Assembly (NCBI RefSeq): GCF_003711805.1
Contig: NZ_QXCP01000006.1
Span: forward strand, 310,001-374,000
Direction: 5' to 3'
Source: Brachybacterium sp. EE-P12
GTDB taxonomy: Bacteria > Actinomycetota > Actinomycetes > Actinomycetales > Dermabacteraceae
DNA: 64,000 nucleotides
The translations under genes were made by a program, and so were the position numbers. A model generated the notes under the pieces. It made no database searches, was not told where the DNA came from, and saw only the letters and a program-made list of their open reading frames with translations. Positions within the stretch are counted from its first letter, which is position 1. Every line of letters begins with the position of its first letter. Below are positions 1 to 64,000 of this stretch, piece after piece.

Positions 1-135
1 GGAGACCGTCGCCGGGAGGCCGGCTGGGTGGAGCTGCGCACCACCGCCGACGACCTCCCGCAGGGCTGCCTGCGGGCGGTGCAGAAGGTGCGCAGGGAGC
101 TGCTGCGCCGCGGGTGGAGCCCTGCCGCGGGCTGA
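1..135 (+). CDS. C-terminal fragment of an unknown protein (possibly DUF559/AbiEi-like)
   Basis: Only the last 44 codons of a rightward gene lie in the window; the frame is open from base 1 and ends with TGA at 133-135. The visible peptide contains REAGWVELRTTADDL followed by a basic tail. The pattern GW-V-x-R-x-T-x-x-D resembles the end of DUF559 or AbiEi-like endonuclease-fold proteins, where a strand is followed by a 'T..DL' segment. This resemblance is weak and the rest of the protein is outside the window, so the assignment is only a suggestion. Confidence 0.45.
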   Translation, partial: GDRRREAGWVELRTTADDLPQGCLRAVQKVRRELLRRGWSPAAG

Positions 136-233
136 GCGACGGGAGCCGGGTGCGCTCGACCTCGGTCGCTGGGGCCGGGACCCGGAGCATGGCAGGGAGC
201 GCTGCTGCGGCCTGGGCCGGGGGCGGTGGAACA

Positions 234-292
234 CCGAGTGCTGCATCTGGACCGTTATGACGGCCTCATAGCGGTCCAGATGCAGCACTCGG
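234..292. terminator. Long palindrome between convergent genes
   Basis: Bases 234-260 and 266-292 are reverse complements at 26 of 27 positions around a 5-base loop (cggcc). The arm begins ccgagtgctgcatctggacc. It lies between the end of the rightward fragment at 135 and the end of the leftward acyltransferase at 400, so a bidirectional terminator is the simplest reading. There is no T-tract, so an intrinsic terminator of the classical type is not shown. Confidence 0.6.
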
Positions 293-293
293 C

Positions 294-382
294 GTGGCCG
301 GCGCCCCTGTGGCCGAGGATCGTGTGGCCGGTGCGCCTGCGGCCGGCACCCCTGGGCCGACGCCCCTGTGGCCGGCGCCCCG
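294..382. repeat. Six imperfect 15-bp tandem repeats
   Basis: The stretch is built of six units close to gtggccggcgcccct (294-308, 309-323, 324-338, 339-353, 354-367 and 368-382; the fifth is one base short). It lies just past the stop codon of the leftward acyltransferase gene and beside the palindrome at 234-292. No coding role is apparent. The unit length is a multiple of three, so it could be a remnant of a repetitive C-terminus, but there is no further support for that. Confidence 0.6.
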
Positions 383-399
383 GTCGAGCGGGGCCGAGG

Positions 400-1443
400 T
401 CAGCGGGTCGCGGGACGCGGGGCGGGCTGGTCGTCACGCACCAGCAGGTCGCCGATCGGCGGATCGGTGACCCAGCGGGTCGCACGGGAGACGATCCCCG
501 AGCCGAGCACGAGGGCGAACAGGATCCCTGCGACCACGAGCACGAGCGGGCCCCACCAGCTCTCGATCCATCCGGGAAGCTGCTCCGCGTACCGGATCGG
601 CAGCAGCAGCACGGGATGGAGCAGGTAGATCGTCAGGGACCGGGTGCCCAGGGCGGTCAGGGGCGAGCTGCCTCGCGGAGTGAGCAGCAGCAGGCCGAGC
701 GCACCGATCACGCCGGCGGCGAGGACCAGCAGGCGCAGGAGGAGGTTCACGGGGATGCTGCCCTCCTCCGGATACGGCTCGCGGAGGAAGAACCACGAGT
801 CCCGGATCTCGTCCCGCAGCAGGAAGGAGCAGCCCAGCGCACCGACCATCACCAGCGCACCGAGCCAGCGCCGACGCACCGCCCGCAGCCGCTCGAGCAT
901 CTCCGGCGTGCTCACCAGCCCGAGCACGAAGAACGGCAGCATCCCCGCGGCGCGCCCCAGGGTGAAGGTGCCGTCGAGGTCCTGGTCCAGCGGGGCGATC
1001 ACCGAGATCGCCACCGCGATCACGAGCGGGTGGCGCAGGCTGCGCAGCACCGGGGAGGCCAGCCGCCACAGCAGCAGGGCCAGGAGGAACCACAGCGTCC
1101 ACGCCGGCTGGACCAGCTGCAGCGAGAAGTCCTGCCCGAGCAGCAGGGCCTTGCCCGCCTCGTGCACCGTCTGGAAGATCGCATAGGGCACCACGATCGC
1201 CGTCAGCAGGCGCTTCACCTGCCGCGGCTCGTTGCGATAGCTGCGCGAGAGATGGCCGGAGATCATCACGAAGGCGGCCATGTGGAAGGAGTAGATCGCC
1301 GTGTAGAGCGTGTCGCCGAGAACGGTCCCGAGCACCTCGAAGCACTCGAGCGTGTGCCCCACGACCACCAGGATGATCAGCAGGCCTCGGGCGTTGTCCA
1401 GATAGGGGTCCCGAGCGCGCGGGGCGGTGTTCGGTGCGGGCAT
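400..1443 (-). CDS. Acyltransferase family membrane protein
   Basis: This 347-residue protein is very hydrophobic, with about ten predicted membrane segments. Near the N-terminus it has YLDNARGLLIILVVVGHTLE, the start motif of the acyltransferase 3/NolL-like family, with the conserved His in VGH. Such enzymes O-acetylate sugars of cell-surface glycans or small molecules at the membrane; the substrate cannot be read from the sequence. The ATG at 1443 is preceded by a GGAGGA ribosome site a few bases upstream. The gene follows putA in the same direction with a gap of about 150 bases, so it may be separately transcribed. The C-terminus is short and basic. Confidence 0.8.
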   Translation of the reverse strand: MPAPNTAPRARDPYLDNARGLLIILVVVGHTLECFEVLGTVLGDTLYTAIYSFHMAAFVMISGHLSRSYRNEPRQVKRLLTAIVVPYAIFQTVHEAGKALLLGQDFSLQLVQPAWTLWFLLALLLWRLASPVLRSLRHPLVIAVAISVIAPLDQDLDGTFTLGRAAGMLPFFVLGLVSTPEMLERLRAVRRRWLGALVMVGALGCSFLLRDEIRDSWFFLREPYPEEGSIPVNLLLRLLVLAAGVIGALGLLLLTPRGSSPLTALGTRSLTIYLLHPVLLLPIRYAEQLPGWIESWWGPLVLVVAGILFALVLGSGIVSRATRWVTDPPIGDLLVRDDQPAPRPATR

Positions 1444-1590
1444 CGGCTCCTCCGGGGACGGCGGCGGACCGCAGAAGGCTACGGTGTCGAGCCGCGATCC
1501 GCCTCCAGGCGCGCCCGAGGGCCGACCGCCGGGGGCTGCTCGCCCGCGGGTCGCCCTCTCGCCCCAGTGCTCGGACTCGCGGGCCCGGGA

Positions 1591-4500
1591 TCAGGCGGGG
1601 CCGCGCGCCCAGCCGCGGCCGCCGGTGAGGTCCAGCGGATGCGGCAGCGGATTGCCGTAGCGGTGGTCCGTCGCGCTGATCGCCTGCTCGTGCAGGAAGG
1701 TCAGCAGCTCGACCCGGCCCGAGGCGAGGACCGGGCCGGTGAACAGGGCCACCTCGACCCGCCCCGCATGCGCCTCGCGCAGCGCGTCGTCGACCTCGCC
1801 GAGCACCCGCACCCGGCGCTGGCGCAGCTGCCCGAACCGGGCGGCGAAGCCGGCCGCGTCCTCGCGGACCACGCCGGCCTCCGGGACGTCCTCCTCCAGG
1901 GCCGTGCGCCGCAGCTCCTCGTCGGCGACGGAGACCTCGACCTCGGATCCCGCGATGCTGGCGGCGTGCAGCACGCGGCTCAGCTCGAGCGGGGAGGTGC
2001 CGTCGGCGGCCCGGACCAGCACCGGCAGCGGCAGATGGCGCAGCACGTTGATCTCCCCGTGCAGGTCCTGCTCGTCGCGCGGCGCGAAGCGGCCGGCGAT
2101 CTCGGCCAGGTCCGAGGCCCGGGCCGCCTCCAGCCAGCCCTGCGGATCCTCGACGCGGGACGGGACGGCGGGGGAGTCCGCGAGGTCCTGCAGGTGGACC
2201 AGGTAGTTCGGCCCGCCGGCCTTCGCAGTCTGCCCGATCGCGGAGCGCTTCCAGCCGCCGAAGGGCTGGCGCTGGACGATCGCGCCGGTGATGCCGCGGT
2301 TGACGTAGAGGTTCCCGGCCTCGACGTGCTCGGTCCACCACGCGATCTCGGCCGGCTCCAGGGAGTGCAGCCCGGCGGTGAGGCCGTAGTCGGTGCCGTT
2401 CTGCATCCGCACGGCGTCCTCGAGGGTGTCGGCGTGCATGATCCCGAGGACCGGGCCGAAGTACTCCGTGCGATGGAAGGCCGAGCCCTCCTGCACGCCG
2501 ATGCGGACCCCCGGGGTCCACAGCCGGCCCTCCTCGTCCAGACGGCGCGGCTCGGCCAGCCAGCTCTCGCCCTCGCCGAGCTCGGACAGGCCTGCGGCGA
2601 GCTTCTCGCCGGGCGGTTCGATGACCGGCCCCATCCGCACCGTCGGGTCCACCGGCTCGCCCACCTCGAGGGAGAGCACCGCATCGGCGAGCTGGGCGTT
2701 GAAGCGGCGGGAGCGGGAGACGGAGCCGACCGTGATCACCAGGCTCGCCGCCGAGCACTTCTGGCCCGCGTGGCCGAAGGCCGAGGCGGCCACGTCCCGC
2801 GCGGCGAGGTCCAGATCCGCCTGCGGCGTGACGATGATGGCGTTCTTGCCGCTGGTCTCGGCGAGGATCCGCAGCTCCGGACGCCAGGAGGCGAAGAGGG
2901 ACGCGGTGTCGTAGGCGCCGGTGAGGATCAGCTGGTCGATGCGGGGATGGGCGATGAGGGAGCGTCCCACCTCGTCCTCCGCCACGTCCACGAGGGTGAG
3001 CACTCCCTCGGGCACCCCGGCCTCGCGGAACAGGCGGCCCAGCAGCGCCCCGCAGCGACGGGCCTGCGGCGCCGGCTTCATGATCACGGCGCTGCCGGTG
3101 ACGAGCGCGGCCATGGCACCTCCCGTCGGGATCGCGACGGGGAAGTTCCACGGCGGGGTGACCAGCGTCAGCGGTCGTGGGGCGAGGGCGAGGTCCTGCT
3201 GCGCGGCGAGGCGCTCGGCCTGCTCCGCGTAGAACAGCGCGAAGTCGATCGCCTCGCTGACCTCCGGGTCCCCCTGCTCGAGGGTCTTCCCGGTCTCCGC
3301 CGCCATGACCTCCAGCAGCTCGGCCCGGTGCGCGGCGAGGGTCCCGGCGACCCGGCGCAGCACCAGGGCGCGCTTCTCGACCGGCATCGCCGCCCAGGCG
3401 GGCTGCGCCGCGAGCGCCGCCCGGACCGTCTCCTCGACCTGCGCGGTCGTCTCCCTCCGGGCGGCGCGCACCTCCTGCTCGCCGAGCTCCGAGCTGCGGA
3501 TCCGACGGGTGATCCGTGCGGCCCACTCCTGGTTCGCGGCGGTGGAGAGGTCGGTGTCCGGGGTGCTGCGGAAGGCGCCCGGCAGCGCAGGCAGCGCCGG
3601 GGTGCCCAGCTCGAGCCGGTGCCCCTCCTCGGCCGTGCGGTCCTGGATGCGGTGGGTGGCGGGGGCGTCCTCGGTCAGGGCGAGATCGAGGGCGCGGGAG
3701 AAGCGCTCCTCCTCCCTGGCGAACAGCTCCTCGGAGCTGTCGAGGTCGAAGGCCGCCGAGAGGAAGTTCTCCGAGGAGGCGTTCTCCTCGAGGCGGCGCA
3801 CCAGATAGGAGACGGCCACGTCGAAGTGCCGGGGATGGACGATCGGCACGTACAGGCGCATCGTCCCGGTCGCCTCGTGGACCACGGCCTGCTGCCCCGG
3901 CGCCATCCCGGCGAGCATCTCGAACTCGATGCCGTGCCCGGGTCCGGAGGGGATTCCGCGCTCGGCCATCAGCAGGTGGGCGAAGGCGACGTCGAAGAGG
4001 TTGTGCCCGGCGATGCCGAGGTGCACGGCCTCGAGCAGCGCGGGATCCAGCGCGTCCATGAGGATCCGCTTGTACTGCGCGTCGGTGGCGAGCTTCGAGG
4101 GCAGCGGTGCCTGCGGCCAGCCGTGCACGGCGGCATCCACCTGCTCCATCGCGAGATTCGCCCCCTTGACCAGACGCACCTTCAGCGGCGCCCCGCCGTC
4201 GGCGACGCGGCGCTCGGCGAAGCGGCGCACCCGCGCCATCGCCGTCGGCGCATCGGGCAGATAGGCCTGCAGCACGATCCCGGCGTGGAGCTGGGCGAGC
4301 TCGGGCCGGTCCAGGAGCTTCTTGAAGACCTGCAGGGTCAGCTCGAGGTCGCGGTACTCCTCCATGTCGAGGTTCAGGAAGGTGGGGGAGTCGGCGCGGG
4401 CCGCCTCGAGATAGACCGGCAGCAGGGTCTCGACCACATGGTCGACCGTCTCCGCCGTGCCCCACAGCGGCAGGTGCTCCACGATCGAGGACACCTTGAT

Positions 4501-5058
4501 CGAGACGTAGTCGACGTCGGGCCGGGCGACGATCTCCCGCACCCCGCGCAGGCGCCGCGCGGCCTCCTGCGCGCCCAGCACGGCCTCGCCCAGCAGGTTG
4601 ATGTTCAGGGTCGTCCCGTCGGCCGTGAGCCGGGTGAGGGAGGAGGTCAGCGGGCCCGGGCGTGCGTCGAGGATGAGGTGGGAGACCATCCTGCGCATGA
4701 CGGCGCGGGCGGTGGGGACCACGACGGAGGGCGCGAGGCGCGAAGCGGCGCCGCCGAGGCCGACGACCCGGCGCAGCGCGGCGGGCAGGAAGGCCGGGGG
4801 ATCCTGCGCCAGGCGGCGCAGCTCGACGGCCGCCGCGCGGGGGTCCTCGGGGCGGATCACCCGGTCGACGAAGGCCAGCGTGAAGTCGAGCCCCTTCGGG
4901 TCGCGCAGCAGGTCCGACAGCAGCGCGGCCGCCCCGGGGACCGGTCGGTCGGCGGCGTCCCGGACCCAGGCGCGCACCTGCGCGGAGACGTCCTCGGTGC
5001 TCAGCGCGGTCGAGCGCAGGTCGTCGCGTGCGGAGGGCGGAGGGGGCAGCGGGGACAA
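1591..5058 (-). CDS. putA: Bifunctional proline dehydrogenase / delta-1-pyrroline-5-carboxylate dehydrogenase
   Basis: This 1155-residue enzyme oxidises proline to glutamate in two steps. The N-terminal half is a PRODH TIM barrel using FAD, with signatures such as DYVSIKVSSI, LVKGANLAMEQVDA and GIAGHNLFDVAFA. The C-terminal half is an aldehyde dehydrogenase with PWNFPVAIPTGG, the general-base Glu in LAETSGKN and the catalytic Cys at about residue 768 in GHAGQKCSAAS. A PutA-type ribbon-helix-helix DNA-binding domain is absent, so the protein should not be its own repressor. I chose the TTG at 5058 because homology ends there and a GAGGAG lies about ten bases upstream; the open frame runs on to 5529 without recognisable sequence. 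The long open frames opposite this gene are high-GC shadows. Confidence 0.9.
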   Translation of the reverse strand: MSPLPPPPSARDDLRSTALSTEDVSAQVRAWVRDAADRPVPGAAALLSDLLRDPKGLDFTLAFVDRVIRPEDPRAAAVELRRLAQDPPAFLPAALRRVVGLGGAASRLAPSVVVPTARAVMRRMVSHLILDARPGPLTSSLTRLTADGTTLNINLLGEAVLGAQEAARRLRGVREIVARPDVDYVSIKVSSIVEHLPLWGTAETVDHVVETLLPVYLEAARADSPTFLNLDMEEYRDLELTLQVFKKLLDRPELAQLHAGIVLQAYLPDAPTAMARVRRFAERRVADGGAPLKVRLVKGANLAMEQVDAAVHGWPQAPLPSKLATDAQYKRILMDALDPALLEAVHLGIAGHNLFDVAFAHLLMAERGIPSGPGHGIEFEMLAGMAPGQQAVVHEATGTMRLYVPIVHPRHFDVAVSYLVRRLEENASSENFLSAAFDLDSSEELFAREEERFSRALDLALTEDAPATHRIQDRTAEEGHRLELGTPALPALPGAFRSTPDTDLSTAANQEWAARITRRIRSSELGEQEVRAARRETTAQVEETVRAALAAQPAWAAMPVEKRALVLRRVAGTLAAHRAELLEVMAAETGKTLEQGDPEVSEAIDFALFYAEQAERLAAQQDLALAPRPLTLVTPPWNFPVAIPTGGAMAALVTGSAVIMKPAPQARRCGALLGRLFREAGVPEGVLTLVDVAEDEVGRSLIAHPRIDQLILTGAYDTASLFASWRPELRILAETSGKNAIIVTPQADLDLAARDVAASAFGHAGQKCSAASLVITVGSVSRSRRFNAQLADAVLSLEVGEPVDPTVRMGPVIEPPGEKLAAGLSELGEGESWLAEPRRLDEEGRLWTPGVRIGVQEGSAFHRTEYFGPVLGIMHADTLEDAVRMQNGTDYGLTAGLHSLEPAEIAWWTEHVEAGNLYVNRGITGAIVQRQPFGGWKRSAIGQTAKAGGPNYLVHLQDLADSPAVPSRVEDPQGWLEAARASDLAEIAGRFAPRDEQDLHGEINVLRHLPLPVLVRAADGTSPLELSRVLHAASIAGSEVEVSVADEELRRTALEEDVPEAGVVREDAAGFAARFGQLRQRRVRVLGEVDDALREAHAGRVEVALFTGPVLASGRVELLTFLHEQAISATDHRYGNPLPHPLDLTGGRGWARGPA

Positions 5059-5135
5059 CTCGGGTCTTCTCCTCGATCGCAGAGCTCGCCTCGGCCCGCG
5101 GGGCCGCCGGCGCGGGCGTCGTCGCCCGTCCTCTG

Positions 5136-5141
5136 ATCGTA
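5136..5141 (-). promoter_or_regulatory. Candidate -10 element for putA
   Basis: Read leftward, TACGAT matches an actinobacterial -10 hexamer about 78 bases before the TTG start of putA. No convincing -35 is visible. The 198-base gap to the divergent YtxH-like gene must hold promoters for both. Confidence 0.35.
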
Positions 5142-5256
5142 GATCCTCCCGCGGCCGACAGCGGTCGCGAGGAAGGCATCCCGCAGAGCGGGGCGGCTGT
5201 GACACGATGCGGGAGCACACCGGAGGACCATCCACCCGACGCCACTGGAGGCATCG

Positions 5257-5643
5257 ATGAAGAAGTTCATTTTCCTGGCCGGTCTCGGCATCGGCTTCGT
5301 GATCGGGTCCCGTGCGGGACGCGGCCCCTACGAGTCCCTCGAGCGCACCGCCCGGCAGGTGGCCGACGATCCCGAGGTCCAGCGCCGCGCCGCGCAGGCC
5401 AAGGACACCGCCAGCAGGGTCGCGCAGGACACGGCCGAGACCGTCAAGGAGAAGGCACCCGAGGTCGCCGCCGCCGCGCAGACCACGGTCGCGGGCGCGG
5501 CCGACGCCGCCAAGCACCGCCTGTCCCACCGCACCGACGCGACGCCGGATGCGGGCGCGGAGGAGAGCGCGGACGCCGCTGCGGACAGCGCCGCCGCCGG
5601 CGGCGACGCGGAGGTCGGGGAGGACAAGCCCCTCAGCTCCTGA
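5257..5643 (+). CDS. YtxH-like small membrane protein
   Basis: The 128-residue product starts with MKKFIFLAGLGIGFVIGSRA, a single N-terminal membrane helix with glycines typical of YtxH/gas-vesicle-like actinobacterial proteins. A charged, Ala-rich helical region of about 100 residues follows, likely an elongated amphipathic stalk, with an acidic C-terminus. The function of the family is unknown; a role at the envelope is an inference from topology. The ATG at 5257 has GGAGG five bases upstream. The gene is transcribed divergently from putA and converges on thymidine kinase. Confidence 0.75.
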   Translation: MKKFIFLAGLGIGFVIGSRAGRGPYESLERTARQVADDPEVQRRAAQAKDTASRVAQDTAETVKEKAPEVAAAAQTTVAGAADAAKHRLSHRTDATPDAGAEESADAAADSAAAGGDAEVGEDKPLSS

Positions 5644-5647
5644 GCTG

Positions 5648-5667
5648 GCCGCCGAGCGCTCAGCGGC
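5648..5667. terminator. Compact hairpin between convergent genes
   Basis: gccgccgagcgctcagcggc is nearly self-complementary (one mismatch pair). It sits between the stop of the YtxH-like gene (5643) and the stop of tdk (5677) and could end transcription from both sides. It has no T-tract. Confidence 0.45.
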
Positions 5668-5676
5668 GCGTCGGTC

Positions 5677-6294
5677 TCACCCCAGCACGGTGACGCCGGC
5701 GCGTCGCTGCTCGTCCATGAAGCAGGGCCCGCACAGCGACATGTACGTCACCGCGCCCGACTCGCCGTCGTCGATCGCGACCTGATCCCCCTCGAAGACG
5801 AAGCGCTCCCCGATCCGGCGGCAGTTGAACTCCGCCTGCGAGCCGCAGCGGCACATCGTGGGGAGCTTCTCGACGTTGTCCGCGAGTTCGAACAGCCTCG
5901 CCGCACCCGGGAAGGTCGCGGTGCGGAAGTCGGTGCGCAGCCCGTAGCAGATCACCGAGATGCCGTCCTGCTTCGCGATGCGGAACAGCTGGTCGATCTG
6001 GAGCGGCTCGAGGAACTGCGACTCGTCCACCAGCACGCAGTGCAGCGGTCGCAGCCCCCGCTCGTCCGCGGTGCGGGTGACGCGCTCGCGCAGGTCCTCG
6101 CCGGGATGGGCGAGCACGTCCACACGGCGCCTCGCCCCGCCCCGGGCGACCACCCAGTCCTCGCCCTTGGTGTCCAGGGCGGGCTTGACGGTCAGGGTCG
6201 CCAGGCCCCGCTCGTCGTAGTTGTAGGCGGTCTTGATGAGCGTGTCGGACTTCCCGGAGTTCATCGCTCCGTACTTGAAGTGCAGCTTGGCCAT
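5677..6294 (-). CDS. tdk: Thymidine kinase
   Basis: The 205-residue enzyme phosphorylates thymidine to dTMP in the pyrimidine salvage pathway. The start MAKLHFKYGAMNSGKSDTLI carries the P-loop (GAMNSGKS). The Walker-B-like LVDESQFL contains the catalytic Glu. A zinc-binding pair of Cys motifs, MCRCGS and LCGPC, brackets the lasso region near the C-terminus. Length and motifs fit bacterial type II thymidine kinases. The ATG at 6294 was chosen over the upstream open frame because the P-loop begins immediately after it in this family. The gene lies 49 bases downstream of the Eis-like acetyltransferase in the same direction, so the two may share a transcript. Confidence 0.93.
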   Translation of the reverse strand: MAKLHFKYGAMNSGKSDTLIKTAYNYDERGLATLTVKPALDTKGEDWVVARGGARRRVDVLAHPGEDLRERVTRTADERGLRPLHCVLVDESQFLEPLQIDQLFRIAKQDGISVICYGLRTDFRTATFPGAARLFELADNVEKLPTMCRCGSQAEFNCRRIGERFVFEGDQVAIDDGESGAVTYMSLCGPCFMDEQRRAGVTVLG

Positions 6295-6343
6295 GGGGTG
6301 AGGGGGCTCCGGGGGTCGGGATCGGGGGCGGTGGGGCGCGGGA

Positions 6344-7579
6344 TCAGAAGGCGTCGAGCACGCCGGGGCGGGGTCCGGCCAGCAGAGCGTCCAGCAGCGC
6401 TCCGGCCGGCTCGTCGGACTCGGCGTGCAGGCCGAGGCGTCGGGCATCGGCGAGCGAGCGCCCGCCGACCAGCAGCAGCGAGGCCGCGTGGATGTCCAGG
6501 CGCACCTCGCCGAGATGCTGCGGGGAGGGCGGGGCGTCCGCGACCGCGGGCGCGGCGGCGACGCGTCCGTCCGAGAGCGAGACGTCGAAGACCCCGCCCG
6601 CCCGGCAGGTGCCCGGCGGGACCGTGTCGTCCTCGACCACGAGCCGCAGCGCGCCCGCGAGGCCCGCGGGTGCCGGCCGGGCCGCGAGCGCTGCGGCGGT
6701 GTCGATCACGCGCATCATCACCAGCGGCACCGTCCCGGGCGCGGGGCGGGCCCCGGCGCCCGGCAGCACGTCCAGCACCGGGTCCTCGGGGCGCACGCGC
6801 AGGCTGACGTGCTCGGCGACGGTCGACCAGGAGCCGAGCACGTGCAGCAGCGCCTGCAGGTCGGACCGGTCGCGGCCCAGGAGCTCGTGGACCTCGAGGC
6901 CCGGCCCGTCCCCGCCGCGGCGGGTCCACGAGAGATATCCGCGGTCGCGACCGGAATCGTCCACGAGCAGCAGCGCCTCCCAGCCACCGCCCGGCAGCCC
7001 CTCGGGGAACAGCGGCCCCTCCCGGCGCAGCATCGCGTTGTCCCCGGCGGTCAGCTCCTCGTACAGCGCGCGCAGGCGCGGCATCGTGGCGGCGGTGACC
7101 GGGACCGTGCGCCGCCCCGGCACTGCCCGCAGGTGCTGGAGGTCCAGCAGCGGGACCACGAGGGTCTGCCCGCGCGCGACCACCTGGTAGCCGTGGCGGC
7201 GGTAGATCTCCGGATTCGAGGGGTAGAGCATCGACAGCGGCATCGACTCCTCGGCGCAGCGCGCGATCACTCCCGTGAGCAGCTGTCCGAACAGCCCTTC
7301 GCCGCGATGCGCGGGATGCACGGCCAGACCGGCGATGCCGCCGCAGCGGGCCCGCCCGCCGCCCAGGGAGATCTCGTCGTGACGGATCGTGGCCCCGGCG
7401 GCGAGCACCCCGTCGGCCCCGCCGGGCCGGTCCGCGGAGTCGATGCCGAGCACGGTGCGACCGGCGCCGAAGGGCGCGGCGGAGGCAGGATCACAGGGGT
7501 CGACGACGCCGCCGAACGCCCCGGCGGTCAGGAGTCGATAGGCGAGGGCGTCCTCGGCGGAGAGTTCTCGGACGGGCAT
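6344..7579 (-). CDS. Eis-like GNAT N-acetyltransferase with SCP2-type C-terminal domain
   Basis: The 411-residue protein has an N-terminal GNAT domain with the acetyl-CoA loop in VHPAHRGEGLFGQLL and the segment LYPSNPEIYRRHGYQ, which is characteristic of the Eis/YpeA-like group. A second GNAT-like domain and a C-terminal sterol-carrier-like domain follow. Family members acetylate amines, including aminoglycosides or protein lysines in mycobacteria; the substrate here is unknown. The start ATG at 7579 is supported by a TAGACT hexamer exactly seven bases upstream, which suggests a leaderless mRNA. It is divergent from the TIM-barrel gene at 7646 and precedes tdk. Confidence 0.82.
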   Translation of the reverse strand: MPVRELSAEDALAYRLLTAGAFGGVVDPCDPASAAPFGAGRTVLGIDSADRPGGADGVLAAGATIRHDEISLGGGRARCGGIAGLAVHPAHRGEGLFGQLLTGVIARCAEESMPLSMLYPSNPEIYRRHGYQVVARGQTLVVPLLDLQHLRAVPGRRTVPVTAATMPRLRALYEELTAGDNAMLRREGPLFPEGLPGGGWEALLLVDDSGRDRGYLSWTRRGGDGPGLEVHELLGRDRSDLQALLHVLGSWSTVAEHVSLRVRPEDPVLDVLPGAGARPAPGTVPLVMMRVIDTAAALAARPAPAGLAGALRLVVEDDTVPPGTCRAGGVFDVSLSDGRVAAAPAVADAPPSPQHLGEVRLDIHAASLLLVGGRSLADARRLGLHAESDEPAGALLDALLAGPRPGVLDAF

Positions 7580-7586
7580 GCGGGAG

Positions 7587-7592
7587 AGTCTA
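7587..7592 (-). promoter_or_regulatory. -10 element giving a leaderless Eis-like mRNA
   Basis: Read leftward, TAGACT is followed by seven bases (ctcccgc) and then the ATG at 7579. The transcript would begin at or next to the start codon. Confidence 0.6.
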
Positions 7593-7645
7593 GGGGCGCC
7601 CGACTGTTGCATACTTGCCGGGCGAGAGACCCCCGAGGAGGTGCC

Positions 7646-8611
7646 ATGAGCCCACGCCGCCGAAGCGGCTCCGACCCGTCGTCCGGACAGGGGGGCCGCA
7701 AGCCGCTGACCCGCCCCAACAGCGCCCAGCGCGGGGGCAGGGAGGCGCTGTCCCGACGCTTGTCCGCAGGGGATCCGCGCAGCGAGCAGTCCCCGCAGCG
7801 ACGGGTCCCGGTGGGGCTGTCCACCTCCTCGGTCTTCCCCTCCGGCGTCGAGGAGGCGTTCCGCCTCGCCGCCGAGATCGGGTACGACGGGATCGAGGTG
7901 ATGGTGTCCTATCCGCGCGACAGCCAGGACCCGGACCTGCTGCGCGAGTACAGCCGTCGCTACGACCAGCCGATCCTGTCCCTTCACGCCCCGACCCTGT
8001 TCTTCCTGCAGGGGCTGTGGGGCCGGGACGCCTGGGTGAAGATCGAGCGCACGATCGAGATCGCCGAGGAGCTCGGCGTGCCCACGATCGTCGCCCATCC
8101 GCCCTTCCGCTGGCAGGGGAAGTACGCGCACGGCTTCGTCGAGGGCGTCGCCCGGCTCGAGGCGGAGCACGACATCGCGATCGCGGTGGAGAACATGTAC
8201 CCGTGGCGGCTCGGGGTGCGGGAGCTGCTGAACTACCTGCCCGACCACGACCCGACCGACGAGGACTACGCCCATGTCACCGTCGATCTCTCCCATGCGG
8301 CCACCGCGGGGGACGACGCGCTGGCGATGATCGACCGGCTCGGCGACCGCCTCACCCATCTGCACCTCGCCGACGGGTCCGGCAACACCACCAAGGACGA
8401 GCACCTCGCCCCGGGCGAGGGGAACCAGCCCTGCGCCGAGGTGCTGCGCCGCCTGGCCAACCGCGGCTGGGAGGGCTCGGTGCTGCTCGAGGTGACCACG
8501 AGCCGCGACCCCGTCGCCCGCGAGCGCACCCTGCGCCAGTCCCTCGCCTTCGCCCGCCACCATCTGGGCCACCACCTCGAGGACGGCGACGTGGGATCGG
8601 ACACCCCCTGA
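7646..8611 (+). CDS. Sugar phosphate isomerase/epimerase-like TIM-barrel protein
   Basis: The 321-residue protein has a low-complexity, Arg/Ser-rich N-terminus of about 55 residues. An AP-endonuclease-2/xylose-isomerase-like barrel follows. Conserved metal-site segments are visible: GYDGIEVMV, LSLHAPT, IVAHPPFRW, AVENMYP, VTVDLSHAA, THLHLADGSG and SVLLEVTTS. The arrangement of His, Glu and Asp residues at strand ends indicates a divalent-metal sugar isomerase or epimerase fold. The substrate is not evident. The ATG at 7646 has GAGGAGG five bases upstream. A CATACT hexamer at 7610-7615 could be its -10. The unusual N-terminal extension is not part of the enzyme fold. Confidence 0.8.
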   Translation: MSPRRRSGSDPSSGQGGRKPLTRPNSAQRGGREALSRRLSAGDPRSEQSPQRRVPVGLSTSSVFPSGVEEAFRLAAEIGYDGIEVMVSYPRDSQDPDLLREYSRRYDQPILSLHAPTLFFLQGLWGRDAWVKIERTIEIAEELGVPTIVAHPPFRWQGKYAHGFVEGVARLEAEHDIAIAVENMYPWRLGVRELLNYLPDHDPTDEDYAHVTVDLSHAATAGDDALAMIDRLGDRLTHLHLADGSGNTTKDEHLAPGEGNQPCAEVLRRLANRGWEGSVLLEVTTSRDPVARERTLRQSLAFARHHLGHHLEDGDVGSDTP

Positions 8612-8630
8612 GCGGCTCTCCAGGGTCCGG

Positions 8631-8639
8631 TGTGAGAAT
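8631..8639 (+). promoter_or_regulatory. Candidate extended -10 for the ole operon
   Basis: TGTGAGAAT matches an extended -10 (TGn plus GAGAAT). The same nine bases serve the ATP-grasp gene at 19780-19788. Transcription would start near 8645 and give an untranslated leader of about 80 bases before oleA. Confidence 0.4.
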
Positions 8640-8642
8640 GGC

Positions 8643-8681
8643 GGGTGCATGTGCCGGGCACGGCGCGGCCGCCATGCATCC
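8643..8681. repeat. Inverted repeat upstream of oleA
   Basis: gggtgcatg (8643-8651) and catgcatcc (8673-8681) pair at 8 of 9 positions around a 21-base GC-rich centre. It lies just downstream of the candidate -10 and 45 bases before oleA. It could be an operator, a leader hairpin or a weak terminator for the upstream gene. Confidence 0.35.
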
Positions 8682-8725
8682 AGGACACGCACACGACTGA
8701 CCGAACGACGAGGTAGCGCAGGCAG

Positions 8726-9757
8726 ATGGGGAACGGCAACACAGGGATCGTCCATGCGAACACGAGCCTGCTCGCGGTCGAGGGATCGCTCCCGCAGGTG
8801 ACGGTGAGCTCGGACGAGATCGACGAGATGCTGGCCCCGGCCCGCAAGCGGCTGCGGCTGCCCAAGGGCGTGCTGCAGCGCGTCGCGGGCGTCTACGAGC
8901 GCAAGTGGTGGCGCGATCGCGAGAACGGCTGGAAGCAGGGCGTCGTGCTCGCCGCCGAGCGTGCGATGGCCAAGGCCGGGATCATGCGCGACCAGGTGGG
9001 GCTGCTCATCAACGCCTCCGTCTCCCGCCGCCACCTCGAGCCCGCGGTCTCCACCGGCATCCACCACTCGCTCGGCCTGCCGCCGGCGTGCATGAACTTC
9101 GACATCACCAACGCCTGCCTCGGATTCGTCAACGCGATGACCATGGCCGCCGGCATGATCGACTCCGGCCAGGTGAAGTACGCGCTGATCGTCGGCGCCG
9201 AGGACGTCGAGGACGTCCAGCGCGGCACGATCGAGCGGCTGAACGCCAAGGGCTCCACCCGCGCCGACTTCAACAACCAGTTCGCCTCGCTCACCCTCGG
9301 CTCCGGCGCCGCCGCCGCCGTGCTCGGCCCGGCCGACGAGCACCCCGAGGGGCACCGGCTGAAGGTCACCCAGGCCCGCTCCGGCACCGAGCACCACGAG
9401 CTGTGCGTGGCGAACATGGAGGACATGCGCACCGACTCCAACGGCCTGCTCGAGAACGGCATCAACCTGATCGTGGACACCTGGAAGGCCGCGAACGAGT
9501 CCGGGCTCGACTTCAAGAGCGTCGACTACGTGATCCCGCACCAGGTGTCGATGGTCTACACCCGCAACTTCTCGAAGATCACCGGGGTGGGGATGGAGCG
9601 CATCCCCGTCACCTTCCCGGACTGGGGGAACATCGCCGCGGAGGCGGTGCCGATGACCCTCGCGCACATCCAGGACGACATCGAGCGCGGCCAGCGCGTG
9701 CTGCTGATGGGCGTCGGCTCCGGTCTGAACACGGCGATGATGGAGGTCCAGTGGTGA
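8726..9757 (+). CDS. oleA: OleA: head-to-head fatty acyl-CoA condensing enzyme (thiolase fold)
   Basis: The 343-residue enzyme joins two fatty acyl-CoA molecules by a non-decarboxylative Claisen condensation to a 2-alkyl-3-ketoacyl product, the first step of long-chain olefin synthesis. It has the FabH/thiolase fold with nucleophile Cys131 in TNACLGF, the OleA-specific Glu105 in RRHLEPAVSTG and the catalytic His272 in VIPHQVSM. The glycine-rich end GVGSGLNTAM is typical. Length matches OleA rather than FabH, and the neighbours (OleBC fusion, OleD) fix the function. The gene overlaps oleBC by 4 bases (GTGA), so translation is coupled. Confidence 0.93.
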   Translation: MGNGNTGIVHANTSLLAVEGSLPQVTVSSDEIDEMLAPARKRLRLPKGVLQRVAGVYERKWWRDRENGWKQGVVLAAERAMAKAGIMRDQVGLLINASVSRRHLEPAVSTGIHHSLGLPPACMNFDITNACLGFVNAMTMAAGMIDSGQVKYALIVGAEDVEDVQRGTIERLNAKGSTRADFNNQFASLTLGSGAAAAVLGPADEHPEGHRLKVTQARSGTEHHELCVANMEDMRTDSNGLLENGINLIVDTWKAANESGLDFKSVDYVIPHQVSMVYTRNFSKITGVGMERIPVTFPDWGNIAAEAVPMTLAHIQDDIERGQRVLLMGVGSGLNTAMMEVQW

Positions 9758-12420
9758 CCAGCACCCGATCCACCGAGATCCCCGACCTGCCGGGCCTGGA
9801 CCCGTCCCTGCACCGCACCGCGGAGGTGCGCGACCACACCGGCGAGCTGCGGCAGTGGCACCTGCTGGACTCCGGCCCCTGGCTCGCCGAGCGCGGCATC
9901 TCCCCGCGCGGCACCCTCCTGGCCGTCCACGGCAACCCCACCTGGTCCTTCCTGTTCCGCTCCCTCGTGCGCGAGGACATCCCCTGGCGGCTGATCGCCG
10001 TGGACCAGCTCGAGATGGGCTACTCCGAGCGGACCGGCCTGAAGCGTCGCTACCAGGACCGCATCACCGATCTCTCGCTGCTGACCGACGCGCTGTCCCT
10101 GCACGGCCCGGTCGTCACCGTCGGCCACGACTGGGGCGGGCTGATCTCGACCGGCTGGGCGCTGGACAACCGCCACGACGTGGTCGGCATGATCCTCACC
10201 AACACCGGCGTGCACCAGCAGATCGAGGAGGCGCTGCCGAGGGCGCTGCAGCTGGCGACCACGCCCGGCTTCCGCACCGCCTCGACCTCGCTCACGGACG
10301 CCTTCCTGCGCACCACCCTCGCGCTGTCGAAGCCCGCGCTGCCCCGCGAGGTCCAGGACGCCTATCTCGCGCCCTATCGCACCCGCGCGCGTCGGCGCGG
10401 CATCGACCAGTTCGTCGCCGACATCCCCGCCGCCGCGGACCATCCCTCCCGCCCCACCCTCGAGCGCGTCGCCGAGGGGCTCACCGAGCTGCGCGTGCCG
10501 ACGCTGCTGGCCTGGGGCCCGCGCGACATCACCTTCTCCGACCGCTTCCTGCGCGACCTCATCGAGCGCGTCCCCCACGCCGATGTGCACCGCTTCGAGG
10601 GCGCCTCGCATCTGGTGTGGGAGGACGCCGACGTCGCCGGCCTCGTCGCCCGGTGGCTCGAGACCACCTTCGGCACCGCCGAGGAGCCCCGCACCGAGGC
10701 GCCCTCCTGGCGGCCCGTCTCCGCCTACGCCGAGGAGGTGCCCGCCGCCCCGATCGGCGAGTCCATCGCGCGCCTGGCTGCGGACCCCGTCCATGCCCAC
10801 CAGGCGGCCGTGGTCGAGCTCGGCGCCGACGACGACGGCAGCCGGGAGATCTCCTGGTCGCTGCTCCATCGCCGCGTCGAGGACATCGCCGCGGGCCTGC
10901 TCGGCCACGGGGTGCTCCCCGGGGACCGGGTGAGCCTGCTGATCACGCCCGGTGCCGACCTCACCGGAGTGCTCTACGCCTGCTTCCGGATCGGTGCGGT
11001 GGCCGTGGTCGCCGATGCGGGCCTGGGCACGCAGGGCCTCACCCGCGCCGTGATCGGCTCCCACATCGACTGGCTGATCGGGATCCCGAAGGCGCTCGTC
11101 GGCGCCCGCGCGATGGGCTGGCCCGGACGGCGCCTCAGCGTCGAGCAGCTCCCGACGGTGGACCGCGTCGCCCTCGGCGTCGAGACCTCGATCGCGGAGC
11201 TCGCCCGCTCCGGCGCCCTGCAGCGCGAGCTGGGTGCCCCGCTGGACGTGCCCCACCCCGATCCGGACTCGGACGCCGCGGTGCTGTTCACCTCCGGCTC
11301 GACCGGGCCCGCCAAGGGCGCCGTCATGACCCACCGCCAGCTCAGCGCGATGTTCGCCGCCGTCGGCGACACCCTGGACCTCGCCCCTGAGCGGGGCCTG
11401 GTCGCGGGCTTCGCGACCTTCGCGCTGCTCGGGCCCGCCCTCGGCGCGCCGACGGTCGTGCCCGACATGGACATCACCCGGCCCGGCGAGCTCACCGCCC
11501 CGGCGCTGGCCGCCGCGATCGGCGCGCTCGGCCGTCCGGCCGTGTTCACGGCCCCGGCCGCGCTGCGGAACATCCTGGACACCGCCGGTCAGCTCGACGC
11601 GGAAGGACGCGCGGCGATGGCGGGCGCGGCGAGCTTCTTCTCCGCCGGCGCCCCGATCCCCGCTCACCTCCTGCGCGGCCTCGCGGACCTCATGCCCGAG
11701 GCGAAGGCGCTGACCCCCTACGGCATGACCGAGTGCCTCGCCGTCGCCGCGATCGACCTCGAGGGGATCGACGCGGCCGGAGAGGGCTCCGGCGTGTGCG
11801 TCGGCGCCCCCGTGCCCCGGGTCGAGATCGCGATCGCGGCCATGGACGACGAGGGCCGCACCACCGGCGAGATCACCGAAGCGGCCGGGGAGCGCGGTGA
11901 GATCCTCGTCCGCGCCCCGCACGTGCGCGACCGGTACCTCATGCTGTGGGGCACCACGCACACCTCCATGCGCTTCGAGGGCTGGCACGCCACCGGCGAC
12001 GTCGGCCACCTCGATGAGGCCGGGCGGCTCTGGGTCGAGGGGCGCGCCGCGCACGTCCTCGCGACCGCCGACGGGCTGTTCACCCCCGTCCAGGTCGAGG
12101 AGGCCGCCGAGGCCGTGCCGACCGTGCGCCGCGCCGGCGCCGCCGTCGTCGGCCCCCGCGGCACCCAGCAGGTCGTCGTGATCCTCGAGACCGAGGAGGG
12201 GCACCGCCCCGGGAAGGCGGCGCGCCCCCGCCCCGCGGCCACCTCCCTGCAGGAAGCCGTGCGCCGCTCCGTGCGCGAGCGCGCCGGGGTCGAGGTCGTG
12301 GCGGTGTTCGTCACCCGCTGCCTGCCCACCGACATCCGCCACAACTCGAAGATCGACCGCGCGGCGCTCTCGCGCTGGGCCGAGCAGACCCTGCGCGGCG
12401 AGCGGGCGGAGTCCCTGTGA
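9754..12420 (+). CDS. oleBC: OleBC fusion: beta-lactone decarboxylase plus beta-lactone synthetase
   Basis: The 888-residue protein joins two enzymes. Residues 1 to about 300 form an alpha/beta hydrolase of the haloalkane-dehalogenase type (OleB), with nucleophile Asp126 in VGHDWGGLIS and the oxyanion segment VHGNPTWSF; OleB decarboxylates cis-beta-lactones to cis-olefins. From about residue 330 an ANL superfamily adenylating domain (OleC) follows, with the P-loop-like FTSGSTGPAKG near residue 513, LTPYGMTE and WHATGDVGHLDE; OleC forms the beta-lactone from the 3-hydroxy acid using ATP. The start GTG at 9754 overlaps the oleA stop. Fused OleBC proteins are known in actinobacteria such as Micrococcus. 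Confidence 0.92.
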   Translation: MTSTRSTEIPDLPGLDPSLHRTAEVRDHTGELRQWHLLDSGPWLAERGISPRGTLLAVHGNPTWSFLFRSLVREDIPWRLIAVDQLEMGYSERTGLKRRYQDRITDLSLLTDALSLHGPVVTVGHDWGGLISTGWALDNRHDVVGMILTNTGVHQQIEEALPRALQLATTPGFRTASTSLTDAFLRTTLALSKPALPREVQDAYLAPYRTRARRRGIDQFVADIPAAADHPSRPTLERVAEGLTELRVPTLLAWGPRDITFSDRFLRDLIERVPHADVHRFEGASHLVWEDADVAGLVARWLETTFGTAEEPRTEAPSWRPVSAYAEEVPAAPIGESIARLAADPVHAHQAAVVELGADDDGSREISWSLLHRRVEDIAAGLLGHGVLPGDRVSLLITPGADLTGVLYACFRIGAVAVVADAGLGTQGLTRAVIGSHIDWLIGIPKALVGARAMGWPGRRLSVEQLPTVDRVALGVETSIAELARSGALQRELGAPLDVPHPDPDSDAAVLFTSGSTGPAKGAVMTHRQLSAMFAAVGDTLDLAPERGLVAGFATFALLGPALGAPTVVPDMDITRPGELTAPALAAAIGALGRPAVFTAPAALRNILDTAGQLDAEGRAAMAGAASFFSAGAPIPAHLLRGLADLMPEAKALTPYGMTECLAVAAIDLEGIDAAGEGSGVCVGAPVPRVEIAIAAMDDEGRTTGEITEAAGERGEILVRAPHVRDRYLMLWGTTHTSMRFEGWHATGDVGHLDEAGRLWVEGRAAHVLATADGLFTPVQVEEAAEAVPTVRRAGAAVVGPRGTQQVVVILETEEGHRPGKAARPRPAATSLQEAVRRSVRERAGVEVVAVFVTRCLPTDIRHNSKIDRAALSRWAEQTLRGERAESL

Positions 12421-13409
12421 GCGCCCCGACCATCGTGGTCACCGGCGCCTCGGGCATGCTCGGCGGCGCCGTCGCGGCCGCCCTGCGCGACCGCGGCGCG
12501 ACCGTGCGCGCCTTCCAGCGCCGCCCCGCCGGGATCGACGGGGTCGAGGACGTCTGCGGCTCCCTGACCGAGGCGGAGGACGTGCGCCGGGCCGTGCGCG
12601 GCGCGGACGCGGTGGTCCATCTCGCCGCGAAGGTCTCGATCTCCGGCCCGGAGAGCGAGTACCGGGCGATCAACATCGCAGGCACCGCGCACGTGCTCGA
12701 CGCGCTGCGCGACAACGGCGGCGGGACCCTCGTGAACGTCTCCACCCCCTCGGCCGCGCACCTGGGCCGCGCCATCGTGGGCCTGGACGCGACGCCGGCG
12801 GATCCGGAGCGGGCCCGCGGCCCCTACGCCCGCACGAAGGCGGCCGCCGAGCTGCTCGCGATGGAGGCCGACGGGGTCGACGGGATCGCCGTGACCTCCG
12901 TGCGCCCCCACATCGTGTGGGGCCCCGGCGACACCCAGCTCGTCGGCCGCATCGTCGACCGCGCCGCGAGAGGGCGCCTGCCCCTGCTGGACGAGGGCAT
13001 GGCCCTGATCGACACGACCTACGTCACCAACGCCGCCGATGCGATCGTCGCCGCGCACGACCGGATCGAGGACGTGCACGGGCAGAGCTTCGTGATCTCC
13101 AACGGCGAGCCCCGCACCGTGCGCGACGTCTTCGCGGGCTGGTGCGAGGCCGCGGGCGTGCCCGCCCCGACCCTGCGCGTGCCGGGCCGTCTCGCCCGCT
13201 TCGCCGGACGCGTCATCGAGAAGGTGTGGGAGAAGCGTCCGGGGCACGACGAGCCCCCGATGACGGAGTTCCTCGCCGAGCAGATGTCCACCGCCCACTG
13301 GTTCGACCAGCGCCGCACCCGCGCGCTGCTGCAGTGGACTCCGCGCGTGAGCATGGACGAGGGAAACGCGCATCTCGCGGCCTGGTTCCGCGAGCACCCC
13401 GTCCTCTGA
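12417..13409 (+). CDS. oleD: OleD: 2-alkyl-3-ketoalkanoate reductase
   Basis: The 330-residue short-chain dehydrogenase/reductase of the extended, 3-beta-HSD-like type reduces the OleA product to a 2-alkyl-3-hydroxy acid using NADPH. The N-terminal Rossmann motif is VVTGASGMLGGAV. The catalytic Tyr137 and Lys141 lie in GPYARTKAAAE, with a substrate Ser in NVSTPSAAH. The GTG start at 12417 overlaps the oleBC stop by 4 bases. With oleA and oleBC it completes the pathway from acyl-CoA to olefin. The final residues lie 34 bases before the VKOR gene, which may be co-transcribed. Confidence 0.92.
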   Translation: MSAPTIVVTGASGMLGGAVAAALRDRGATVRAFQRRPAGIDGVEDVCGSLTEAEDVRRAVRGADAVVHLAAKVSISGPESEYRAINIAGTAHVLDALRDNGGGTLVNVSTPSAAHLGRAIVGLDATPADPERARGPYARTKAAAELLAMEADGVDGIAVTSVRPHIVWGPGDTQLVGRIVDRAARGRLPLLDEGMALIDTTYVTNAADAIVAAHDRIEDVHGQSFVISNGEPRTVRDVFAGWCEAAGVPAPTLRVPGRLARFAGRVIEKVWEKRPGHDEPPMTEFLAEQMSTAHWFDQRRTRALLQWTPRVSMDEGNAHLAAWFREHPVL

Positions 13410-13443
13410 CCCCCACCCGTCACCGAGCACGGAAGTCGAGCCC

Positions 13444-14121
13444 ATGAGCGAGAAGCCCTCCGAGAACACCGCCGACGAGGCCGCGCTGCGCGCCGAGATC
13501 GATGCGGAGCTCGCCGCCGAACGGGCGACGCGTCCCCGGGCGAGCAGCCGCCTGACCGGCCTGGTGCTGCTGCTGGGCGGGCTCGTGGGCTGGCTCGCCG
13601 CCCTCGAGCTGCAGGTGGGCAAGGAGTTCCTGCTCGCGAACCCCGGGGAGAGCCTCGCCTGCGACGTGAACCCCTTCATCTCCTGCGGCGACGTCATGAT
13701 GACCTGGCAGTCCTCGGCGCTGGGCATCCCGAACATGGCCATCGGCCTCGGGGGCTTCGCGATCATGGGAGTCGCCGGGGCGCTCATGCTCTCCGGCACG
13801 GCGCTGCCGACCTGGTTCCGCTGGGCGCGGCTGGGCGGGATGACCTTCGCCTTCGGCTACGTGCACTTCCTGGCGATCTCCGCGATCTTCGTGATCCGTG
13901 CGCTGTGCCCCTGGTGCATGGTGGTCTGGGCGGTCACGGCGCCGATGTTCTTCGCGACCCTCGCCCGCACCGTCGAGCACGGCGACCTGCGCCTTCCCGC
14001 CCCGCTCGCGGGGCTGCTGCGCCGCTGGGTGCTGCTGTCCGCGGCGTGGTACCTGCTGGTGATCGTCGTGATCGCCGCCGCGTTCTGGCGGCAGTGGCTG
14101 GTCGTGCTCGGGATCGGCTGA
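13444..14121 (+). CDS. Vitamin K epoxide reductase family membrane protein
   Basis: The 225-residue protein has five hydrophobic segments. It has the two redox Cys pairs of bacterial VKOR homologues: the loop pair in SLACDVNPFISCGDVM and the quinone-proximal CPWC in RALCPWCMVVW. Such proteins reoxidise DsbA-like thiol oxidases with menaquinone and so drive disulfide formation outside the membrane; no DsbA gene is visible nearby. The N-terminal 35 residues are charged and cytoplasmic. The ATG at 13444 follows oleD by 34 bases. A hairpin directly after the stop suggests this is the last gene of the transcript. Confidence 0.88.
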   Translation: MSEKPSENTADEAALRAEIDAELAAERATRPRASSRLTGLVLLLGGLVGWLAALELQVGKEFLLANPGESLACDVNPFISCGDVMMTWQSSALGIPNMAIGLGGFAIMGVAGALMLSGTALPTWFRWARLGGMTFAFGYVHFLAISAIFVIRALCPWCMVVWAVTAPMFFATLARTVEHGDLRLPAPLAGLLRRWVLLSAAWYLLVIVVIAAAFWRQWLVVLGIG

Positions 14122-14140
14122 GCCCGCGGGGTCCGCGGGC
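14122..14140 (+). terminator. GC-rich hairpin after the VKOR gene
   Basis: gcccgcgg and ccgcgggc form a perfect 8-bp stem around a 3-base loop immediately after the stop codon at 14121. No T-tract follows. Confidence 0.5.
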
Positions 14141-14216
14141 CTCACGACCTCTCCTCCACAGCACCCCGTCGTCCCCAGCGCGCCGCCCCACCGGGACGGC
14201 GGTGACCGCTCGCGCC

Positions 14217-14222
14217 TAGGTT
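14217..14222 (+). promoter_or_regulatory. -10 element giving a leaderless comEA mRNA
   Basis: TAGGTT is followed by seven bases (cgcgggc) and the ATG at 14230. No ribosome-binding site is present, so transcription probably starts at the start codon. Confidence 0.6.
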
Positions 14223-14229
14223 CGCGGGC

Positions 14230-15048
14230 ATGGGAGCACCATCGGGCCTCGAGGAACGCAGCCGCGCCGGCCGTCATCGCCGCACCGGCGAGCCGCTGAT
14301 CCGCCGTCGCGACCACAGCGCAGAGCGGACGCGCCGCCGCCTGCCCTTCCCGACCCCGCCGCTGTCGGCCCTGATCGGCATCGCCGTGCTCGTGCTGATC
14401 GGCGCCGGCGTCATCCATCTCTCCGGCACCGGCTCCGCGATCCCGCAGGAGGAGGTCGTGGCCCCGGTCGCCGAGGCCGGGGCCGGTTCGGACCCGCCTC
14501 CGGAGCCGGGGGAGGCGGAGGAGGTCGGGTCGGGGGAGAGCCCCGCCGCCGACCCGGAGCAGAGCGAGCCCGCGGAGCTCGTCGTCCACGTCTCCGGCGC
14601 GGTCGCCTCCCCGGGAGTGGTGCGCCTGCCCGGCGGCTCCCGGGTCGACGACGCCCTCGGCGCCGCCGGCGGCCCGACCGACGAGGCCGAGCTCGCCGCC
14701 GTGAACCTCGCCCGTCCCCTCGTCGACGGCGAGCAGATCCACGTCCCCGTCCCCGGGGAGGAGCCGCCGGCATCGAGCGGCCCGGTGACCGGCGGCGACA
14801 CGGCTCCGGGGGCGCCCGGCGCGGGGGAGGGCGGGGGAGGGGACGGTGCGAGCAGCGGCGCGATCGACCTGAACTCCGCGAGCGCGACCGAGCTCGAGGA
14901 GCTGCCCGGGGTGGGCCCCGCCATCGCCCAGCGCATCATCGAGCACCGCGAGCAGAACGGCCCCTTCGAGAGTGTCGACCAGCTCGAGGAGGTCTCCGGC
15001 ATCGGCCCCGCGACGCTCGAGAAGCTCCGCGACGAGGCGACGGTGTGA
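14230..15048 (+). CDS. comEA: ComEA-family DNA-binding protein
   Basis: The 272-residue protein has a charged cytoplasmic N-terminus, one membrane helix near residues 42-60 (SALIGIAVLVLIGAGVIHL), an acidic Pro/Glu linker, and an SLBB domain beginning VVHVSGAVASPGVVRLP. A C-terminal helix-hairpin-helix pair, LEELPGVGPAIAQRIIEHR and LEEVSGIGPATLEKL, follows the signature IDLNSASATE. ComEA binds incoming DNA outside the membrane and passes it to the ComEC channel. Its position immediately before comEC, 13 bases apart, supports this role. Whether the organism is naturally competent cannot be decided here, since no pilus genes are in the window. Confidence 0.9.
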   Translation: MGAPSGLEERSRAGRHRRTGEPLIRRRDHSAERTRRRLPFPTPPLSALIGIAVLVLIGAGVIHLSGTGSAIPQEEVVAPVAEAGAGSDPPPEPGEAEEVGSGESPAADPEQSEPAELVVHVSGAVASPGVVRLPGGSRVDDALGAAGGPTDEAELAAVNLARPLVDGEQIHVPVPGEEPPASSGPVTGGDTAPGAPGAGEGGGGDGASSGAIDLNSASATELEELPGVGPAIAQRIIEHREQNGPFESVDQLEEVSGIGPATLEKLRDEATV

Positions 15049-15061
15049 ACGGGGCGAGCGC

Positions 15062-17422
15062 ATGAGCCGAGCCGATCTGCGCCTCCTGCCCGGGGCGACC
15101 TGCGTGTGGGCGCTCGCGGTGCTCGGCATCACCGCCGGAGGCGCCGCGGCGATCGCCGCCGGAGCCGTGCTGGTCTCCCTCGCGCTGACCGCCCTGACCC
15201 TGCTCGGCCCCGCCCGTGCGGCCCGCACCGTGCTCTCCCACCTCGCCCTCGTCGGGCTCGCCGCCCTGCTGCTGATCCCGGCGCTGCTGCGGCACGACGA
15301 CTCCTCCGGGCAGCTCGAGCAGGCCGCCGCCGACGGGCTCGTCGCCGAGCTGACGGTCGTCGCGAGCGCGGACCCGGCCGCCCCGAGCGGCGGCCCCGAA
15401 TGGTCCCGCAGCGGCCTGCAGATGCGCGCCCGCATCGTCCCGGGACCCGCTCGGATCGGCCGCGATCAGGTGACGCTCCGCGCCGCGGTGCCGGTGCTGG
15501 TGCGCGCCGACGGCGAGGCGGCCGAGCAGCTCGGACGTATCCGCGACGGAGAGCGCGCCGAGCTCCGCGCCGCGGTCACGGGCGATGAGTCCCTGCGCAT
15601 CCTCCGGGCCACCGAGGTGCGCCCCGCCGACGGCGCGGGAGGCGACGGGCCGGGCTCTGCGCGCCACCGCCTGCGGGAGATCGCCCGGCAGGCGACCGCG
15701 CAGCTGCCGGACGACGAGGCCGCGCTCGTGCGCGGCATGACCACCGGGGACACCAGCGGCATGGGCGAGCGGGCCGAGGAGATCATGCGCCGGGCCGGGA
15801 TCTCGCATCTCGTGGCGGTCAGCGGCGCGAACATCGCGCTGGTCCTCGCCGCGGTGCTCGGCCCGATGCTGCTCGCCGGCGTGCGGCGCAGGCCCCGCCT
15901 CCTCGTCGCCGCCGCAGTGGTCGCCGGCTACGTGTGGCTGGTCGGCGACGAGCCGAGCGTGCAGCGGGCTGCGACCATGGCCGCCCCGCTCCTGGCCGCG
16001 CGCTTCGCCGGGGTGCGCGCCTCACCGGTCGCCGCTCTCGCCCTCACCGTCGCGCTGTGGTCCGTGCTGGACCCCGTCACCGCCGCCTCGATCGGCTTCC
16101 TGCTCTCCGCCCTCGCCACCGGCGCGATCCTGCTCGCCGCCCCGCCGCTCGCCCGGACGCTCGAGCAGATGAGCCGGGGCCGGATCGGCCGCACCACGGC
16201 GCTCGTGATCGCGGTGCCGCTCGTCGCGCAGGCCGCCTGCACGCCCGTGCTGATCCTGCTCGCCCCGGAGGTGTCGGTCTGGGCGGTGCCCGTGAACATG
16301 CTGGTCGCCCCGCTGGTCGGGCCGTCGACCGTGCTCGGGCTGATCGCGCTGCTGCTCGGGGTGGTCTGGCCGGGCGGGGCGGCGCTGCTGTACGGGATCG
16401 CCGCCGGCGGTGCCCATCTCGTGCTGCTGACCGCCCGCACGGCCGATGCCCTGCCGGGCTCCCGGATCGCGGTGCCGGAGGGGACCATGGGCGTGCTCGG
16501 TGCCATCGCGGTGCTGCTGGTCGCGGGGATCGCCCTCGCCGCCCGGCACCGGCCGATGGTGCGCTGGGGTGTCGCGGTGCTGCTGGTCATCGCGCTCGCC
16601 CCCGGGATCGGGCGGATGCTGCCCACGTCGCGCCCGGAGAGCTGGAGCCTCGCCCTGTGCGCCGTCGGGCAGGGCGACGCCCTCCTGCTCCGACCGGCAG
16701 GGGCGGCCCGAGCCGGACCGACCGTGCTCGTGGACACCGGGCCCGAGCCGGATGAGCTGCGCGCCTGCCTGGACCTGCTGCGGGTGAAGAGCATCGACCT
16801 GCTCGTGCTCACCCACCCCCACGCCGACCACATCGGCGGCAGGGCCGCGCTGACGGGGGAGCGGGCCCCGCACGAGCAGTGGGTGTGCCCTCTGCCCGCC
16901 GCCGCTGCGGGCGTCGTCCCCGGCGCTCCCGTCGAGATCGCCACGACAGGGAGGCGCTGGGAGCGGGACGGACTCGCCCTGCGCGTGCTGTGGCCGGACT
17001 CCGCCGAGGCGGCGGAGAGGGCGAGCGCCGCCGAGCACGGCTCGGGGGAGGGCGATGCCGCGAACGACTGCTCGATCGCCCTCGAGGTGCTCTGGCCCGA
17101 CGGCACCCGGCTGGTTACCCTCGGCGACCTCGAGCCGGCCGGGCAGGAGCAGGTCGCCGCCGGATCGCCCGGTGAGGCCGACATCGTCAAGGTCGCCCAC
17201 CACGGCTCGCGCTTCCAGCACGCGCCGCTGTACGAGCAGCTCGACCCCGATCTCGCCCTGGTGCCGGTCGGGAAGGAGAACACCTTCGGCCATCCCACCG
17301 AGGAGACGCTCGCCCTGGTCCGGGGCCTCGGTGCCCGGGTGCTCCGCACCGACGAGCACGGCACCGTCGTGCTCCCCACGGGCGAGGACGCCGAGCCGCG
17401 GAGCGTCGGCCCGGCCCGCTAG
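15062..17422 (+). CDS. comEC: ComEC/Rec2-family DNA uptake channel protein
   Basis: The 786-residue membrane protein contains a competence domain with the signature ISHLVAVSGANIALVLAAV and about ten membrane segments. It ends in a metallo-beta-lactamase-like domain with THPHADHIGGRAAL and VAHHGSRFQHA. In competent bacteria ComEC forms the inner-membrane pore for single-stranded DNA, and the C-terminal domain may degrade the other strand. The chosen ATG at 15062 follows the comEA stop by 13 bases; the open frame continues upstream over comEA but without membrane or family sequence. Its TAG stop overlaps the candidate -10 of holA. Confidence 0.9.
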   Translation: MSRADLRLLPGATCVWALAVLGITAGGAAAIAAGAVLVSLALTALTLLGPARAARTVLSHLALVGLAALLLIPALLRHDDSSGQLEQAAADGLVAELTVVASADPAAPSGGPEWSRSGLQMRARIVPGPARIGRDQVTLRAAVPVLVRADGEAAEQLGRIRDGERAELRAAVTGDESLRILRATEVRPADGAGGDGPGSARHRLREIARQATAQLPDDEAALVRGMTTGDTSGMGERAEEIMRRAGISHLVAVSGANIALVLAAVLGPMLLAGVRRRPRLLVAAAVVAGYVWLVGDEPSVQRAATMAAPLLAARFAGVRASPVAALALTVALWSVLDPVTAASIGFLLSALATGAILLAAPPLARTLEQMSRGRIGRTTALVIAVPLVAQAACTPVLILLAPEVSVWAVPVNMLVAPLVGPSTVLGLIALLLGVVWPGGAALLYGIAAGGAHLVLLTARTADALPGSRIAVPEGTMGVLGAIAVLLVAGIALAARHRPMVRWGVAVLLVIALAPGIGRMLPTSRPESWSLALCAVGQGDALLLRPAGAARAGPTVLVDTGPEPDELRACLDLLRVKSIDLLVLTHPHADHIGGRAALTGERAPHEQWVCPLPAAAAGVVPGAPVEIATTGRRWERDGLALRVLWPDSAEAAERASAAEHGSGEGDAANDCSIALEVLWPDGTRLVTLGDLEPAGQEQVAAGSPGEADIVKVAHHGSRFQHAPLYEQLDPDLALVPVGKENTFGHPTEETLALVRGLGARVLRTDEHGTVVLPTGEDAEPRSVGPAR

Positions 17423-17425
17423 GAT
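17420..17425 (+). promoter_or_regulatory. Candidate -10 for holA
   Basis: TAGGAT begins with the TAG stop codon of comEC and lies about 33 bases before the holA ATG, which also has a GAGGAG ribosome site. Confidence 0.4.
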
Positions 17426-17458
17426 CGTGCAGTCCCCCTGAGCAGTGAGGAGCTCACC

Positions 17459-18445
17459 ATGAGCGATGTCGAGTGGCACAGCGTCGCCCTCGCACCGATC
17501 GTGCTCGTCCACGGCACCGAGGGCCTGATCGCCGATCGCGCCGTCCAGCGCCTGCGCGCACTGGCGAAGGAGGCCGATCCCTCGGTCGAGGTCCACGACC
17601 TCTCGGGGGAGTCCCTCGGCGCCGGCGCCCTCGCCCAGGTCGCGAGCCCCTCCCTCTTCGGCGAGCCGCGGCTGGTGGTCGTGCCCGAGCTGCAGTCCGC
17701 CCCCGACGCGCTCGTCCTGGAGCTGCTGGACTACGTGAAGGCGCCCGAGCAGGACGTCACCCTCGTGCTCGTCCACCGCGGCGGCAACCGCGGCAAGAAG
17801 CTCCTGGACGCGCTGAAGAAGGCGGGCGTGCCCCGGGTGGACGCGAGCCCGGTCAAGCGCGCCGCCGACAAGCAGGCCTTCGTCGCCGCCGAGTTCGCGC
17901 GGGCCCGACGCCGCATCCAGCCCGAGGCGGCCGTCGCGCTCGTGGACGCCTTCGGCACCGATCTCGCAGAGCTCGCCGCGATCAGCCGCCAGCTCATCGA
18001 GGACTCCACCCCGGAGCCCGGCCAGCAGGCCGAGCAGGTCACCGTCTCCGACGTCCGCGCCCTGACCTCCGGGCGCGTGGAGTCGACCGCCTTCGCCGTC
18101 GCCGATGCCGCGATCGCGGGGAAGGAGCAGGAGGCCCTCCAGCTGCTGCAGCAGGCCCAGCTCGCCGGCGCCGACCCGGTCCCGATCGTCGCGGCGATCG
18201 CCTCGAAGGTGCGGTCGCTCGCGAAGGTCTCCGCACCCGGCGCGACGCCCCGCTCCCTCGGGATGCCCGACTGGATGCTGCGCAACCTCTCCCGGGAGGC
18301 GAGGAACTGGAATGACCGCTCCCTGGCCCGGGCGATCGAGGCTGTCGCCCGCGCGGACCACGAGGTCAAGGGGGCCGGGCGCGATCCGCGCTGGTCGGTG
18401 CAGCGAATGGTCATGGAGCTGTGCCGGGCGCGCCGCGCCCGCTGA
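17459..18445 (+). CDS. holA: DNA polymerase III delta subunit
   Basis: The 328-residue protein is the clamp-loader subunit that opens the sliding clamp. It shows the HolA pattern: IVLVHGTEGLIADRAVQRLR at the N-terminus in place of a canonical P-loop, then FGEPRLVVVPELQSA, LVLVHRGGNRGKKLLDALKK, and the lid and collar regions with SGRVESTAFAVADAAIAGK. Length and placement between comEC and rpsT are those usual in actinobacteria. The ATG at 17459 has GAGGAG nine bases upstream. It ends at a strong hairpin shared with convergent rpsT. Confidence 0.9.
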   Translation: MSDVEWHSVALAPIVLVHGTEGLIADRAVQRLRALAKEADPSVEVHDLSGESLGAGALAQVASPSLFGEPRLVVVPELQSAPDALVLELLDYVKAPEQDVTLVLVHRGGNRGKKLLDALKKAGVPRVDASPVKRAADKQAFVAAEFARARRRIQPEAAVALVDAFGTDLAELAAISRQLIEDSTPEPGQQAEQVTVSDVRALTSGRVESTAFAVADAAIAGKEQEALQLLQQAQLAGADPVPIVAAIASKVRSLAKVSAPGATPRSLGMPDWMLRNLSREARNWNDRSLARAIEAVARADHEVKGAGRDPRWSVQRMVMELCRARRAR

Positions 18446-18476
18446 GCACCGGCACGAGCTCCCCCGGACATGAGGA

Positions 18477-18506
18477 AGCCCGGTGCGCATCGCTGCGCAC
18501 CGGGCT
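18477..18506. terminator. Bidirectional hairpin terminator between holA and rpsT
   Basis: agcccggtgcgca (18477-18489) and tgcgcaccgggct (18494-18506) form a perfect 13-bp stem with a 4-base loop. It lies between two convergent stop codons. Confidence 0.75.
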
Positions 18507-18545
18507 CCCGGCGCCCCGGAGGGCCGGCCCCTCAGGGGCCGATGA

Positions 18546-18812
18546 TCACTTGGCGACGCCCGCGACCAGCTTGGCGAGACCGGACTTGCGGTTCGCGGCC
18601 TGGTTCTTGTGGATGACGCCCTTGGACACGGCCTTGTCGAGCTTGCGCGAGGCGGACTTCAGCGCCTCGTCCGCGGCGGCGGCGTCGCCGGTGGAGACGG
18701 CGGCCTTGACCTTGCGGACGTAGGTCTTCAGCTCGGACTTGACGGCGCGGTTGCGCAGACGAGCCTTCTCGTTCGTCGCGTTGCGCTTGATCTGGGACTT
18801 GATGTTTGCCAC
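18546..18812 (-). CDS. rpsT: 30S ribosomal protein S20
   Basis: The 88-residue basic protein is S20, which binds 16S rRNA. It begins [20 protein letters not shown] (the first codon is GTG, read as Met) and ends with a Lys/Ala-rich helix containing [18 protein letters not shown], a hallmark of the family. GGAGAAG lies about seven bases before the GTG at 18812. Its candidate promoter is about 210 bases upstream, so the mRNA has an unusually long leader. S20 is known to control its own translation in E. coli; whether the leader serves that here is open. Confidence 0.95.
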
Positions 18813-19002
18813 GAAGACTCTTCTCCAGTGTTGCTGAGGTGGATCATCCCGGACTGCCGAGGAACGGAGCCGACGGGGACGGCGGTGGGGAATCGCCTGG
18901 AGACGTCGGCACCGGAGTCGCTGCCACGGGTACTCGCCCGGGTCGCACGGACCGCCCAACCCCTGAGACACTTCGGGAGGACACCCCTGCGCACACCGAA
19001 CG

Positions 19003-19031
19003 GTATGTCACACATACGAGGAGAGATGCTA
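19003..19031 (-). promoter_or_regulatory. rpsT promoter region with a palindrome at the expected transcription start
   Basis: Read leftward, TAGCAT (19031-19026) is a good -10. The predicted start near 19019 abuts the palindrome gtatgt-gtg-acatac (19017-19003). The gap 18813-19100 otherwise holds no gene and is mostly the leader of rpsT. Confidence 0.4.
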
Positions 19032-19100
19032 GCAGAGGCCCAGGTGCAGGCCTGTGCAGGTGTGCGGCGTGTCTCCCGCCGGCCCCGCGGGCGCTCCCGC

Positions 19101-19733
19101 TCAGCTCGTGGCGCGCACGGCCGCGACGACGCGGTCGAAGCGCTCCCGGTCCAGCCGCGCCCCCTCCCGGCGCACCGCTGCGGGGGACAGGCGCAGCAGC
19201 CGGTCGGCGCGCACCTCGGAGGGGCGCCCCTGTCGGTCCCAGTCGCCGGCGCCGATGTCCACCCAGGTGGCGCCGTGCTCGTCGGTGCGCGTCGCGCCCG
19301 CCTCGGTGCGATCGCGCGAGGTGAGCATGAGCGAGACCAGCACGGTGCCGGAGCCGTCCGTGCCGCCGACGGCCGCGTCCTCCTCGGCGAGCACGAGCAC
19401 CGGACGGTCCTTCCCGCGGGTGGTGTCCTCCTCGTAATGCACCCACGCCCAGACGATCTCGCCCGGATCGGGGCGGTCGTCCTCGTGCGGGTCGTAGCTC
19501 GGGCGCAGTGGGACGCCCGGGCGGCGGTCGGCGAGCGCGGCGGAGCCGTCGGCCCCTCGGCTGTCGACCCCTCGAGGGTCGGGCGCCTGACCGGATCCGG
19601 CGCGGTCCCCGGCGCCGCGCTGCTGCTCGGCGGCGCGCAGCGCGGCGCGTCCGAGGCCCCGCACGCCCCGCCGCACCGAGGGGTCGCGGGCGAGGGAGCG
19701 CACGGTCGAGGACAGCCGGGAGAGCAGCGACAT
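19101..19733 (-). CDS. PemK/MazF-like protein with N-terminal extension
   Basis: The 210-residue protein has a basic N-terminus of about 80 residues, rich in Arg and disordered in character. A PemK/MazF-type domain follows with GEIVWAWVHYEEDTTRGKDRPVLVLAEEDA and VLVSLMLTSRDRTEAG in separate strands. The core of canonical MazF is an RNA interferase, with the conserved 'G.I.W......G...RP.L' pattern seen here. No antitoxin-like small gene lies next to it, so a chromosomally domesticated role is as likely as a toxin role. The ATG at 19733 has AGGAAG about ten bases upstream. It is divergent from the ATP-grasp gene. Confidence 0.75.
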   Translation of the reverse strand: MSLLSRLSSTVRSLARDPSVRRGVRGLGRAALRAAEQQRGAGDRAGSGQAPDPRGVDSRGADGSAALADRRPGVPLRPSYDPHEDDRPDPGEIVWAWVHYEEDTTRGKDRPVLVLAEEDAAVGGTDGSGTVLVSLMLTSRDRTEAGATRTDEHGATWVDIGAGDWDRQGRPSEVRADRLLRLSPAAVRREGARLDRERFDRVVAAVRATS

Positions 19734-19779
19734 GGTTCTCGCTTCCTGGGCGGAGCGCCCACGGGAGGATGCTGGACGG

Positions 19780-19788
19780 TGTGAGAAT
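19780..19788 (+). promoter_or_regulatory. Extended -10 giving a leaderless ATP-grasp mRNA
   Basis: TGTGAGAAT is an extended -10; GAGAAT is followed by exactly seven bases and the ATG at 19796. Confidence 0.55.
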
Positions 19789-19795
19789 GGTAGGC

Positions 19796-21445
19796 ATGTC
19801 AGACACCTCGCTGTTCCGCGGCGCCCGGACGGGAGCGGGCGGTGACGAGATGTTCACGCCCGAGGGGGCCGTGCGCCCCACCTACCGGGCCCTCCACGAC
19901 GCGCTGGCCGGACTCGGGCTCGAGGAGTTCCGCGCCCGCTCGGAGTCACTCGCCCGCAGCTATCTCGACCAGGGCATCACCTTCGACTACGCGGGGGAGG
20001 AGCGTCCCTTCCCGATCGACGCGATCCCGCGCGTGATCGACGCCGAGGAGTGGACGGAGGTCTCCGCGGGCGTCGCCCAGCGGGTGCAGGCCCTGGAGGC
20101 CTTCCTGGACGACGTCTACGGCGACCGGCGTGCGATCGCCGACGGCGTGATCCCCGAGGAGCTCGTGACCTCCTCGAGCTATGTCGTCGATGCGGTGCGC
20201 GGCTACCGGCCCGCGAACGGCGTGCGCCTGCACGTGGCCGGCATCGACCTGGTGCGCGACGGGGACGGCGGCTTCCGCGTGCTCGAGGACAACGTGCGCA
20301 CCCCCAGCGGCGTGAGCTACGTGCTCTCCAACCGCCGCGCCATGGCGCAGGGCTTCCCCGAGCTGTTCGCCGACCGGCCCGTGCGCCGCGTGGGCGAGTA
20401 CCCGGGCCGGCTGCTCGCCGCGCTGCAGGCCGCCGCCCCGGACACCGCCGGCGAGGAGGCCACCGTCGTGGTCCTCACCCCCGGCCGCTACAACAGCGCC
20501 TACTTCGAGCACTCGCTGCTCGCCCGCACCATGGGCGTCGACCTCGTGGAGGCCTCCGATCTCGTCGAGCGGGGCGACCGCATCTACATGCGCACCACCG
20601 CCGGGCTGCGTCGCGTCGACGTGATCTACAAGCGCACCGACGACGACTTCCTCGATCCCGAGGTGTTCCGTCCCGACTCGATGCTCGGCGTGCCGGGCCT
20701 CGTCCGGGCGGTGCTCGCCGGCAATGTCGTGCTCGCCAACGCCCTCGGCAACGGCATCGCCGACGACAAGCTCACCTACACCTACGTCCCGGACCTCGTG
20801 CGCTACTACCTCGACGAGGAGCCGATCCTCCGCAACGTCGACACCTGGCGGCTCGAGGAGCCCGACTCCCTCGCCGAGGTGCTCGACCGGCTCGCGGAGC
20901 TCGTGGTCAAGCCCGTGGACGGCTCCGGCGGCAAGGGCATCGTGATCGGCCCCGCGGCGACCGCGGGCGAGCTCGACGCCCTGCGCGAGCGGCTGCGTGC
21001 CGACCCTCGCGGCTGGATCGCACAGCCGGTCGTGCAGCTCTCCACCATCCCCACCCTCGTCGAGGACGGGCCCGAGCCCCGCCACGTGGACCTGCGTCCG
21101 TTCGCCCTGAACAGCGGCGAGGACGTGTGGGTGCTGCCCGGCGGGCTCACCCGGGTCGCCCTGCCCCGCGGCGAGATGATCGTGAACTCCTCCCGCGGCG
21201 GCGGCTCGAAGGACACCTGGGTCCTCGCCGCGGCGCGCCCCGCCGCACCCGCGGGGACCGCGTCCGGAGCGGGTGAGGAGATCGACGAGGGCATCGAGGA
21301 CCCCACCGACGACAGCCGCGACCAGTTCGACGACCCGCTCGGCGAGGAGACCGAGGAGCGGGCCTCCGAGCCCGATCCGGTCACCTCCGCCATCCCGATC
21401 ATCGAGGCCGACGACGAGGAGGAGGGGCGCGATGATGCTCAGTAG
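19796..21445 (+). CDS. Circularly permuted ATP-grasp protein
   Basis: The 549-residue protein belongs to the circularly permuted ATP-grasp type 2 family (DUF404/DUF407). Signatures include FRVLEDNVRTPSGVSYVLSNR, VVVLTPGRYNSAYFEHSLLA, DVIYKRTDDDFLDP, NALGNGIADDKLTYTYVPDL and VVKPVDGSGGKGIVIGP, the last being the nucleotide-binding loop. The family is thought to ligate or modify peptides together with its alpha-E partner, which overlaps it here by 14 bases; the reaction is not established. The C-terminus after residue about 480 is an acidic, disordered tail. No ribosome site is clear, and a leaderless start fits. Confidence 0.88.
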   Translation: MSDTSLFRGARTGAGGDEMFTPEGAVRPTYRALHDALAGLGLEEFRARSESLARSYLDQGITFDYAGEERPFPIDAIPRVIDAEEWTEVSAGVAQRVQALEAFLDDVYGDRRAIADGVIPEELVTSSSYVVDAVRGYRPANGVRLHVAGIDLVRDGDGGFRVLEDNVRTPSGVSYVLSNRRAMAQGFPELFADRPVRRVGEYPGRLLAALQAAAPDTAGEEATVVVLTPGRYNSAYFEHSLLARTMGVDLVEASDLVERGDRIYMRTTAGLRRVDVIYKRTDDDFLDPEVFRPDSMLGVPGLVRAVLAGNVVLANALGNGIADDKLTYTYVPDLVRYYLDEEPILRNVDTWRLEEPDSLAEVLDRLAELVVKPVDGSGGKGIVIGPAATAGELDALRERLRADPRGWIAQPVVQLSTIPTLVEDGPEPRHVDLRPFALNSGEDVWVLPGGLTRVALPRGEMIVNSSRGGGSKDTWVLAAARPAAPAGTASGAGEEIDEGIEDPTDDSRDQFDDPLGEETEERASEPDPVTSAIPIIEADDEEEGRDDAQ

Positions 21446-22349
21446 GATCGCCGACGCGATGTTCTGGATCGGCCGCTACGTGGAGCGGGCGGACCAGACC
21501 GCGCGCATCCTCGGCGTCTCCCTGCAGTCGATCACCGAGGACGCCTCCCTCGACCCCGCGGGCGCGTGCGCCGGGGTGTACGGGATCTTCGGGATCACCG
21601 ACGTGCCGGCCGCCGACCTCACCGTCCAGCGGGTGCTGGACCGCCTGGTCACGGACCGGCAGAGCCCCTCCTCCGTCGCCGGCGCCCTGCAGGCCGCGCG
21701 GGAGAACGCCCGCGGGGTGCGCGAGGCGCTCTCGACCGAGGTGTGGGAGTCGCTGAACACCACCACGCTCGGCATGCCGCGCGGGGTGCGGCCCTCCCGC
21801 ATGCACGGCGCCTTCCAGTTCGCCAAGGACCGCTGCGCCGTGGTCGACGGTCTCCTGGACGCCTCCATGACCCGTGACGAGGCCTGGCTGTTCCTCCGCG
21901 TCGGACAGCTGCTCGAACGCGTCGACATGCTCGCCCGGAACCTCCAGGCCCACGACCTCGAGGACTCCTCGGACGCCGCGACCGTGCTGCTGCTGCGCTC
22001 GTGCAGCGCGCACGAAGCGTACATCCGCTCCTACCGCGGCCGGGTGAGGGCGGCGCGTGCGATCGAGTTCCTGCTGCTGGACTCGATCTTCCCCCGCTCT
22101 GCCGCGTACTGCCTCAGCGAGATCGACGAGGCCCTCGAGACCCTCGCCAAGCTGCACGGCAACAGCTTCGACCGCCTCGGCACCGCGGAGCCGGGGCGGC
22201 GGATCGTCGGCCGGGCGCTCGCGAGCCTGCGCTTCCGCCAGCTCGAGGACATCACCGAGGACTTCGAGGACGAGATGGAGCAGCTCCAGCGCGTCACGGG
22301 AGCAGTGACCAGAGCGCTGGGGACGACGTACTTCGACCCAGCGAGCTGA
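21432..22349 (+). CDS. Alpha-E domain-containing protein
   Basis: The 305-residue all-helical protein begins MMLSRIADAMFWIGRYVERA and contains WESLNTTTLGM and LLLDSIFPRSAAYCL, signatures of the alpha-E (DUF403) family. The pair ATP-grasp/alpha-E is conserved across bacteria and usually followed by a transglutaminase-like protease gene; none is present here. The gene overlaps the upstream one by 14 bases, so the two are translated together. Either of two adjacent ATG codons (21432 or 21435) may be the start; GGAGG precedes them. Confidence 0.88.
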   Translation: MMLSRIADAMFWIGRYVERADQTARILGVSLQSITEDASLDPAGACAGVYGIFGITDVPAADLTVQRVLDRLVTDRQSPSSVAGALQAARENARGVREALSTEVWESLNTTTLGMPRGVRPSRMHGAFQFAKDRCAVVDGLLDASMTRDEAWLFLRVGQLLERVDMLARNLQAHDLEDSSDAATVLLLRSCSAHEAYIRSYRGRVRAARAIEFLLLDSIFPRSAAYCLSEIDEALETLAKLHGNSFDRLGTAEPGRRIVGRALASLRFRQLEDITEDFEDEMEQLQRVTGAVTRALGTTYFDPAS

Positions 22350-22371
22350 GCCGGCGACGACAGGAGACCTG

Positions 22372-22575
22372 ATGGGATCGAGAGCCCGGATCACCGCAAC
22401 GACGGCCGGGGGTCTGTGCGCCGACGCCCTGCCCCACCTCGCGACCGCGGCTGCGGGCGGGCGCCCGTCGGGAGGCCTTCGGCCTCGGCGCGGTCACCTG
22501 CTTCGTCCGGGCGGTATGGGGGAGCGGGTCCTGGGGTTCGACGGCCCCGGGTCCGGGATCGGGACCGTGCGATGA
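22372..22575 (+). CDS. Possible small protein of unknown function
   Basis: This 67-codon frame starts at an ATG with AGGAG six bases upstream, and its TGA overlaps the ATG of the next gene by 4 bases. Those are the two features that make it a candidate. The predicted peptide is rich in Gly, Arg and Ala, resembles nothing I recognise, and occupies the place where a transglutaminase gene is usually found in this operon type. It could be a translated linker, a degraded gene, or noise in high-GC DNA. Confidence 0.3.
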   Translation: MGSRARITATTAGGLCADALPHLATAAAGGRPSGGLRPRRGHLLRPGGMGERVLGFDGPGSGIGTVR

Positions 22576-23222
22576 ACGCGACGGACGGGCCGGGAGAGGC
22601 AGCGCCGCTGCTGCTCGGGTATCCGTTGCGCGGGAGCTGGCGGGCGGAGAACAGCCCGGCGAGCCGAGTGCCCAGCCACGGCACCTCGGCCTTCGCCCTG
22701 GACCATGCACTCGATCTGGTGCCGGTCGACGAGCGTGGGCGCTCCGCCCCGATCCGTCCGCGCTCCTTGCTGCGCTCGGAGCCGCCGGAGGTGTTCCACG
22801 GCTTCGGCCGGGAGGTGCTGAGCCCGACCAGCGGCGTCATCGAGACCGTCCACGACGGGGAGGCAGACCATGCCGCTCATCGCGGCGTCCCCTCCATCTG
22901 CTACGCGCTGACCCAGGGGCGCCGGGTCGTGGCCGGATGGCGGGCGGTGGCCGGCAACCACGTCATCCTGCGTGCGCGCCATGGCGACGAGCCGGTCCAC
23001 GTCGTGCTCTGCCACCTGCGCCGAGGCAGCATCGCCGTGCGTCGCGGTCAGGAGGTCACGCCCGGAGAGCCGATCGCCCGCTGCGGGAACTCGGGCAACA
23101 GCACCGAACCGCATCTGCATCTGCAGGCCATGACCGCTGCAGAGCCCCGGTCCGCCCGGCCGGTCGCGTTCACCTTTCCCGGCGGGCTGCCACGCAACGG
23201 CACCGTGGTGCAGGTGCAGTGA
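22572..23222 (+). CDS. M23-like peptidase domain protein
   Basis: The 216-residue protein resembles M23/LytM metallopeptidases. The first zinc motif is in SHGTSAFALDHALDLV (His and Asp), GNHVILRA and HVVLCHLRRGSIAV follow, and the final His pair is in STEPHLHLQ. Members cleave peptidoglycan cross-bridges outside the cell, but this protein has no signal peptide or membrane segment, so it may act inside, be released otherwise, or be non-hydrolytic. The ATG at 22572 is the likely start, because an in-frame upstream extension has no family sequence. It lies downstream of the ATP-grasp/alpha-E pair. Confidence 0.75.
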   Translation: MNATDGPGEAAPLLLGYPLRGSWRAENSPASRVPSHGTSAFALDHALDLVPVDERGRSAPIRPRSLLRSEPPEVFHGFGREVLSPTSGVIETVHDGEADHAAHRGVPSICYALTQGRRVVAGWRAVAGNHVILRARHGDEPVHVVLCHLRRGSIAVRRGQEVTPGEPIARCGNSGNSTEPHLHLQAMTAAEPRSARPVAFTFPGGLPRNGTVVQVQ

Positions 23223-23346
23223 CTGCCGCCGTGTGACGTCCGCCGGAGGTGCCGGGACGAGGGCGGTCCGCCGGCGTGATGCGTGAGACCATGGGTCGAT
23301 GCCCGGCGTGCGCTCGCGCGCCCGGCTCCCATCGACGAGAGGACGA

Positions 23347-25230
23347 ATGCCGGTGACTCCGAGGATCGCTGCCGATGAGGCCCTGGACATCCAGCCCGCA
23401 TCGACGCCCCAGGAGCGGCTGCGCAACTTCTGCATCATCGCGCACATCGACCACGGCAAGTCCACCCTCGCCGACCGGATGCTGCAGATCACCGGCATCG
23501 TCGAGGAGCGGGCGATGCGCGCCCAGTACCTCGACCGCATGGACATCGAGCGCGAGCGCGGCATCACCGTGAAGAGCCAGGCCGTGCGCATGCCCTGGCA
23601 GGTCGACGGCGTGGACTACGCCCTGAACATGATCGACACCCCCGGGCACGTGGACTTCACCTACGAGGTCTCCCGCTCCCTCGCCGCCTGCGAGGGCGCG
23701 ATCCTGCTGGTCGACGCCGCCCAGGGCATCGAGGCGCAGACGCTCGCGAACCTGTACCTCGCGATGGAGCACGACCTCACCATCATCCCGGTGCTGAACA
23801 AGATCGACCTGCCGGGCGCGGAGCCCGAGAAGTACGCGGCCGAGATCGGCCAGCTCGTCGGCGTGGACCCCGAGGAGGTGCTGCGCGTCTCCGGGAAGAC
23901 AGGCGTGGGCGTGCCCGAGCTGCTCGACCACGTGGTGCGCACCCTCCCCGCCCCCGAGGGGCAGGTCGAGGCGCCCTGCCGTGCGATGATCTTCGACTCC
24001 GTCTACGACACCTATCGCGGCGTGGTCACCTACGTCCGCGTGGTCGACGGGTTCCTGAGGTCCCGCGACCGGATCGACATGATGTCCACCGGCGCCCACC
24101 ACGAGCTGCTCGAGATCGGGGTGAGCTCCCCGGAGCCGCACCCCACCCAGGGGATCGGCCCCGGCGAGGTCGGCTACCTCATCACCGGCGTGAAGGACGT
24201 GCGCCAGTCCAAGGTGGGCGACACGATCACCACCTCCGTGCGCGGGGCCGAGGAGCCGCTGGCGGGCTACGCCGACCCCAAGCCGATGGTGTACTCCGGC
24301 CTGTTCCCGATCGACGGCTCGGACTACCCGATCCTGCGCGACGCCCTGGACAAGCTCAAGCTCAACGACGCGGCTCTCGTGTACGAGCCGGAGACCTCGA
24401 CCGCCCTCGGCTTCGGGTTCCGCGTCGGCTTCCTGGGGCTGCTGCACCTGGAGATCGTCCGCGAGCGGCTCGAGCGCGAGTTCGACCTCGACCTCATCTC
24501 CACCGCCCCGTCCGTCGTCTACGACGTGGTGATGGAGGACGGCACCGAGGTCGAGGTGCTGAACCCTTCCGACTTCCCCGAGGGGAAGGTCCACTCGATC
24601 GCCGAGCCCGTCGCCCGCGCCACCATCCTCGTTCCCAGCGAGTTCATCGGCGCGGTCATGGAGCTGTGCCAGTCCAAGCGCGGGAACCTCGGCGGCATGG
24701 ACTACCTCAGCGAGGACCGCGTCGAGCTGCGCTACACGCTGCCGCTGGCGGAGATCGTCTTCGACTTCTTCGATCAGCTGAAGTCGAAGACCCGCGGCTA
24801 CGCCTCCCTCGACTACGACGTCTCCGGCAGCCAGACCGCCGATCTCGTCAAGGTCGACATCCTCCTGCAGGGCGAGCCGGTCGACGCGTTCAGCGCGATC
24901 GTCCACCGCGACAAGGCCTACTCCTACGGCGTCGACATGTCCGGCAAGCTCAAGAACCTCATCCCGCGCCAGCAGTTCGAGGTCCCGATCCAGGCCGCGA
25001 TCGGCTCGCGCATCATCGCCCGCGAGAACATCCGCGCCATGCGCAAGGACGTGCTCTCGAAGTGCTACGGCGGCGACATCTCCCGCAAGCGCAAGCTGCT
25101 GGAGAAGCAGAAGGAGGGCAAGAAGCGCATGAAGAACATCGGCTCCGTCGAGGTGCCGCAGGAGGCGTTCATCGCCGCGCTCTCCTCCGACGCCGCCGAG
25201 CCCTCGAAGGACGAGAAGAAGAAGAAGTGA
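23347..25230 (+). CDS. lepA: Elongation factor 4 (LepA) GTPase
   Basis: The 627-residue translational GTPase matches LepA along its length. It has G1 [10 protein letters not shown]2/G3 [11 protein letters not shown] and [16 protein letters not shown]4 NKIDLP, then EF-G-like domains and the LepA-specific C-terminal domain with [20 protein letters not shown] and [21 protein letters not shown]. It acts on ribosomes during initiation or back-translocation. The ATG at 23347 has AGAGG a few bases before it. An in-frame ATG at 23299 would add 16 residues and cannot be ruled out. The stop overlaps the next gene by 4 bases (GTGA). Confidence 0.95.
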
Positions 25231-26012
25231 GCACCCCGCCCGGTCCCCTGCCCGAGTCGGCGCCGCGTCGCCTGGACCCGCTCGAGGTCGCGCTCGAGCC
25301 GGGAGGGGGACGTCTCGGCGCCGTGTGCACCGTCGCCCAGCTCTTCGAGGTGCGCGAGCGCTCCCTCATGAGCGGCATCGACAAGCGCCCGGCCGACGGG
25401 CCCGTCACCCTGCTCACCCACGGCGTGCTCGGTGACGTCCAGGGCGATCGCGAGCACCACGGGGGGATCTTCAAGGCCGTCTACGCCTACTCGCGCGAGG
25501 TGCGCGAGGCTTACGCCGCCGCGCTCGGCAGCGAGCTGCCCGACGGGTTCTTCGGCGAGAACCTCGTCACCGTCGGCCAGGACACCGACCATGCCGTGAT
25601 CGGGGAGCGCTGGCGGATCGGTGGCGCCGAGCTCGAGGCGACCTGCCCCCGCAACCCCTGCGGCACCTTCGCCGCCTGGATGGGGGACCGGCGCTGGGGC
25701 CGCGCCTTCACCGAGCAGGGACGAGCCGGCGCCTACTTCCGCGTGCGCGTCGAGGGCGAGGTGCGCGCCGGGGACACGATCGAGGTGCTCGAGCGTCCCG
25801 AGCACGGCGTGACCATCGCCGACGCCTTCGTCGGCCTGGACGCCGCGCAGGCCGGCGCGCTGCTGGACTGGGCCGAGGAGAGCGGCACCGTGCTGTACGA
25901 CAGCCTCGCCGGCGCGGCGCTGCGGGTCCTCTCCCGCGGCGGCCAGGAGCGGGACTTCCCGGACCGGCTGCGCTCCACCGGCCGAGGGCTCGGGCTCGGC
26001 ATGGGGCTGTGA
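25227..26012 (+). CDS. MOSC domain-containing protein
   Basis: The 261-residue protein has a YiiM-type MOSC domain with [32 protein letters not shown] and the Cys-bearing [17 protein letters not shown] domains handle molybdenum cofactor or bound sulfur and in YiiM help detoxify N-hydroxylated compounds. No molybdenum genes lie nearby. The GTG start at 25227 is within the lepA stop, and its own stop is followed four bases later by hemW, so lepA, this gene and hemW are one translational unit. Confidence 0.82.
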
Positions 26013-26016
26013 CCGC

Positions 26017-27165
26017 ATGACGGCGCTCTCCGCCTACATCCACGTCCCCTTCTGCGCCGTGCGCTGCGGGTACTGCGACTTCAACACCTACACCAACGCC
26101 GAGCTCGGCGGCGGCGGGTCCCAGGCCGAGTACGCGGACAACGCCATGGCGGAGATGGACCTGACCCTCGCCGCGGACCGCGCGGCCGGGTACGAGTACG
26201 TGGAGATCTCGACCGTCTTCTTCGGCGGCGGCACGCCGACGCTGCTGCCCGCCGACGACCTGGTCCGGATGCTCGACCACCTCCGCTCCCTGGTCCCGCT
26301 CGCCCCCGGCGCCGAGGTCACCACCGAGGCGAACCCCGACTCGGTCACCCGCGCCTCGCTCTCGCGCCTGGCCGACGGCGGGATCACACGCGTCTCGATC
26401 GGCATGCAGTCCGCGGTCCCGTCGGTGCTCGCGACCCTGGACCGCACCCACGACCCCGAGCGGGTGCCGCAGGTGGTGCAGTGGGCGAAGGAGGCCGGGC
26501 TCCAGGTGAGCCTGGACCTGATCTACGGCACGCCGGGGGAGACCCTCGCCGATGTCGAGACCTCCGTGCGCGCGGCCCTGGCCTGCGAGGTCGACCACCT
26601 CTCCGCCTACTCCCTGATCATCGAGGGCAACACTGCCATGGCTCGGCAGCTGCGCCGCGGCGAGCTCGAGGCCCCCGACCCCGACGACATGGCCGACAAG
26701 TACGAGCTGGTCGACGACCTCGCCGCCGCGGCGGGCCTGTCCTGGTACGAGGTCTCGAACTGGGCCCGCACCCCCGAGCACCGCTCCCGCCACAACCTCG
26801 CCTACTGGCGCGGCGGGGACTGGTGGGGGATCGGCCCCGGCGCGCACCGCCACCGCGACGGACTGCGCGCCTGGAACGTCAAGCACCCCAGCCGCTACGC
26901 CCGCATGCTCGCCACCGGCGAGCTGCCCGTCGCCGACTCCGAGCAGGTCGCCGCCGAGGACAGGCTCGTCGAGCGGATCATGCTCGAGCTGCGCATCGCC
27001 GACGGTCTCTCCGTCGACGTGGTCCCCGCCGAGCGCCGCGACATGCTCGCGATCCACCGCGACCGCGGTCACCTCGACCCCGAGGCGCTGACGGCAGGAC
27101 GCGCTGTGCTCACCCGTGAGGGCCGGCTGCTGGCCGACGCGGTGATCCGTGACCTCGTGCCCTGA
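26017..27165 (+). CDS. hemW: Radical SAM heme chaperone HemW
   Basis: The 382-residue protein is a radical SAM enzyme of the HemN/HemW group. The cluster motif is CAVRCGYCDF near residue 13, and GGGTPTLL, TTEANPDSV and DLIYGTPGET follow. The motif RHNLAYWRGGDWWGIGPGAH carries the HNxxYW segment linked to heme binding in HemW. Residues expected for a true coproporphyrinogen dehydrogenase are not apparent, so a heme chaperone is the better call. It follows the MOSC gene by four bases and ends at a strong hairpin. Confidence 0.9.
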   Translation: MTALSAYIHVPFCAVRCGYCDFNTYTNAELGGGGSQAEYADNAMAEMDLTLAADRAAGYEYVEISTVFFGGGTPTLLPADDLVRMLDHLRSLVPLAPGAEVTTEANPDSVTRASLSRLADGGITRVSIGMQSAVPSVLATLDRTHDPERVPQVVQWAKEAGLQVSLDLIYGTPGETLADVETSVRAALACEVDHLSAYSLIIEGNTAMARQLRRGELEAPDPDDMADKYELVDDLAAAAGLSWYEVSNWARTPEHRSRHNLAYWRGGDWWGIGPGAHRHRDGLRAWNVKHPSRYARMLATGELPVADSEQVAAEDRLVERIMLELRIADGLSVDVVPAERRDMLAIHRDRGHLDPEALTAGRAVLTREGRLLADAVIRDLVP

Positions 27166-27178
27166 GCCCCGCAGACAT

Positions 27179-27217
27179 GCAGGAGCCCCGGGATCGAGAG
27201 GATCCCGGGGCTCCTGC
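27179..27217. terminator. Strong hairpin between hemW and the DUF4870 gene
   Basis: gcaggagccccgggatc (27179-27195) pairs perfectly with gatcccggggctcctgc (27201-27217) around a 5-base loop. The genes on both sides converge on it. Confidence 0.8.
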
Positions 27218-27254
27218 GCGGTGGCGGCCTCGTGGGCTCAGCCGGCGAGGCGGG

Positions 27255-28145
27255 TCACTTCACGAGGCGGATGTTGATCGGGTAGTTCCACCACTCGCCC
27301 TGGTTGGCCTTCACCGCGCCGATGATGGCGAAGATGATGTGCAGCAGCGCCGGCACGCCGATGAGGACGAAGAGCACGGACCCAATGCCGAAGGTGATGA
27401 TCGTGATGATGCCGAAGACGATGCCGAGCACGATCTCGGCGATCACCGTCGCGATCGCCGCGTTCAGCGACTCCGCCGCGTTGTAGCGGACGAAGCGGTC
27501 GCGGTCCTTGTAGACCAGGAAGATGATCAGCGGCCCGAGCCAGCCGAGGAAGCCGGCACCGATCACGTAGCCCACGATCGCCGAGAGCTGCGCGAACATC
27601 GCCCACAGCCGGGAGTCGGAATCGGTGGTGGGCTGACCGGTCAGCGGGCCGTCGAAGACTCCCTTGACATGGGCGGGGGGCTGGGAGAGGGGCATGGTTC
27701 CTCCGGGGACGGTCTGGGCCTGGGGGGCCGGGTACGGGGTGGGATGCTGCGGGGAGCCCGACGGCTGCTGCGCGGCGGGCTGCTGGCCGTAGGGCTGCTG
27801 CTCATGCGGTGGCTGCTCGTGCGGAGGTCGGCCGTGGGGCGGCGGCGTCGCCGACGAGCCGGGAGCGACCGGCGTCGCCCCCGCAGGTGCGGCGTAGGGG
27901 TCGTAGGGGTGCTGTGCGGGATCCGAGGTGGGACTGCCCGGCTCGCTGGGCGCATAGGGGTCCGGGGCGTCGACGTCGAGGAGCTCCGAGGTCGTGGATG
28001 CGGTGTGCTCGGGATGCTCTGCCTGCTCGGGCTGCTCCGACGGCACTGCCGGCGCGGACTGCTCGGGCTGTTCGGTCTGCGGGGCCGGGGCGGGCGTGCC
28101 GGGGGCGGCGCCGAACGGATCGTGCGGGTGCGGAGTCTGGCTCAT
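27255..28145 (-). CDS. DUF4870 membrane protein with a proline-rich N-terminus
   Basis: The 296-residue protein has about 170 residues rich in Pro, Gln, Gly and His (for example HEQPPHEQQPYGQQPAAQQ), expected to be disordered. A DUF4870 domain follows with RLWAMFAQLSAIVGYVIGAG, LIIFLVYKDRDRFVRYNAAE and two further hydrophobic segments ending WWNYPINIRLVK. The conserved 'F...QA/AES LN' element after the first helix pair is present as RYNAAESLNAAI. Function is unknown; the domain is common in Gram-positives. ATG at 28145 has GAGGAA upstream. Confidence 0.85.
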   Translation of the reverse strand: MSQTPHPHDPFGAAPGTPAPAPQTEQPEQSAPAVPSEQPEQAEHPEHTASTTSELLDVDAPDPYAPSEPGSPTSDPAQHPYDPYAAPAGATPVAPGSSATPPPHGRPPHEQPPHEQQPYGQQPAAQQPSGSPQHPTPYPAPQAQTVPGGTMPLSQPPAHVKGVFDGPLTGQPTTDSDSRLWAMFAQLSAIVGYVIGAGFLGWLGPLIIFLVYKDRDRFVRYNAAESLNAAIATVIAEIVLGIVFGIITIITFGIGSVLFVLIGVPALLHIIFAIIGAVKANQGEWWNYPINIRLVK

Positions 28146-28252
28146 GGTTCCTCGTGTCCTCTCGGGCCGACGCCGGGCCGGCCCCTCGGGTGATGGATTC
28201 ACCCTAACGACGGTCATCGGGCGTGGTCAGCGCGGCCCGCCACCGGATCCGA

Positions 28253-28268
28253 CGGGGGATATCCCCCG
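28253..28268. terminator. Short perfect palindrome after the DUF3097 gene
   Basis: cgggggatatcccccg is a perfect 16-bp palindrome eight bases past the leftward stop codon of the DUF3097 gene. It may help end transcription. Without a loop or T-tract this is uncertain; it could also be a protein-binding site upstream of the DUF4870 gene. Confidence 0.35.
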
Positions 28269-28275
28269 GGGCGCA

Positions 28276-29163
28276 TCAGCCCTGCTCGACGGTCACGAAG
28301 TCGATGAGCTCCTCGATGCGGCCCGAGAGGGTCGGTTCGACGTCGGCGTAGGAGCGCACCGTGGAGAGGATCCGCTTCCAGCCCAACCCGATGTCGGCCT
28401 TGTCCTGATGGGGCCAGCCGAGCGCAGCGAGCGTGCCCACCTTGATGTCCGTGCCCTTGGGGATGTGCGGCCACTCCCGCAGGCCGACGCGGGCGGGCTT
28501 GACGGCCTGCCACACGTCCACGTACGGATGGCCGAGCACGGTGACGTTCCCGCGCGCGCCGGGCAGGGCCATCACCTCGGCGGCGATGCGGGACTCCTTC
28601 GAGCCCTTCACGAGATGGTCGACGAGGATGCCGAGCCTCCGGCCGGGGGAGGGGCCGAACTCCGCCACGCGCTCGGCGAGGTTGTCGGCGCCCTCGAGCT
28701 GCTCGACGACGATCCCCTCGATCCGCAGGTCGTGGCCCCACACCTTCTGCACGAGCTCCGCATCGTGGGTGCCCTCGACCCAGATCCGGGAAGCGCGGGC
28801 GGTGCGCGCCTTCGCCCCCTCGACGTACACCGAGCCGGAGGCGGAGCGCTTGCGGACGGGCGCCTGCTGCGCCGCCTGCGGGCGGGTGAGCACGACGGGC
28901 TTCCCGTCGATCATGAAGCCCGGCCCGAGCGGGAAGGTGCGGCGTCGGCCGCGACCGTCCTCGAGCTCGACGATCAGCTCCCCGGCCGTCTTCTCCACGC
29001 GCGTGACCGCGCCGGTGAAACCGGTCGAGGCCTCCTCCACCACGAGATCCCGCTGTGCGGGGACCTCCCGTGCGACGGGGCGCCGGCGGTGATGGGCGGG
29101 CGGGCCGGAGGAGAGCACGTCGGAGCCGTAGCGGTCGGGGAAGCGAGCAGACGGTGTGGACAC
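28276..29163 (-). CDS. DUF3097 family protein
   Basis: The 295-residue protein matches the actinobacterial DUF3097 family by its segments IWVEGTHDAELVQKVWGHDLR, VVEQLEGADNL, GRRLGILVDHLVKGSKESRI and VLGHPYVDVWQAVKP. The core looks like a TOPRIM-type fold, with Glu in EGTHD and Asp in LVDHL, as in RNase M5-like or primase-like domains. That link is my inference. The GTG start at 29163 has a TACAGT hexamer exactly seven bases upstream, so a leaderless mRNA is expected. It is divergent from hrcA. Confidence 0.8.
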   Translation of the reverse strand: MSTPSARFPDRYGSDVLSSGPPAHHRRRPVAREVPAQRDLVVEEASTGFTGAVTRVEKTAGELIVELEDGRGRRRTFPLGPGFMIDGKPVVLTRPQAAQQAPVRKRSASGSVYVEGAKARTARASRIWVEGTHDAELVQKVWGHDLRIEGIVVEQLEGADNLAERVAEFGPSPGRRLGILVDHLVKGSKESRIAAEVMALPGARGNVTVLGHPYVDVWQAVKPARVGLREWPHIPKGTDIKVGTLAALGWPHQDKADIGLGWKRILSTVRSYADVEPTLSGRIEELIDFVTVEQG

Positions 29164-29170
29164 GGCGGAC

Positions 29171-29176
29171 ACTGTA
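29171..29176 (-). promoter_or_regulatory. -10 element giving a leaderless DUF3097 mRNA
   Basis: Read leftward, TACAGT is followed by gtccgcc and the GTG start codon at 29163. Confidence 0.6.
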
Positions 29177-29219
29177 ATGCCGTGGCGAACGCCTCCCTGC
29201 GGGGCACGCCGCGGACGCG

Positions 29220-29251
29220 TACGATTGGCACTTGGCATGGGAGAGTGCCAG
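29220..29251 (+). promoter_or_regulatory. hrcA promoter (-10) overlapping a CIRCE-like operator
   Basis: TACGAT (29220-29225) is a good -10. It overlaps ttggcactt-N9-gagtgccag (29225-29251), which keeps the 9-9-9 spacing of CIRCE (TTAGCACTC-N9-GAGTGCTAA) and most of its arm bases. HrcA bound here would cover the transcription start of its own operon. Confidence 0.7.
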
Positions 29252-29298
29252 GTGCCGGGCGGCCCCGGCACACGATCACGCGGCAGGAGGTGAACGAC

Positions 29299-30300
29299 AT
29301 GGACGACCGCAAGCTCCAGATCCTCGGAGCCATCGTCGAGGACTACGTCTCCACCCGCGAGCCCGTCGGCTCGAAGTCGCTCCTGGAGCGTCACGAGCTG
29401 GGCGTCTCCGCGGCGACCGTCCGCAACGACATGTCCGTCCTCGAGGAGGAGGGGCTGATCCACCAGCCCCACACCTCCGCCGGCCGCGTCCCCACGGACA
29501 AGGGCTATCGCGCCTTCGTCGACCACGTCGCGACCGTGAAGCCGCTCTCTCCCGCCGAGAAGCGCGCCATCCGCAGCCTGCTCGAGGACGCGGGCGACGT
29601 CGAGGAGCTCCTGGCCCGCACCGTGCGCCTGCTCGCCCAGCTCACCCAGCAGGTCGCAATGGTGCAGTACCCGGCCCGGCGGCAGGCCCGCATCCGCCAC
29701 GTCGAGCTCGTGAAGGTCGCCGACTCGCTGCTGCTGGTCGTGCTGATCACCGAGTCCGGCCGCGTGGACCAGCGCACCGTGCCGGTGATCGCCGGCCGCC
29801 CCGCCGAGTACTACGCGGTGCTGCGCGACCAGCTGAACCGGGCCGTCGCGGGGCGCGAGGTCACCGATCTCGCCGCACCCCTGACCGACTTCCTCGAGAC
29901 GCTCCCGGTGCCCGAGCGGCCCGCCGCCGCCGAGGTCGCCGAGTCCCTCGCGGCCCTCGCGGCGACCCGCGCCGAGGACCGCATCATGATGGCGGGCACC
30001 GCGAACATCGCCCGCTCCGCCCAGGACTTCGCCCGCGACGTCGAACCACTGCTGGACGTGCTCGAGGAGCAGCTGGTGCTGCTGCGTCTGTTCACCGAGA
30101 TGCACGTCTCCCCGGGCGACGTCCAGGTGCGCATCGGCTCCGAGCTGCACGAGCGGGCGCTGCACCAGGCCGCGCTCGTCGGCGCGGGCTACGGCGCCGG
30201 CTCGCATCTGGCGATCCTCGGCCCCAGCCGGATGGACTACGCCGCCGGCATCTCGACGGTCCAGGCCATCGCCCGCTACGTCTCCCGATTCCTCGAATGA
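29299..30300 (+). CDS. hrcA: Heat-inducible transcription repressor HrcA
   Basis: The 333-residue repressor has an N-terminal winged helix, with REPVGSKSLLERHELGVSAATVRNDM in consecutive segments and HTSAGRVPTDKGYRAFVD. A GAF-like central domain and the C-terminal GISTVQAIARYVSRFLE follow. HrcA binds CIRCE elements and represses heat-shock chaperone genes. AGGAGG lies eight bases before the ATG at 29299. A CIRCE-like site overlaps the promoter, so the operon hrcA-dnaJ (and probably rsmE) should be self-repressed. No groEL or dnaK is in the window. Confidence 0.95.
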   Translation: MDDRKLQILGAIVEDYVSTREPVGSKSLLERHELGVSAATVRNDMSVLEEEGLIHQPHTSAGRVPTDKGYRAFVDHVATVKPLSPAEKRAIRSLLEDAGDVEELLARTVRLLAQLTQQVAMVQYPARRQARIRHVELVKVADSLLLVVLITESGRVDQRTVPVIAGRPAEYYAVLRDQLNRAVAGREVTDLAAPLTDFLETLPVPERPAAAEVAESLAALAATRAEDRIMMAGTANIARSAQDFARDVEPLLDVLEEQLVLLRLFTEMHVSPGDVQVRIGSELHERALHQAALVGAGYGAGSHLAILGPSRMDYAAGISTVQAIARYVSRFLE

Positions 30301-30372
30301 CCGCGCCGGCGGGCCCACGCGCCCGTCGCCGGCCGTCACCGACCTCCGATCCCCTGTGAAGGACCCACGCCT

Positions 30373-31494
30373 GTGAACGACGACTACTACGAGCTGCTCG
30401 GCGTCTCCCGCGACGCCTCGACCGAGGAGATCAAGAAGGCGTACCGCAAGCTCGCCCGCACCCTCCACCCGGACGTGAACCCGGACCCGGAGGCCGCGGA
30501 GAAGTTCAAGAAGGTCTCCCAGGCGTACGAGACCCTCTCCCACGCCGACAAGCGCCGCCAGTACGACATGGGCGGCGGCCCGGGCATGGGCGGCTTCCCC
30601 GGCGGCGGCGGGGGCTTCGACTTCAACGACATCTTCGACATGTTCGCCGGCGCCTCCGGCATGCGCGGCCGCAGCCAGGGCCCCGTCCCGCGCCAGCGCC
30701 GCGGCGGCGACGTCCTGCGCCGCGTGAAGGTCGACCTGCGCGAGGTCGTCTTCGGCACCGAGCGGGAGGTCACCTTCCGCACCGCCGTGCTGTGCGAGCG
30801 CTGCTCCGGCTCCTGCTGCGAGCCCGGGACCAGCCCCACGCGCTGCACGGCCTGCAACGGCTCCGGCCACGTCCAGCGCGTGCAGCAGTCCCTGCTCGGC
30901 CAGATGGTGACCATGGCGCCCTGCCCCACCTGCGAGGGCCACGGCGACGTCATCGACAGCCCCTGCACCGCCTGCTCCGGCCACGGCCGCACCGCCACCG
31001 AGCGCAGCGTCACCGTGCGCATCCCCTCCGGCGTCGAGAACGGCACCCGCATCCAGCTGCGCGGCGAGGGCGAGACCGGCGAGGCCGGCGGCCCCTCCGG
31101 AGACCTCTTCGTCGAGCTGTCGGTCAAGGACCACGAGATCTTCGAGCGCGTCGGGGACGACCTCGTCACCACCATCGCGGTGCCCATGACCACCGCCGCC
31201 CTCGGCGCGACCATCCCGCTGGACACCTTCGACGGCGAGCAGGAGCTCGACGTCCGCGCCGGCGCCCAGCCGGGCGAGGAGATCCTCCTCAAGGGCCTCG
31301 GCGTCACCCCGCTGCGCCGCGAGCGCCGCGGCGACATCCGCGTGGTCCTGGACGTGGACGTGCCCACCTCCCTCTCCGAGGAGGAGCGTGAGCTGCTCGA
31401 GAAGTTCGCGGCCCTCCGCGGCGACGAGACCACCCGGCGAAAGGGCCACAGCGGCCCCTTCGCGAAGCTCCGCGAGCGCCTCCAGAACCTCTGA
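30373..31494 (+). CDS. dnaJ: Chaperone protein DnaJ
   Basis: The 373-residue co-chaperone has a J domain ([20 protein letters not shown]) with the HPD motif in [11 protein letters not shown] Gly/Phe-rich linker follows ([19 protein letters not shown]). Four zinc-binding Cys repeats come next ([33 protein letters not shown]), then the C-terminal substrate-binding region. It stimulates DnaK ATPase. The first repeat ends SCC rather than the usual SGA, a minor variation. Placement after hrcA marks it as the actinobacterial DnaJ2 type. The start is GTG at 30373, 72 bases after hrcA. Confidence 0.95.
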
Positions 31495-31513
31495 CCCGGG
31501 AGCGCCCGCCGCG

Positions 31514-32302
31514 ATGCCCAGCACCCCGCCCGGATTCCTGATCCTCGACGACGCCCTGGCCGCCGCCCGCGAGGGTGATCAGGTCACGCTCGCCGGGGAC
31601 GAGGGCCGTCACGCCGCGAAGGTCGCCCGGATCGGCGTGGGGGAGCTGCTGCTGCTCACCGACTCCCCTGGCCGGCAGGTGCTCGCCGAGGTGACCGCCG
31701 CCCGCAAGGAGTCGCTGGACCTGCAGCTCCTCGCGGACCCGTCCCCGGCGGTGCAGCGCCTGCCCCGCCTCGCCCTCGTCCAGGCCCTCGCCACCGGAGG
31801 CCGCGACGAGCAGGCCGTCGAGTCCGCGACCGAGCTCGGCGTGGACCGGATCGTGCCCTGGATCGCGAAGCGCTCCGTGTCCGTGTGGCGAGGGGAGAAG
31901 CTCGTCAAGGGCCGCGCGAAGTGGGAGGGCACCGCCCGCGCCGCCGTCAAGCAGTGTCGTCGACCCGGCATCCCGGAGGTCGATGCGCCCGTGACCACGG
32001 CCGGGCTCGTCGAGGACCTGCGCGCTCGCGCCGCGGACGGGGCGCTCGTGCTGGTGCTGGACGAGCAGGAGTCCGTCGGCCTGATGAGCATCGCCGCTGA
32101 GCTGCGCGGCGCGAGCGAGTCCGGGATCGAGGAGATCGTGGTGGTGGTCGGCCCCGAGGGTGGGATCGATCCGGCCGAGCTGGAGGCGCTGCGCGAGGTC
32201 GGTGCCCGTACCGTGCTGCTGGGCCCCGAGGTGCTGCGCTCCTCCACCGCCGGCCCCGCAGCCCTCGCGGTGCTCAGCGCGCTCGTCGGCCGCTGGGGCT
32301 GA
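31514..32302 (+). CDS. rsmE: 16S rRNA (uracil-1498-N3)-methyltransferase
   Basis: The 262-residue SPOUT methyltransferase methylates U1498 of 16S rRNA. An N-terminal PUA-like domain contains DEGRHAAKVARIGVGE. The C-terminal knot has ATGGRDEQAVESATELGVDRIVP in adjacent segments, the AdoMet loop VVVGPEGGIDPAEL and LGPEVLRSSTAGPAAL. The ATG at 31514 lies 19 bases after dnaJ, so the genes form one operon. The order hrcA-dnaJ-rsmE is conserved in many actinobacteria. Confidence 0.93.
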   Translation: MPSTPPGFLILDDALAAAREGDQVTLAGDEGRHAAKVARIGVGELLLLTDSPGRQVLAEVTAARKESLDLQLLADPSPAVQRLPRLALVQALATGGRDEQAVESATELGVDRIVPWIAKRSVSVWRGEKLVKGRAKWEGTARAAVKQCRRPGIPEVDAPVTTAGLVEDLRARAADGALVLVLDEQESVGLMSIAAELRGASESGIEEIVVVVGPEGGIDPAELEALREVGARTVLLGPEVLRSSTAGPAALAVLSALVGRWG

Positions 32303-32370
32303 ACACGGCCGCTCGCTCCTCCTCGACCCGCTCCCGCGCTTCCCGACCTCGACGCGCCGCGGCCCAGGGG

Positions 32371-32544
32371 CCGGACACGCCGTGCCCGATACGACGAATG
32401 CACCGTTCTCCGGCGCCCAGGCCAGATTCCCGTGTACTCGTCGAGCACCCATCGGCGTGTCCGGCGGTACGCGCGCGCTGAACGCGAGAACACCGATCTC
32501 CGGCGGTGCAGCCAGATATCAGTGTGCTCGGTGGGAGTGTCCGG
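32371..32544. repeat. Intergenic imperfect direct repeat; first copy has inverted ends
   Basis: Two related units lie between convergent rsmE and the FMN reductase gene. Unit A (32396-32464) and unit B (32486-32544) share gcaccgttctccggcg/acaccgatctccggcgg, ccagattcccgtgtactcg/ccagatatcagtgtgctcg and a final gtgtccgg. A 12-base perfect inverted repeat, ccggacacgccg (32371-32382) and cggcgtgtccgg (32453-32464), brackets unit A. The structure recalls a small mobile or REP-like element, but no target duplication was found. The rest of the 252-base gap shows nothing else. Confidence 0.55.
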
Positions 32545-32554
32545 GGAGTCCCGC

Positions 32555-33097
32555 TCAGCCGACCGGGGCGAGCACCTTCGACTCCACCGCGGCCAGCGCC
32601 GTCTCGAGCGCGGCGTTCTTCTCCTCGGAGACGAACAGCTCGCCCTCGACGGAGAGATCCTCGCGGAAGCCGAGGCCGACGGTGCCGAGCACGTCGGCAC
32701 CCACGCGACCCATCAGCGTCTCCAGCAGCGGCAGCACCTCGTTCGCCGCGTTCCAGCCGTAGCCGACCAGGACGGTGGGCAGGTTCTCCCACTCGCCGTA
32801 GAGGAAGTCGATCGCGTTCTTCAGAGCGCCGGGATAGGAGCCGTTGTACTGCGGGGTGAGGATCACGATCGCGTCGAGCGCATCGATCCGCTCGGCCCAG
32901 CTGCGGCCGTGATCAGTGGTCTTCTCCGCCCCGGACTTCGGGGAGGTGGGCTCGTCGAAGGAGGGCAGGGCGACCTCGCGCAGGTCGATGAGGTCGATAT
33001 CGAAGCGGTCGTCGGCGGCGGCGGAGACCCACCGGGCCACCTTCTCGCCGACACGGTTCGGGCGGGCACTGCTGAGGAGGATTCCGAGCTTCGTCAT
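32555..33097 (-). CDS. NADPH-dependent FMN reductase family protein
   Basis: The 180-residue flavodoxin-like protein has the FMN phosphate loop near the start (GILLSSARPNRVGEKVARWV) and the second flavin loop LTPQYNGSYPGALKNAIDFL. The pattern fits NAD(P)H:quinone or FMN reductases of the YieF/SsuE group, which reduce quinones, chromate or free flavin. The ATG at 33097 is followed upstream by an AT-rich stretch (33098-33120), unlike most promoters in this window, that may bind a regulator. It is divergent from the HIT gene. Confidence 0.85.
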   Translation of the reverse strand: MTKLGILLSSARPNRVGEKVARWVSAAADDRFDIDLIDLREVALPSFDEPTSPKSGAEKTTDHGRSWAERIDALDAIVILTPQYNGSYPGALKNAIDFLYGEWENLPTVLVGYGWNAANEVLPLLETLMGRVGADVLGTVGLGFREDLSVEGELFVSEEKNAALETALAAVESKVLAPVG

Positions 33098-33184
33098 AGT
33101 GCTTAAAAGTTCTCATATCTCTCGGGTGAACCCCAAGCCGGAGTGGCATGCATCGCCGGCACGGGGAGGGGCGCATCGCTCCCG

Positions 33185-33190
33185 TAGACT
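33185..33190 (+). promoter_or_regulatory. -10 element giving a leaderless HIT-phoH operon mRNA
   Basis: TAGACT is followed by seven bases (cgcgtcc) and the ATG at 33198. No ribosome site precedes the ATG. Confidence 0.6.
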
Positions 33191-33197
33191 CGCGTCC

Positions 33198-33572
33198 ATG
33201 GGTACGAGCGTCAACGAGCACGACACACTGCGTCACGATCCCGACTGCATCTTCTGCAGGATCGTCGCCGGGGAGATCCCCTCCGAACGGGTCCACGAGG
33301 ACGAGCAGGTGATCGCCTTCAAGGACCTGCATCCCCAGGCCCCCGTCCACGTCCTCGTCGTCCCCCGCGAGCACCGCCGCGACGTCACCCAGCTCGCCGA
33401 GGACCCGGCGCTCCTCGCCCACACCGCGACCGTCGCCGCACAGGTCGCCGCCGAGCAGGCCGACGGCGAGTTCCGCCTCGTGTTCAACACCGGCACCAGC
33501 GCCGGACAGACCGTCTTCCACGTGCACGCGCACGTCCTCGCGGGCGGGAAGCTCGCAGAAGGAGAACTGTGA
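33198..33572 (+). CDS. HIT-family nucleotide hydrolase
   Basis: The 124-residue protein has the histidine triad [11 protein letters not shown] at the C-terminus, the N-terminal [19 protein letters not shown], and [13 protein letters not shown] enzymes hydrolyse nucleoside phosphoramidates or adenylylated compounds. The Cys pair in DCIFCRI may bind zinc as in many bacterial members. The gene overlaps phoH by 4 bases, and the order HIT-phoH-ybeY-CBS protein-era is a conserved RNA-metabolism operon in actinobacteria. Confidence 0.9.
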
Positions 33573-34621
33573 CAGACCCCCTCAGCCCGGCCCCCGGACG
33601 ACCCCCGGAGGTCCACGAGCGCAGGCTCGCGATCCCCGACCACCTCAGCCCCTTCCAGGTGCTCGGCGAGAACGACCAGGCGCTGGCCGCGCTCGAGGAC
33701 GCGGTCCCGGACACGGACGTGCACGTCCGCGGCCACCAGGTGACCCTGCGCGGCACCGAGGACGCGCTGCGTCGGGGCGAGCACATCATGCGCTCCCTCA
33801 TCGAGCTCGCCGGCACCGGCCAGCCCGTCACGGCCGAGGCCGTCCAGCGCGCCGCGAACCTCTTCGGCGACGAGCGGGCGAGCGGCCGCAAGCTCGAGGA
33901 GGTGCTCTCACGCACGATCCTGTCCTCCCGCGGGCGCACCATCCGCCCCAAGACCGTCGGCCAGAAGAGCTACATCGAGGCGATCGAGTCCTCGACGATC
34001 ACCTTCGGCATCGGCCCGGCCGGAACCGGCAAGACCTACCTCGCCGTCGCCATGGCCGTGCAGAAGCTCCTGAGCAAGGAGATCAACCGCATCATCCTCA
34101 CCCGCCCGGCCGTCGAGGCGGGGGAGCGGCTCGGCTTCCTGCCCGGCTCGCTGAACGAGAAGATCGACCCCTATCTGCGGCCCCTCTACGACGCGCTGCA
34201 CGACATGCTCGACCCCGAGTCGATCCCGCGGCTCATGGGGGCCGGCACGATCGAGGTCGCGCCGCTGGCGTACATGCGCGGCCGCACCCTCAACGACGCC
34301 TTCATCATCCTCGACGAGGCGCAGAACACCACGCCCGAGCAGATGAAGATGTTCCTCACCCGCCTGGGCTTCAACTCCACCATGGTGGTCACCGGCGACG
34401 TCACCCAGGTGGACCTGCCCGGCGGGAACCAGAGCGGGCTGCGCGTGGTGGAGAACGTCCTGTCCGGCATCGACGACATCTCCTTCTGCCGCCTCTCCTC
34501 CCGCGACGTCGTCCGCCACCGCCTGGTCAGCGACATCGTCGAGGCCTACGGGCGCTGGGAGATCGGACCCGGCGGCAACCGCGACGCCCGCCATCGCACC
34601 ACCAAGGGGAACCGCGCATGA
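33569..34621 (+). CDS. phoH: PhoH family ATPase
   Basis: The 350-residue protein has a Walker A motif [20 protein letters not shown], Walker [17 protein letters not shown] and the segment [20 protein letters not shown], the signature of PhoH/PhoL proteins. It has an N-terminal KH-like region ([15 protein letters not shown]). PhoH proteins are thought to be RNA helicases or ATPases acting with YbeY on RNA. The GTG start overlaps the HIT stop, and the stop overlaps ybeY (ATGA), so the three are translationally coupled. Confidence 0.93.
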
Positions 34622-35079
34622 CCATCGAGATCCGCAACGAGACCACCGCCGTCGTCGACGAGCGCGAGTTCGTCGAGCTCAGCCGCTTCGTCTTCGAGGC
34701 GATGCACCTCCACCCCGCCACCGAGATGTCGATCATCTTCGTGGACGAGGAGGCGATGGAGAAGCTGCACGTGCAGTGGCTGGACCTGCCCGGCCCGACC
34801 GACGTGATGAGCTTCCCGATGGACGAGCTCACCCCCGGCAGCCCCGAGCACCCTGCCCCCGAGGGGCTGCTCGGCGACGTGGTCGTCTGCCCGAGCGTCG
34901 CCGCGAAGCAGGCCGCCGAGTCCGGCCACAGCGCCGTCGAGGAGATGCTCCTGCTGACCGTCCACTCGATTCTCCACCTGCTGGGCTACGACCACATGGA
35001 GGAGGATGAGCGCACTGAGATGTTCGATCTCCAGCGCAAGCTCCTGCTCACCTTCCTCGCCTCGCGACCGAGCACCTGA
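34618..35079 (+). CDS. ybeY: Endoribonuclease YbeY (rRNA maturation factor)
   Basis: The 153-residue protein has the zinc site H-x3-H-x5-H in [13 protein letters not shown] and the supporting [11 protein letters not shown] and [10 protein letters not shown] motifs. YbeY takes part in 16S rRNA 3'-end maturation and 70S quality control. The ATG at 34618 overlaps the phoH stop by 4 bases. Length is normal. Confidence 0.95.
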
Positions 35080-35200
35080 CCGTCGCGATGACCCAGCCTG
35101 ACCAACCTCCCGAGCACCGCGCCGCGCCGTCCCTCCCATCGGCCCCGCGCGGTGCGGTCCCCACCTCCGGTCCCGCGACCGTTCCTCCGAGGGGTCGCCC

Positions 35201-36544
35201 GTGAGCGCGCTCGGCCTCGCCCTGATCCTGCTCGTCCCGCTGGCCCTCGCCGGCGGGATCGTCTCCGCCGTGCTCACCGCTGTCGACGCCGCCCAGCTCG
35301 CCGTCAGCCGCCACACCCTGGAGAAGGCGACCGCCGAGCGGCCCGCGGCGGTGCGGGAACGCATCCTGCACCAGCACGCCGACGCCGGACGCACGCTCGC
35401 CTCGGTCTCGCTCGGCCGCGTGCTCGGCGAGACGGTCATGGTCACGGCGATCGCCGCGATCTGCTTCTCCGCGCACGCCGAGCTGCGGCCCGGCGAGGGA
35501 TGGGCGCTGCCGCTGCTGGCCACCCTCCTGATCGCCGGGTTCATGGCGCTGGTGATGCTCGCGATCTCCCCGCGCACCATCGGCCGTCGACGTGCCGAGT
35601 CGGTGCTGATCTCCGCTCGCGGCCTGGTCGCGGTGATGCGCTGGGCGCTGTGGCTGCCCGCCGGCGCGCTGGCGAACCTCGGCGCGTCCCTCGCCTCCCG
35701 GGCCGGCAGCCAGGAGGATCCGGAGGAGCGGGCCGAGAAGGCCCGCCGCAACGTGGACCGCGCCCTCGAGGACGAGCACGTCCGCGACGGGGAGCGCGAC
35801 ATGATCCAGGGCGTCTTCGACCTGCGCGGCACGATGGTGCGCGAGCTGATGGTGCCGCGCCCCGACATGGTCACGATCACCGTGGACTCGAGCGCCGAGA
35901 AGGCGATGCGCCTGTTCGTCCGCTCCGGCTACTCGCGGATCCCCGTGATCGGGGAGAACGTCGACGACCTGCGAGGCATGCTGTACGTCAAGGACGTCAT
36001 GCGCGCCATCCACTCACCCTGGGACCCCCGCCCCGAGCGTCCCGTCCGCGAGGTCATGCGCCCGGCACGCTTCGCCCCGGAGTTCGTCGCGGCCGACGAG
36101 GTGCTGCGCCAGATGCAGACCAGCCACGTGCACATCACCGTGCTCGTGGACGAGTACGGGGGAGTGGCCGGCATCGTGACCATCGAGGACGTCCTCGAGG
36201 AGATCGTCGGCGAGATCGCCGACGAGCACGACCGCCGCGAGCCGGAGATCGAGGACCTCGGCGAGGGCCGCTACCGCGTCCCCGCCCGGGCGAGCCTGTC
36301 CGAGGTGGGCGAGCTGTTCGATCTCGACATCGACGACGACGACATCGACTCCGTCGGGGGACTGCTCGCCAAGACCACCGGACGGGTGCCGATCCCCGGC
36401 AGCACCGCCAGCGCCCACGGACTCAACCTCGAGGCCGACCGCACCGCCGGACGGCGCAAGAGGCTCTCCACCGTGATCGTCAGCAGGACGAGCACGCACG
36501 ACGAGAGCCCCGACAAAGACCAGGAGGACCCCCATGAGCGCTGA
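35201..36544 (+). CDS. Hemolysin-family CNNM/CBS-domain membrane protein
   Basis: The 447-residue protein has an N-terminal CNNM domain (DUF21) with about four membrane segments over residues 1-140. Two CBS domains follow with MVPRPDMVTITVDSS and DVMRAIHSPWD, VLVDEYGGVAGIVTIEDVLEEIVGEI, then a CorC_HlyC C-terminal domain (LGEGRYRVPARASLSEVGELF). Such proteins are magnesium/cobalt efflux or related transporters. The GTG at 35201 has GAGGGG upstream. It overlaps era by 11 bases. The usual name 'hemolysin' is historical and not a functional claim. Confidence 0.9.
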   Translation: MSALGLALILLVPLALAGGIVSAVLTAVDAAQLAVSRHTLEKATAERPAAVRERILHQHADAGRTLASVSLGRVLGETVMVTAIAAICFSAHAELRPGEGWALPLLATLLIAGFMALVMLAISPRTIGRRRAESVLISARGLVAVMRWALWLPAGALANLGASLASRAGSQEDPEERAEKARRNVDRALEDEHVRDGERDMIQGVFDLRGTMVRELMVPRPDMVTITVDSSAEKAMRLFVRSGYSRIPVIGENVDDLRGMLYVKDVMRAIHSPWDPRPERPVREVMRPARFAPEFVAADEVLRQMQTSHVHITVLVDEYGGVAGIVTIEDVLEEIVGEIADEHDRREPEIEDLGEGRYRVPARASLSEVGELFDLDIDDDDIDSVGGLLAKTTGRVPIPGSTASAHGLNLEADRTAGRRKRLSTVIVSRTSTHDESPDKDQEDPHER

Positions 36545-37517
36545 GACACCGCACACCGGCACCGACGAGAACAAGCCCGGACAGGTCGTGCACCGGTCGG
36601 GCTTCGTCGCGCTCGTCGGCCGACCGAACGTCGGCAAGTCCACCCTCACGAACGCGCTCGTCGGCGAGAAGGTCGCGATCACCTCGACCAAGCCGCAGAC
36701 GACCCGACGCGCGATCCGCGGCATCGTCACCCGCGAGGATTCCCAGCTCATCCTCGTGGACACCCCGGGCGTGCACCGGCCCCGCACCCTGCTCGGGGAG
36801 AGGCTGAACGACCTGGTGCGCGAGACTCTCGGCGAGGTCGACGTGGTGGGCTTCTGCCTCCCCGCCGACCAGAAGATCGGCCCCGGCGACCGGTTCGTCG
36901 CCGAGGACCTGGTCGAGATGCGCACCGGGCGGCGCGGGCCGCGCGTCGTGGCGATCGTCACGAAGATCGACCTCGTGGGGCGCGATGCGCTCGCGGAGCA
37001 CCTGATGAGCGTCGACCAGCTCATGGACTTCGACGAGATCGTGCCGATCTCCGCCGTCAAGGGCGAGCAGATCGACGTGCTCATGGATGTCATCTCCGCC
37101 CAGCTGCCCGAGGGACCCCAGCTCTACCCCGACGACCAGCTCACCGAGGAGTCCCGCGACGACCGCATCTCCGAGCTGATCCGTGAGGCGGCGCTGGAGG
37201 GAGTGCGTGACGAGCTTCCTCACTCGATCGCGGTCGTGGTCGAGGAAGTCGTCGAGGTCGACCCCGACGGCGACGCGTTCACCGAGGTCGAGCCCGGCAC
37301 GGGACGCCTCGTGGTGCGGGCCACCCTGTTCGTCGAGCGCGACAGCCAGAAGGGCATCATCATCGGCCGCGGAGGCTCTCGGCTCAAGGAGGTCGGGTCC
37401 CGGGCGCGGCGCGAGATCAACGCGCTGCTGGGCCGCAAGGTGCACCTCGACCTTCGGGTGAAGGTCGCCAAGGAGTGGCAGCGGGACCCGAAGCAGCTGG
37501 GCCGTCTGGGATTCTGA
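36534..37517 (+). CDS. era: GTPase Era
   Basis: The 327-residue GTPase binds 16S rRNA and checks 30S assembly. It has the P-loop VGRPNVGKSTLTNAL, switch region TSTKPQTTRRAIRG, VDTPGVHRPRTLLG and TKIDLV, and a C-terminal KH domain with FVERDSQKGIIIGRGGSRLK. An extra N-terminal 18 residues precede the core. The ATG at 36534 lies within the end of the upstream gene, with GAGGAC before it. It closes the HIT-phoH-ybeY-CBS-era operon. Confidence 0.95.
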   Translation: MSAETPHTGTDENKPGQVVHRSGFVALVGRPNVGKSTLTNALVGEKVAITSTKPQTTRRAIRGIVTREDSQLILVDTPGVHRPRTLLGERLNDLVRETLGEVDVVGFCLPADQKIGPGDRFVAEDLVEMRTGRRGPRVVAIVTKIDLVGRDALAEHLMSVDQLMDFDEIVPISAVKGEQIDVLMDVISAQLPEGPQLYPDDQLTEESRDDRISELIREAALEGVRDELPHSIAVVVEEVVEVDPDGDAFTEVEPGTGRLVVRATLFVERDSQKGIIIGRGGSRLKEVGSRARREINALLGRKVHLDLRVKVAKEWQRDPKQLGRLGF

Positions 37518-37618
37518 TCCGGCGGGGGCGGTACAACAGGCTGGGTCTGTTCTCGGGGTGCGGCGTGACGGCGCGACGCCGCGGCGCCGACGGAGCGGGT
37601 GGACCCGAGCGGACGGAG

Positions 37619-37627
37619 TTGTCCACA
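37619..37627 (+). promoter_or_regulatory. Single DnaA-box-like sequence
   Basis: TTGTCCACA is an exact match to the actinobacterial DnaA box, about 80 bases before the DUF6318 lipoprotein gene. A single box does not make an origin; it could be chance or a regulatory site. The rest of the 191-base gap holds a possible -10 (TACGGT, 37666-37671) and nothing else. Confidence 0.3.
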
Positions 37628-37708
37628 AAACCGGCATCCGATGGCGGCGCACGTGTGTGCCTGGCTACGGTGGGGTGATCCGTCCCACCCCTCGGAAGGC
37701 ACCACCCC

Positions 37709-38353
37709 ATGCCCCGACGCCTCCTCAGCGCCGCCGCAGCCTGCACTCTCCTCCTCGGTCTCGCCGCCTGCGGCGAGGGAGGGGAGGGCCCGGTCACCAC
37801 ACCACCGCCGAAGATCGACATCAGCGGCCCCAGCGATGGCGGAGGGGACTCCGGGCCCAGCGATGGCGGGGGAGACGAGGCCTCGCCGAATGCTGCGCCG
37901 GATGTGCCTGCGCCGGACCCTGCGGACTATCCCGGGATGGACGAGAACACGCCGGAGGGTGCCGAGCAGGCGTTCCGGTACTACGTTGCGGTCTCGATGT
38001 GGGCGCATCAGACCGGGGATGATGAAACGCTGCGTGCACTCGAAGGGTCGCAATGCGGGGGCTGTAGAGACCTCAATAGCGACTTGCCAATACTTCAGGC
38101 GGAAGGAAAGTATTGGGGAGACCTTTCGGTGGGTGACGACTTTCTTCAGGCCTTTAAAGGGGAAGTCTATGATCAGGAAGTGAGTTACCACTTCGTCCTC
38201 TCTGAGCACTCGGAGCCCAACTTTGAGGATGGGGGAATGAAGAGTGTTGGCGAGACAGAGTATGTAACTACAGGTGGAATGGTTTGGGGCGCCGAGGGGT
38301 GGGTCGTTGAAGGGCTTCAGGGGGAATGGGGTTCCGATGCTTTCGAATCGTGA
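37709..38353 (+). CDS. DUF6318-like lipoprotein
   Basis: The 214-residue protein has a lipoprotein signal peptide with lipobox LGLAAC (Cys21), then a Gly/Asp/Pro-rich linker with a repeated GPSDGGGD unit. A domain of about 130 residues follows with PEGAEQAFRYYVAVSMWAHQTGD, a Cys pair in SQCGGCRDL and a C-terminal GAEGWVVEGLQGEWG. This fits the DUF6318 family of actinobacterial surface lipoproteins, of unknown function. From about 38040 the DNA becomes clearly less GC-rich (31 of 60 bases in 38161-38220), while the linker is typical of the genome. The end overlaps the next gene by 17 bases. Confidence 0.75.
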   Translation: MPRRLLSAAAACTLLLGLAACGEGGEGPVTTPPPKIDISGPSDGGGDSGPSDGGGDEASPNAAPDVPAPDPADYPGMDENTPEGAEQAFRYYVAVSMWAHQTGDDETLRALEGSQCGGCRDLNSDLPILQAEGKYWGDLSVGDDFLQAFKGEVYDQEVSYHFVLSEHSEPNFEDGGMKSVGETEYVTTGGMVWGAEGWVVEGLQGEWGSDAFES

Positions 38354-39524
38354 GGGCCGTCGGCGTATTCGTCTGATTGCTTGTTTGGTTGCACTGCTTG
38401 CGGCGTTCGCATTTGCTGCAGGCGCGCCTACACCTGCATTCGCGGAAGAGTCTGAAACTAGTGATGGGTCGTCGGAGGGTGGAGGCGGCCACGGCCCGGC
38501 GGACGCTGGCGACGGCCGTCGAGGGACGGCTACTGATGACGGGTTTTTGTTAGGGCAGTCTGAATACAAGAAAGCCTCACAAAATGGCAACAAAAACGCA
38601 ACGCCTGACAATATTGGGTCGGAACCTGAAGGTGCGTCTAGTTCCGCCGACGTTGAGGGTGCGTCTCCTGTGGTGCCTGACTTCATCACTCGCCTAGTAC
38701 GTAAGCCGGATCATGGTGAGTTTAACTGTCACGGAAACACATGCATGGCGTCGCGTAACACCTGTGTGGCTGCTCCGGATTACGAGATGATCAACGATGT
38801 GCCTTATGCGTCTCCTCGCTCCTCAGGGCCGCGAGCGGAAGGTTCGGTGACATACGAGTCGATCACGCGGGATACGGAGTCGGGTGAAGATTCGAGCAAC
38901 GGGTATACCTGCCAGGTGCCGTCGACTCCGACTCCTCGAACGCCAGCAGCCGGTGCGGCCGCGGGTGGCGAGATCGAGGAGCCTGAGCCCGTGGTGATCG
39001 TGGTGACGCGGAGCGACTTCGCGAAGCTGCCGGTGGAGCCGTCGGTGGCGAGCGCGGGGCCTGAGCGTGGCTGGTTGCCGACCGGGATGGTGAACGTGCT
39101 GCATGCGGAGTCAGAGGTCCAGACGCTCGAGACGGAGCTCTTGGACACGCCGGTGGCGGTGAGGGCGATCCCGACGTCGTATCACTGGGATCTCGGGGAC
39201 GGAAACACGATCACCACCTCGAAGCCGGGCAAGCCGTACCCGTCGGAGGAGGTGTCGGCGACGTATTCGGGGGAGGGCTGGTACGACGTCACGCTGACCA
39301 CGACGTTCGCCGGGCAGTTCTCCGTCGACGGCGGGGAGTGGGAGGACATCGACGGGACGATCGAGGTCGAGTCCGAGCCGATCGCCCTGTACTCGAAGTC
39401 CCTCGAATCGCGCCTGGTGAACCCCGACGTCCCGCTCGACGAGGACGAGGACCCCATCGTGCCGGAGCGCACCGCAGACACCGAGGGGCCCCAGGACCCC
39501 GAGGCGCGGAACCGCGAGATCTGA
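38337..39524 (+). CDS. Secreted PKD-like domain protein
   Basis: The 395-residue protein has a signal peptide (basic MLSNREGRRRIR, then a hydrophobic core ending PTPAFAEE). A polar Ser/Gly/Asn-rich region and a Cys-bearing segment (FNCHGNTCMASRNTC) follow, then a PKD-like domain with SYHWDLGDGNTITT, GEGWYDVTLTTTFAGQFS and EVESEPIALYSKSLESRLV. The C-terminus is acidic. No catalytic motif or sortase signal is visible; a surface or secreted binding role is an inference. The first 600 bases are low in GC (28 of 60 in 38581-38640), the PKD part is not. The start overlaps the lipoprotein gene, so the two are probably co-expressed. Confidence 0.72.
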   Translation: MLSNREGRRRIRLIACLVALLAAFAFAAGAPTPAFAEESETSDGSSEGGGGHGPADAGDGRRGTATDDGFLLGQSEYKKASQNGNKNATPDNIGSEPEGASSSADVEGASPVVPDFITRLVRKPDHGEFNCHGNTCMASRNTCVAAPDYEMINDVPYASPRSSGPRAEGSVTYESITRDTESGEDSSNGYTCQVPSTPTPRTPAAGAAAGGEIEEPEPVVIVVTRSDFAKLPVEPSVASAGPERGWLPTGMVNVLHAESEVQTLETELLDTPVAVRAIPTSYHWDLGDGNTITTSKPGKPYPSEEVSATYSGEGWYDVTLTTTFAGQFSVDGGEWEDIDGTIEVESEPIALYSKSLESRLVNPDVPLDEDEDPIVPERTADTEGPQDPEARNREI

Positions 39525-39629
39525 TCCCGGAAGGACCCGAGAGCCCAGCCGCGATGGTTGCGATGACCAGGGGGCCCATCGGCACGCGTTCGCATCGTGA
39601 TCCTGGCCGAGCAGCGGAGGTGACGGTGC

Positions 39630-39635
39630 TAACGT
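39630..39635 (+). promoter_or_regulatory. -10 element of the leuA leader transcript
   Basis: TAACGT is followed by seven bases (gacggac) and the GTG of the leader peptide at 39643. Confidence 0.55.
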
Positions 39636-39642
39636 GACGGAC

Positions 39643-41576
<1,934 letters not shown>

Positions 41577-41625
41577 GCTCGGACCGTCCCGGTCGGGCCA
41601 GGCTCGGGCCAGCGGCCTGAGTGCG

Positions 41626-41677
41626 GAGCTCCTCGACGAGACGTTCCAGAAACGTGGAACAGCTCGTCGAGGAGCTT
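41626..41677. terminator. Long inverted repeat between leuA and the EamA gene
   Basis: Bases 41626-41648 and 41655-41677 pair at 21 of 23 positions around a 6-base loop (gaaacg). The arm is gagctcctcgacgagacgtt plus three bases. It lies between convergent genes. No T-tract is present. Confidence 0.65.
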
Positions 41678-41726
41678 CGGGTCGGGGCGTGTCAGGTCCT
41701 GCTCCGGCGTCGCTGACGTGGGCGGT

Positions 41727-42812
41727 TCAGCCCGTGGCCGTGTCCGGCGAGCGAGGGTCGGCGGCGCGTTCGCTCGGAGCGTCCTCGCCGCGCAGGTCCT
41801 CCTCGGTGAGCACAGGCATCTCGCCGGTGAGCGTCGCGTGGGTGGGCGTGGGCAGGTCCCAGCCCGGCACCTCGTCCACCGGCTGTGGCTCCTCCTCCGG
41901 CCGGGACCGGGCCGTGAGGGTGACTCCGGCGCTCGCGACGACGACCAGCACCGCCGCGGTCACGCGCAGGGGAGTGATGCCCTGGTTCAGCAGCAGCACG
42001 CCGGCGAGCAGCGCGACCACGGGCTCGAGGCTCAGCATGATCCCGAAGACGTGCCGCGGCAGGCGGCGCAGGGCCGAGAGCTCGAGCGTGTACGGCAGCA
42101 CCGAGGCGAGCACTGCCGTGCCCAGCGCGAGCAGCAGGAGCTTCGGGTCGGTGAGCCCCACCACCGCACCGGGCGCCCCGAGGGGCAGGACCGCCAGAGC
42201 GCCGATCAGCATTGCGACCGCCAGGCCGTCCTGTCCCGGCACGAGGCGCCCCACCCGGGCACTGGTGAGCACGTACAGCCCCCAGAACACGGCTGCGACC
42301 AGGGCGAAGACGACGCCCAGCAGATCGAGCGCCGCTGCACCGGTGAGCGACTCGAGCCCGAACAGGCTCACCCCCGCCAGCGCGAGCACCACCCACAGCA
42401 GGTCGGTGCGCCGCGTGGACAGCAGCGCTGCGACCGCGAGCGGGCCCAGGAACTCGATCGCCACCGCCGTGCCCAGGGGGATCCGCTCGATCGCGGCATA
42501 GAACGCTCCGTTCATCCCGCCGACCACCACGCCGAAGGCGATCACGGCGAGCCACTGCTGGCGCGTGAAGAGGTGCGGCTTCGGGCGCACGATCAGCAGC
42601 AGCACGAGCGCCGCGAGACCGAGCCGCAGCGACGTCGTGCCCCAGGAGCCGATCGCGGGGAACAGATGCGTGGCCAGCGCCGCCCCGAACTGGAGCGAAC
42701 AGCAGGAGGCGAGGATGAACATGATCGGTGTCAGCGGCACCCCGCCCGAGGCGCCCGGGGCGGAGGAGACGCTCTGCGACGTCGTGGGGGCGGAGGTGGG
42801 AGAGGAGGTCAC
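41727..42812 (-). CDS. EamA/RhtA-like drug/metabolite transporter
   Basis: The 361-residue protein has ten hydrophobic segments in two EamA repeats, with GMNGAFYAAIERIPLGTAVAIEFLGPL in adjacent pieces and SLEPVVALLAGVLLLNQGITP, close to the RhtA threonine/homoserine exporter group. It exports amino acids or metabolites; the substrate is unknown. The C-terminal 60 residues form a charged, Pro-rich cytoplasmic tail. The GTG start at 42812 has a CACAGT hexamer six bases upstream, so leaderless translation is plausible; the GGAGG just before the codon is too close to act. It is divergent from a LysR regulator that is the natural candidate to control it. Confidence 0.85.
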   Translation of the reverse strand: MTSSPTSAPTTSQSVSSAPGASGGVPLTPIMFILASCCSLQFGAALATHLFPAIGSWGTTSLRLGLAALVLLLIVRPKPHLFTRQQWLAVIAFGVVVGGMNGAFYAAIERIPLGTAVAIEFLGPLAVAALLSTRRTDLLWVVLALAGVSLFGLESLTGAAALDLLGVVFALVAAVFWGLYVLTSARVGRLVPGQDGLAVAMLIGALAVLPLGAPGAVVGLTDPKLLLLALGTAVLASVLPYTLELSALRRLPRHVFGIMLSLEPVVALLAGVLLLNQGITPLRVTAAVLVVVASAGVTLTARSRPEEEPQPVDEVPGWDLPTPTHATLTGEMPVLTEEDLRGEDAPSERAADPRSPDTATG

Positions 42813-42854
42813 GCCTCCACTGTGCCCTTCGAATCCCGCCGGGTCCAGCGATGG

Positions 42855-42874
42855 TTCACGACGTGTACCGTGAA
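42855..42874. promoter_or_regulatory. Candidate LysR operator between divergent genes
   Basis: ttcacg-N8-cgtgaa is a dyad within the 96-base gap between the exporter and LysR genes, the usual place for the activator site of a LysR protein that also controls itself. Confidence 0.5.
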
Positions 42875-42891
42875 GCAGAGTCGAACAATCA

Positions 42892-42903
42892 GGGGGGGGG
42901 GGG
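42892..42903 (+). repeat. Homopolymeric tract of twelve G residues
   Basis: Twelve consecutive G bases end six bases before the LysR ATG. An AACAAT hexamer (42884-42889) lies just upstream, so transcription would start inside the tract, and the tract also occupies the ribosome-binding position. Confidence 0.9.
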
Positions 42904-42908
42904 TGCGC

Positions 42909-43835
42909 ATGCTGAACCTGCACCGGCTGTTCCTGCTGCGAGAACTGCGCAGGCTGGAGACGATGTCCGCGATCGCGAGGGAGCACTCGATGTCGCCGTC
43001 GGCAGTCTCCCAGCAGCTCTCCCAGCTGGAGAGGGAGGCCGATGTCACCCTGTTCGAGCAGTCAGGCAGGCGCGTCGTCCTCACCGACGCCGGTGTGCGC
43101 CTGGCCCGACGCGCCGAGGAGATGCTCGGCCTGATGGAGTCCGCCGAGGCGGAGCTCGTCACCGCCCAGGGCGAGGCCGGGGGCGTGCTGCGCATCGCGT
43201 CCTTCCAGACCCCGCTCATCGCCCTGGCCCCGGTCGCGGTCAGCGTCCTCGAGCAGCGCCATCCCGATCTGCGGATCGAGATCGCCCAACGAGAGGTCGA
43301 CGAGGCCTATGACGGGCTGCTGTCCCACCGCTTCGACGTGATCCTCGGCGAGGAGTACCCGGGCGGGCAGCAGGTGGTGCGGCGCGGTACCGACCGCGAG
43401 CGCCTGCTGCGGGACCCCCTGCTCCTCGTCGTCCCCGACCACGGCGCCGCAGCCGATGCGCAGAGCCTCCGCGACCTCGCCGAGATGCCCTGGGCCCTCG
43501 ATCCCGAGGGCACCCGCACCGGCGCCTGGGAGCGAACCTACCTGCGCACGGCAGGGATCGAGCCGTGGGTCCGCTTCGACACCCCCGACCCGCTGCTGCA
43601 GGTGCACCTGGTGCGCTCCGGCCACGCCGCCGCCTTCGTCCCCGGGCTCATCGCGGCCGAGCACCTCGGCGGCACCCGCGTGCTGCGCCCGCCGGGCGAT
43701 CCCCATCGAGGTCTCTACACCGCGGCGCGGGCCGGCGCGCGCGAGCATCCCGCACTCCTCGCCTTCCGTGCGGCGCTGCTCGAGGCGGCCGGGGCCCTCG
43801 GCGACCTCCCCGGCCTCGAACGGCTGGGAGCCTGA
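42909..43835 (+). CDS. LysR-family transcriptional regulator (ArgP/LysG-like)
   Basis: The 308-residue protein begins MLNLHRLFLLRELRRLETMS with a winged HTH (IAREHSMSPSAVSQQLSQLE). An effector-binding domain of type-2 periplasmic-binding fold follows (GVLRIASFQTPLIALAPVAVS, FDVILGEEY). The adjacent divergent exporter recalls the LysG/LysE and ArgP arrangement in which the regulator senses the exported amino acid; this is an inference. Start choice is between ATG 42909 and GTG 42903. The G12 tract directly before the start may make its expression variable. Confidence 0.85.
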   Translation: MLNLHRLFLLRELRRLETMSAIAREHSMSPSAVSQQLSQLEREADVTLFEQSGRRVVLTDAGVRLARRAEEMLGLMESAEAELVTAQGEAGGVLRIASFQTPLIALAPVAVSVLEQRHPDLRIEIAQREVDEAYDGLLSHRFDVILGEEYPGGQQVVRRGTDRERLLRDPLLLVVPDHGAAADAQSLRDLAEMPWALDPEGTRTGAWERTYLRTAGIEPWVRFDTPDPLLQVHLVRSGHAAAFVPGLIAAEHLGGTRVLRPPGDPHRGLYTAARAGAREHPALLAFRAALLEAAGALGDLPGLERLGA

Positions 43836-43877
43836 GCTGCCTGAGCCGTTCGAGCCGTCCGGGTGTCCCGAGCCTGT

Positions 43878-43895
43878 TATCTTGAGATCAAGATA
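43878..43895. promoter_or_regulatory. MarR-type operator upstream of the methyltransferase
   Basis: tatcttgagatcaagata is a perfect dyad (tatcttga-ga-tcaagata). The core TTGA-nn-TCAA is common in MarR-family operators. It lies 22 bases before the ATG at 43917 and would cover the promoter. No MarR gene is in the window. Confidence 0.55.
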
Positions 43896-43916
43896 TCCCG
43901 AGCGAGAAGGGCCGCG

Positions 43917-44681
43917 ATGACGCACACCTGGAACCCGGAGCAGTATCTGCGCTACGGCGACGAACGAGCTCGGCCGTTCCTCGACCTCACCGCCCGGATC
44001 GGGGCCGAGCGCCCGGGCCTCGTCGTCGACCTCGGCGCCGGGCCCGCGACGCAGACCCGCCTGCTCGCCGAGCGCTGGCCGGGGGCCGAGGTGCTCGCCG
44101 TGGACTCGAGCCCGGAGATGATCGCCCGGGCCGACCTCGTCGAGGGACTCACCGCCGTGCACGGCGACCTGCGCACCTGGACCCCGCCGGGCGAGGTGGA
44201 CGTGCTCGTGACCAACGCGGCGCTCCAATGGGTGCCCGGACATCTCGACGAGATGCCGCGGCTTGCCGGGATGCTCGCCCCCGGCGGGTGGTTCGCGATG
44301 CAGGTACCGGGCAACTTCGACGAGCCCAGCCACACGATCCGCCGGGACCTCGCCGACCAGGAGCCCTATGCCGCGCACCTGCAGGGCATCGCCTCTCCCG
44401 CCTCGTACGACGCCGCCACCTACCTGCGCGCGCTCCAGGGGGCCGGGCTCGAGGTCGACGCGTGGGAGACCGTCTATCTCCACGTGCTGCACGGCCCCGA
44501 CCCCGTCTTCGAATGGGTCTCCGGCACGGGCGCCCGGCCCACCCTGCAGGCGTTGCCGGAGGCGCTCCGCACCGAGTTCGAGGAGGAGTTCAAAGCTCGT
44601 CTGCGCGAGGCCTATCCCGAACACGGGCACGGGGTCGTGCTGCCCTTCCGACGCGTCTTCGCCGTCGGCCGCCGCCACTGA
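43917..44681 (+). CDS. tam: Trans-aconitate 2-methyltransferase-like protein
   Basis: The 254-residue class I SAM-dependent methyltransferase begins THTWNPEQYLRYGDERARPF, the conserved start of Tam proteins. It has the SAM loop VVDLGAGPATQTRLLAERWP, acidic VLAVDSSPEMI, and LVTNAALQWVPGH, all typical. Tam methylates trans-aconitate, removing an inhibitor of aconitase. GAAGGG lies before the ATG at 43917. A MarR-type palindrome over the promoter suggests it is inducible. The substrate is inferred from the family only. Confidence 0.82.
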   Translation: MTHTWNPEQYLRYGDERARPFLDLTARIGAERPGLVVDLGAGPATQTRLLAERWPGAEVLAVDSSPEMIARADLVEGLTAVHGDLRTWTPPGEVDVLVTNAALQWVPGHLDEMPRLAGMLAPGGWFAMQVPGNFDEPSHTIRRDLADQEPYAAHLQGIASPASYDAATYLRALQGAGLEVDAWETVYLHVLHGPDPVFEWVSGTGARPTLQALPEALRTEFEEEFKARLREAYPEHGHGVVLPFRRVFAVGRRH

Positions 44682-44721
44682 GACGGATGCGCACAGCCGA
44701 GGCGGGTCCGCGCCGGTGCCG

Positions 44722-45324
44722 CTAGCCGCCCAGCGGGACCACGCCGAGCACCTCGTGCAGCGGCCCGCCCGAGCGTCCCTGACCGAGCTGCGAGGCCACC
44801 AGCTCCACCTCCCGGGCCACCCAGACCGGGCTGCGGTACACCGACAGCGTATGCACCGCGGCCTCGAGCACGAGCCGCGTGGGGTCCGGCGGCGGTTCCT
44901 GCCCGCGCCGGCGCCGGCGAGGCGGTCGCGGGGCCCGTGCCGAGACCCGCGCGAGGGTGAGATGGGCGCGACGCCGGGTCCGGGCCTCCACGGCGTCCTC
45001 GCCCAGCAGCGGCTCCGCCATCAGCGCCGCGAGCGCCTGCGTCTGCCCGCCCACCCCCGCCCAGAGCGTGCGATGGGCGAACACCCCGGCCCCGGCCAGC
45101 TCGAGACGCAGCGGAGCATGAGCGGCCGCCAGCTCCGCGAGCCGGCCGAGCGTCTCCTCCACCGACCCCTCCGGCAGGTCCGCGCGGAAGGCGAGAGTGA
45201 GATGCCACTGCGCGGGATCCGTCCACCGCAGCGAGAGGCCGGAGCTCGCCCGCACGTCCTCGAGCGCCGCCTCGAGGGAGCCGAGCACCTCGGGCGGGGG
45301 TCGCAGCGCCGCGAAGACCCGCAT
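44722..45324 (-). CDS. thpR: RNA 2',3'-cyclic phosphodiesterase (2H phosphoesterase)
   Basis: The 200-residue protein has the two H-x-T-x motifs of the 2H superfamily, HLTLAFRADLP near residue 41 and HLTLARVSARAP near residue 120, and starts MRVFAALRPPPEV as usual for ThpR/LigT. It hydrolyses 2',3'-cyclic phosphates in RNA. A basic insert (PRPPRRRRRGQEPPP) follows the second motif and is unusual. It lies 31 bases downstream of the EcsC gene in the same direction. Confidence 0.85.
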   Translation of the reverse strand: MRVFAALRPPPEVLGSLEAALEDVRASSGLSLRWTDPAQWHLTLAFRADLPEGSVEETLGRLAELAAAHAPLRLELAGAGVFAHRTLWAGVGGQTQALAALMAEPLLGEDAVEARTRRRAHLTLARVSARAPRPPRRRRRGQEPPPDPTRLVLEAAVHTLSVYRSPVWVAREVELVASQLGQGRSGGPLHEVLGVVPLGG

Positions 45325-45355
45325 CGCTCCGCCTGCCGTGGCCGGTCCCGCCGCG

Positions 45356-46075
45356 TCAGCCGACGGGCGGGAAGCCCGTGGTCGCGGCCTCGGCGATGCG
45401 GCGCAGCTGCCTGCGGTCCGAGAGCGCGCCGAGCACGCCGCCGAGGCCCGGGATCGCCTTGCCGAACAGCCGCGCCGAGCGCAGCCCGAAGCGACGGATG
45501 AGCCGCCCGCCGACGGCCTGGACGATCGCGGAGTGCGGGGAGTCGGGCAGGCGCCCGGCCACGCCCCGGACGGCCGCGCCGGCCACCGGCCCCAGTCCGA
45601 GGGAGCTCAGCACGTCCCCGGACTCCTCGCCGAGCAGCGCCGCGAGCACCCGCACACGGACCTCCTGGTCATCGAGGTCGTAGCCGCGCACCACGGCGAT
45701 CGCGCCGACCATGCGGGTGGACTGGATGTAGAACTCCATCACGTTGGTCGGCAGGAGCACCGGCAGGGTCACCACGCCGCCCAGGCCCGTGAGGAGGCCG
45801 GCCGCCATCACGCCCCGGCGGTGCGAGCGGATGATGCGCCGCACCGCGCGCTCGGGGTGCTTGCGGGCCCGGCCGCGCTGGGCCTTCCGCGCGACCTGCG
45901 CGGCCGAGGAGTAGGTGAGCTTCCCGTCCAGGCCGATGTCGCGGACGGTGTCGATCATGCGCTGCACGGCGCCCGTGGGCTCCGCACCGATCTTCTCGGT
46001 GCGCGCCTCCTTCATCGCCTGGCGTGCCGTCGTCCGGGCCGCATCGTCGCGGCGCAGCATCCCGAAGATCCCCAT
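45356..46075 (-). CDS. EcsC family protein
   Basis: The 239-residue protein resembles EcsC by its segments VMAAGLLTGLGGVVTLPVLLP, EFYIQSTRMVGAIAVVRGYDL, VRVLAALLGEE and KAIPGLGGVLGA. EcsC proteins are of unclear function, in Bacillus linked to the EcsAB transporter, which is absent here. Two hydrophobic stretches suggest membrane association. The ATG at 46075 with GGGAGG seven bases upstream was preferred to the in-frame ATG codons about 24-25 residues upstream (46150/46147), which lack a ribosome site. It is divergent from recO. Confidence 0.75.
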   Translation of the reverse strand: MGIFGMLRRDDAARTTARQAMKEARTEKIGAEPTGAVQRMIDTVRDIGLDGKLTYSSAAQVARKAQRGRARKHPERAVRRIIRSHRRGVMAAGLLTGLGGVVTLPVLLPTNVMEFYIQSTRMVGAIAVVRGYDLDDQEVRVRVLAALLGEESGDVLSSLGLGPVAGAAVRGVAGRLPDSPHSAIVQAVGGRLIRRFGLRSARLFGKAIPGLGGVLGALSDRRQLRRIAEAATTGFPPVG

Positions 46076-46270
46076 CGGGCCTCCCTCGTCATCGTCGTCG
46101 ATGCCGCGCCGCCGCTGCGGGCGCGACGCGCCCATCATGCCGCGCCGGCCCCGCTGCGGCACCCAGGCGGACCGACCGGTGGGACGCGGAGCAGGGGTGA
46201 GCGAGGTCCCGTCGACGTCGGCGCCCGCCTCCGCCGACCCGTCGGGCCCGCGGCGTACTCTCGGAGCACC

Positions 46271-47005
46271 ATGTCCAGCAAGCTCTACCGTGACGACGCG
46301 ATCGTCCTGCGCACCCACCCGCTGGGCGAGGCCGACCGCATCATCACCCTGCTCACCCGCCGCCACGGGAAGGTGCGCGCGGTCGCCAAGGGCGTGCGCC
46401 GCACCGGCAGCCGCTTCGGCGCCCGGCTCGAGCCGTTCACGCTCGTGGACGTCCAGCTGCACGCCGGGCGCAACCTCCACACCGTCACCCAGGTCGTCAC
46501 GATCGAGGCCTTCGCCATCGGCATCACGGCGGACTACTCGCGCTTCACCGCCGCCAGCGCGATGCTCGAGACGACCGACCGGCTCACCGACGAGATGGTC
46601 GACCCCTCCCAGCGCGGCTTCCTCATGCTGGTCGGCGCGCTGCGCGCCCTGGCCGAGGGGCGCATCGCGCCGCCGCCCGTGCTGGACTCCTTCCTGCTGC
46701 GCACCCTCGCCGTCTCCGGCTGGGCGCCCGAGCTGCGGGTCTGCGCCTCCTGCGGGGCGGAGGGTCCGCATCACGCCTTCGACGTGCGCGCCGGCGGACT
46801 GGTGTGCACGCCCTGCCGTCGTCCCGGCGCGATCGCCGTGCGCCAGTCCACGATCGAGCACATGATCTTCCTGCTCGCCGGGGACTGGGAGAATGTCACC
46901 GATGCGGAGGAGACCGTCCAGCACGAGGCCGGCCGGCTCATCTCCGACACGGTGACCTGGCACCTCGAGCGCTCGGTCCGCTCCCTGCACTACGTCGAAC
47001 GCTGA
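46271..47005 (+). CDS. recO: DNA repair protein RecO
   Basis: The 244-residue protein has the N-terminal OB fold ([20 protein letters not shown] and [20 protein letters not shown]), a helical domain, and a zinc-binding region with CASCG and CTPCR. RecO loads RecA on SSB-coated DNA in the RecFOR pathway. Length is typical. The ATG at 46271 lacks a strong ribosome site; a TACTCT hexamer nine bases upstream hints at a leaderless or short-leader mRNA. uppS follows 47 bases later, a conserved pairing with recO in actinobacteria. Confidence 0.92.
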
Positions 47006-47052
47006 GCACCATCCCGGGGCCGCCCGCGGCCCGCACGATCCAGGAGGACCCC

Positions 47053-47886
47053 ATGCCCGGTGCACCCCGTCACGGGTACCAGGAGCCGTTCGCCCACCCC
47101 AGCGGCGCACAGCCCCCGCAGCTGCCGACCCCCACGATCCCGCGGCACGTCGCCGTGGTCATGGACGGCAACGGCCGCTGGGCCAACCGGCAGGGCCTGC
47201 CCCGCACGGCCGGTCACGAGGCGGGGGAGGCGGCGCTGCTGGACGTGGTCGCCGGCGCGCTCCAGATCGGGGTGACGCACCTGAGCGCCTACGCCTTCTC
47301 GACCGAGAACTGGAAGCGCTCCCCGGACGAGGTGCGCTTCCTCATGGGCTTCTCCCGCTCCGTGCTGCGCCGCCAGCGCGACACCCTCGACTCCTGGGGC
47401 GTGCGGATCGTGTGGATCGGACGGGAGCAGCGTCTGTGGGGCTCGGTGATCCGGGAGCTCAAAGAGGCAGAAGAGCGTACTCGCGAGAACACCCGCATGA
47501 CGCTGTACATGTGCGTGAACTACGGCGGGCGTGCCGAACTCGTCGACGCCGTGCGGGAGATCGCCGAGGAGGCGCGGGCGGGCCGGCTCAAGGGCTCCGG
47601 CATCAGCGAGCGGACCATCCAACGCCATCTGATCGACCCGCACATGCCCGAGGTGGACCTGTTCCTGCGCACCAGCGGCGAGCAGCGCACCTCGAACTTC
47701 CTGCTGTGGCAGGCGGCCTACGCGGAGCTCGTGTTCGTGCCCGAGCTGTGGCCGGACGTGGACCGGCTCGTGCTGTGGCGGGCGGTCACCGAGTACGCGC
47801 GCCGCGACCGGCGGTACGGGGGAGCGGTGGATGCTCCCGCCGCGGCGGCGGCCGAGAGCACGGAGGGTCAGTCCGCGGGGGTCTGA
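47053..47886 (+). CDS. uppS: Isoprenyl transferase (undecaprenyl/decaprenyl diphosphate synthase)
   Basis: The 277-residue cis-prenyltransferase has the catalytic [48 protein letters not shown] and the closing [19 protein letters not shown] and [12 protein letters not shown]. It makes the lipid carrier for peptidoglycan precursors. About 30 extra N-terminal and 20 C-terminal residues are low-complexity. AGGAGG precedes the ATG at 47053. Its 3' end overlaps the convergent VTT gene by 19 bases. Confidence 0.93.
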
Positions 47887-48482
47887 GCCGCCCGATCGCA
47901 CCCGGCGGACGCCTCGTCGGCCGTCACGGTCTCGTCGGCCCTCGCGGTGCCGTCGGCCGACGCGGTCTGCGCCGCCGGCTCGGCGGCGCTCTCGGCGAGG
48001 GCGTCGACCACCGTCTCGCGCACCCCGGTGCGGCGACGGTGGCGCAGCACGAGGGCGACGAGGAGGACCAGCAGGGCCAGCACGGCGACGGCGCCGGCGG
48101 GGGAGACCAGGAACAGCTCGAGCCATCCCGCCACGGCCACGAGCCCCACGGTCGCGTAGATGACGGCCCAGGCGAGGCCGCCGACGGCGAGCGCGGGCAG
48201 GTAGCGCTTCGCGGGCATCCCGGTCAGGCCCGCCGCCGCGTTCGCCGCGGTCTGGAAGCCGACGGTGAGGAAGCTCAGCGCCACCACCCCCGCGCCCCAG
48301 CGGTTCACGAGCACGGTCGCCCGCTGCACGCCCGGGGACTCGAGCAGCGTCTTGACCCGTCCCCGGTTCGCCGCGCGACGGGCCCCGCGGCCGAGCAGAT
48401 AGGTGCCGCCCGCGCGCGCCCAGATCACGACGTACAGGAAGCCGATCGCGGGCAGCAGCGGCAGGCCCTGGACCCAGTCCAT
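47868..48482 (-). CDS. VTT/DedA-domain membrane protein
   Basis: The 204-residue protein has hydrophobic segments and the VTT/DedA pattern [35 protein letters not shown] and [22 protein letters not shown]. The family includes flippases for lipid carriers, such as UptA-like proteins. The gene neighbours uppS on the other strand, but it is translationally coupled to zur, because its ATG (48482) overlaps the zur TGA. The C-terminal 55 residues are acidic and polar. Confidence 0.8.
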
Positions 48483-48937
48483 CACCGGCCCGTCACCTCC
48501 TCCGCGTCGGCGTCCTCGATGCCGTCCTCCTCGTCCTCGGCGTCCTCCACGGCGGTGCGGGAATGCTCCTCGCACAGCCCGAAGACCTCCAGGGTGTGGT
48601 CCAGCTCGGTGAAGCCGTGCTCGCGGGCGATCGCGGTCATCGACGCCTCCAGCCGCGGGGCGAGGAACTCGACGGTCCGGCCGCACTCCCGGCACACCAG
48701 ATGATGGTGGTGGCCGGTGTCCTCGCACTGCCTGTACAGGGACTCGCCGTCCCCGGCCACGAGCACGTCCAGCCGACCGGCACGGGAGAGCGCCTGCAGG
48801 TTCCGGTACACGGTCGCCAGGCCCACGGTCTCCCCGTCGGCGCGCATCTGCTCATGGATCTGCTGGGCGCTGCGGAAGTCCGCCTGCCGGGAGAGCGTCT
48901 CGAGGATCGCGGCGCGCTGGCGGGTGTTCCTTTGCAT
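48482..48937 (-). CDS. zur: Fur-family regulator, probably zinc-responsive Zur
   Basis: The 151-residue protein has a winged-helix DNA-binding domain (RQRAAILETLSRQADFRSAQQIH and GLATVYRNLQALSRAG), a His-rich metal site CEDTGHHHHLVCRECGRTVEF and an acidic C-terminal tail. The second structural zinc pair, often CxxC, reads CEEH here. Position at the end of the znuACB operon and a Zur-type box over znuA make Zur the best identity, rather than Fur. The gene starts 35 bases after znuB ends. It likely represses its own operon in zinc-replete cells. Confidence 0.88.
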   Translation of the reverse strand: MQRNTRQRAAILETLSRQADFRSAQQIHEQMRADGETVGLATVYRNLQALSRAGRLDVLVAGDGESLYRQCEDTGHHHHLVCRECGRTVEFLAPRLEASMTAIAREHGFTELDHTLEVFGLCEEHSRTAVEDAEDEEDGIEDADAEEVTGR

Positions 48938-48972
48938 GGCCACATTGTCTCCCACCCGCGGCGGGACCTCCA

Positions 48973-49896
48973 TCACTGGTGGGAGGAACCACGCAGCGGC
49001 ACGGGCGCGGCGCCCGGGGTGCTCGGCCCGGGGCCGCCCACCGGGGCGCGACGGCGCGCCGAGCGCAGCGAGCGGGTGAGCAGTCCCAGCACGTACACCC
49101 CGATCGTCAGCAGCACGATCACGCCGCCGGGCGGCAGGTCCACGTACACGGTGACCAGCAGGCCGCCCACGGCGCACAGCACCGCGATGACCATGGCGGT
49201 GCGCATCGTGCGGGCGAAGCCGACCACGAGGTGCTGGGCGGCGGCGACCGGCACGATCATCAGCGCGGAGACCATCAGCGCGCCCACGATCCGCATCGAC
49301 AGCGTCACCGTCAGCGCCGCCATCACGGCGATCAGCACATTCACCGTCCGCACCGGCAGCCCGGACGCGCGGGCGAACTCGTCGTCGGCCGTGACCGCGG
49401 ACAGAAGCCCTGACAGCCCCACCCCGATCGCGAGCACCACCACGGCCAGGACCAGGGCGATCACCATGTCCAGGCGCGTCACGGTCGACAGGGACCCGAA
49501 GAGATAGCCCATGAGGTTCTGGGAGGTGCCGCCGGCGAGCTGGATGATCACGACGCCGCCGGCGATGCCGCCGTAGAACAGGATCGCCAGCGCCACATCA
49601 CGGCTGGTATGGCTGATCTCGCGCACGTACTCGATCATCACCGCCCCGATCACGGAGGCGGCCAGTGCCCCCGGGATCGCGAGCAGGTCAGCGGGGGTGG
49701 CCGCGAGCCAGGCGCCGACGAGCCAGCCGACGGCCACACCCGTCAGCGCGACGTGCCCGAGCCCGTCGCCGAGCAGGGAGAGCCGCTTCTGCACCAGATA
49801 GGTGCCGACGACGGGGGCGGTCAGCCCGATGAGCACCGCGATGATGAGCGGATAGCGCAGCAGCTCGGAGGTGAGGATGTCCAACGTCGAGATCAT
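48973..49896 (-). CDS. znuB: Zinc ABC transporter permease
   Basis: The 307-residue ABC-3 family permease has about eight membrane segments, with LVQKRLSLLGDGLGHVALTGVAVGW, TADDEFARASGLPVRTVN and MRIVGALMVSALMIVPVAAAQ, matching ZnuB/MntB-type proteins. It forms the channel of the ZnuACB importer. Its ATG overlaps the znuC stop by 4 bases. The C-terminus is a short polar tail. Confidence 0.92.
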   Translation of the reverse strand: MISTLDILTSELLRYPLIIAVLIGLTAPVVGTYLVQKRLSLLGDGLGHVALTGVAVGWLVGAWLAATPADLLAIPGALAASVIGAVMIEYVREISHTSRDVALAILFYGGIAGGVVIIQLAGGTSQNLMGYLFGSLSTVTRLDMVIALVLAVVVLAIGVGLSGLLSAVTADDEFARASGLPVRTVNVLIAVMAALTVTLSMRIVGALMVSALMIVPVAAAQHLVVGFARTMRTAMVIAVLCAVGGLLVTVYVDLPPGGVIVLLTIGVYVLGLLTRSLRSARRRAPVGGPGPSTPGAAPVPLRGSSHQ

Positions 49897-50657
49897 GCGG
49901 GGTGGATCTCCTGTCCCAGGCATTCGTCCAGCGGGGCGGCATCCTCCGGATGGCCGTGCCCGGGGTCCAGCCGCGGCCGCTCGCTCACGGGGCCGTCGTG
50001 GACCACCCGTCCGTGGTCGAGCACGACGGCGCGGCTGATGTCGTCGGTGAGCGGACCGGTCTCGTGCAGGACCACGAGCAGGGTGGTGCCGCGCGCGGAG
50101 AGGTCGCGGAAGAGGGCGGCGATGAGCTCCTGGGTGGGCGTGTCCACCCCGGAGAAGGGCTCGTCGAGCACGAGCAGCTCGGGATCACGCACGAGGGCCC
50201 GGGCGATCATCACCCGACGGCGCTGTCCTCCGGACATGCGGGTGGTGGGCCGGCCGGCGAGGTCGGCCATGCCGACGGCCTCGAGCGCGGCATCGATCCG
50301 GGGATCGCGGACGCTCGGCCACCAGCGGCGTGCGGTGAGCAGGCCGCTGGCCACGGTCTCCCGCGCGGTCGCCGGGATGGATCCGGTGTCGGCGGACTCC
50401 TGCGGGACGTAGCCCAGCCCGTCATGGGCGAGGCCCTGGGAGACCGGGCGGCCCAGCAGGCGGGCGGTGCCGCTCTCGAGGGGCAGCACCCCCACGACGG
50501 CGCGCAGCAGCGTGGACTTGCCCGAGCCGTTGGCGCCCAGGAGAGCGACGAGCTCGCCGGCGTCGATGCGCAGATCGACGCCGTGCAGCACGCGCTGCGC
50601 TCCGCGGGCGACGTTCGCACCGTGGACCTCGACGACCGGTGCGGCCTGCTCGCTCAC
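49893..50657 (-). CDS. znuC: Zinc ABC transporter ATP-binding protein
   Basis: The 254-residue ATPase has Walker A ALLGANGSGKSTLLRAV, Q-loop YVPQES, signature RMSGGQRRRVMIARAL and Walker B LLVLDEPFSGVD, with the switch His in VVLHETGPL. It energises ZnuB. GTG start overlaps the znuA stop by 4 bases. The C-terminus contains several His residues (PRLDPGHGHPEDA). Confidence 0.93.
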   Translation of the reverse strand: MSEQAAPVVEVHGANVARGAQRVLHGVDLRIDAGELVALLGANGSGKSTLLRAVVGVLPLESGTARLLGRPVSQGLAHDGLGYVPQESADTGSIPATARETVASGLLTARRWWPSVRDPRIDAALEAVGMADLAGRPTTRMSGGQRRRVMIARALVRDPELLVLDEPFSGVDTPTQELIAALFRDLSARGTTLLVVLHETGPLTDDISRAVVLDHGRVVHDGPVSERPRLDPGHGHPEDAAPLDECLGQEIHPA

Positions 50658-51652
50658 GCCCAGCTCTCCGTGAGGGCGGTGCAGTTGCTTCTCATGACGG
50701 CAGGGTAATCGGCGTCCGGGGACTGCTGGGTCTCTAGGTTGTCGAGCTCGGCGCTGTCGATCCCGAGGTTCTCGGCGAGGGTCTGGGCGACCTTCGGCGA
50801 GGCGGTCGCCTCGAAGAAGATCGTGGTGACGTCCTCCTCGCGCACGACGTCCTCGAGCGCGAGGAGGCGCTGCGGGGAGGGCTCGGTCTCGGGGTCGATG
50901 CCGGAGATCCCGACCTGGTGCAGGTGATACCGCTCGGCGAGATAGGTGTAGGCAGCGTGGCTGGTGATGAAGGTGCGTCGCTCCTCGGTGACCTCCTCGA
51001 AGGCCGCGGTCAGCTCGGCGTCGAGGTCCCCGAGCTCCTCGCGCACCGCCGCCGCGGCGGCGGTGAACTCCTCTGCGTTCTCGGGGGAGAGCTCGGCCAG
51101 GCGCTCGGCGACCGCGTCGCCGAGGTCCGCCATGCGCACGGGGTCCTGCCAGAAGTGCGGGTCGTTCGGGCCGTGGTCGTGGCCCTCGTGCCCCTCCTCC
51201 TCGGCGCCCTCGTCCGCGTGCTCGGCGTGCTCGGCCTCGCTCTCCCCGGCGTGGCCCTCCTCGACGCTGCCCGCGTCCGCGGGCAGCAGAGTGATCACCG
51301 AGGAGACATCGAGCACGTTGTCGCCCTCCTGGGAGGCGATCGCGTCGTCGAGGGCGGTCTGGAAGCCCGGGATCTGCAGCACGAGGTCCGCCTGCTCGAT
51401 GAGGAGGGTCTGCTTCACGGAGAGCTCGAGACCGTGGGCGTCGGCGCCGGGCGTGGTCAGGTCGGTCAGGGCGACGTGCTCGCCGCCGATCCGCGTGACC
51501 AGGAAGCTCAGCGCATAGGCCGAGGTCACCACGGTCAGGCCGTCCCCGTCGGCCTCGTCCTCCCGGCCGCAGGCGGACAGCAGCGCGGCCCCTGCGCCGA
51601 GTCCGAGGGCGGAGAGCAGCGTGCGGCGGCGGAGCATGGGAGCAAGCGTCAT
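50654..51652 (-). CDS. znuA: Zinc ABC transporter substrate-binding lipoprotein
   Basis: The 332-residue cluster A-1 binding protein has a lipoprotein signal (MLRRRTLLSALGLGAGAALL followed by SAC). Metal ligands are visible in GADAHGLELS, DPHFWQDPVRM and TSHAAYTYLAERY. A His/Glu-rich loop (EHAEHADEGAEEEGHEGHDH) is the zinc-capturing loop of ZnuA proteins and marks zinc rather than manganese as the substrate. I chose ATG 51652 because GAGAAT lies exactly seven bases upstream and the Zur box covers both, indicating a leaderless, Zur-repressed mRNA. A second in-frame ATG is at 51637. Confidence 0.92.
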   Translation of the reverse strand: MTLAPMLRRRTLLSALGLGAGAALLSACGREDEADGDGLTVVTSAYALSFLVTRIGGEHVALTDLTTPGADAHGLELSVKQTLLIEQADLVLQIPGFQTALDDAIASQEGDNVLDVSSVITLLPADAGSVEEGHAGESEAEHAEHADEGAEEEGHEGHDHGPNDPHFWQDPVRMADLGDAVAERLAELSPENAEEFTAAAAAVREELGDLDAELTAAFEEVTEERRTFITSHAAYTYLAERYHLHQVGISGIDPETEPSPQRLLALEDVVREEDVTTIFFEATASPKVAQTLAENLGIDSAELDNLETQQSPDADYPAVMRSNCTALTESWA

Positions 51653-51666
51653 GACAATCATTCTCA
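51652..51666. promoter_or_regulatory. Zur box over the znuA promoter and start codon
   Basis: Read leftward, TGAGAATGATTGTCA is a 7-1-7 dyad that fits the Zur consensus TGAAAATGATTTTCA at most positions. It includes the -10 hexamer GAGAAT and touches the ATG. Confidence 0.8.
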
Positions 51667-51743
51667 CGAGCGTCGGGGCGGCGCGCAAGTCGAGCGGGGC
51701 GCGTCGGCCCTGCGCGTGGGGACGCTCACACCTCGTCGATGAC

Positions 51744-51749
51744 TATGCT
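51744..51749 (+). promoter_or_regulatory. Candidate -10 for the glycyl-tRNA synthetase gene
   Basis: TATGCT is a good -10 match 38 bases before the GTG start. The ribosome site caggag lies between. Confidence 0.45.
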
Positions 51750-51787
51750 GGAGCGGTTCCGACCGCACCGTCACCAGGAGTCTCCCC

Positions 51788-53179
<1,392 letters not shown>

Positions 53180-53190
53180 GCACGACCCAC

Positions 53191-53244
53191 GGCCGACGGG
53201 GCCGACGGGGCCGACGGGGCCGACGGGGCCGACGGGGCCGACGG
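53191..53244. repeat. Six perfect copies of a 9-bp tandem repeat
   Basis: ggccgacgg is repeated six times without error directly after the glyS stop codon. Perfect copies suggest recent slippage and probable length variation between strains. Confidence 0.92.
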
Positions 53245-53248
53245 GCCT

Positions 53249-53290
53249 ATGGCGGCACGAGGTGGCGATATCGCCACCTCGTGCCGCCAT
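53249..53290. terminator. Perfect 42-bp palindrome after glyS
   Basis: The halves 53249-53269 and 53270-53290 are exact reverse complements with no loop; the left half starts atggcggcacgaggtggcga. With one mismatch the symmetry extends four more pairs. It lies between glyS and the next rightward gene. A terminator is one reading; a site for a dimeric protein is another. Confidence 0.6.
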
Positions 53291-53358
53291 GGGCCGGCCC
53301 GTGACACGGCGGGGCGGGGCGGCGACGTGGCGACTCCGCGCGTGGCAGAGTGCAGCCC

Positions 53359-54399
53359 ATGACCCGCATCGCCGGCCTCGAGCTGTCCGCCGCCTATCAC
53401 GAGCAGGTCGTCGCACCGCTGCTGGAGCGCGGGCTGCCCGGGCTCCCGCACGCCGCGGCGCGACTGGGCTCCGGGTCGGACGTGCTCGGATTCGACGACG
53501 AGCAGTCGCGCGACCACGACTGGGGGCTACGGCTCACGCTGCTGGTCGAGGGCGGCGCGGCCGCGGAGGTCGACGCGCTACTCGAGCGGGAGCTGCCGGC
53601 CACCTGGCGCGGGCTCCCCACGCGCTTCGCGACCACCTGGGACCCGGTGGTCCGCCAGCGGGTCGAGGTCGCCTCCGCCGGGGACTTCGCCGCCTCCCGG
53701 GTCGGGATCGTGCCGCAGCGGCTCGTCGGCGCCGAGCCCCTCGAGCTCGAGGACTGGCTCCAGCTGACCGGACAGGCGGCGCTCGAGGTGACGGCCGGGG
53801 CGGTCCTCCACGACGGCCCGGGCGTGCTCACCGCGATCCGCACGCGGCTCGCGCAGTACCCGGAGGACGTGCGCCGGTACGCGATCGGCGCGGACTGGAC
53901 CCGCATCGGCCAGGAGCTGCCGGACGTGGGACGCGCCGGGCTGCGCGGCGACGAGGACGGCTCCGCCGTGATCGCCGCGCGCCATGTGCGCACCCTGCTG
54001 CATCTCGCCCATCTGCTGCATCGCCGGTGGGCGCCGTACGGGAAGTGGCTCGCCCGCTCCGCCGCCGCGCTCCCGGGCGGGGACGCCTTGCGCACGGCCG
54101 TGCTCGAGGTGCTCGGCGCGCCCGACTGGCGCACCCGGCAGCAGACCCTCGCCGCGGCGATCGAGCACGTCGCCGCGACCCAGGGCCGGGTGGGACTGCC
54201 CACCCTCGACCCCGCCACCGAGGCCTTCTTCGACCGCCCCCACGTGGGGCTCCGAGGGCTCCCGGAGCTGCTCGCGCAGGAGATCGTCAACCCGGACGTG
54301 CGAGCGTTGCGGCCCGGGATCGGCACCGCGGAGCAGATCAGCGACCACGTGAGCGTGCTGGTCGACCCCGCGCTGCGCCGACGGCTCGTCGGCGGCTGA
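53359..54399 (+). CDS. DUF4037 domain-containing protein
   Basis: The 346-residue protein begins RIAGLELSAAYHEQVVAPLL and has RLGSGSDVLGFDDEQSRDHDWG, where the GSGSD...D.SRDHDWG pattern recalls a nucleotidyltransferase fold, the assigned similarity for DUF4037. A helical C-terminal half with LLHLAHLLHRRWAPYGKWLA follows. The reaction is unknown. The ATG at 53359 is supported by a CAGAGT hexamer seven bases upstream; a GTG at 53350 would extend it by three residues into that hexamer and is rejected. Confidence 0.8.
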   Translation: MTRIAGLELSAAYHEQVVAPLLERGLPGLPHAAARLGSGSDVLGFDDEQSRDHDWGLRLTLLVEGGAAAEVDALLERELPATWRGLPTRFATTWDPVVRQRVEVASAGDFAASRVGIVPQRLVGAEPLELEDWLQLTGQAALEVTAGAVLHDGPGVLTAIRTRLAQYPEDVRRYAIGADWTRIGQELPDVGRAGLRGDEDGSAVIAARHVRTLLHLAHLLHRRWAPYGKWLARSAAALPGGDALRTAVLEVLGAPDWRTRQQTLAAAIEHVAATQGRVGLPTLDPATEAFFDRPHVGLRGLPELLAQEIVNPDVRALRPGIGTAEQISDHVSVLVDPALRRRLVGG

Positions 54400-54433
54400 G
54401 CCAGCCCCCTGCCCTTCTGATCCTCTGCTCTGC

Positions 54434-54458
54434 GCTGATCCGTCCCGGGTTGATCAGC
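54434..54458. promoter_or_regulatory. Inverted repeat upstream of the ClpP pair
   Basis: gctgatc-N11-gatcagc lies about 40-65 bases before a -10-like CAGTCT (54498-54503), which is six bases from the ATG at 54510. Its position suits an activator such as the PopR-like protein encoded at the other end of the locus. Confidence 0.4.
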
Positions 54459-54509
54459 ACGGGGCGGAGAAGGGGATCGCCGGGCCCGGCGGCGACGCAG
54501 TCTGGGGCC

Positions 54510-55175
54510 ATGACCACTGACACCCTCCCTCCGCCCCGACTCCAGGACGCCGAGAGCCCCGCCCCGGAGCCCCTCGGCAGCCTGACCGCCACCAGACTCC
54601 TCCACCAGCGCGTGCTGCTGCTGGATCGCGAGCTCGAGCAGGTGGGCGGCGCGGCGCTGGCCGCACAGCTGCTCCTGCTCGCCGCCGAGGACCCCGCCGC
54701 CGACATCACCCTGCTGATCAGCTCCCCCGGCGGACTGGTGCCCGCGATGCTCGCCATCGGCGACCTGATGGACCTCGTCCCCTGCGACGTGCGCACGGTG
54801 GCGCTGGGCATGGCCTACAGCGCCGGGCAGTACCTCCTCACCCAGGGCACGCCCGGGAAGCGATACGTGCTGCCCCGCTCCCAGGTGCTCATGCACCAGG
54901 GCTCGGCCGGCTTCGGCGGCAGCGCCGCCGACATCGAGCTGCAGGCCGAGGACCTGCGCCGCAACCGCGACCTGCTGATCCGCCTGACCGCCGAGCGCAC
55001 CGGGCAGAGCGAGGAGACGATCGCCCGGGACTCCGAGCGGGACCGGATCTGGGACGCCGAGGGCGCGGTCGCCTACGGCTTCGCCGACCACGTCGCCCGC
55101 GACCTCGGCGAGATCCTGCCGCTCGGATCGACCGGCTCCCGGGGCCGCACCGCGGGGATCGGCGGCGGGCGATGA
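54510..55175 (+). CDS. ClpP-like serine protease subunit (accessory, catalytic)
   Basis: The 221-residue protein is a ClpP homologue. The oxyanion region is LISSPGGLVPAMLAIGDLMD, the nucleophile Ser104 is in LGMAYSAGQYLLTQGTPGKR, His129 is in VLMHQGSAG, and the Asp is in TIARDSERDRIW. All three catalytic residues are present. An N-terminal extension of about 25 Pro-rich residues is present. The protein lies with a second ClpP-like gene (4-bp overlap) and a PopR-like regulator, as with clpP3-clpP4-popR in Streptomyces, so this is probably an accessory rather than the housekeeping protease; no clpX is nearby. Confidence 0.88.
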   Translation: MTTDTLPPPRLQDAESPAPEPLGSLTATRLLHQRVLLLDRELEQVGGAALAAQLLLLAAEDPAADITLLISSPGGLVPAMLAIGDLMDLVPCDVRTVALGMAYSAGQYLLTQGTPGKRYVLPRSQVLMHQGSAGFGGSAADIELQAEDLRRNRDLLIRLTAERTGQSEETIARDSERDRIWDAEGAVAYGFADHVARDLGEILPLGSTGSRGRTAGIGGGR

Positions 55176-55774
55176 GCAGCTACACCATCCCGTCGGTCAT
55201 CGAGCGCACCCACACCGGGGCCGAGCGCAGCGCGGACGTCTTCTCCCGTCTGCTCAGCGACCGCATCGTCTACCTCGGCACCCCGGTCGACGACGGCGTC
55301 GCGAACACCGTGATCGCCCAGATCCTGCACCTGGAGAACGACTCCGCCGACGCCCCGATCCATCTGTACCTCAACTCCTCGGGCGGGGACGTGCAGGCGG
55401 TGCTCGCCATCTACGACACCCTCGCCTATGTGCGCAGCCGCGTGGCGGTGACCTGCATCGGCCAGGTCATCGCCGCGCCCGTGCTGCTGCTGGCCGCGGG
55501 GACCCCGGGGATGCGCTGGGTGCTGCCGCACACCCGGGTGGTGCTCCATCCGCTCGAGGCGCAGGGCCGCGGGGCGGTGCCCGATCTGATCCTGGCGACC
55601 GAGGAGGTGCAGCGGCTGCGCGGCGATCTCGAGACGCTCCTGGCCGAGCACTCCGGGCAGCAGCGGGAGAAGGTGCGGCGGGACCTCGAGCGCGAGCGCG
55701 TGCTGGATGCGTCCGCAGCCGTCGACTACGGCCTGGCCGACGAGGTGCTGCTCAGGCGGCCGCGAGCAGGGTGA
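55172..55774 (+). CDS. ClpP-like subunit lacking the catalytic serine
   Basis: The 200-residue protein is ClpP-like along its length: RIVYLGTPVDDGVANTVIAQ, LYLNSSGGDVQAVLAIYDTL, LAAGTPGMRWVLPHTRVVLH and RDLERERVLDASAAVDYGLAD. The nucleophile site reads TCIGQVIAAPVLLL, where the Ser of GQAAS is Ala101. The His (VVLHP) and Asp (RRDLERE) are kept. It is therefore predicted to be inactive, like ClpR-type subunits, and to form mixed rings with the upstream ClpP. The ATG overlaps the stop of that gene by 4 bases. The 3' end overlaps convergent popR by 23 bases. Confidence 0.85.
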   Translation: MSSYTIPSVIERTHTGAERSADVFSRLLSDRIVYLGTPVDDGVANTVIAQILHLENDSADAPIHLYLNSSGGDVQAVLAIYDTLAYVRSRVAVTCIGQVIAAPVLLLAAGTPGMRWVLPHTRVVLHPLEAQGRGAVPDLILATEEVQRLRGDLETLLAEHSGQQREKVRRDLERERVLDASAAVDYGLADEVLLRRPRAG

Positions 55775-56174
55775 CGCCCGGCGCCCCGGGCGGCGAGGGT
55801 GCGCCCCGGAGCTGCACAGCACCGGGGCCGCGCGCCCCGGCCGCGGCGCCGTGCGAGCCGTCGGGCGAGGAGCGCAGGTCGAGCACGGCCGCGCCGGCCT
55901 GCCGCGCGGTGCCGCTGCGGTCCTCGGCGTGCAGCAGGGAGGCGTCGGCCGCGCGGAGCAGGAGCAGCGGGACCTCGATACCGAGGGCGCCGAGGATCGC
56001 GGCGAGCAGCTCCGAGGAGGGGTCCTTGCGTCCCCGCTCGACATCGGAGAGATGCTGCATGGACACCCCGGCCGCGGCCGCGACCTCGGCGAGGGTGCGG
56101 CGCTGCCGGTGCCTCTCGGCCCGCAGCTCCGCCCCCATCAGCTCCCGCAGCAGCGGCTCGAGGTGAGAGTCCAT
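55752..56174 (-). CDS. popR: XRE-family regulator, PopR/ClgR-like
   Basis: The 140-residue protein has an N-terminal XRE HTH matching the ClgR/PopR type: LRAERHRQRRTLAEVAAAAG, VSMQHLSDVERGRKDPSSEL and LLAAILGALGIEV. The C-terminal half is Ala/Gly-rich and ends GVTLLAAA, like an LAA-type ClpP degron. In Streptomyces PopR activates clpP3-clpP4 and is removed by the main Clp protease through its terminal Ala residues. Here it is convergent to a ClpP pair. TAGTCT lies exactly seven bases upstream of ATG 56174, so a leaderless mRNA is expected. A small dyad (gggcg-gaag-cgccc, 56224-56237) lies upstream and may be an operator. Confidence 0.78.
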   Translation of the reverse strand: MDSHLEPLLRELMGAELRAERHRQRRTLAEVAAAAGVSMQHLSDVERGRKDPSSELLAAILGALGIEVPLLLLRAADASLLHAEDRSGTARQAGAAVLDLRSSPDGSHGAAAGARGPGAVQLRGAPSPPGAPGVTLLAAA

Positions 56175-56311
56175 GTCGAGGAGACTACGGTCACCGCGGG
56201 CGGCGCGTCAGGGGCTCCGCTCTGGGCGGAAGCGCCCTGCTGCGGGACGGCTCGCACCGGCAGGAGAGAACGCACCCCGGCGGGAAGGCTCACCTCGGAG
56301 GGACGGCGAGC

Positions 56312-57406
56312 TCAGGGCAGGGCGACCAGCAGATGCGGCAGGACGTGCCGGGCGAAGGTGTCGAGGATCCGGGTGCTGTCCTCGAGCGGGGAGCCGGCGG
56401 GGAGCACGAGCGCGATCTCGTCGGCCTCGAGCACCACCGGGTCCGCCAGCAGCGCCTGCGCGACGGCGACCGGCTCGTCGAGCACCACCTTCCCGTAGAC
56501 CGCGCTGCGACCGCCGAGCTCGGTGCGGCGATGCTCGGCGAGCACCCCGGGCTCGGCGGAGCGCTCGCGCGGGATCAGGGTCGTGTATCGCTCGAGCTCG
56601 GCCTCGTCCCGGACGGGCAGCATCTGCCGGCTGACCATGACCCGGCCCTCGCCGTTCCCGGAGGCGCGAGAGGCCTCGCGATAGGCGCGCAGCGCCTCGA
56701 GCTGGAGCTGCTCGAAGGACCGCCCGGAGCCGTCGTCCGGAGCCATGGTCGCCAGCTGCAGGCCCAGGCCCAGTCGACCCGCCATCGCGGCGCGCTCGGG
56801 GCTCGCCGCCCCATAGGCGAGGCGCTCGCGCAGCCCCGGTGCCTGCGGCTGCAGGCGCAGCGGTGCCCCCGGCTCGACCTCCTCGACATGCGCATCGGCG
56901 CCTGCGACGATCTCCCCGTCGACGAAGGAGAGCAGGTCGTGCAGGATCCGGTCCACGTGGTCGCGGTGGTCGCCGTGCTGGGTCCCGAAGGCACGGGCGT
57001 ACATCGCGTCGTGCGCCGAGTAACCGGGGCCGAGGCCGGCACGCAGCCGCCCGCCGGTCAGCAGATGCGCGGTGGCCAGGTCCTCCGCGAGCCGGCCGGC
57101 GTTCTCGAAGCGCAGCGGGATCACTGCGGTGCCGAGCTCGATGCGCTCGGTGCGCTGGGCGAGAGCGGCGAGGAACAGCAGAGGCGAGGACAGGGCCTGC
57201 TGCAGGTGCCGCACTCGCACATAGCCCGCGTCGTAGCCGAGCGCCTCGGCGGCGCGGAACAGCGAGGACCCTGCGTCCAGATCGCCGTGGTCCACCTGGG
57301 CGACGACGGCGATGCGCGGGGCGGCGAGCCCGGCGGCGGTCGCGTCGGCCGCGCGGGTCGCGCCCGAGGGATCTGAAGGGGATCGGTCAGCGGGGGATGT
57401 CATCAT
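56312..57406 (-). CDS. LLM class flavin-dependent oxidoreductase
   Basis: The 364-residue protein is of the bacterial luciferase-like family: PLLFLAALAQRTERIELGTAVIPL, GRLRAGLGPGYSAHDAMYARAF and LAYGAASPERAAMAGRLGLG. It would use reduced FMN or F420 to oxidise or reduce a small molecule; the substrate is unknown. The start ATG at 57406 has GAAGGAGG six bases upstream, the best ribosome site in this region, and is preferred to the upstream ATG at 57448. It is upstream of popR in the same direction with a 137-base gap that must hold the popR promoter. Confidence 0.85.
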   Translation of the reverse strand: MMTSPADRSPSDPSGATRAADATAAGLAAPRIAVVAQVDHGDLDAGSSLFRAAEALGYDAGYVRVRHLQQALSSPLLFLAALAQRTERIELGTAVIPLRFENAGRLAEDLATAHLLTGGRLRAGLGPGYSAHDAMYARAFGTQHGDHRDHVDRILHDLLSFVDGEIVAGADAHVEEVEPGAPLRLQPQAPGLRERLAYGAASPERAAMAGRLGLGLQLATMAPDDGSGRSFEQLQLEALRAYREASRASGNGEGRVMVSRQMLPVRDEAELERYTTLIPRERSAEPGVLAEHRRTELGGRSAVYGKVVLDEPVAVAQALLADPVVLEADEIALVLPAGSPLEDSTRILDTFARHVLPHLLVALP

Positions 57407-57606
57407 GCCGCGCCTCCTTCGGGTGATGTCCTCGGCGATCGGCGGCATCCGGCGCCGGGGAGTGGTGCCGATGCCCCATTCTCCCTCGCCCGGGCTCGCC
57501 CGGAAGGGGACCGAGGACCCGGAGCGGTCCTCCCCACCGCGGCTCGATGCACATCACCTCCCAGGGCCTCCCGAACGTCCGCCCAGGATGGGACAATCCA
57601 GGGACG

Positions 57607-58839
57607 ATGACGCTTCTGATCGAGACCCCGCCCACCGCTCCAGCCCCCGCCGGCCCCTCGTCGGCCCCCGGCCCGGAGCGGGCTCGGCGACCCCTCACGA
57701 TCGGGAACCTCACCGTCGACACCCCGGTGATGCTCGCCCCCATGGCGGGAGTGACCAACATGGCCTTCCGCGTGCTCTGCCGCGAGTTCGGGGCGCTGCA
57801 CAGCCTGGACGACGGCGGGCTGTTCCCCACGGAGATGGTCACCACCCGCGCGCTCATCGAGGACCATGCCGAGTCCTGGCGCCTGCTGCGCATGGACTCC
57901 CGCGAACGGCCCCGCTCCGTGCAGCTGTACGGCGTGGACCCCGCGGTCGTGGCCCGCTCGATCGAGATGATCCTCGAGCGTGACGGCGCCGACCACATCG
58001 ACCTGAACTTCGGCTGCCCCGTCCCCAAGGTCACCCGCCGCGGCGGCGGCGGGGTGCTGCCCTGGAAGGACGAGCTGTTCACCCGCATCCTGCGCGCCGC
58101 GGTCGACGCGGCCGAGGACGTGCCCGTGACCGTCAAGACCCGCAAGGGCGTGGACGACGACCACCTCACCTACCGCGACGCGGGCCTCATCGCCCAGGAG
58201 GTCGGCGCCGCCGCGATCACCCTCCACGGCCGGACCGTGAAGGAGCAGTACTCCGGCACCGCCGACTGGACCTCGATCGCGGACCTCAAGCAGACCGTCA
58301 CCGACATCCCCGTGCTGGGCAACGGCGACGTGTGGTCCGCCGAGGATGCGCTGCGGATGATGGACGAGACCGGCGCGGACGGTGTCGTCGTGGGCCGAGG
58401 CTGTCAGGGCCGCCCCTGGCTCTTCGCGGATCTCGCGGCCGGCTTCTCCGGCAGCGCCGAGCGGGTCCGCCCCGGCCTCGGGGACGTCGCCCGCATCCTG
58501 CGCCGCCACGCGGAGCTGCTCACCGAGTTCTACGAGAGCGAGGATCGCGGGGTGAAGGACCTGCGCAAGCATGTCGCCTGGTACTTCAAGGGCTATCCCG
58601 TCGGCGGCGACATGCGCCGGCGGCTGGCGACCATGGAGTCCCTCGCCGACCTCGACGAGAAGCTCGCCGAGCTCGACCTCTCCGCCCCCTACCCGGGCAC
58701 CGACGTCGAAGGCCCCCGCGGCCGCACCGGTCATCCCCGCAACGCCACGGTCCCCGCCGGCTGGATGGACTCCCGCGCCCTGTCCGACGAGCACCGCGCC
58801 CGCCTCCACGAGGCCGAGCTCGACATCTCGGGCGGCTGA
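57607..58839 (+). CDS. dus: tRNA-dihydrouridine synthase
   Basis: The 410-residue flavoenzyme reduces uridines in the tRNA D-loop. It has VMLAPMAGVTNMAFRVLCRE, TEMVTTRAL, IDLNFGCPVPKVTRRGGGG (with the catalytic Cys in FGCP), VKTRKG, TLHGRTVKEQYSG, GNGDVWSAEDA and VVGRGCQGRPWLF. The C-terminal extension of about 60 residues is common in actinobacterial DusB proteins. The ATG at 57607 fits the family start. It lies three bases before dgt, so the two are co-translated. Confidence 0.93.
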   Translation: MTLLIETPPTAPAPAGPSSAPGPERARRPLTIGNLTVDTPVMLAPMAGVTNMAFRVLCREFGALHSLDDGGLFPTEMVTTRALIEDHAESWRLLRMDSRERPRSVQLYGVDPAVVARSIEMILERDGADHIDLNFGCPVPKVTRRGGGGVLPWKDELFTRILRAAVDAAEDVPVTVKTRKGVDDDHLTYRDAGLIAQEVGAAAITLHGRTVKEQYSGTADWTSIADLKQTVTDIPVLGNGDVWSAEDALRMMDETGADGVVVGRGCQGRPWLFADLAAGFSGSAERVRPGLGDVARILRRHAELLTEFYESEDRGVKDLRKHVAWYFKGYPVGGDMRRRLATMESLADLDEKLAELDLSAPYPGTDVEGPRGRTGHPRNATVPAGWMDSRALSDEHRARLHEAELDISGG

Positions 58840-58842
58840 GCG

Positions 58843-60165
58843 ATGACCACGCAGACCCCCGCCACGGCCGTGCCCCCGGCCGGGTACACCGACCACGACC
58901 TCGAGCGCTGGGTCCCCGAGCCCCCGAAGTCGAGGACCCGCACGCCCTTCCAGCGCGACCGCGCCCGCGTGCTGCACTCCTCGGCCCTGCGCCGCCTCGG
59001 CGCGAAGACCCAGGTGCTCGGCGCGGGAGCGAACGACTTCGTGCGCACCCGCCTCACCCATTCCCTCGAGGTCGCGCAGGTGGGACGCGACATCGGGGCC
59101 GAGCTCGGCTGCGATCCGGAGGTCGTGGACGCCGCATGCCTCTCCCATGACCTCGGCCATCCGCCCTTCGGCCACAACGGCGAGAAGGTCCTCGACGACA
59201 TCGCCCGCGACTTCGGCGGCTTCGAGGGCAACGCCCAGACCCTGCGGCTGCTCACCCGGCTCGAGCCCAAGGTGATCGGCGAGCAGCGGCCCTACGGTCT
59301 GAACCTGACCCGCGCCTGCGTGGACGCGGCGATCAAGTATCCGTGGGCGCGCGGGGAGGGCCCCGACCCCTCCTCGCCCAAGTTCGGCACCTACGCCGAC
59401 GACCACGAGGTCTACGCCTGGGCTCGCGAGGGCTCCGTGCCAGGACGGAAGTGCTTCGAGGCGCAGGTCATGGACCTCGCCGACGACATCGCCTATTCCG
59501 TCCACGACATCGAGGACGCGATCACCGGGCGCACCATCGATCTCGGCCGGCTGCGCGAGCCGATGGAGCGCGCGGCCGCGCTCTACGTGGTCCAGGACTG
59601 GTACATGCCCCACGAGAGCATCGACGCGCTGGACGAGGCGCTCGCGCGCCTCGAGGCGGAGCCCTCGTGGCTGTCCGCCTTCGACGGGTCGATGCGCTCC
59701 GCCGCGGCGCTGAAGGACATGGCCAGCCAGCTCATCGGCCGGTTCACGAACGCCGCGATCACCGCGACCCGCGCCGAGCACGACACCGCCCCGCTGTCCC
59801 GCTACGGCGGCGACGTCATCGTGCCGGAGCAGACCCATCTCGAGATCGCGGTGCTCAAGGGGCTCGCGGCCGCGTACGTGATGTCCTCCGCCTCCCAGCA
59901 GCCCGTCTACGAGGCGCAGGAGGAGATCATCCGCGATCTCTACTCCCGGCTGTGGCACACCGGCACCCAGCATCTCAGCCCCCTGTTCGCCGAGCTGTGG
60001 CAGCAGGCGGCCGACGACGACGCGCGCCGTCGCGTGATCGTGGACCAGATCGCCTCCTACACCGACGTCACCGCCCGTCGCCTGCACGAGGTGCTCTTCG
60101 ATCGCACCCTCACGCATGTCACCGCGGCGGACATGCCCCTGCCCGGACTCGGATCGGAGCTCTGA
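58843..60165 (+). CDS. dgt: dNTP triphosphohydrolase (dGTPase-like)
   Basis: The 440-residue HD-domain enzyme hydrolyses dNTPs to deoxynucleosides and triphosphate. The metal site is formed by RTRLTHSLEVAQVGRDIG, SHDLGHPPFGHNGEKVLDDI and MDLADDIAYSVHDIEDAI. An N-terminal PFQRDRARVLHSSALRRLGAKTQV in adjacent pieces is characteristic of deoxyguanosinetriphosphate triphosphohydrolase-like proteins. It sits between dus and dnaG as in many actinobacteria. Confidence 0.92.
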   Translation: MTTQTPATAVPPAGYTDHDLERWVPEPPKSRTRTPFQRDRARVLHSSALRRLGAKTQVLGAGANDFVRTRLTHSLEVAQVGRDIGAELGCDPEVVDAACLSHDLGHPPFGHNGEKVLDDIARDFGGFEGNAQTLRLLTRLEPKVIGEQRPYGLNLTRACVDAAIKYPWARGEGPDPSSPKFGTYADDHEVYAWAREGSVPGRKCFEAQVMDLADDIAYSVHDIEDAITGRTIDLGRLREPMERAAALYVVQDWYMPHESIDALDEALARLEAEPSWLSAFDGSMRSAAALKDMASQLIGRFTNAAITATRAEHDTAPLSRYGGDVIVPEQTHLEIAVLKGLAAAYVMSSASQQPVYEAQEEIIRDLYSRLWHTGTQHLSPLFAELWQQAADDDARRRVIVDQIASYTDVTARRLHEVLFDRTLTHVTAADMPLPGLGSEL

Positions 60166-60169
60166 GCGG

Positions 60170-62155
60170 GTGGCACAGGGACTGATCCGACGCGCCGACG
60201 TGGACCTCGTGCGCGAGCGCTCCCGCCTGGACGAGGTGGTCTCCGAGCACGTCACCCTGCGCACCGCCGGGATCGGCTCGATGAAGGGGCTGTGCCCCTT
60301 CCACGACGAGAAGACCCCCTCGTTCAACATCCGCCCTCAGCTCGGCCATTGGCACTGCTTCGGCTGCGGCGAGGGCGGGGACGTGATCTCCTTCGTCCAG
60401 AAGATCAACCACCTCAGCTTCGTCGAGGCTGTCGAGCTGCTCGCGGGGCGCTACGGCGTCCAGCTGCACTACGAGGAGAGCGAGGGCGGTCGCGGGGACC
60501 GTCCCGACTTCGGGACCCGACGCCGTCTGATGGACGCGCACGCGATCGCGGAGGAGTTCTACCGCGAGCAGCTCTCCGCCCCGATCGCCGAGGTGGGACG
60601 GCGATTCCTCACCGAGCGCGGCTTCGACCAGGCCGCCGCCGAGCGCTTCGGCGTGGGCTTCGCCCCCGAGGGCTGGGACTCGCTGACCTCGGTGCTGCGC
60701 GGGCGCGGCTTCACCGAGGAGGAGCTCACCGCCAGCGGTCTCGTCTCCCAGGGGCAGCGCGGCGTCTACGACCGCTTCCGCGGCCGGCTCGTGTGGCCGA
60801 TCCGCGACATCACCGGCAAGACCATCGGCTTCGGCGCCAGGCGGCTGCTCGAGTCCGACCAGGGCCCGAAGTACCTCAACACCCCCGAGACCGCGATCTA
60901 CCACAAGTCCTCGGTGCTGTACGGGCTGGACCTCGCCCGCAAGGAGATCGCCTCCCAGCACCGGGTGGTCGTGGTCGAGGGGTACACCGACGTGATGGCC
61001 GCTCACCTGGCAGGGGTCACCACCGCCGTGGCCTCCTGCGGCACCGCGTTCGGGGCCGAGCACGTGAAGATCGTGCGCCGCGTGATGGGGGACTCGAACC
61101 CCTCGGCCGGGCTGCGGCTGAACACCGACGGGAAGGGCCTGGCCGGCGAGGTGATCTTCACCTTCGACGGCGACGCCGCCGGGCAGAAGGCAGCGCTGCG
61201 CGCCTTCGAGGAGGACCAGCGCTTCGTCGCCCAGACCTACGTCGCCGTCGAACCGGGCGGGATGGATCCCTGCGACCTGCGCATCCAGCGCGGGGACGAG
61301 GCGGTGCGGGAGCTGATCGAGACCCGTCGGCCGCTGTTCGAGTTCGCGATCCGCACCGCGATCTCGCAGGTCGACCTCGACACCGTCGAGGGGCAGGTGA
61401 CCGCGCTGCGGATGGCCGCACCGGTCGTGGCCCGGATCCGGGACCGCGCGATGCGACCCGAGTACGCGCGGCGCCTCGCCGGCTGGCTCGGCATGGAGGA
61501 GCGCACCGTGCTGCGCGCCGTGCACGACGCCGCCCGCGCCGAGGGCCGGGGAGGGCACCGGGCCGAGGAGACGCCGCTGGAGCGAGCGGGGGAGCGGCCG
61601 GGTGGTCCCGGCGCCGACGGCGCCGACGGAGGCGAGCAGGCGGTGCCCATGCCGCGCCTGGCCGACGTGGTCAGCCCGCGCGACCCGGTGGGACTCGTGG
61701 AGACCCAGTCCCTCGCGGTGATGCTGCAGGCGCCCAGGCTGCTGGACGCCGAGCGGGTGGCGGCCCTGCCCGACGACTCCTTCCACGTCCCCGCCCTCCA
61801 GGGCGTGTGGGATGTGATGCTCGCCGCGGGCACGCTCCTGGACGCGGTCGCAGGGGAGCTGCCCGCCGCCCGCTATCTCGAGCAGGTCCTCGAGATCGCC
61901 GGGGAGACGGTGCGGCCGCTGATCGTCGAGATCGCGAACCTCGACCTCCCGGCCCGCAGCGAGGAGGCGCTGGGCCGGCTCGGGGTCTCGCTGCTGGACC
62001 GGCTCAGCGAGCTGTCGATCACCCGCGAGTACTCGGTGCTCAAGCAGCGCCTGCAGCGTACCGACCCCTCCGATGCCGAGCGGTACCAGGAGATCATGTC
62101 GCGCCTCGCGCAGGTGCAGGGCAGGCGCCGCGCGCTGCGCGGTCCGAGCGACTGA
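60170..62155 (+). CDS. dnaG: DNA primase
   Basis: The 661-residue primase has the CHC2 zinc finger CPFHDEKTPSFNI ... WHCFGCGEGGD, a catalytic core with FRGRLVWPIRDITGKTIGFG, TOPRIM VVVVEGYTDVMAAHLAG, and FTFDGDAAGQKAALRAF. A stretch of about 15 residues (MGDSNPSAGLRLNTDGKG) inside the TOPRIM region is longer than in E. coli. A Gly/Glu-rich linker leads to the helicase-binding C-terminus. The GTG start at 60170 is four bases past the dgt stop. The 3' end overlaps the convergent DedA gene by 62 bases. Confidence 0.94.
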   Translation: MAQGLIRRADVDLVRERSRLDEVVSEHVTLRTAGIGSMKGLCPFHDEKTPSFNIRPQLGHWHCFGCGEGGDVISFVQKINHLSFVEAVELLAGRYGVQLHYEESEGGRGDRPDFGTRRRLMDAHAIAEEFYREQLSAPIAEVGRRFLTERGFDQAAAERFGVGFAPEGWDSLTSVLRGRGFTEEELTASGLVSQGQRGVYDRFRGRLVWPIRDITGKTIGFGARRLLESDQGPKYLNTPETAIYHKSSVLYGLDLARKEIASQHRVVVVEGYTDVMAAHLAGVTTAVASCGTAFGAEHVKIVRRVMGDSNPSAGLRLNTDGKGLAGEVIFTFDGDAAGQKAALRAFEEDQRFVAQTYVAVEPGGMDPCDLRIQRGDEAVRELIETRRPLFEFAIRTAISQVDLDTVEGQVTALRMAAPVVARIRDRAMRPEYARRLAGWLGMEERTVLRAVHDAARAEGRGGHRAEETPLERAGERPGGPGADGADGGEQAVPMPRLADVVSPRDPVGLVETQSLAVMLQAPRLLDAERVAALPDDSFHVPALQGVWDVMLAAGTLLDAVAGELPAARYLEQVLEIAGETVRPLIVEIANLDLPARSEEALGRLGVSLLDRLSELSITREYSVLKQRLQRTDPSDAERYQEIMSRLAQVQGRRRALRGPSD

Positions 62156-62816
62156 CCCGGCTCGTCCCGGCTGGGGAAGCACACCCGGTCCTGGCAGGGG
62201 CAGCGCGCCGCGGCCCGGCCGCGGCGGCCCGTCGGGCCCTGATCCTCCGCACCAGCTCGAGGGCCCCGCCGAGCGCGAGGGCGAGGCCGATCCCGAGCGC
62301 GACGCCCAGGAGCGGGTTCTGCGCGAAGGCGAGCCCGCCCAGCATCCCGATGCCCACGTAGTACAGCGACCACGTGAGCGAGGCCAGGGAGGAGAACAGC
62401 ACGAAGGTGCGGCGGGGCATGCCGGTCGCACCTGCGGTGAGGTTCACGGCCGTGCGCGCACCGGGCACGAAGCGGGCCCCGAGGATGATCACGGCACCGC
62501 GGGTGCGCAGCGCCGCCTCCGTCCTCCCGATCACCGCTCCCGCGATCCGGCGCTCGCGCAGCCGACGTGCCCACGGGCCGGCTCCACGCCCGACATGATG
62601 GGCGAGCACGTCCCCGAGCAGTGCCCCCGCCCACGCCGCCACGACCAGCAGCGCGGCGGAGGGGCTGCCGGTGACGGCGAAGGTCCCCGCGGTGAGCACG
62701 ACCGTCTCCGCCGGCACCATCGGCACCAGCGAGTCGCCCACGGCGAGGACCAGCACGAGCAGGAGCAGCCAGGGCGAGGCCATGAGCGTCTCGGCGAGGG
62801 CGAGGATGCTGTCCAT
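62094..62816 (-). CDS. DedA family membrane protein
   Basis: The 240-residue protein has the DedA pattern: LVPMVPAETVVLTAGTFA (with the conserved acidic residue), AWAGALLGDVLAHHVGRGAG, ILGARFVPGARTAVNLTAGA and MPRRTFVLFSSLASLTWSLY. DedA proteins are probable lipid-carrier flippases or proton-dependent transporters. The last 50 residues, reading into the dnaG 3' end, are Arg/Ala-rich and look like read-over sequence. The gap 62817-63039 upstream holds its promoter and that of the next gene; no clear elements were seen. Confidence 0.85.
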   Translation of the reverse strand: MDSILALAETLMASPWLLLLVLVLAVGDSLVPMVPAETVVLTAGTFAVTGSPSAALLVVAAWAGALLGDVLAHHVGRGAGPWARRLRERRIAGAVIGRTEAALRTRGAVIILGARFVPGARTAVNLTAGATGMPRRTFVLFSSLASLTWSLYYVGIGMLGGLAFAQNPLLGVALGIGLALALGGALELVRRIRARRAAAAGPRRAAPARTGCASPAGTSRVSRSDRAARGACPAPARGAT

Positions 62817-63039
62817 GCTGCGTCTCCGGGGTAGTGGGCGAACACCTGGTCGAACCCTTCCGACGCTAGGCGCCGGCAGGTGCCGGGCACCGCCCTGCAG
62901 GCCGTGCGGTTCCCGGCGGGGACCTGCGCCCGGACCCTGCAGGAAACCCCCTGGGGCGGCGTCGCCGCGCTTGGTAGCGTCGGCCGCCTCAGGCCCGGCC
63001 GCCTCTCGCCGCCGCCCTCCCGATCATCCCGGAGACCCG

Positions 63040-64000
63040 ATGTCGCTGCCCTCCCGCCCCGGCGCCGCCGTGCCGCGCGGCCCCCTGCGCCTGCTGCGCC
63101 GGGCCGTGCGTCAGGTGCTGGGCACGCTGGGCGGTCTGGTGCTCGGCCCGCTGCTGCTGCTGGCCTGGCTGGTCTCGCTGCTGCGTCGGCAGGGCCTGCT
63201 GGATCGCGTGCGCGACCTGGAGATGCGGCGCCTGCGCCGCTCCTATCAGCTCCGGCCGGAGCAGCCCGAGGACCACGTCCTCGTCGGCGCGCGGATCCCG
63301 CTGTGGGCGCTGCTGATGACGCTCGCGGGCTGGCTCATGCTCGAGGTGCTGATGCTCGCGATCGCCGTGGTGCTGGGCAGCCTCGCCCAGTCCCTGTCCG
63401 GCTCCTTCGTCACGCTGAGCTTCGACCTGTGGGTGCTCAGCCGGCCGGCGCCGCTGGTCATGCTGGTGCTGGGGCCGGGGAGCCTGCTGGTCACAGCGCT
63501 GTACGCCGAGGGCGTCGCCTGGCTGCTCGCCGCCGTGCTGGGACGCTGGACGGCGGTCGCGCGCGCGGACGCCCTCGAGCCGCGCCTGCACCAGCTGCTG
63601 GTCACCCGCCGCGGCGTCGTCCTCGCGATCGACGACGAGCGCCGACGGATCGAACGGGACCTGCACGACGGCGTGCAGCAGAACGTGGTCTCCCTGTCGG
63701 TCACGCTCGCCCGCGCCCGGCGCAGCCAGGATCCCGAGCGCGCCGCCGCGCTGCTCGCCCAGGCCCACGCCCAGTCCCAGGAGCTGATCGAGGAGGTGCG
63801 CCAGGTCGCCTGGCGGGTGTACCCCACCGCGCTGGACGAGCACGGCCTCGCCTCCGCCCTCGACGGGATCGCCGCCACGAGCCCGCTGCCTGTGCGGCTG
63901 GAGACGGCGATCGGCCACGAGCTGCCGCCCGCGGTGGAGTCGGCCGCCTACTTCGTCGCCCGGGAGGCGGTCACCAACGTGGTCAAGCATGCGGCGGCCT
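63040..64000 (+). CDS. NarL-type sensor histidine kinase, 5' part
   Basis: The frame is open to the window end and gives the first 320 residues. Several hydrophobic segments are present (VLGTLGGLVLGPLLLLAWLV, LWALLMTLAGWLMLEVLMLA and two more). The dimerisation and phosphoacceptor region DDERRRIERDLHDGVQQNVV then marks a HisKA_3 kinase with the conserved His in RDLHDG. The start of the ATPase domain follows (AAYFVAREAVTNVVKHA), with the N-box Asn. Its response regulator should lie just outside. The ATG at 63040 has GGAG five bases upstream. Confidence 0.88.
   Translation, partial: MSLPSRPGAAVPRGPLRLLRRAVRQVLGTLGGLVLGPLLLLAWLVSLLRRQGLLDRVRDLEMRRLRRSYQLRPEQPEDHVLVGARIPLWALLMTLAGWLMLEVLMLAIAVVLGSLAQSLSGSFVTLSFDLWVLSRPAPLVMLVLGPGSLLVTALYAEGVAWLLAAVLGRWTAVARADALEPRLHQLLVTRRGVVLAIDDERRRIERDLHDGVQQNVVSLSVTLARARRSQDPERAAALLAQAHAQSQELIEEVRQVAWRVYPTALDEHGLASALDGIAATSPLPVRLETAIGHELPPAVESAAYFVAREAVTNVVKHAAA

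Follow-up and report, generated by a model that had tools for sequence, protein, structure and literature searches.

It has long been asked, mostly of plastids and cyanobacteria, why inactive subunits are present in some Clp protease cores. The question is raised for an actinobacterium by a locus of Brachybacterium sp. EE-P12: in the window (the whole stretch of DNA that was analysed, 64,000 nucleotides of contig NZ_QXCP01000006.1), two tandem clpP genes encode one subunit with a catalytic triad and another without. What part is left to a ClpP subunit that has lost its triad?

Organization of the clpP3-clpP4 locus

As an earlier note on this DNA had claimed, two overlapping clpP-like genes are present on the plus strand: clpP3 (54510..55175, 221 amino acids) and clpP4 (55172..55774, 200 amino acids), the products of which match PF00574 (CLP_protease) with 170.6 and 187.1 bits, respectively. 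The stop codon of clpP3 and the start codon of clpP4 share an ATGA on the plus strand (55172..55175), an overlap that is likely to couple their translation. The AlphaFold model of ClpP4 has a confident ClpP fold (pLDDT 86.8, pTM 0.81), and its top Foldseek match is the M. tuberculosis ClpP1P2 chain 6iw7_J (TM 0.89/0.91). A DUF4037 gene (53350-54399) lies on the clpP3 side of the module; on the other side is a convergent minus-strand gene (55752..56174) for a PopR-like HTH regulator of the ClgR family (protein P0002), beyond which is a minus-strand gene for a luciferase-like monooxygenase (56312-57448). At 53191-53245 of the window, directly after a glycyl-tRNA synthetase-like gene, there is a perfect 9-base tandem repeat (GGCCGACGG, 6.1 copies).

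The 3.96 Mb genome encodes four ClpP proteins, two of them in the clpP3-clpP4 pair and two in the housekeeping clpP1-clpP2 pair. Some 1.2 kb after the latter comes a match to the Clp ATPase C-terminal domain, in a ClpX-sized frame, and two larger Clp ATPases are encoded away from the housekeeping pair. A second tandem clpP pair beside clpP1P2 and, in the same place, a convergent gene for a ClgR-family regulator with an Ala-Ala end are features shared with S. lividans, the PopR-clpP3-clpP4 module of which was described by Viala et al. (2000, 2002), as recounted in parts of PMC9765437, PMC12607617 and PMC9775585. By its gene content, the Brachybacterium locus is a PopR-ClpP3-ClpP4 module as in Streptomyces. 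The "distinct inducible protease system" suggested earlier would fit, but the module is that of Streptomyces.

Catalytic residues

The triads were placed by spacing, with His at S+25 and Asp at S+74. The triad of E. coli ClpP, which we take to be S97/H122/D171, has its Asp at S+74, a spacing that also fits ClpP1 and ClpP3 of this genome. The residues so assigned, with which alignments agree, are S104/H129/D178 in ClpP3, S107/H132/D181 in ClpP1, and A101/H126/E175 in ClpP4; ClpP2 (S127/H152/D204) has three extra residues between His and Asp, and both ClpP1 and ClpP2 have full triads. Taking Ser-His-Asp as the mark of an active ClpP peptidase, ClpP3 has it and is predicted to be catalytically competent (its score against the TIGR00493 equivalog model, 156.4 bits, is below the cut-off of 308.6), whereas ClpP4 lacks it. 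The triad first proposed for ClpP3 was correct. The second protein had been said to have Ala101 with both His and Asp kept: Ala101 (codon 55472..55474, plus strand) and His126 were confirmed, but Asp was not, as D171 of ClpP4 is at the S+70 position and hence is no triad residue, and the triad Asp site is occupied by Glu175 (codon 55694..55696, plus strand).

A shifted nucleophile Ser in ClpP4 was ruled out by alignment, the nucleophile column being Ala in all 21 Brachybacterium orthologs; outside the genus this column can hold Gly, Glu, Trp or Phe. It is barely credible, given such residues, that ClpP4 keeps or has gained hydrolysis by means of another residue, even with Glu175 and His126 present. 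A natural triad defect in one subunit of a heteromer is known from Listeria monocytogenes, where ClpP1 with Asn for Asp works in the heterocomplex with ClpP2 (PMC9765437, in part), but there a single substitution is involved and the triad is realigned in the heterocomplex, whereas in Brachybacterium ClpP4 the nucleophile itself is gone. Ala was also aligned at the nucleophile in three ClpP chains of the PDB (8xon_H, 8xn4_H and 8xop_H), which probably represent an engineered Ser-to-Ala mutant. No statement that ClpP4 lacks catalytic residues was found in the portions of the Clp literature searched (including PMC8182300 and PMC7142297); the founding papers of 2000-2002 may mention it.

Conservation and selection within Brachybacterium

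An ortholog of ClpP4 was found in 21 of 38 Brachybacterium genomes, namely that of the window and 20 others at 75-91% identity. All 21 have Ala at the nucleophile position and Glu at the Asp position, with His in 17 and Arg in four. The S-H-D triad of ClpP3 is present in 20 of the 21 loci, the exception being B. halotolerans (L139, L017), in which clpP3 is ended by an in-frame stop ahead of the catalytic Asp and the adjoining clpP4 stays open. The ATGA overlap was found in 20 of the 20 loci where clpP3 reads through, a count that leaves the B. halotolerans locus aside.

The median dN/dS over the shared core was 0.25 for clpP4 and 0.20 for clpP3 (20 species, 190 pairs each), as against 0.11 for clpP1 and 0.07 for clpP2 (11 sequences, 55 pairs each), the latter set comprising loci of this genome and ten others, mostly of other species than the clpP3/clpP4 set. 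The sets are without B. halotolerans (L017). Untrimmed values, which include sequence before the true starts, run higher (0.32 for clpP3, 0.31 for clpP4, 0.18 for clpP1 and 0.14 for clpP2). Because its dN/dS is 0.25 over the shared core, clpP4 is held by purifying selection, less tightly than the housekeeping pair, and a ratio well below 1 rules it out as a pseudogene. It is very improbable that clpP4 is a decaying or neutral gene with a triad lost by drift. In favour of decay, its dN/dS exceeds those of clpP1 and clpP2, clpP3 of B. halotolerans is interrupted, and 17 of the 38 genomes (five of them less than 90% complete) have no ClpP4 match of ortholog strength, but the ratio is far under 1 and similar to that of the active partner, and the start overlap, N-loop and docking Tyr have been kept while the triad was lost more than once.

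Triad states of ClpP4 across Actinomycetota

Broken ClpP4 triads are frequent beyond the genus: they were found in 28 of 57 loci of an order sample, seven of which are from Brachybacterium, in 36 of 50 loci of a class sample, and in 29 of 29 pairs of Streptomycetaceae. The order sample consisted of 198 genomes, 59 with matches of ClpP4 strength, from which G124 and G067 (matches at contig ends) were left out. The class sample consisted of 197 genomes, with matches taken best-first; of its 71 loci, 50 have a pair of the ClpP4 clade, 16 have one of the ClpP2 clade, and five have neither (L257, which has E-H-N and a missing partner, L307, L309, L310 and L311). Genomes were drawn evenly, and a few loci are common to the two samples. 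The Streptomycetaceae sample of 61 genomes yielded 30 loci, G256 and weaker matches being outside it; the locus without a pair, L240, has a lone ClpP with an intact S-H-D triad. The triad of the housekeeping ClpP2 is intact in 29 of 29 sampled.

When named genomes were scanned with a pattern that has Ala or Gly at the ClpP4 nucleophile, at least 118 stretches matched. All 118 that were listed contain ClpP-like frames, and at least 110 loci pair a ClpP3 with a ClpP4 whose triad is broken, as follows from the pattern used; these pairs are from at least 42 genera, 25 families and 13 orders named, in the Actinomycetota. Eight of the 118 are without such a pair, most of them cut at the locus end. 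Among these, L100 (Tsukamurella spumae) has a ClpP4-like sequence divided over two reading frames, and L134 and L156 have one ClpP each. L134, a 3.8 kb contig of a Planctomycetota MAG and thus outside Actinomycetota, encodes one ClpP in which the nucleophile is Gly and both His and Asp are kept, and either misbinning or a separate loss could account for it; the lone ClpP of L156 (contig end of an Actinomycetes MAG) has Ala at the nucleophile in surroundings more ClpP2-like than ClpP4-like. The genome of L161 (Actinomadura livida, G232) has six ClpP matches, with a third tandem pair besides the housekeeping and ClpP3P4 pairs.

An intact ClpP4 triad was found in 43 of 244 distinct ClpP3-ClpP4 pairs, a set that conveys breadth and no rate, as 106 of the pairs came from the Ala/Gly scan alone and four more were also found by it. 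Without the 106, ClpP4 is broken in 95 of 138 distinct pairs. The S-H-D triad of ClpP3 is present in 240 of the 244, the other four being the B. halotolerans stop and three frames cut by locus ends.

The residues that replace the triad differ between lineages. In Brachybacterium, Ser (to Ala) and Asp (to Glu) were lost, and in four of 21 cases also His (to Arg). The ClpP4 proteins of Streptomycetaceae pairs are likewise without an intact triad (29 of 29, with S. lividans ClpP4 itself outside the rows read), but most of them (22 of 29; 21 S-G-D and one S-G-E) have kept Ser and lost His to Gly (RVLL[G]QP rather than RVLL[H]QP). From their family and their PopR boxes, we infer that the S-G-D rows are Streptomyces. 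Other states include A-R-D, A-S-D, G-H-D, F-H-N, W-H-T, S-H-N, S-H-H, S-H-S, E-H-N, E-H-H and S-D-D.

Number of triad losses

A quick tree of 99 representatives was made with the triad columns removed (no bootstrap; 37 of 96 inner branches unsupported), on which the intact and broken states need at least five changes by undirected parsimony, a working number. A single ancestral loss of the triad, with all 72 broken rows together, was rejected (AU p = 0.0201), and so was a single ancestral loss of the nucleophile (AU p = 0.0214). Separate routes of loss on this tree include a clade of S-G-D and S-G-E (SH-aLRT 100), a clade with S-H-H, S-H-S, S-H-N, E-H-N and E-H-H (SH-aLRT 99), and S-D-D beside an intact sister (SH-aLRT 96). 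The rows with Ser changed to Ala or Gly represent a further route. Asp-only changes, which account for three of the 99 rows, may leave activity unabolished. On this tree, the ClpP4 triad has been broken more than once within the family, by differing residues.

Brachybacterium ClpP4 groups with ClpP4 of Streptomycetaceae apart from ClpP2 (89 ClpP4-type versus 10 ClpP2-type rows, SH-aLRT 100 on the 99-row tree), a branch with a support of only 35 in a FastTree of 544 rows. The first and second genes of the pairs are on opposite sides of one branch of the 544-row tree with no exception; on this evidence, ClpP4 belongs to the ClpP2 type, and ClpP3 to that of ClpP1.

ATPase docking and complementary loss

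Three ATPase-docking positions (E. coli Y74, Y76 and F96) were taken from the relevant part of PMC9765437. They correspond to T67, L69 and L89 in ClpP3 of this genome and to H64, Y66 and Y86 in ClpP4. An N-loop proline that is linked to chaperone binding and found in ClpP2 (PMC4416901, in part) is contained in the YTIPSV sequence of ClpP4, and the IP motif is absent from ClpP3. The same split runs through the distinct pairs: the third docking position is non-aromatic (counting His as aromatic) in 234 of the 240 ClpP3 proteins readable there, 238 of 240 ClpP4 have retained the central Tyr, versus 60 of 240 ClpP3, and an N-loop motif of the Y-x-I-P type is present in 242 of 244 ClpP4 versus 0 of 244 ClpP3. 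ClpP3 seems to have kept cutting and lost the docking site, and ClpP4 to have kept the docking site and lost cutting. The third position has been lost from ClpP3 even beside an intact ClpP4 (37 of 43), and therefore the division of labour is probably older than the loss of the ClpP4 triad.

An asymmetry in the same sense is seen in ClpP1P2 of Streptomyces and M. tuberculosis, in which, according to parts of PMC9765437 and PMC4416901, ClpP2 docks the ATPase and ClpP1 does most of the work, the active sites of ClpP2 being dispensable in the assays reported. In Streptomyces, full activity is left with ClpP2 S131A and none with ClpP1 S113A, and all three ATPases depend on the ClpP2 pocket alone (PMC9765437); propeptide processing in M. 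tuberculosis is completed by cores in which the ClpP1 ring is active and the ClpP2 ring inactive (PMC4416901). Since ClpP4 is of the ClpP2 type, ClpP4 would dock and ClpP3 would cut. Unlike ClpP3-ClpP4, both subunits of ClpP1P2 keep full triads, so that the division of labour appears further advanced in the accessory pair.

The pairing of an active with an inactive subunit, as first proposed, is supported, and the two very likely form one heteromeric core. Two stacked homo-heptamers are more likely than the obligate mixed rings proposed along with this pairing, since docking pocket and N-loop are split as in ClpP1P2. In mixed rings, heptamers would hold both subunits and ClpP4 would dilute the active sites and tune gating, as for cyanobacterial ClpP3/R, an active/inactive pair that forms alternating 3:4 rings (PMC4673316, in part); the ATGA overlap would help to produce ClpP3 and ClpP4 in matched amounts. 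Such rings are unlikely, however, given that pockets and N-loops are gone from ClpP3 and kept in ClpP4, that the same pattern occurs in actinobacterial ClpP1P2, where ATPases are on the ClpP2 face only (PMC4416901, PMC9765437, in part), and that many pockets of a mixed ring would miss an aromatic side.

PopR-like regulator and putative operator

The PopR-like regulator that had been suggested is real, and its sequence ends in TLLAAA. P0002 scores 73.3 bits against the ClgR model, below the cut-off of 170, and is ClgR-like but no ClgR by that model; a second ClgR-like gene elsewhere in the genome (111.9 bits, also below the cut-off) has no Ala-Ala end. Of the 244 distinct-pair loci, 224 have a PopR-like gene, which in 223 of them is on the opposite strand; ten of the 20 loci without a match have less than 500 bases left downstream. 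In five of eight A-R-D loci of the order sample (L066, L069 and L071-L073), the regulator match is about 2.5 kb downstream of clpP4, not adjoining. The regulator ends in Ala-Ala, the reported degradation signal of ClgR (PMC9775585, in part), in 200 of 224 cases, whereas the same ending is found in 10 ClpP3 and 22 ClpP4 proteins, out of 244 of each.

The S. lividans PopR box (TCTGCC-N3-GGC) was found upstream of clpP3 in 0 of 21 Brachybacterium loci. In Streptomycetaceae, 19 of 29 loci have it, compared with 55 of 600 stretches taken from these loci at random. It is one lineage's box, and its absence therefore limits the claim to the wider module rather than the S. lividans regulon. Instead, a GCTGATCMGC element occurs in the 410 bases around the clpP3 start in 16 of 21 Brachybacterium loci, more often than in 410-base stretches drawn at random from these loci, some of which may contain the element itself (59 of 420; Fisher p ~1e-9). 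In the window, only one-mismatch copies are found upstream of clpP3: an inverted element GCTGATC...GATCAGC (54434..54460, no strand assigned) with three one-mismatch matches is a candidate operator, weak in the window itself. The lone exact match to the longer pattern falls within clpP3 (54713-54724); over the whole window 18 matches were counted, with 9.8 expected.

A proposed two-ring core

The reading to which we give a probability of roughly 0.7 is that the locus encodes an accessory, probably inducible two-ring core under PopR-like control, in which a ClpP4 ring docks the ATPase without cutting and a ClpP3 ring cuts without docking. Gene order and synteny, the triad states, the opposite losses of catalytic and docking residues, and the Ala-Ala end of the regulator are observed; we infer the assembly, ring make-up, activity and regulation of this core as follows. 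ClpP3 and ClpP4 would each form a seven-membered ring, one of each stacking into a 14-mer. The ClpP4 ring, with its N-loops and aromatic pockets, would dock ClpX or ClpC and feed substrate without cutting it, and the ClpP3 ring would hold all seven active sites and be unable to dock an ATPase. The clpP3-clpP4 operon is probably activated by the PopR-like regulator, which in turn is probably removed by housekeeping ClpP1P2 by way of its C-terminal Ala-Ala, so that upon failure of ClpP1P2 the spare core would appear. For viability, S. lividans requires one of its two pairs, clpP1clpP2 or clpP3clpP4 (PMC9765437, in part), and with the broken triad of Streptomycetaceae ClpP4 in such pairs, this requirement fits the proposal.

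It is quite unlikely that, instead of forming a separate protease, ClpP4 (or ClpP3) acts chiefly by pairing with one of the housekeeping subunits, ClpP1 or ClpP2, and so modifies or blocks ClpP1P2. ClpP_ADEP of S. hawaiiensis does disrupt ClpP1P2 and pair with ClpP2 (PMC12607617, in part), but the ClpP3 triad is kept in 240 of 244 pairs, the rest being interrupted or cut, which points to a need for cutting by ClpP3, and S. lividans lives on either pair, so that clpP3clpP4 can serve alone (PMC9765437).

Several observations count against the two-ring core. Loss of the ClpP4 triad is not required, as 43 of 244 pairs have it intact. The triad of housekeeping ClpP2 is kept although its Ser is dispensable in vitro, and an inactive docking ring may thus carry some cost. 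Induction by loss of ClpP1P2 is known, in the sources consulted in part, from Streptomyces only, and the S. lividans PopR box is missing from all 21 Brachybacterium loci. The S. cattleya homologs called ClpP1, ClpP3, ClpP4 and ClpP5 each shortened the half-life of a substrate when present singly with ClpX in E. coli (PMC4989188, in part); the BL21 host presumably has a ClpP of its own, and the numbering may differ. No biochemistry on the Brachybacterium pair was found in the Clp literature searched.

Relation to ClpR and significance

The likeness to ClpR of cyanobacteria and plastids, drawn in the earlier note, would extend to function, an inactive paralog (A101/E175) accompanying a triad-bearing partner, and, as far as tested, not to descent. 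ClpP4 scores 128.8 bits against NF009204, presumably the cyanobacterial ClpR model, which has a curated cut-off of 263. It also groups with actinobacterial ClpP2/ClpP4 in a tree without a ClpR row. As far as tested, ClpP4 would work like ClpR, yet is no ClpR by descent. Two further differences are that ClpR shares mixed rings with ClpP3 (PMC4673316, in part), whereas stacked rings are expected in Brachybacterium, and that the ClpP4 triad has been broken more than once within its family. Another difference, from the S. lividans module, is that the GCTGATCMGC element takes the place of the PopR box.

The finding holds up and has a wider reach than first noted; it is a variant of a known module, no new kind of machine. 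It is on balance probable that across Actinomycetota the docking subunit of a spare Clp protease has repeatedly and independently become a non-cutting ring, by lineage-specific residues, while its partner ring lost docking, a convergent and phylum-wide counterpart of ClpR that would include Streptomyces ClpP4. If true, the seven active sites of the spare core are all in one ring, and substrate is loaded from only one side. Several losses seem to have occurred in a single phylum in which intact forms are found next to broken ones, which makes the old question of inactive subunits testable by comparison. For ClpP3P4, the back-up protease of Streptomyces, the prediction is that ClpP4 docks and ClpP3 cuts.
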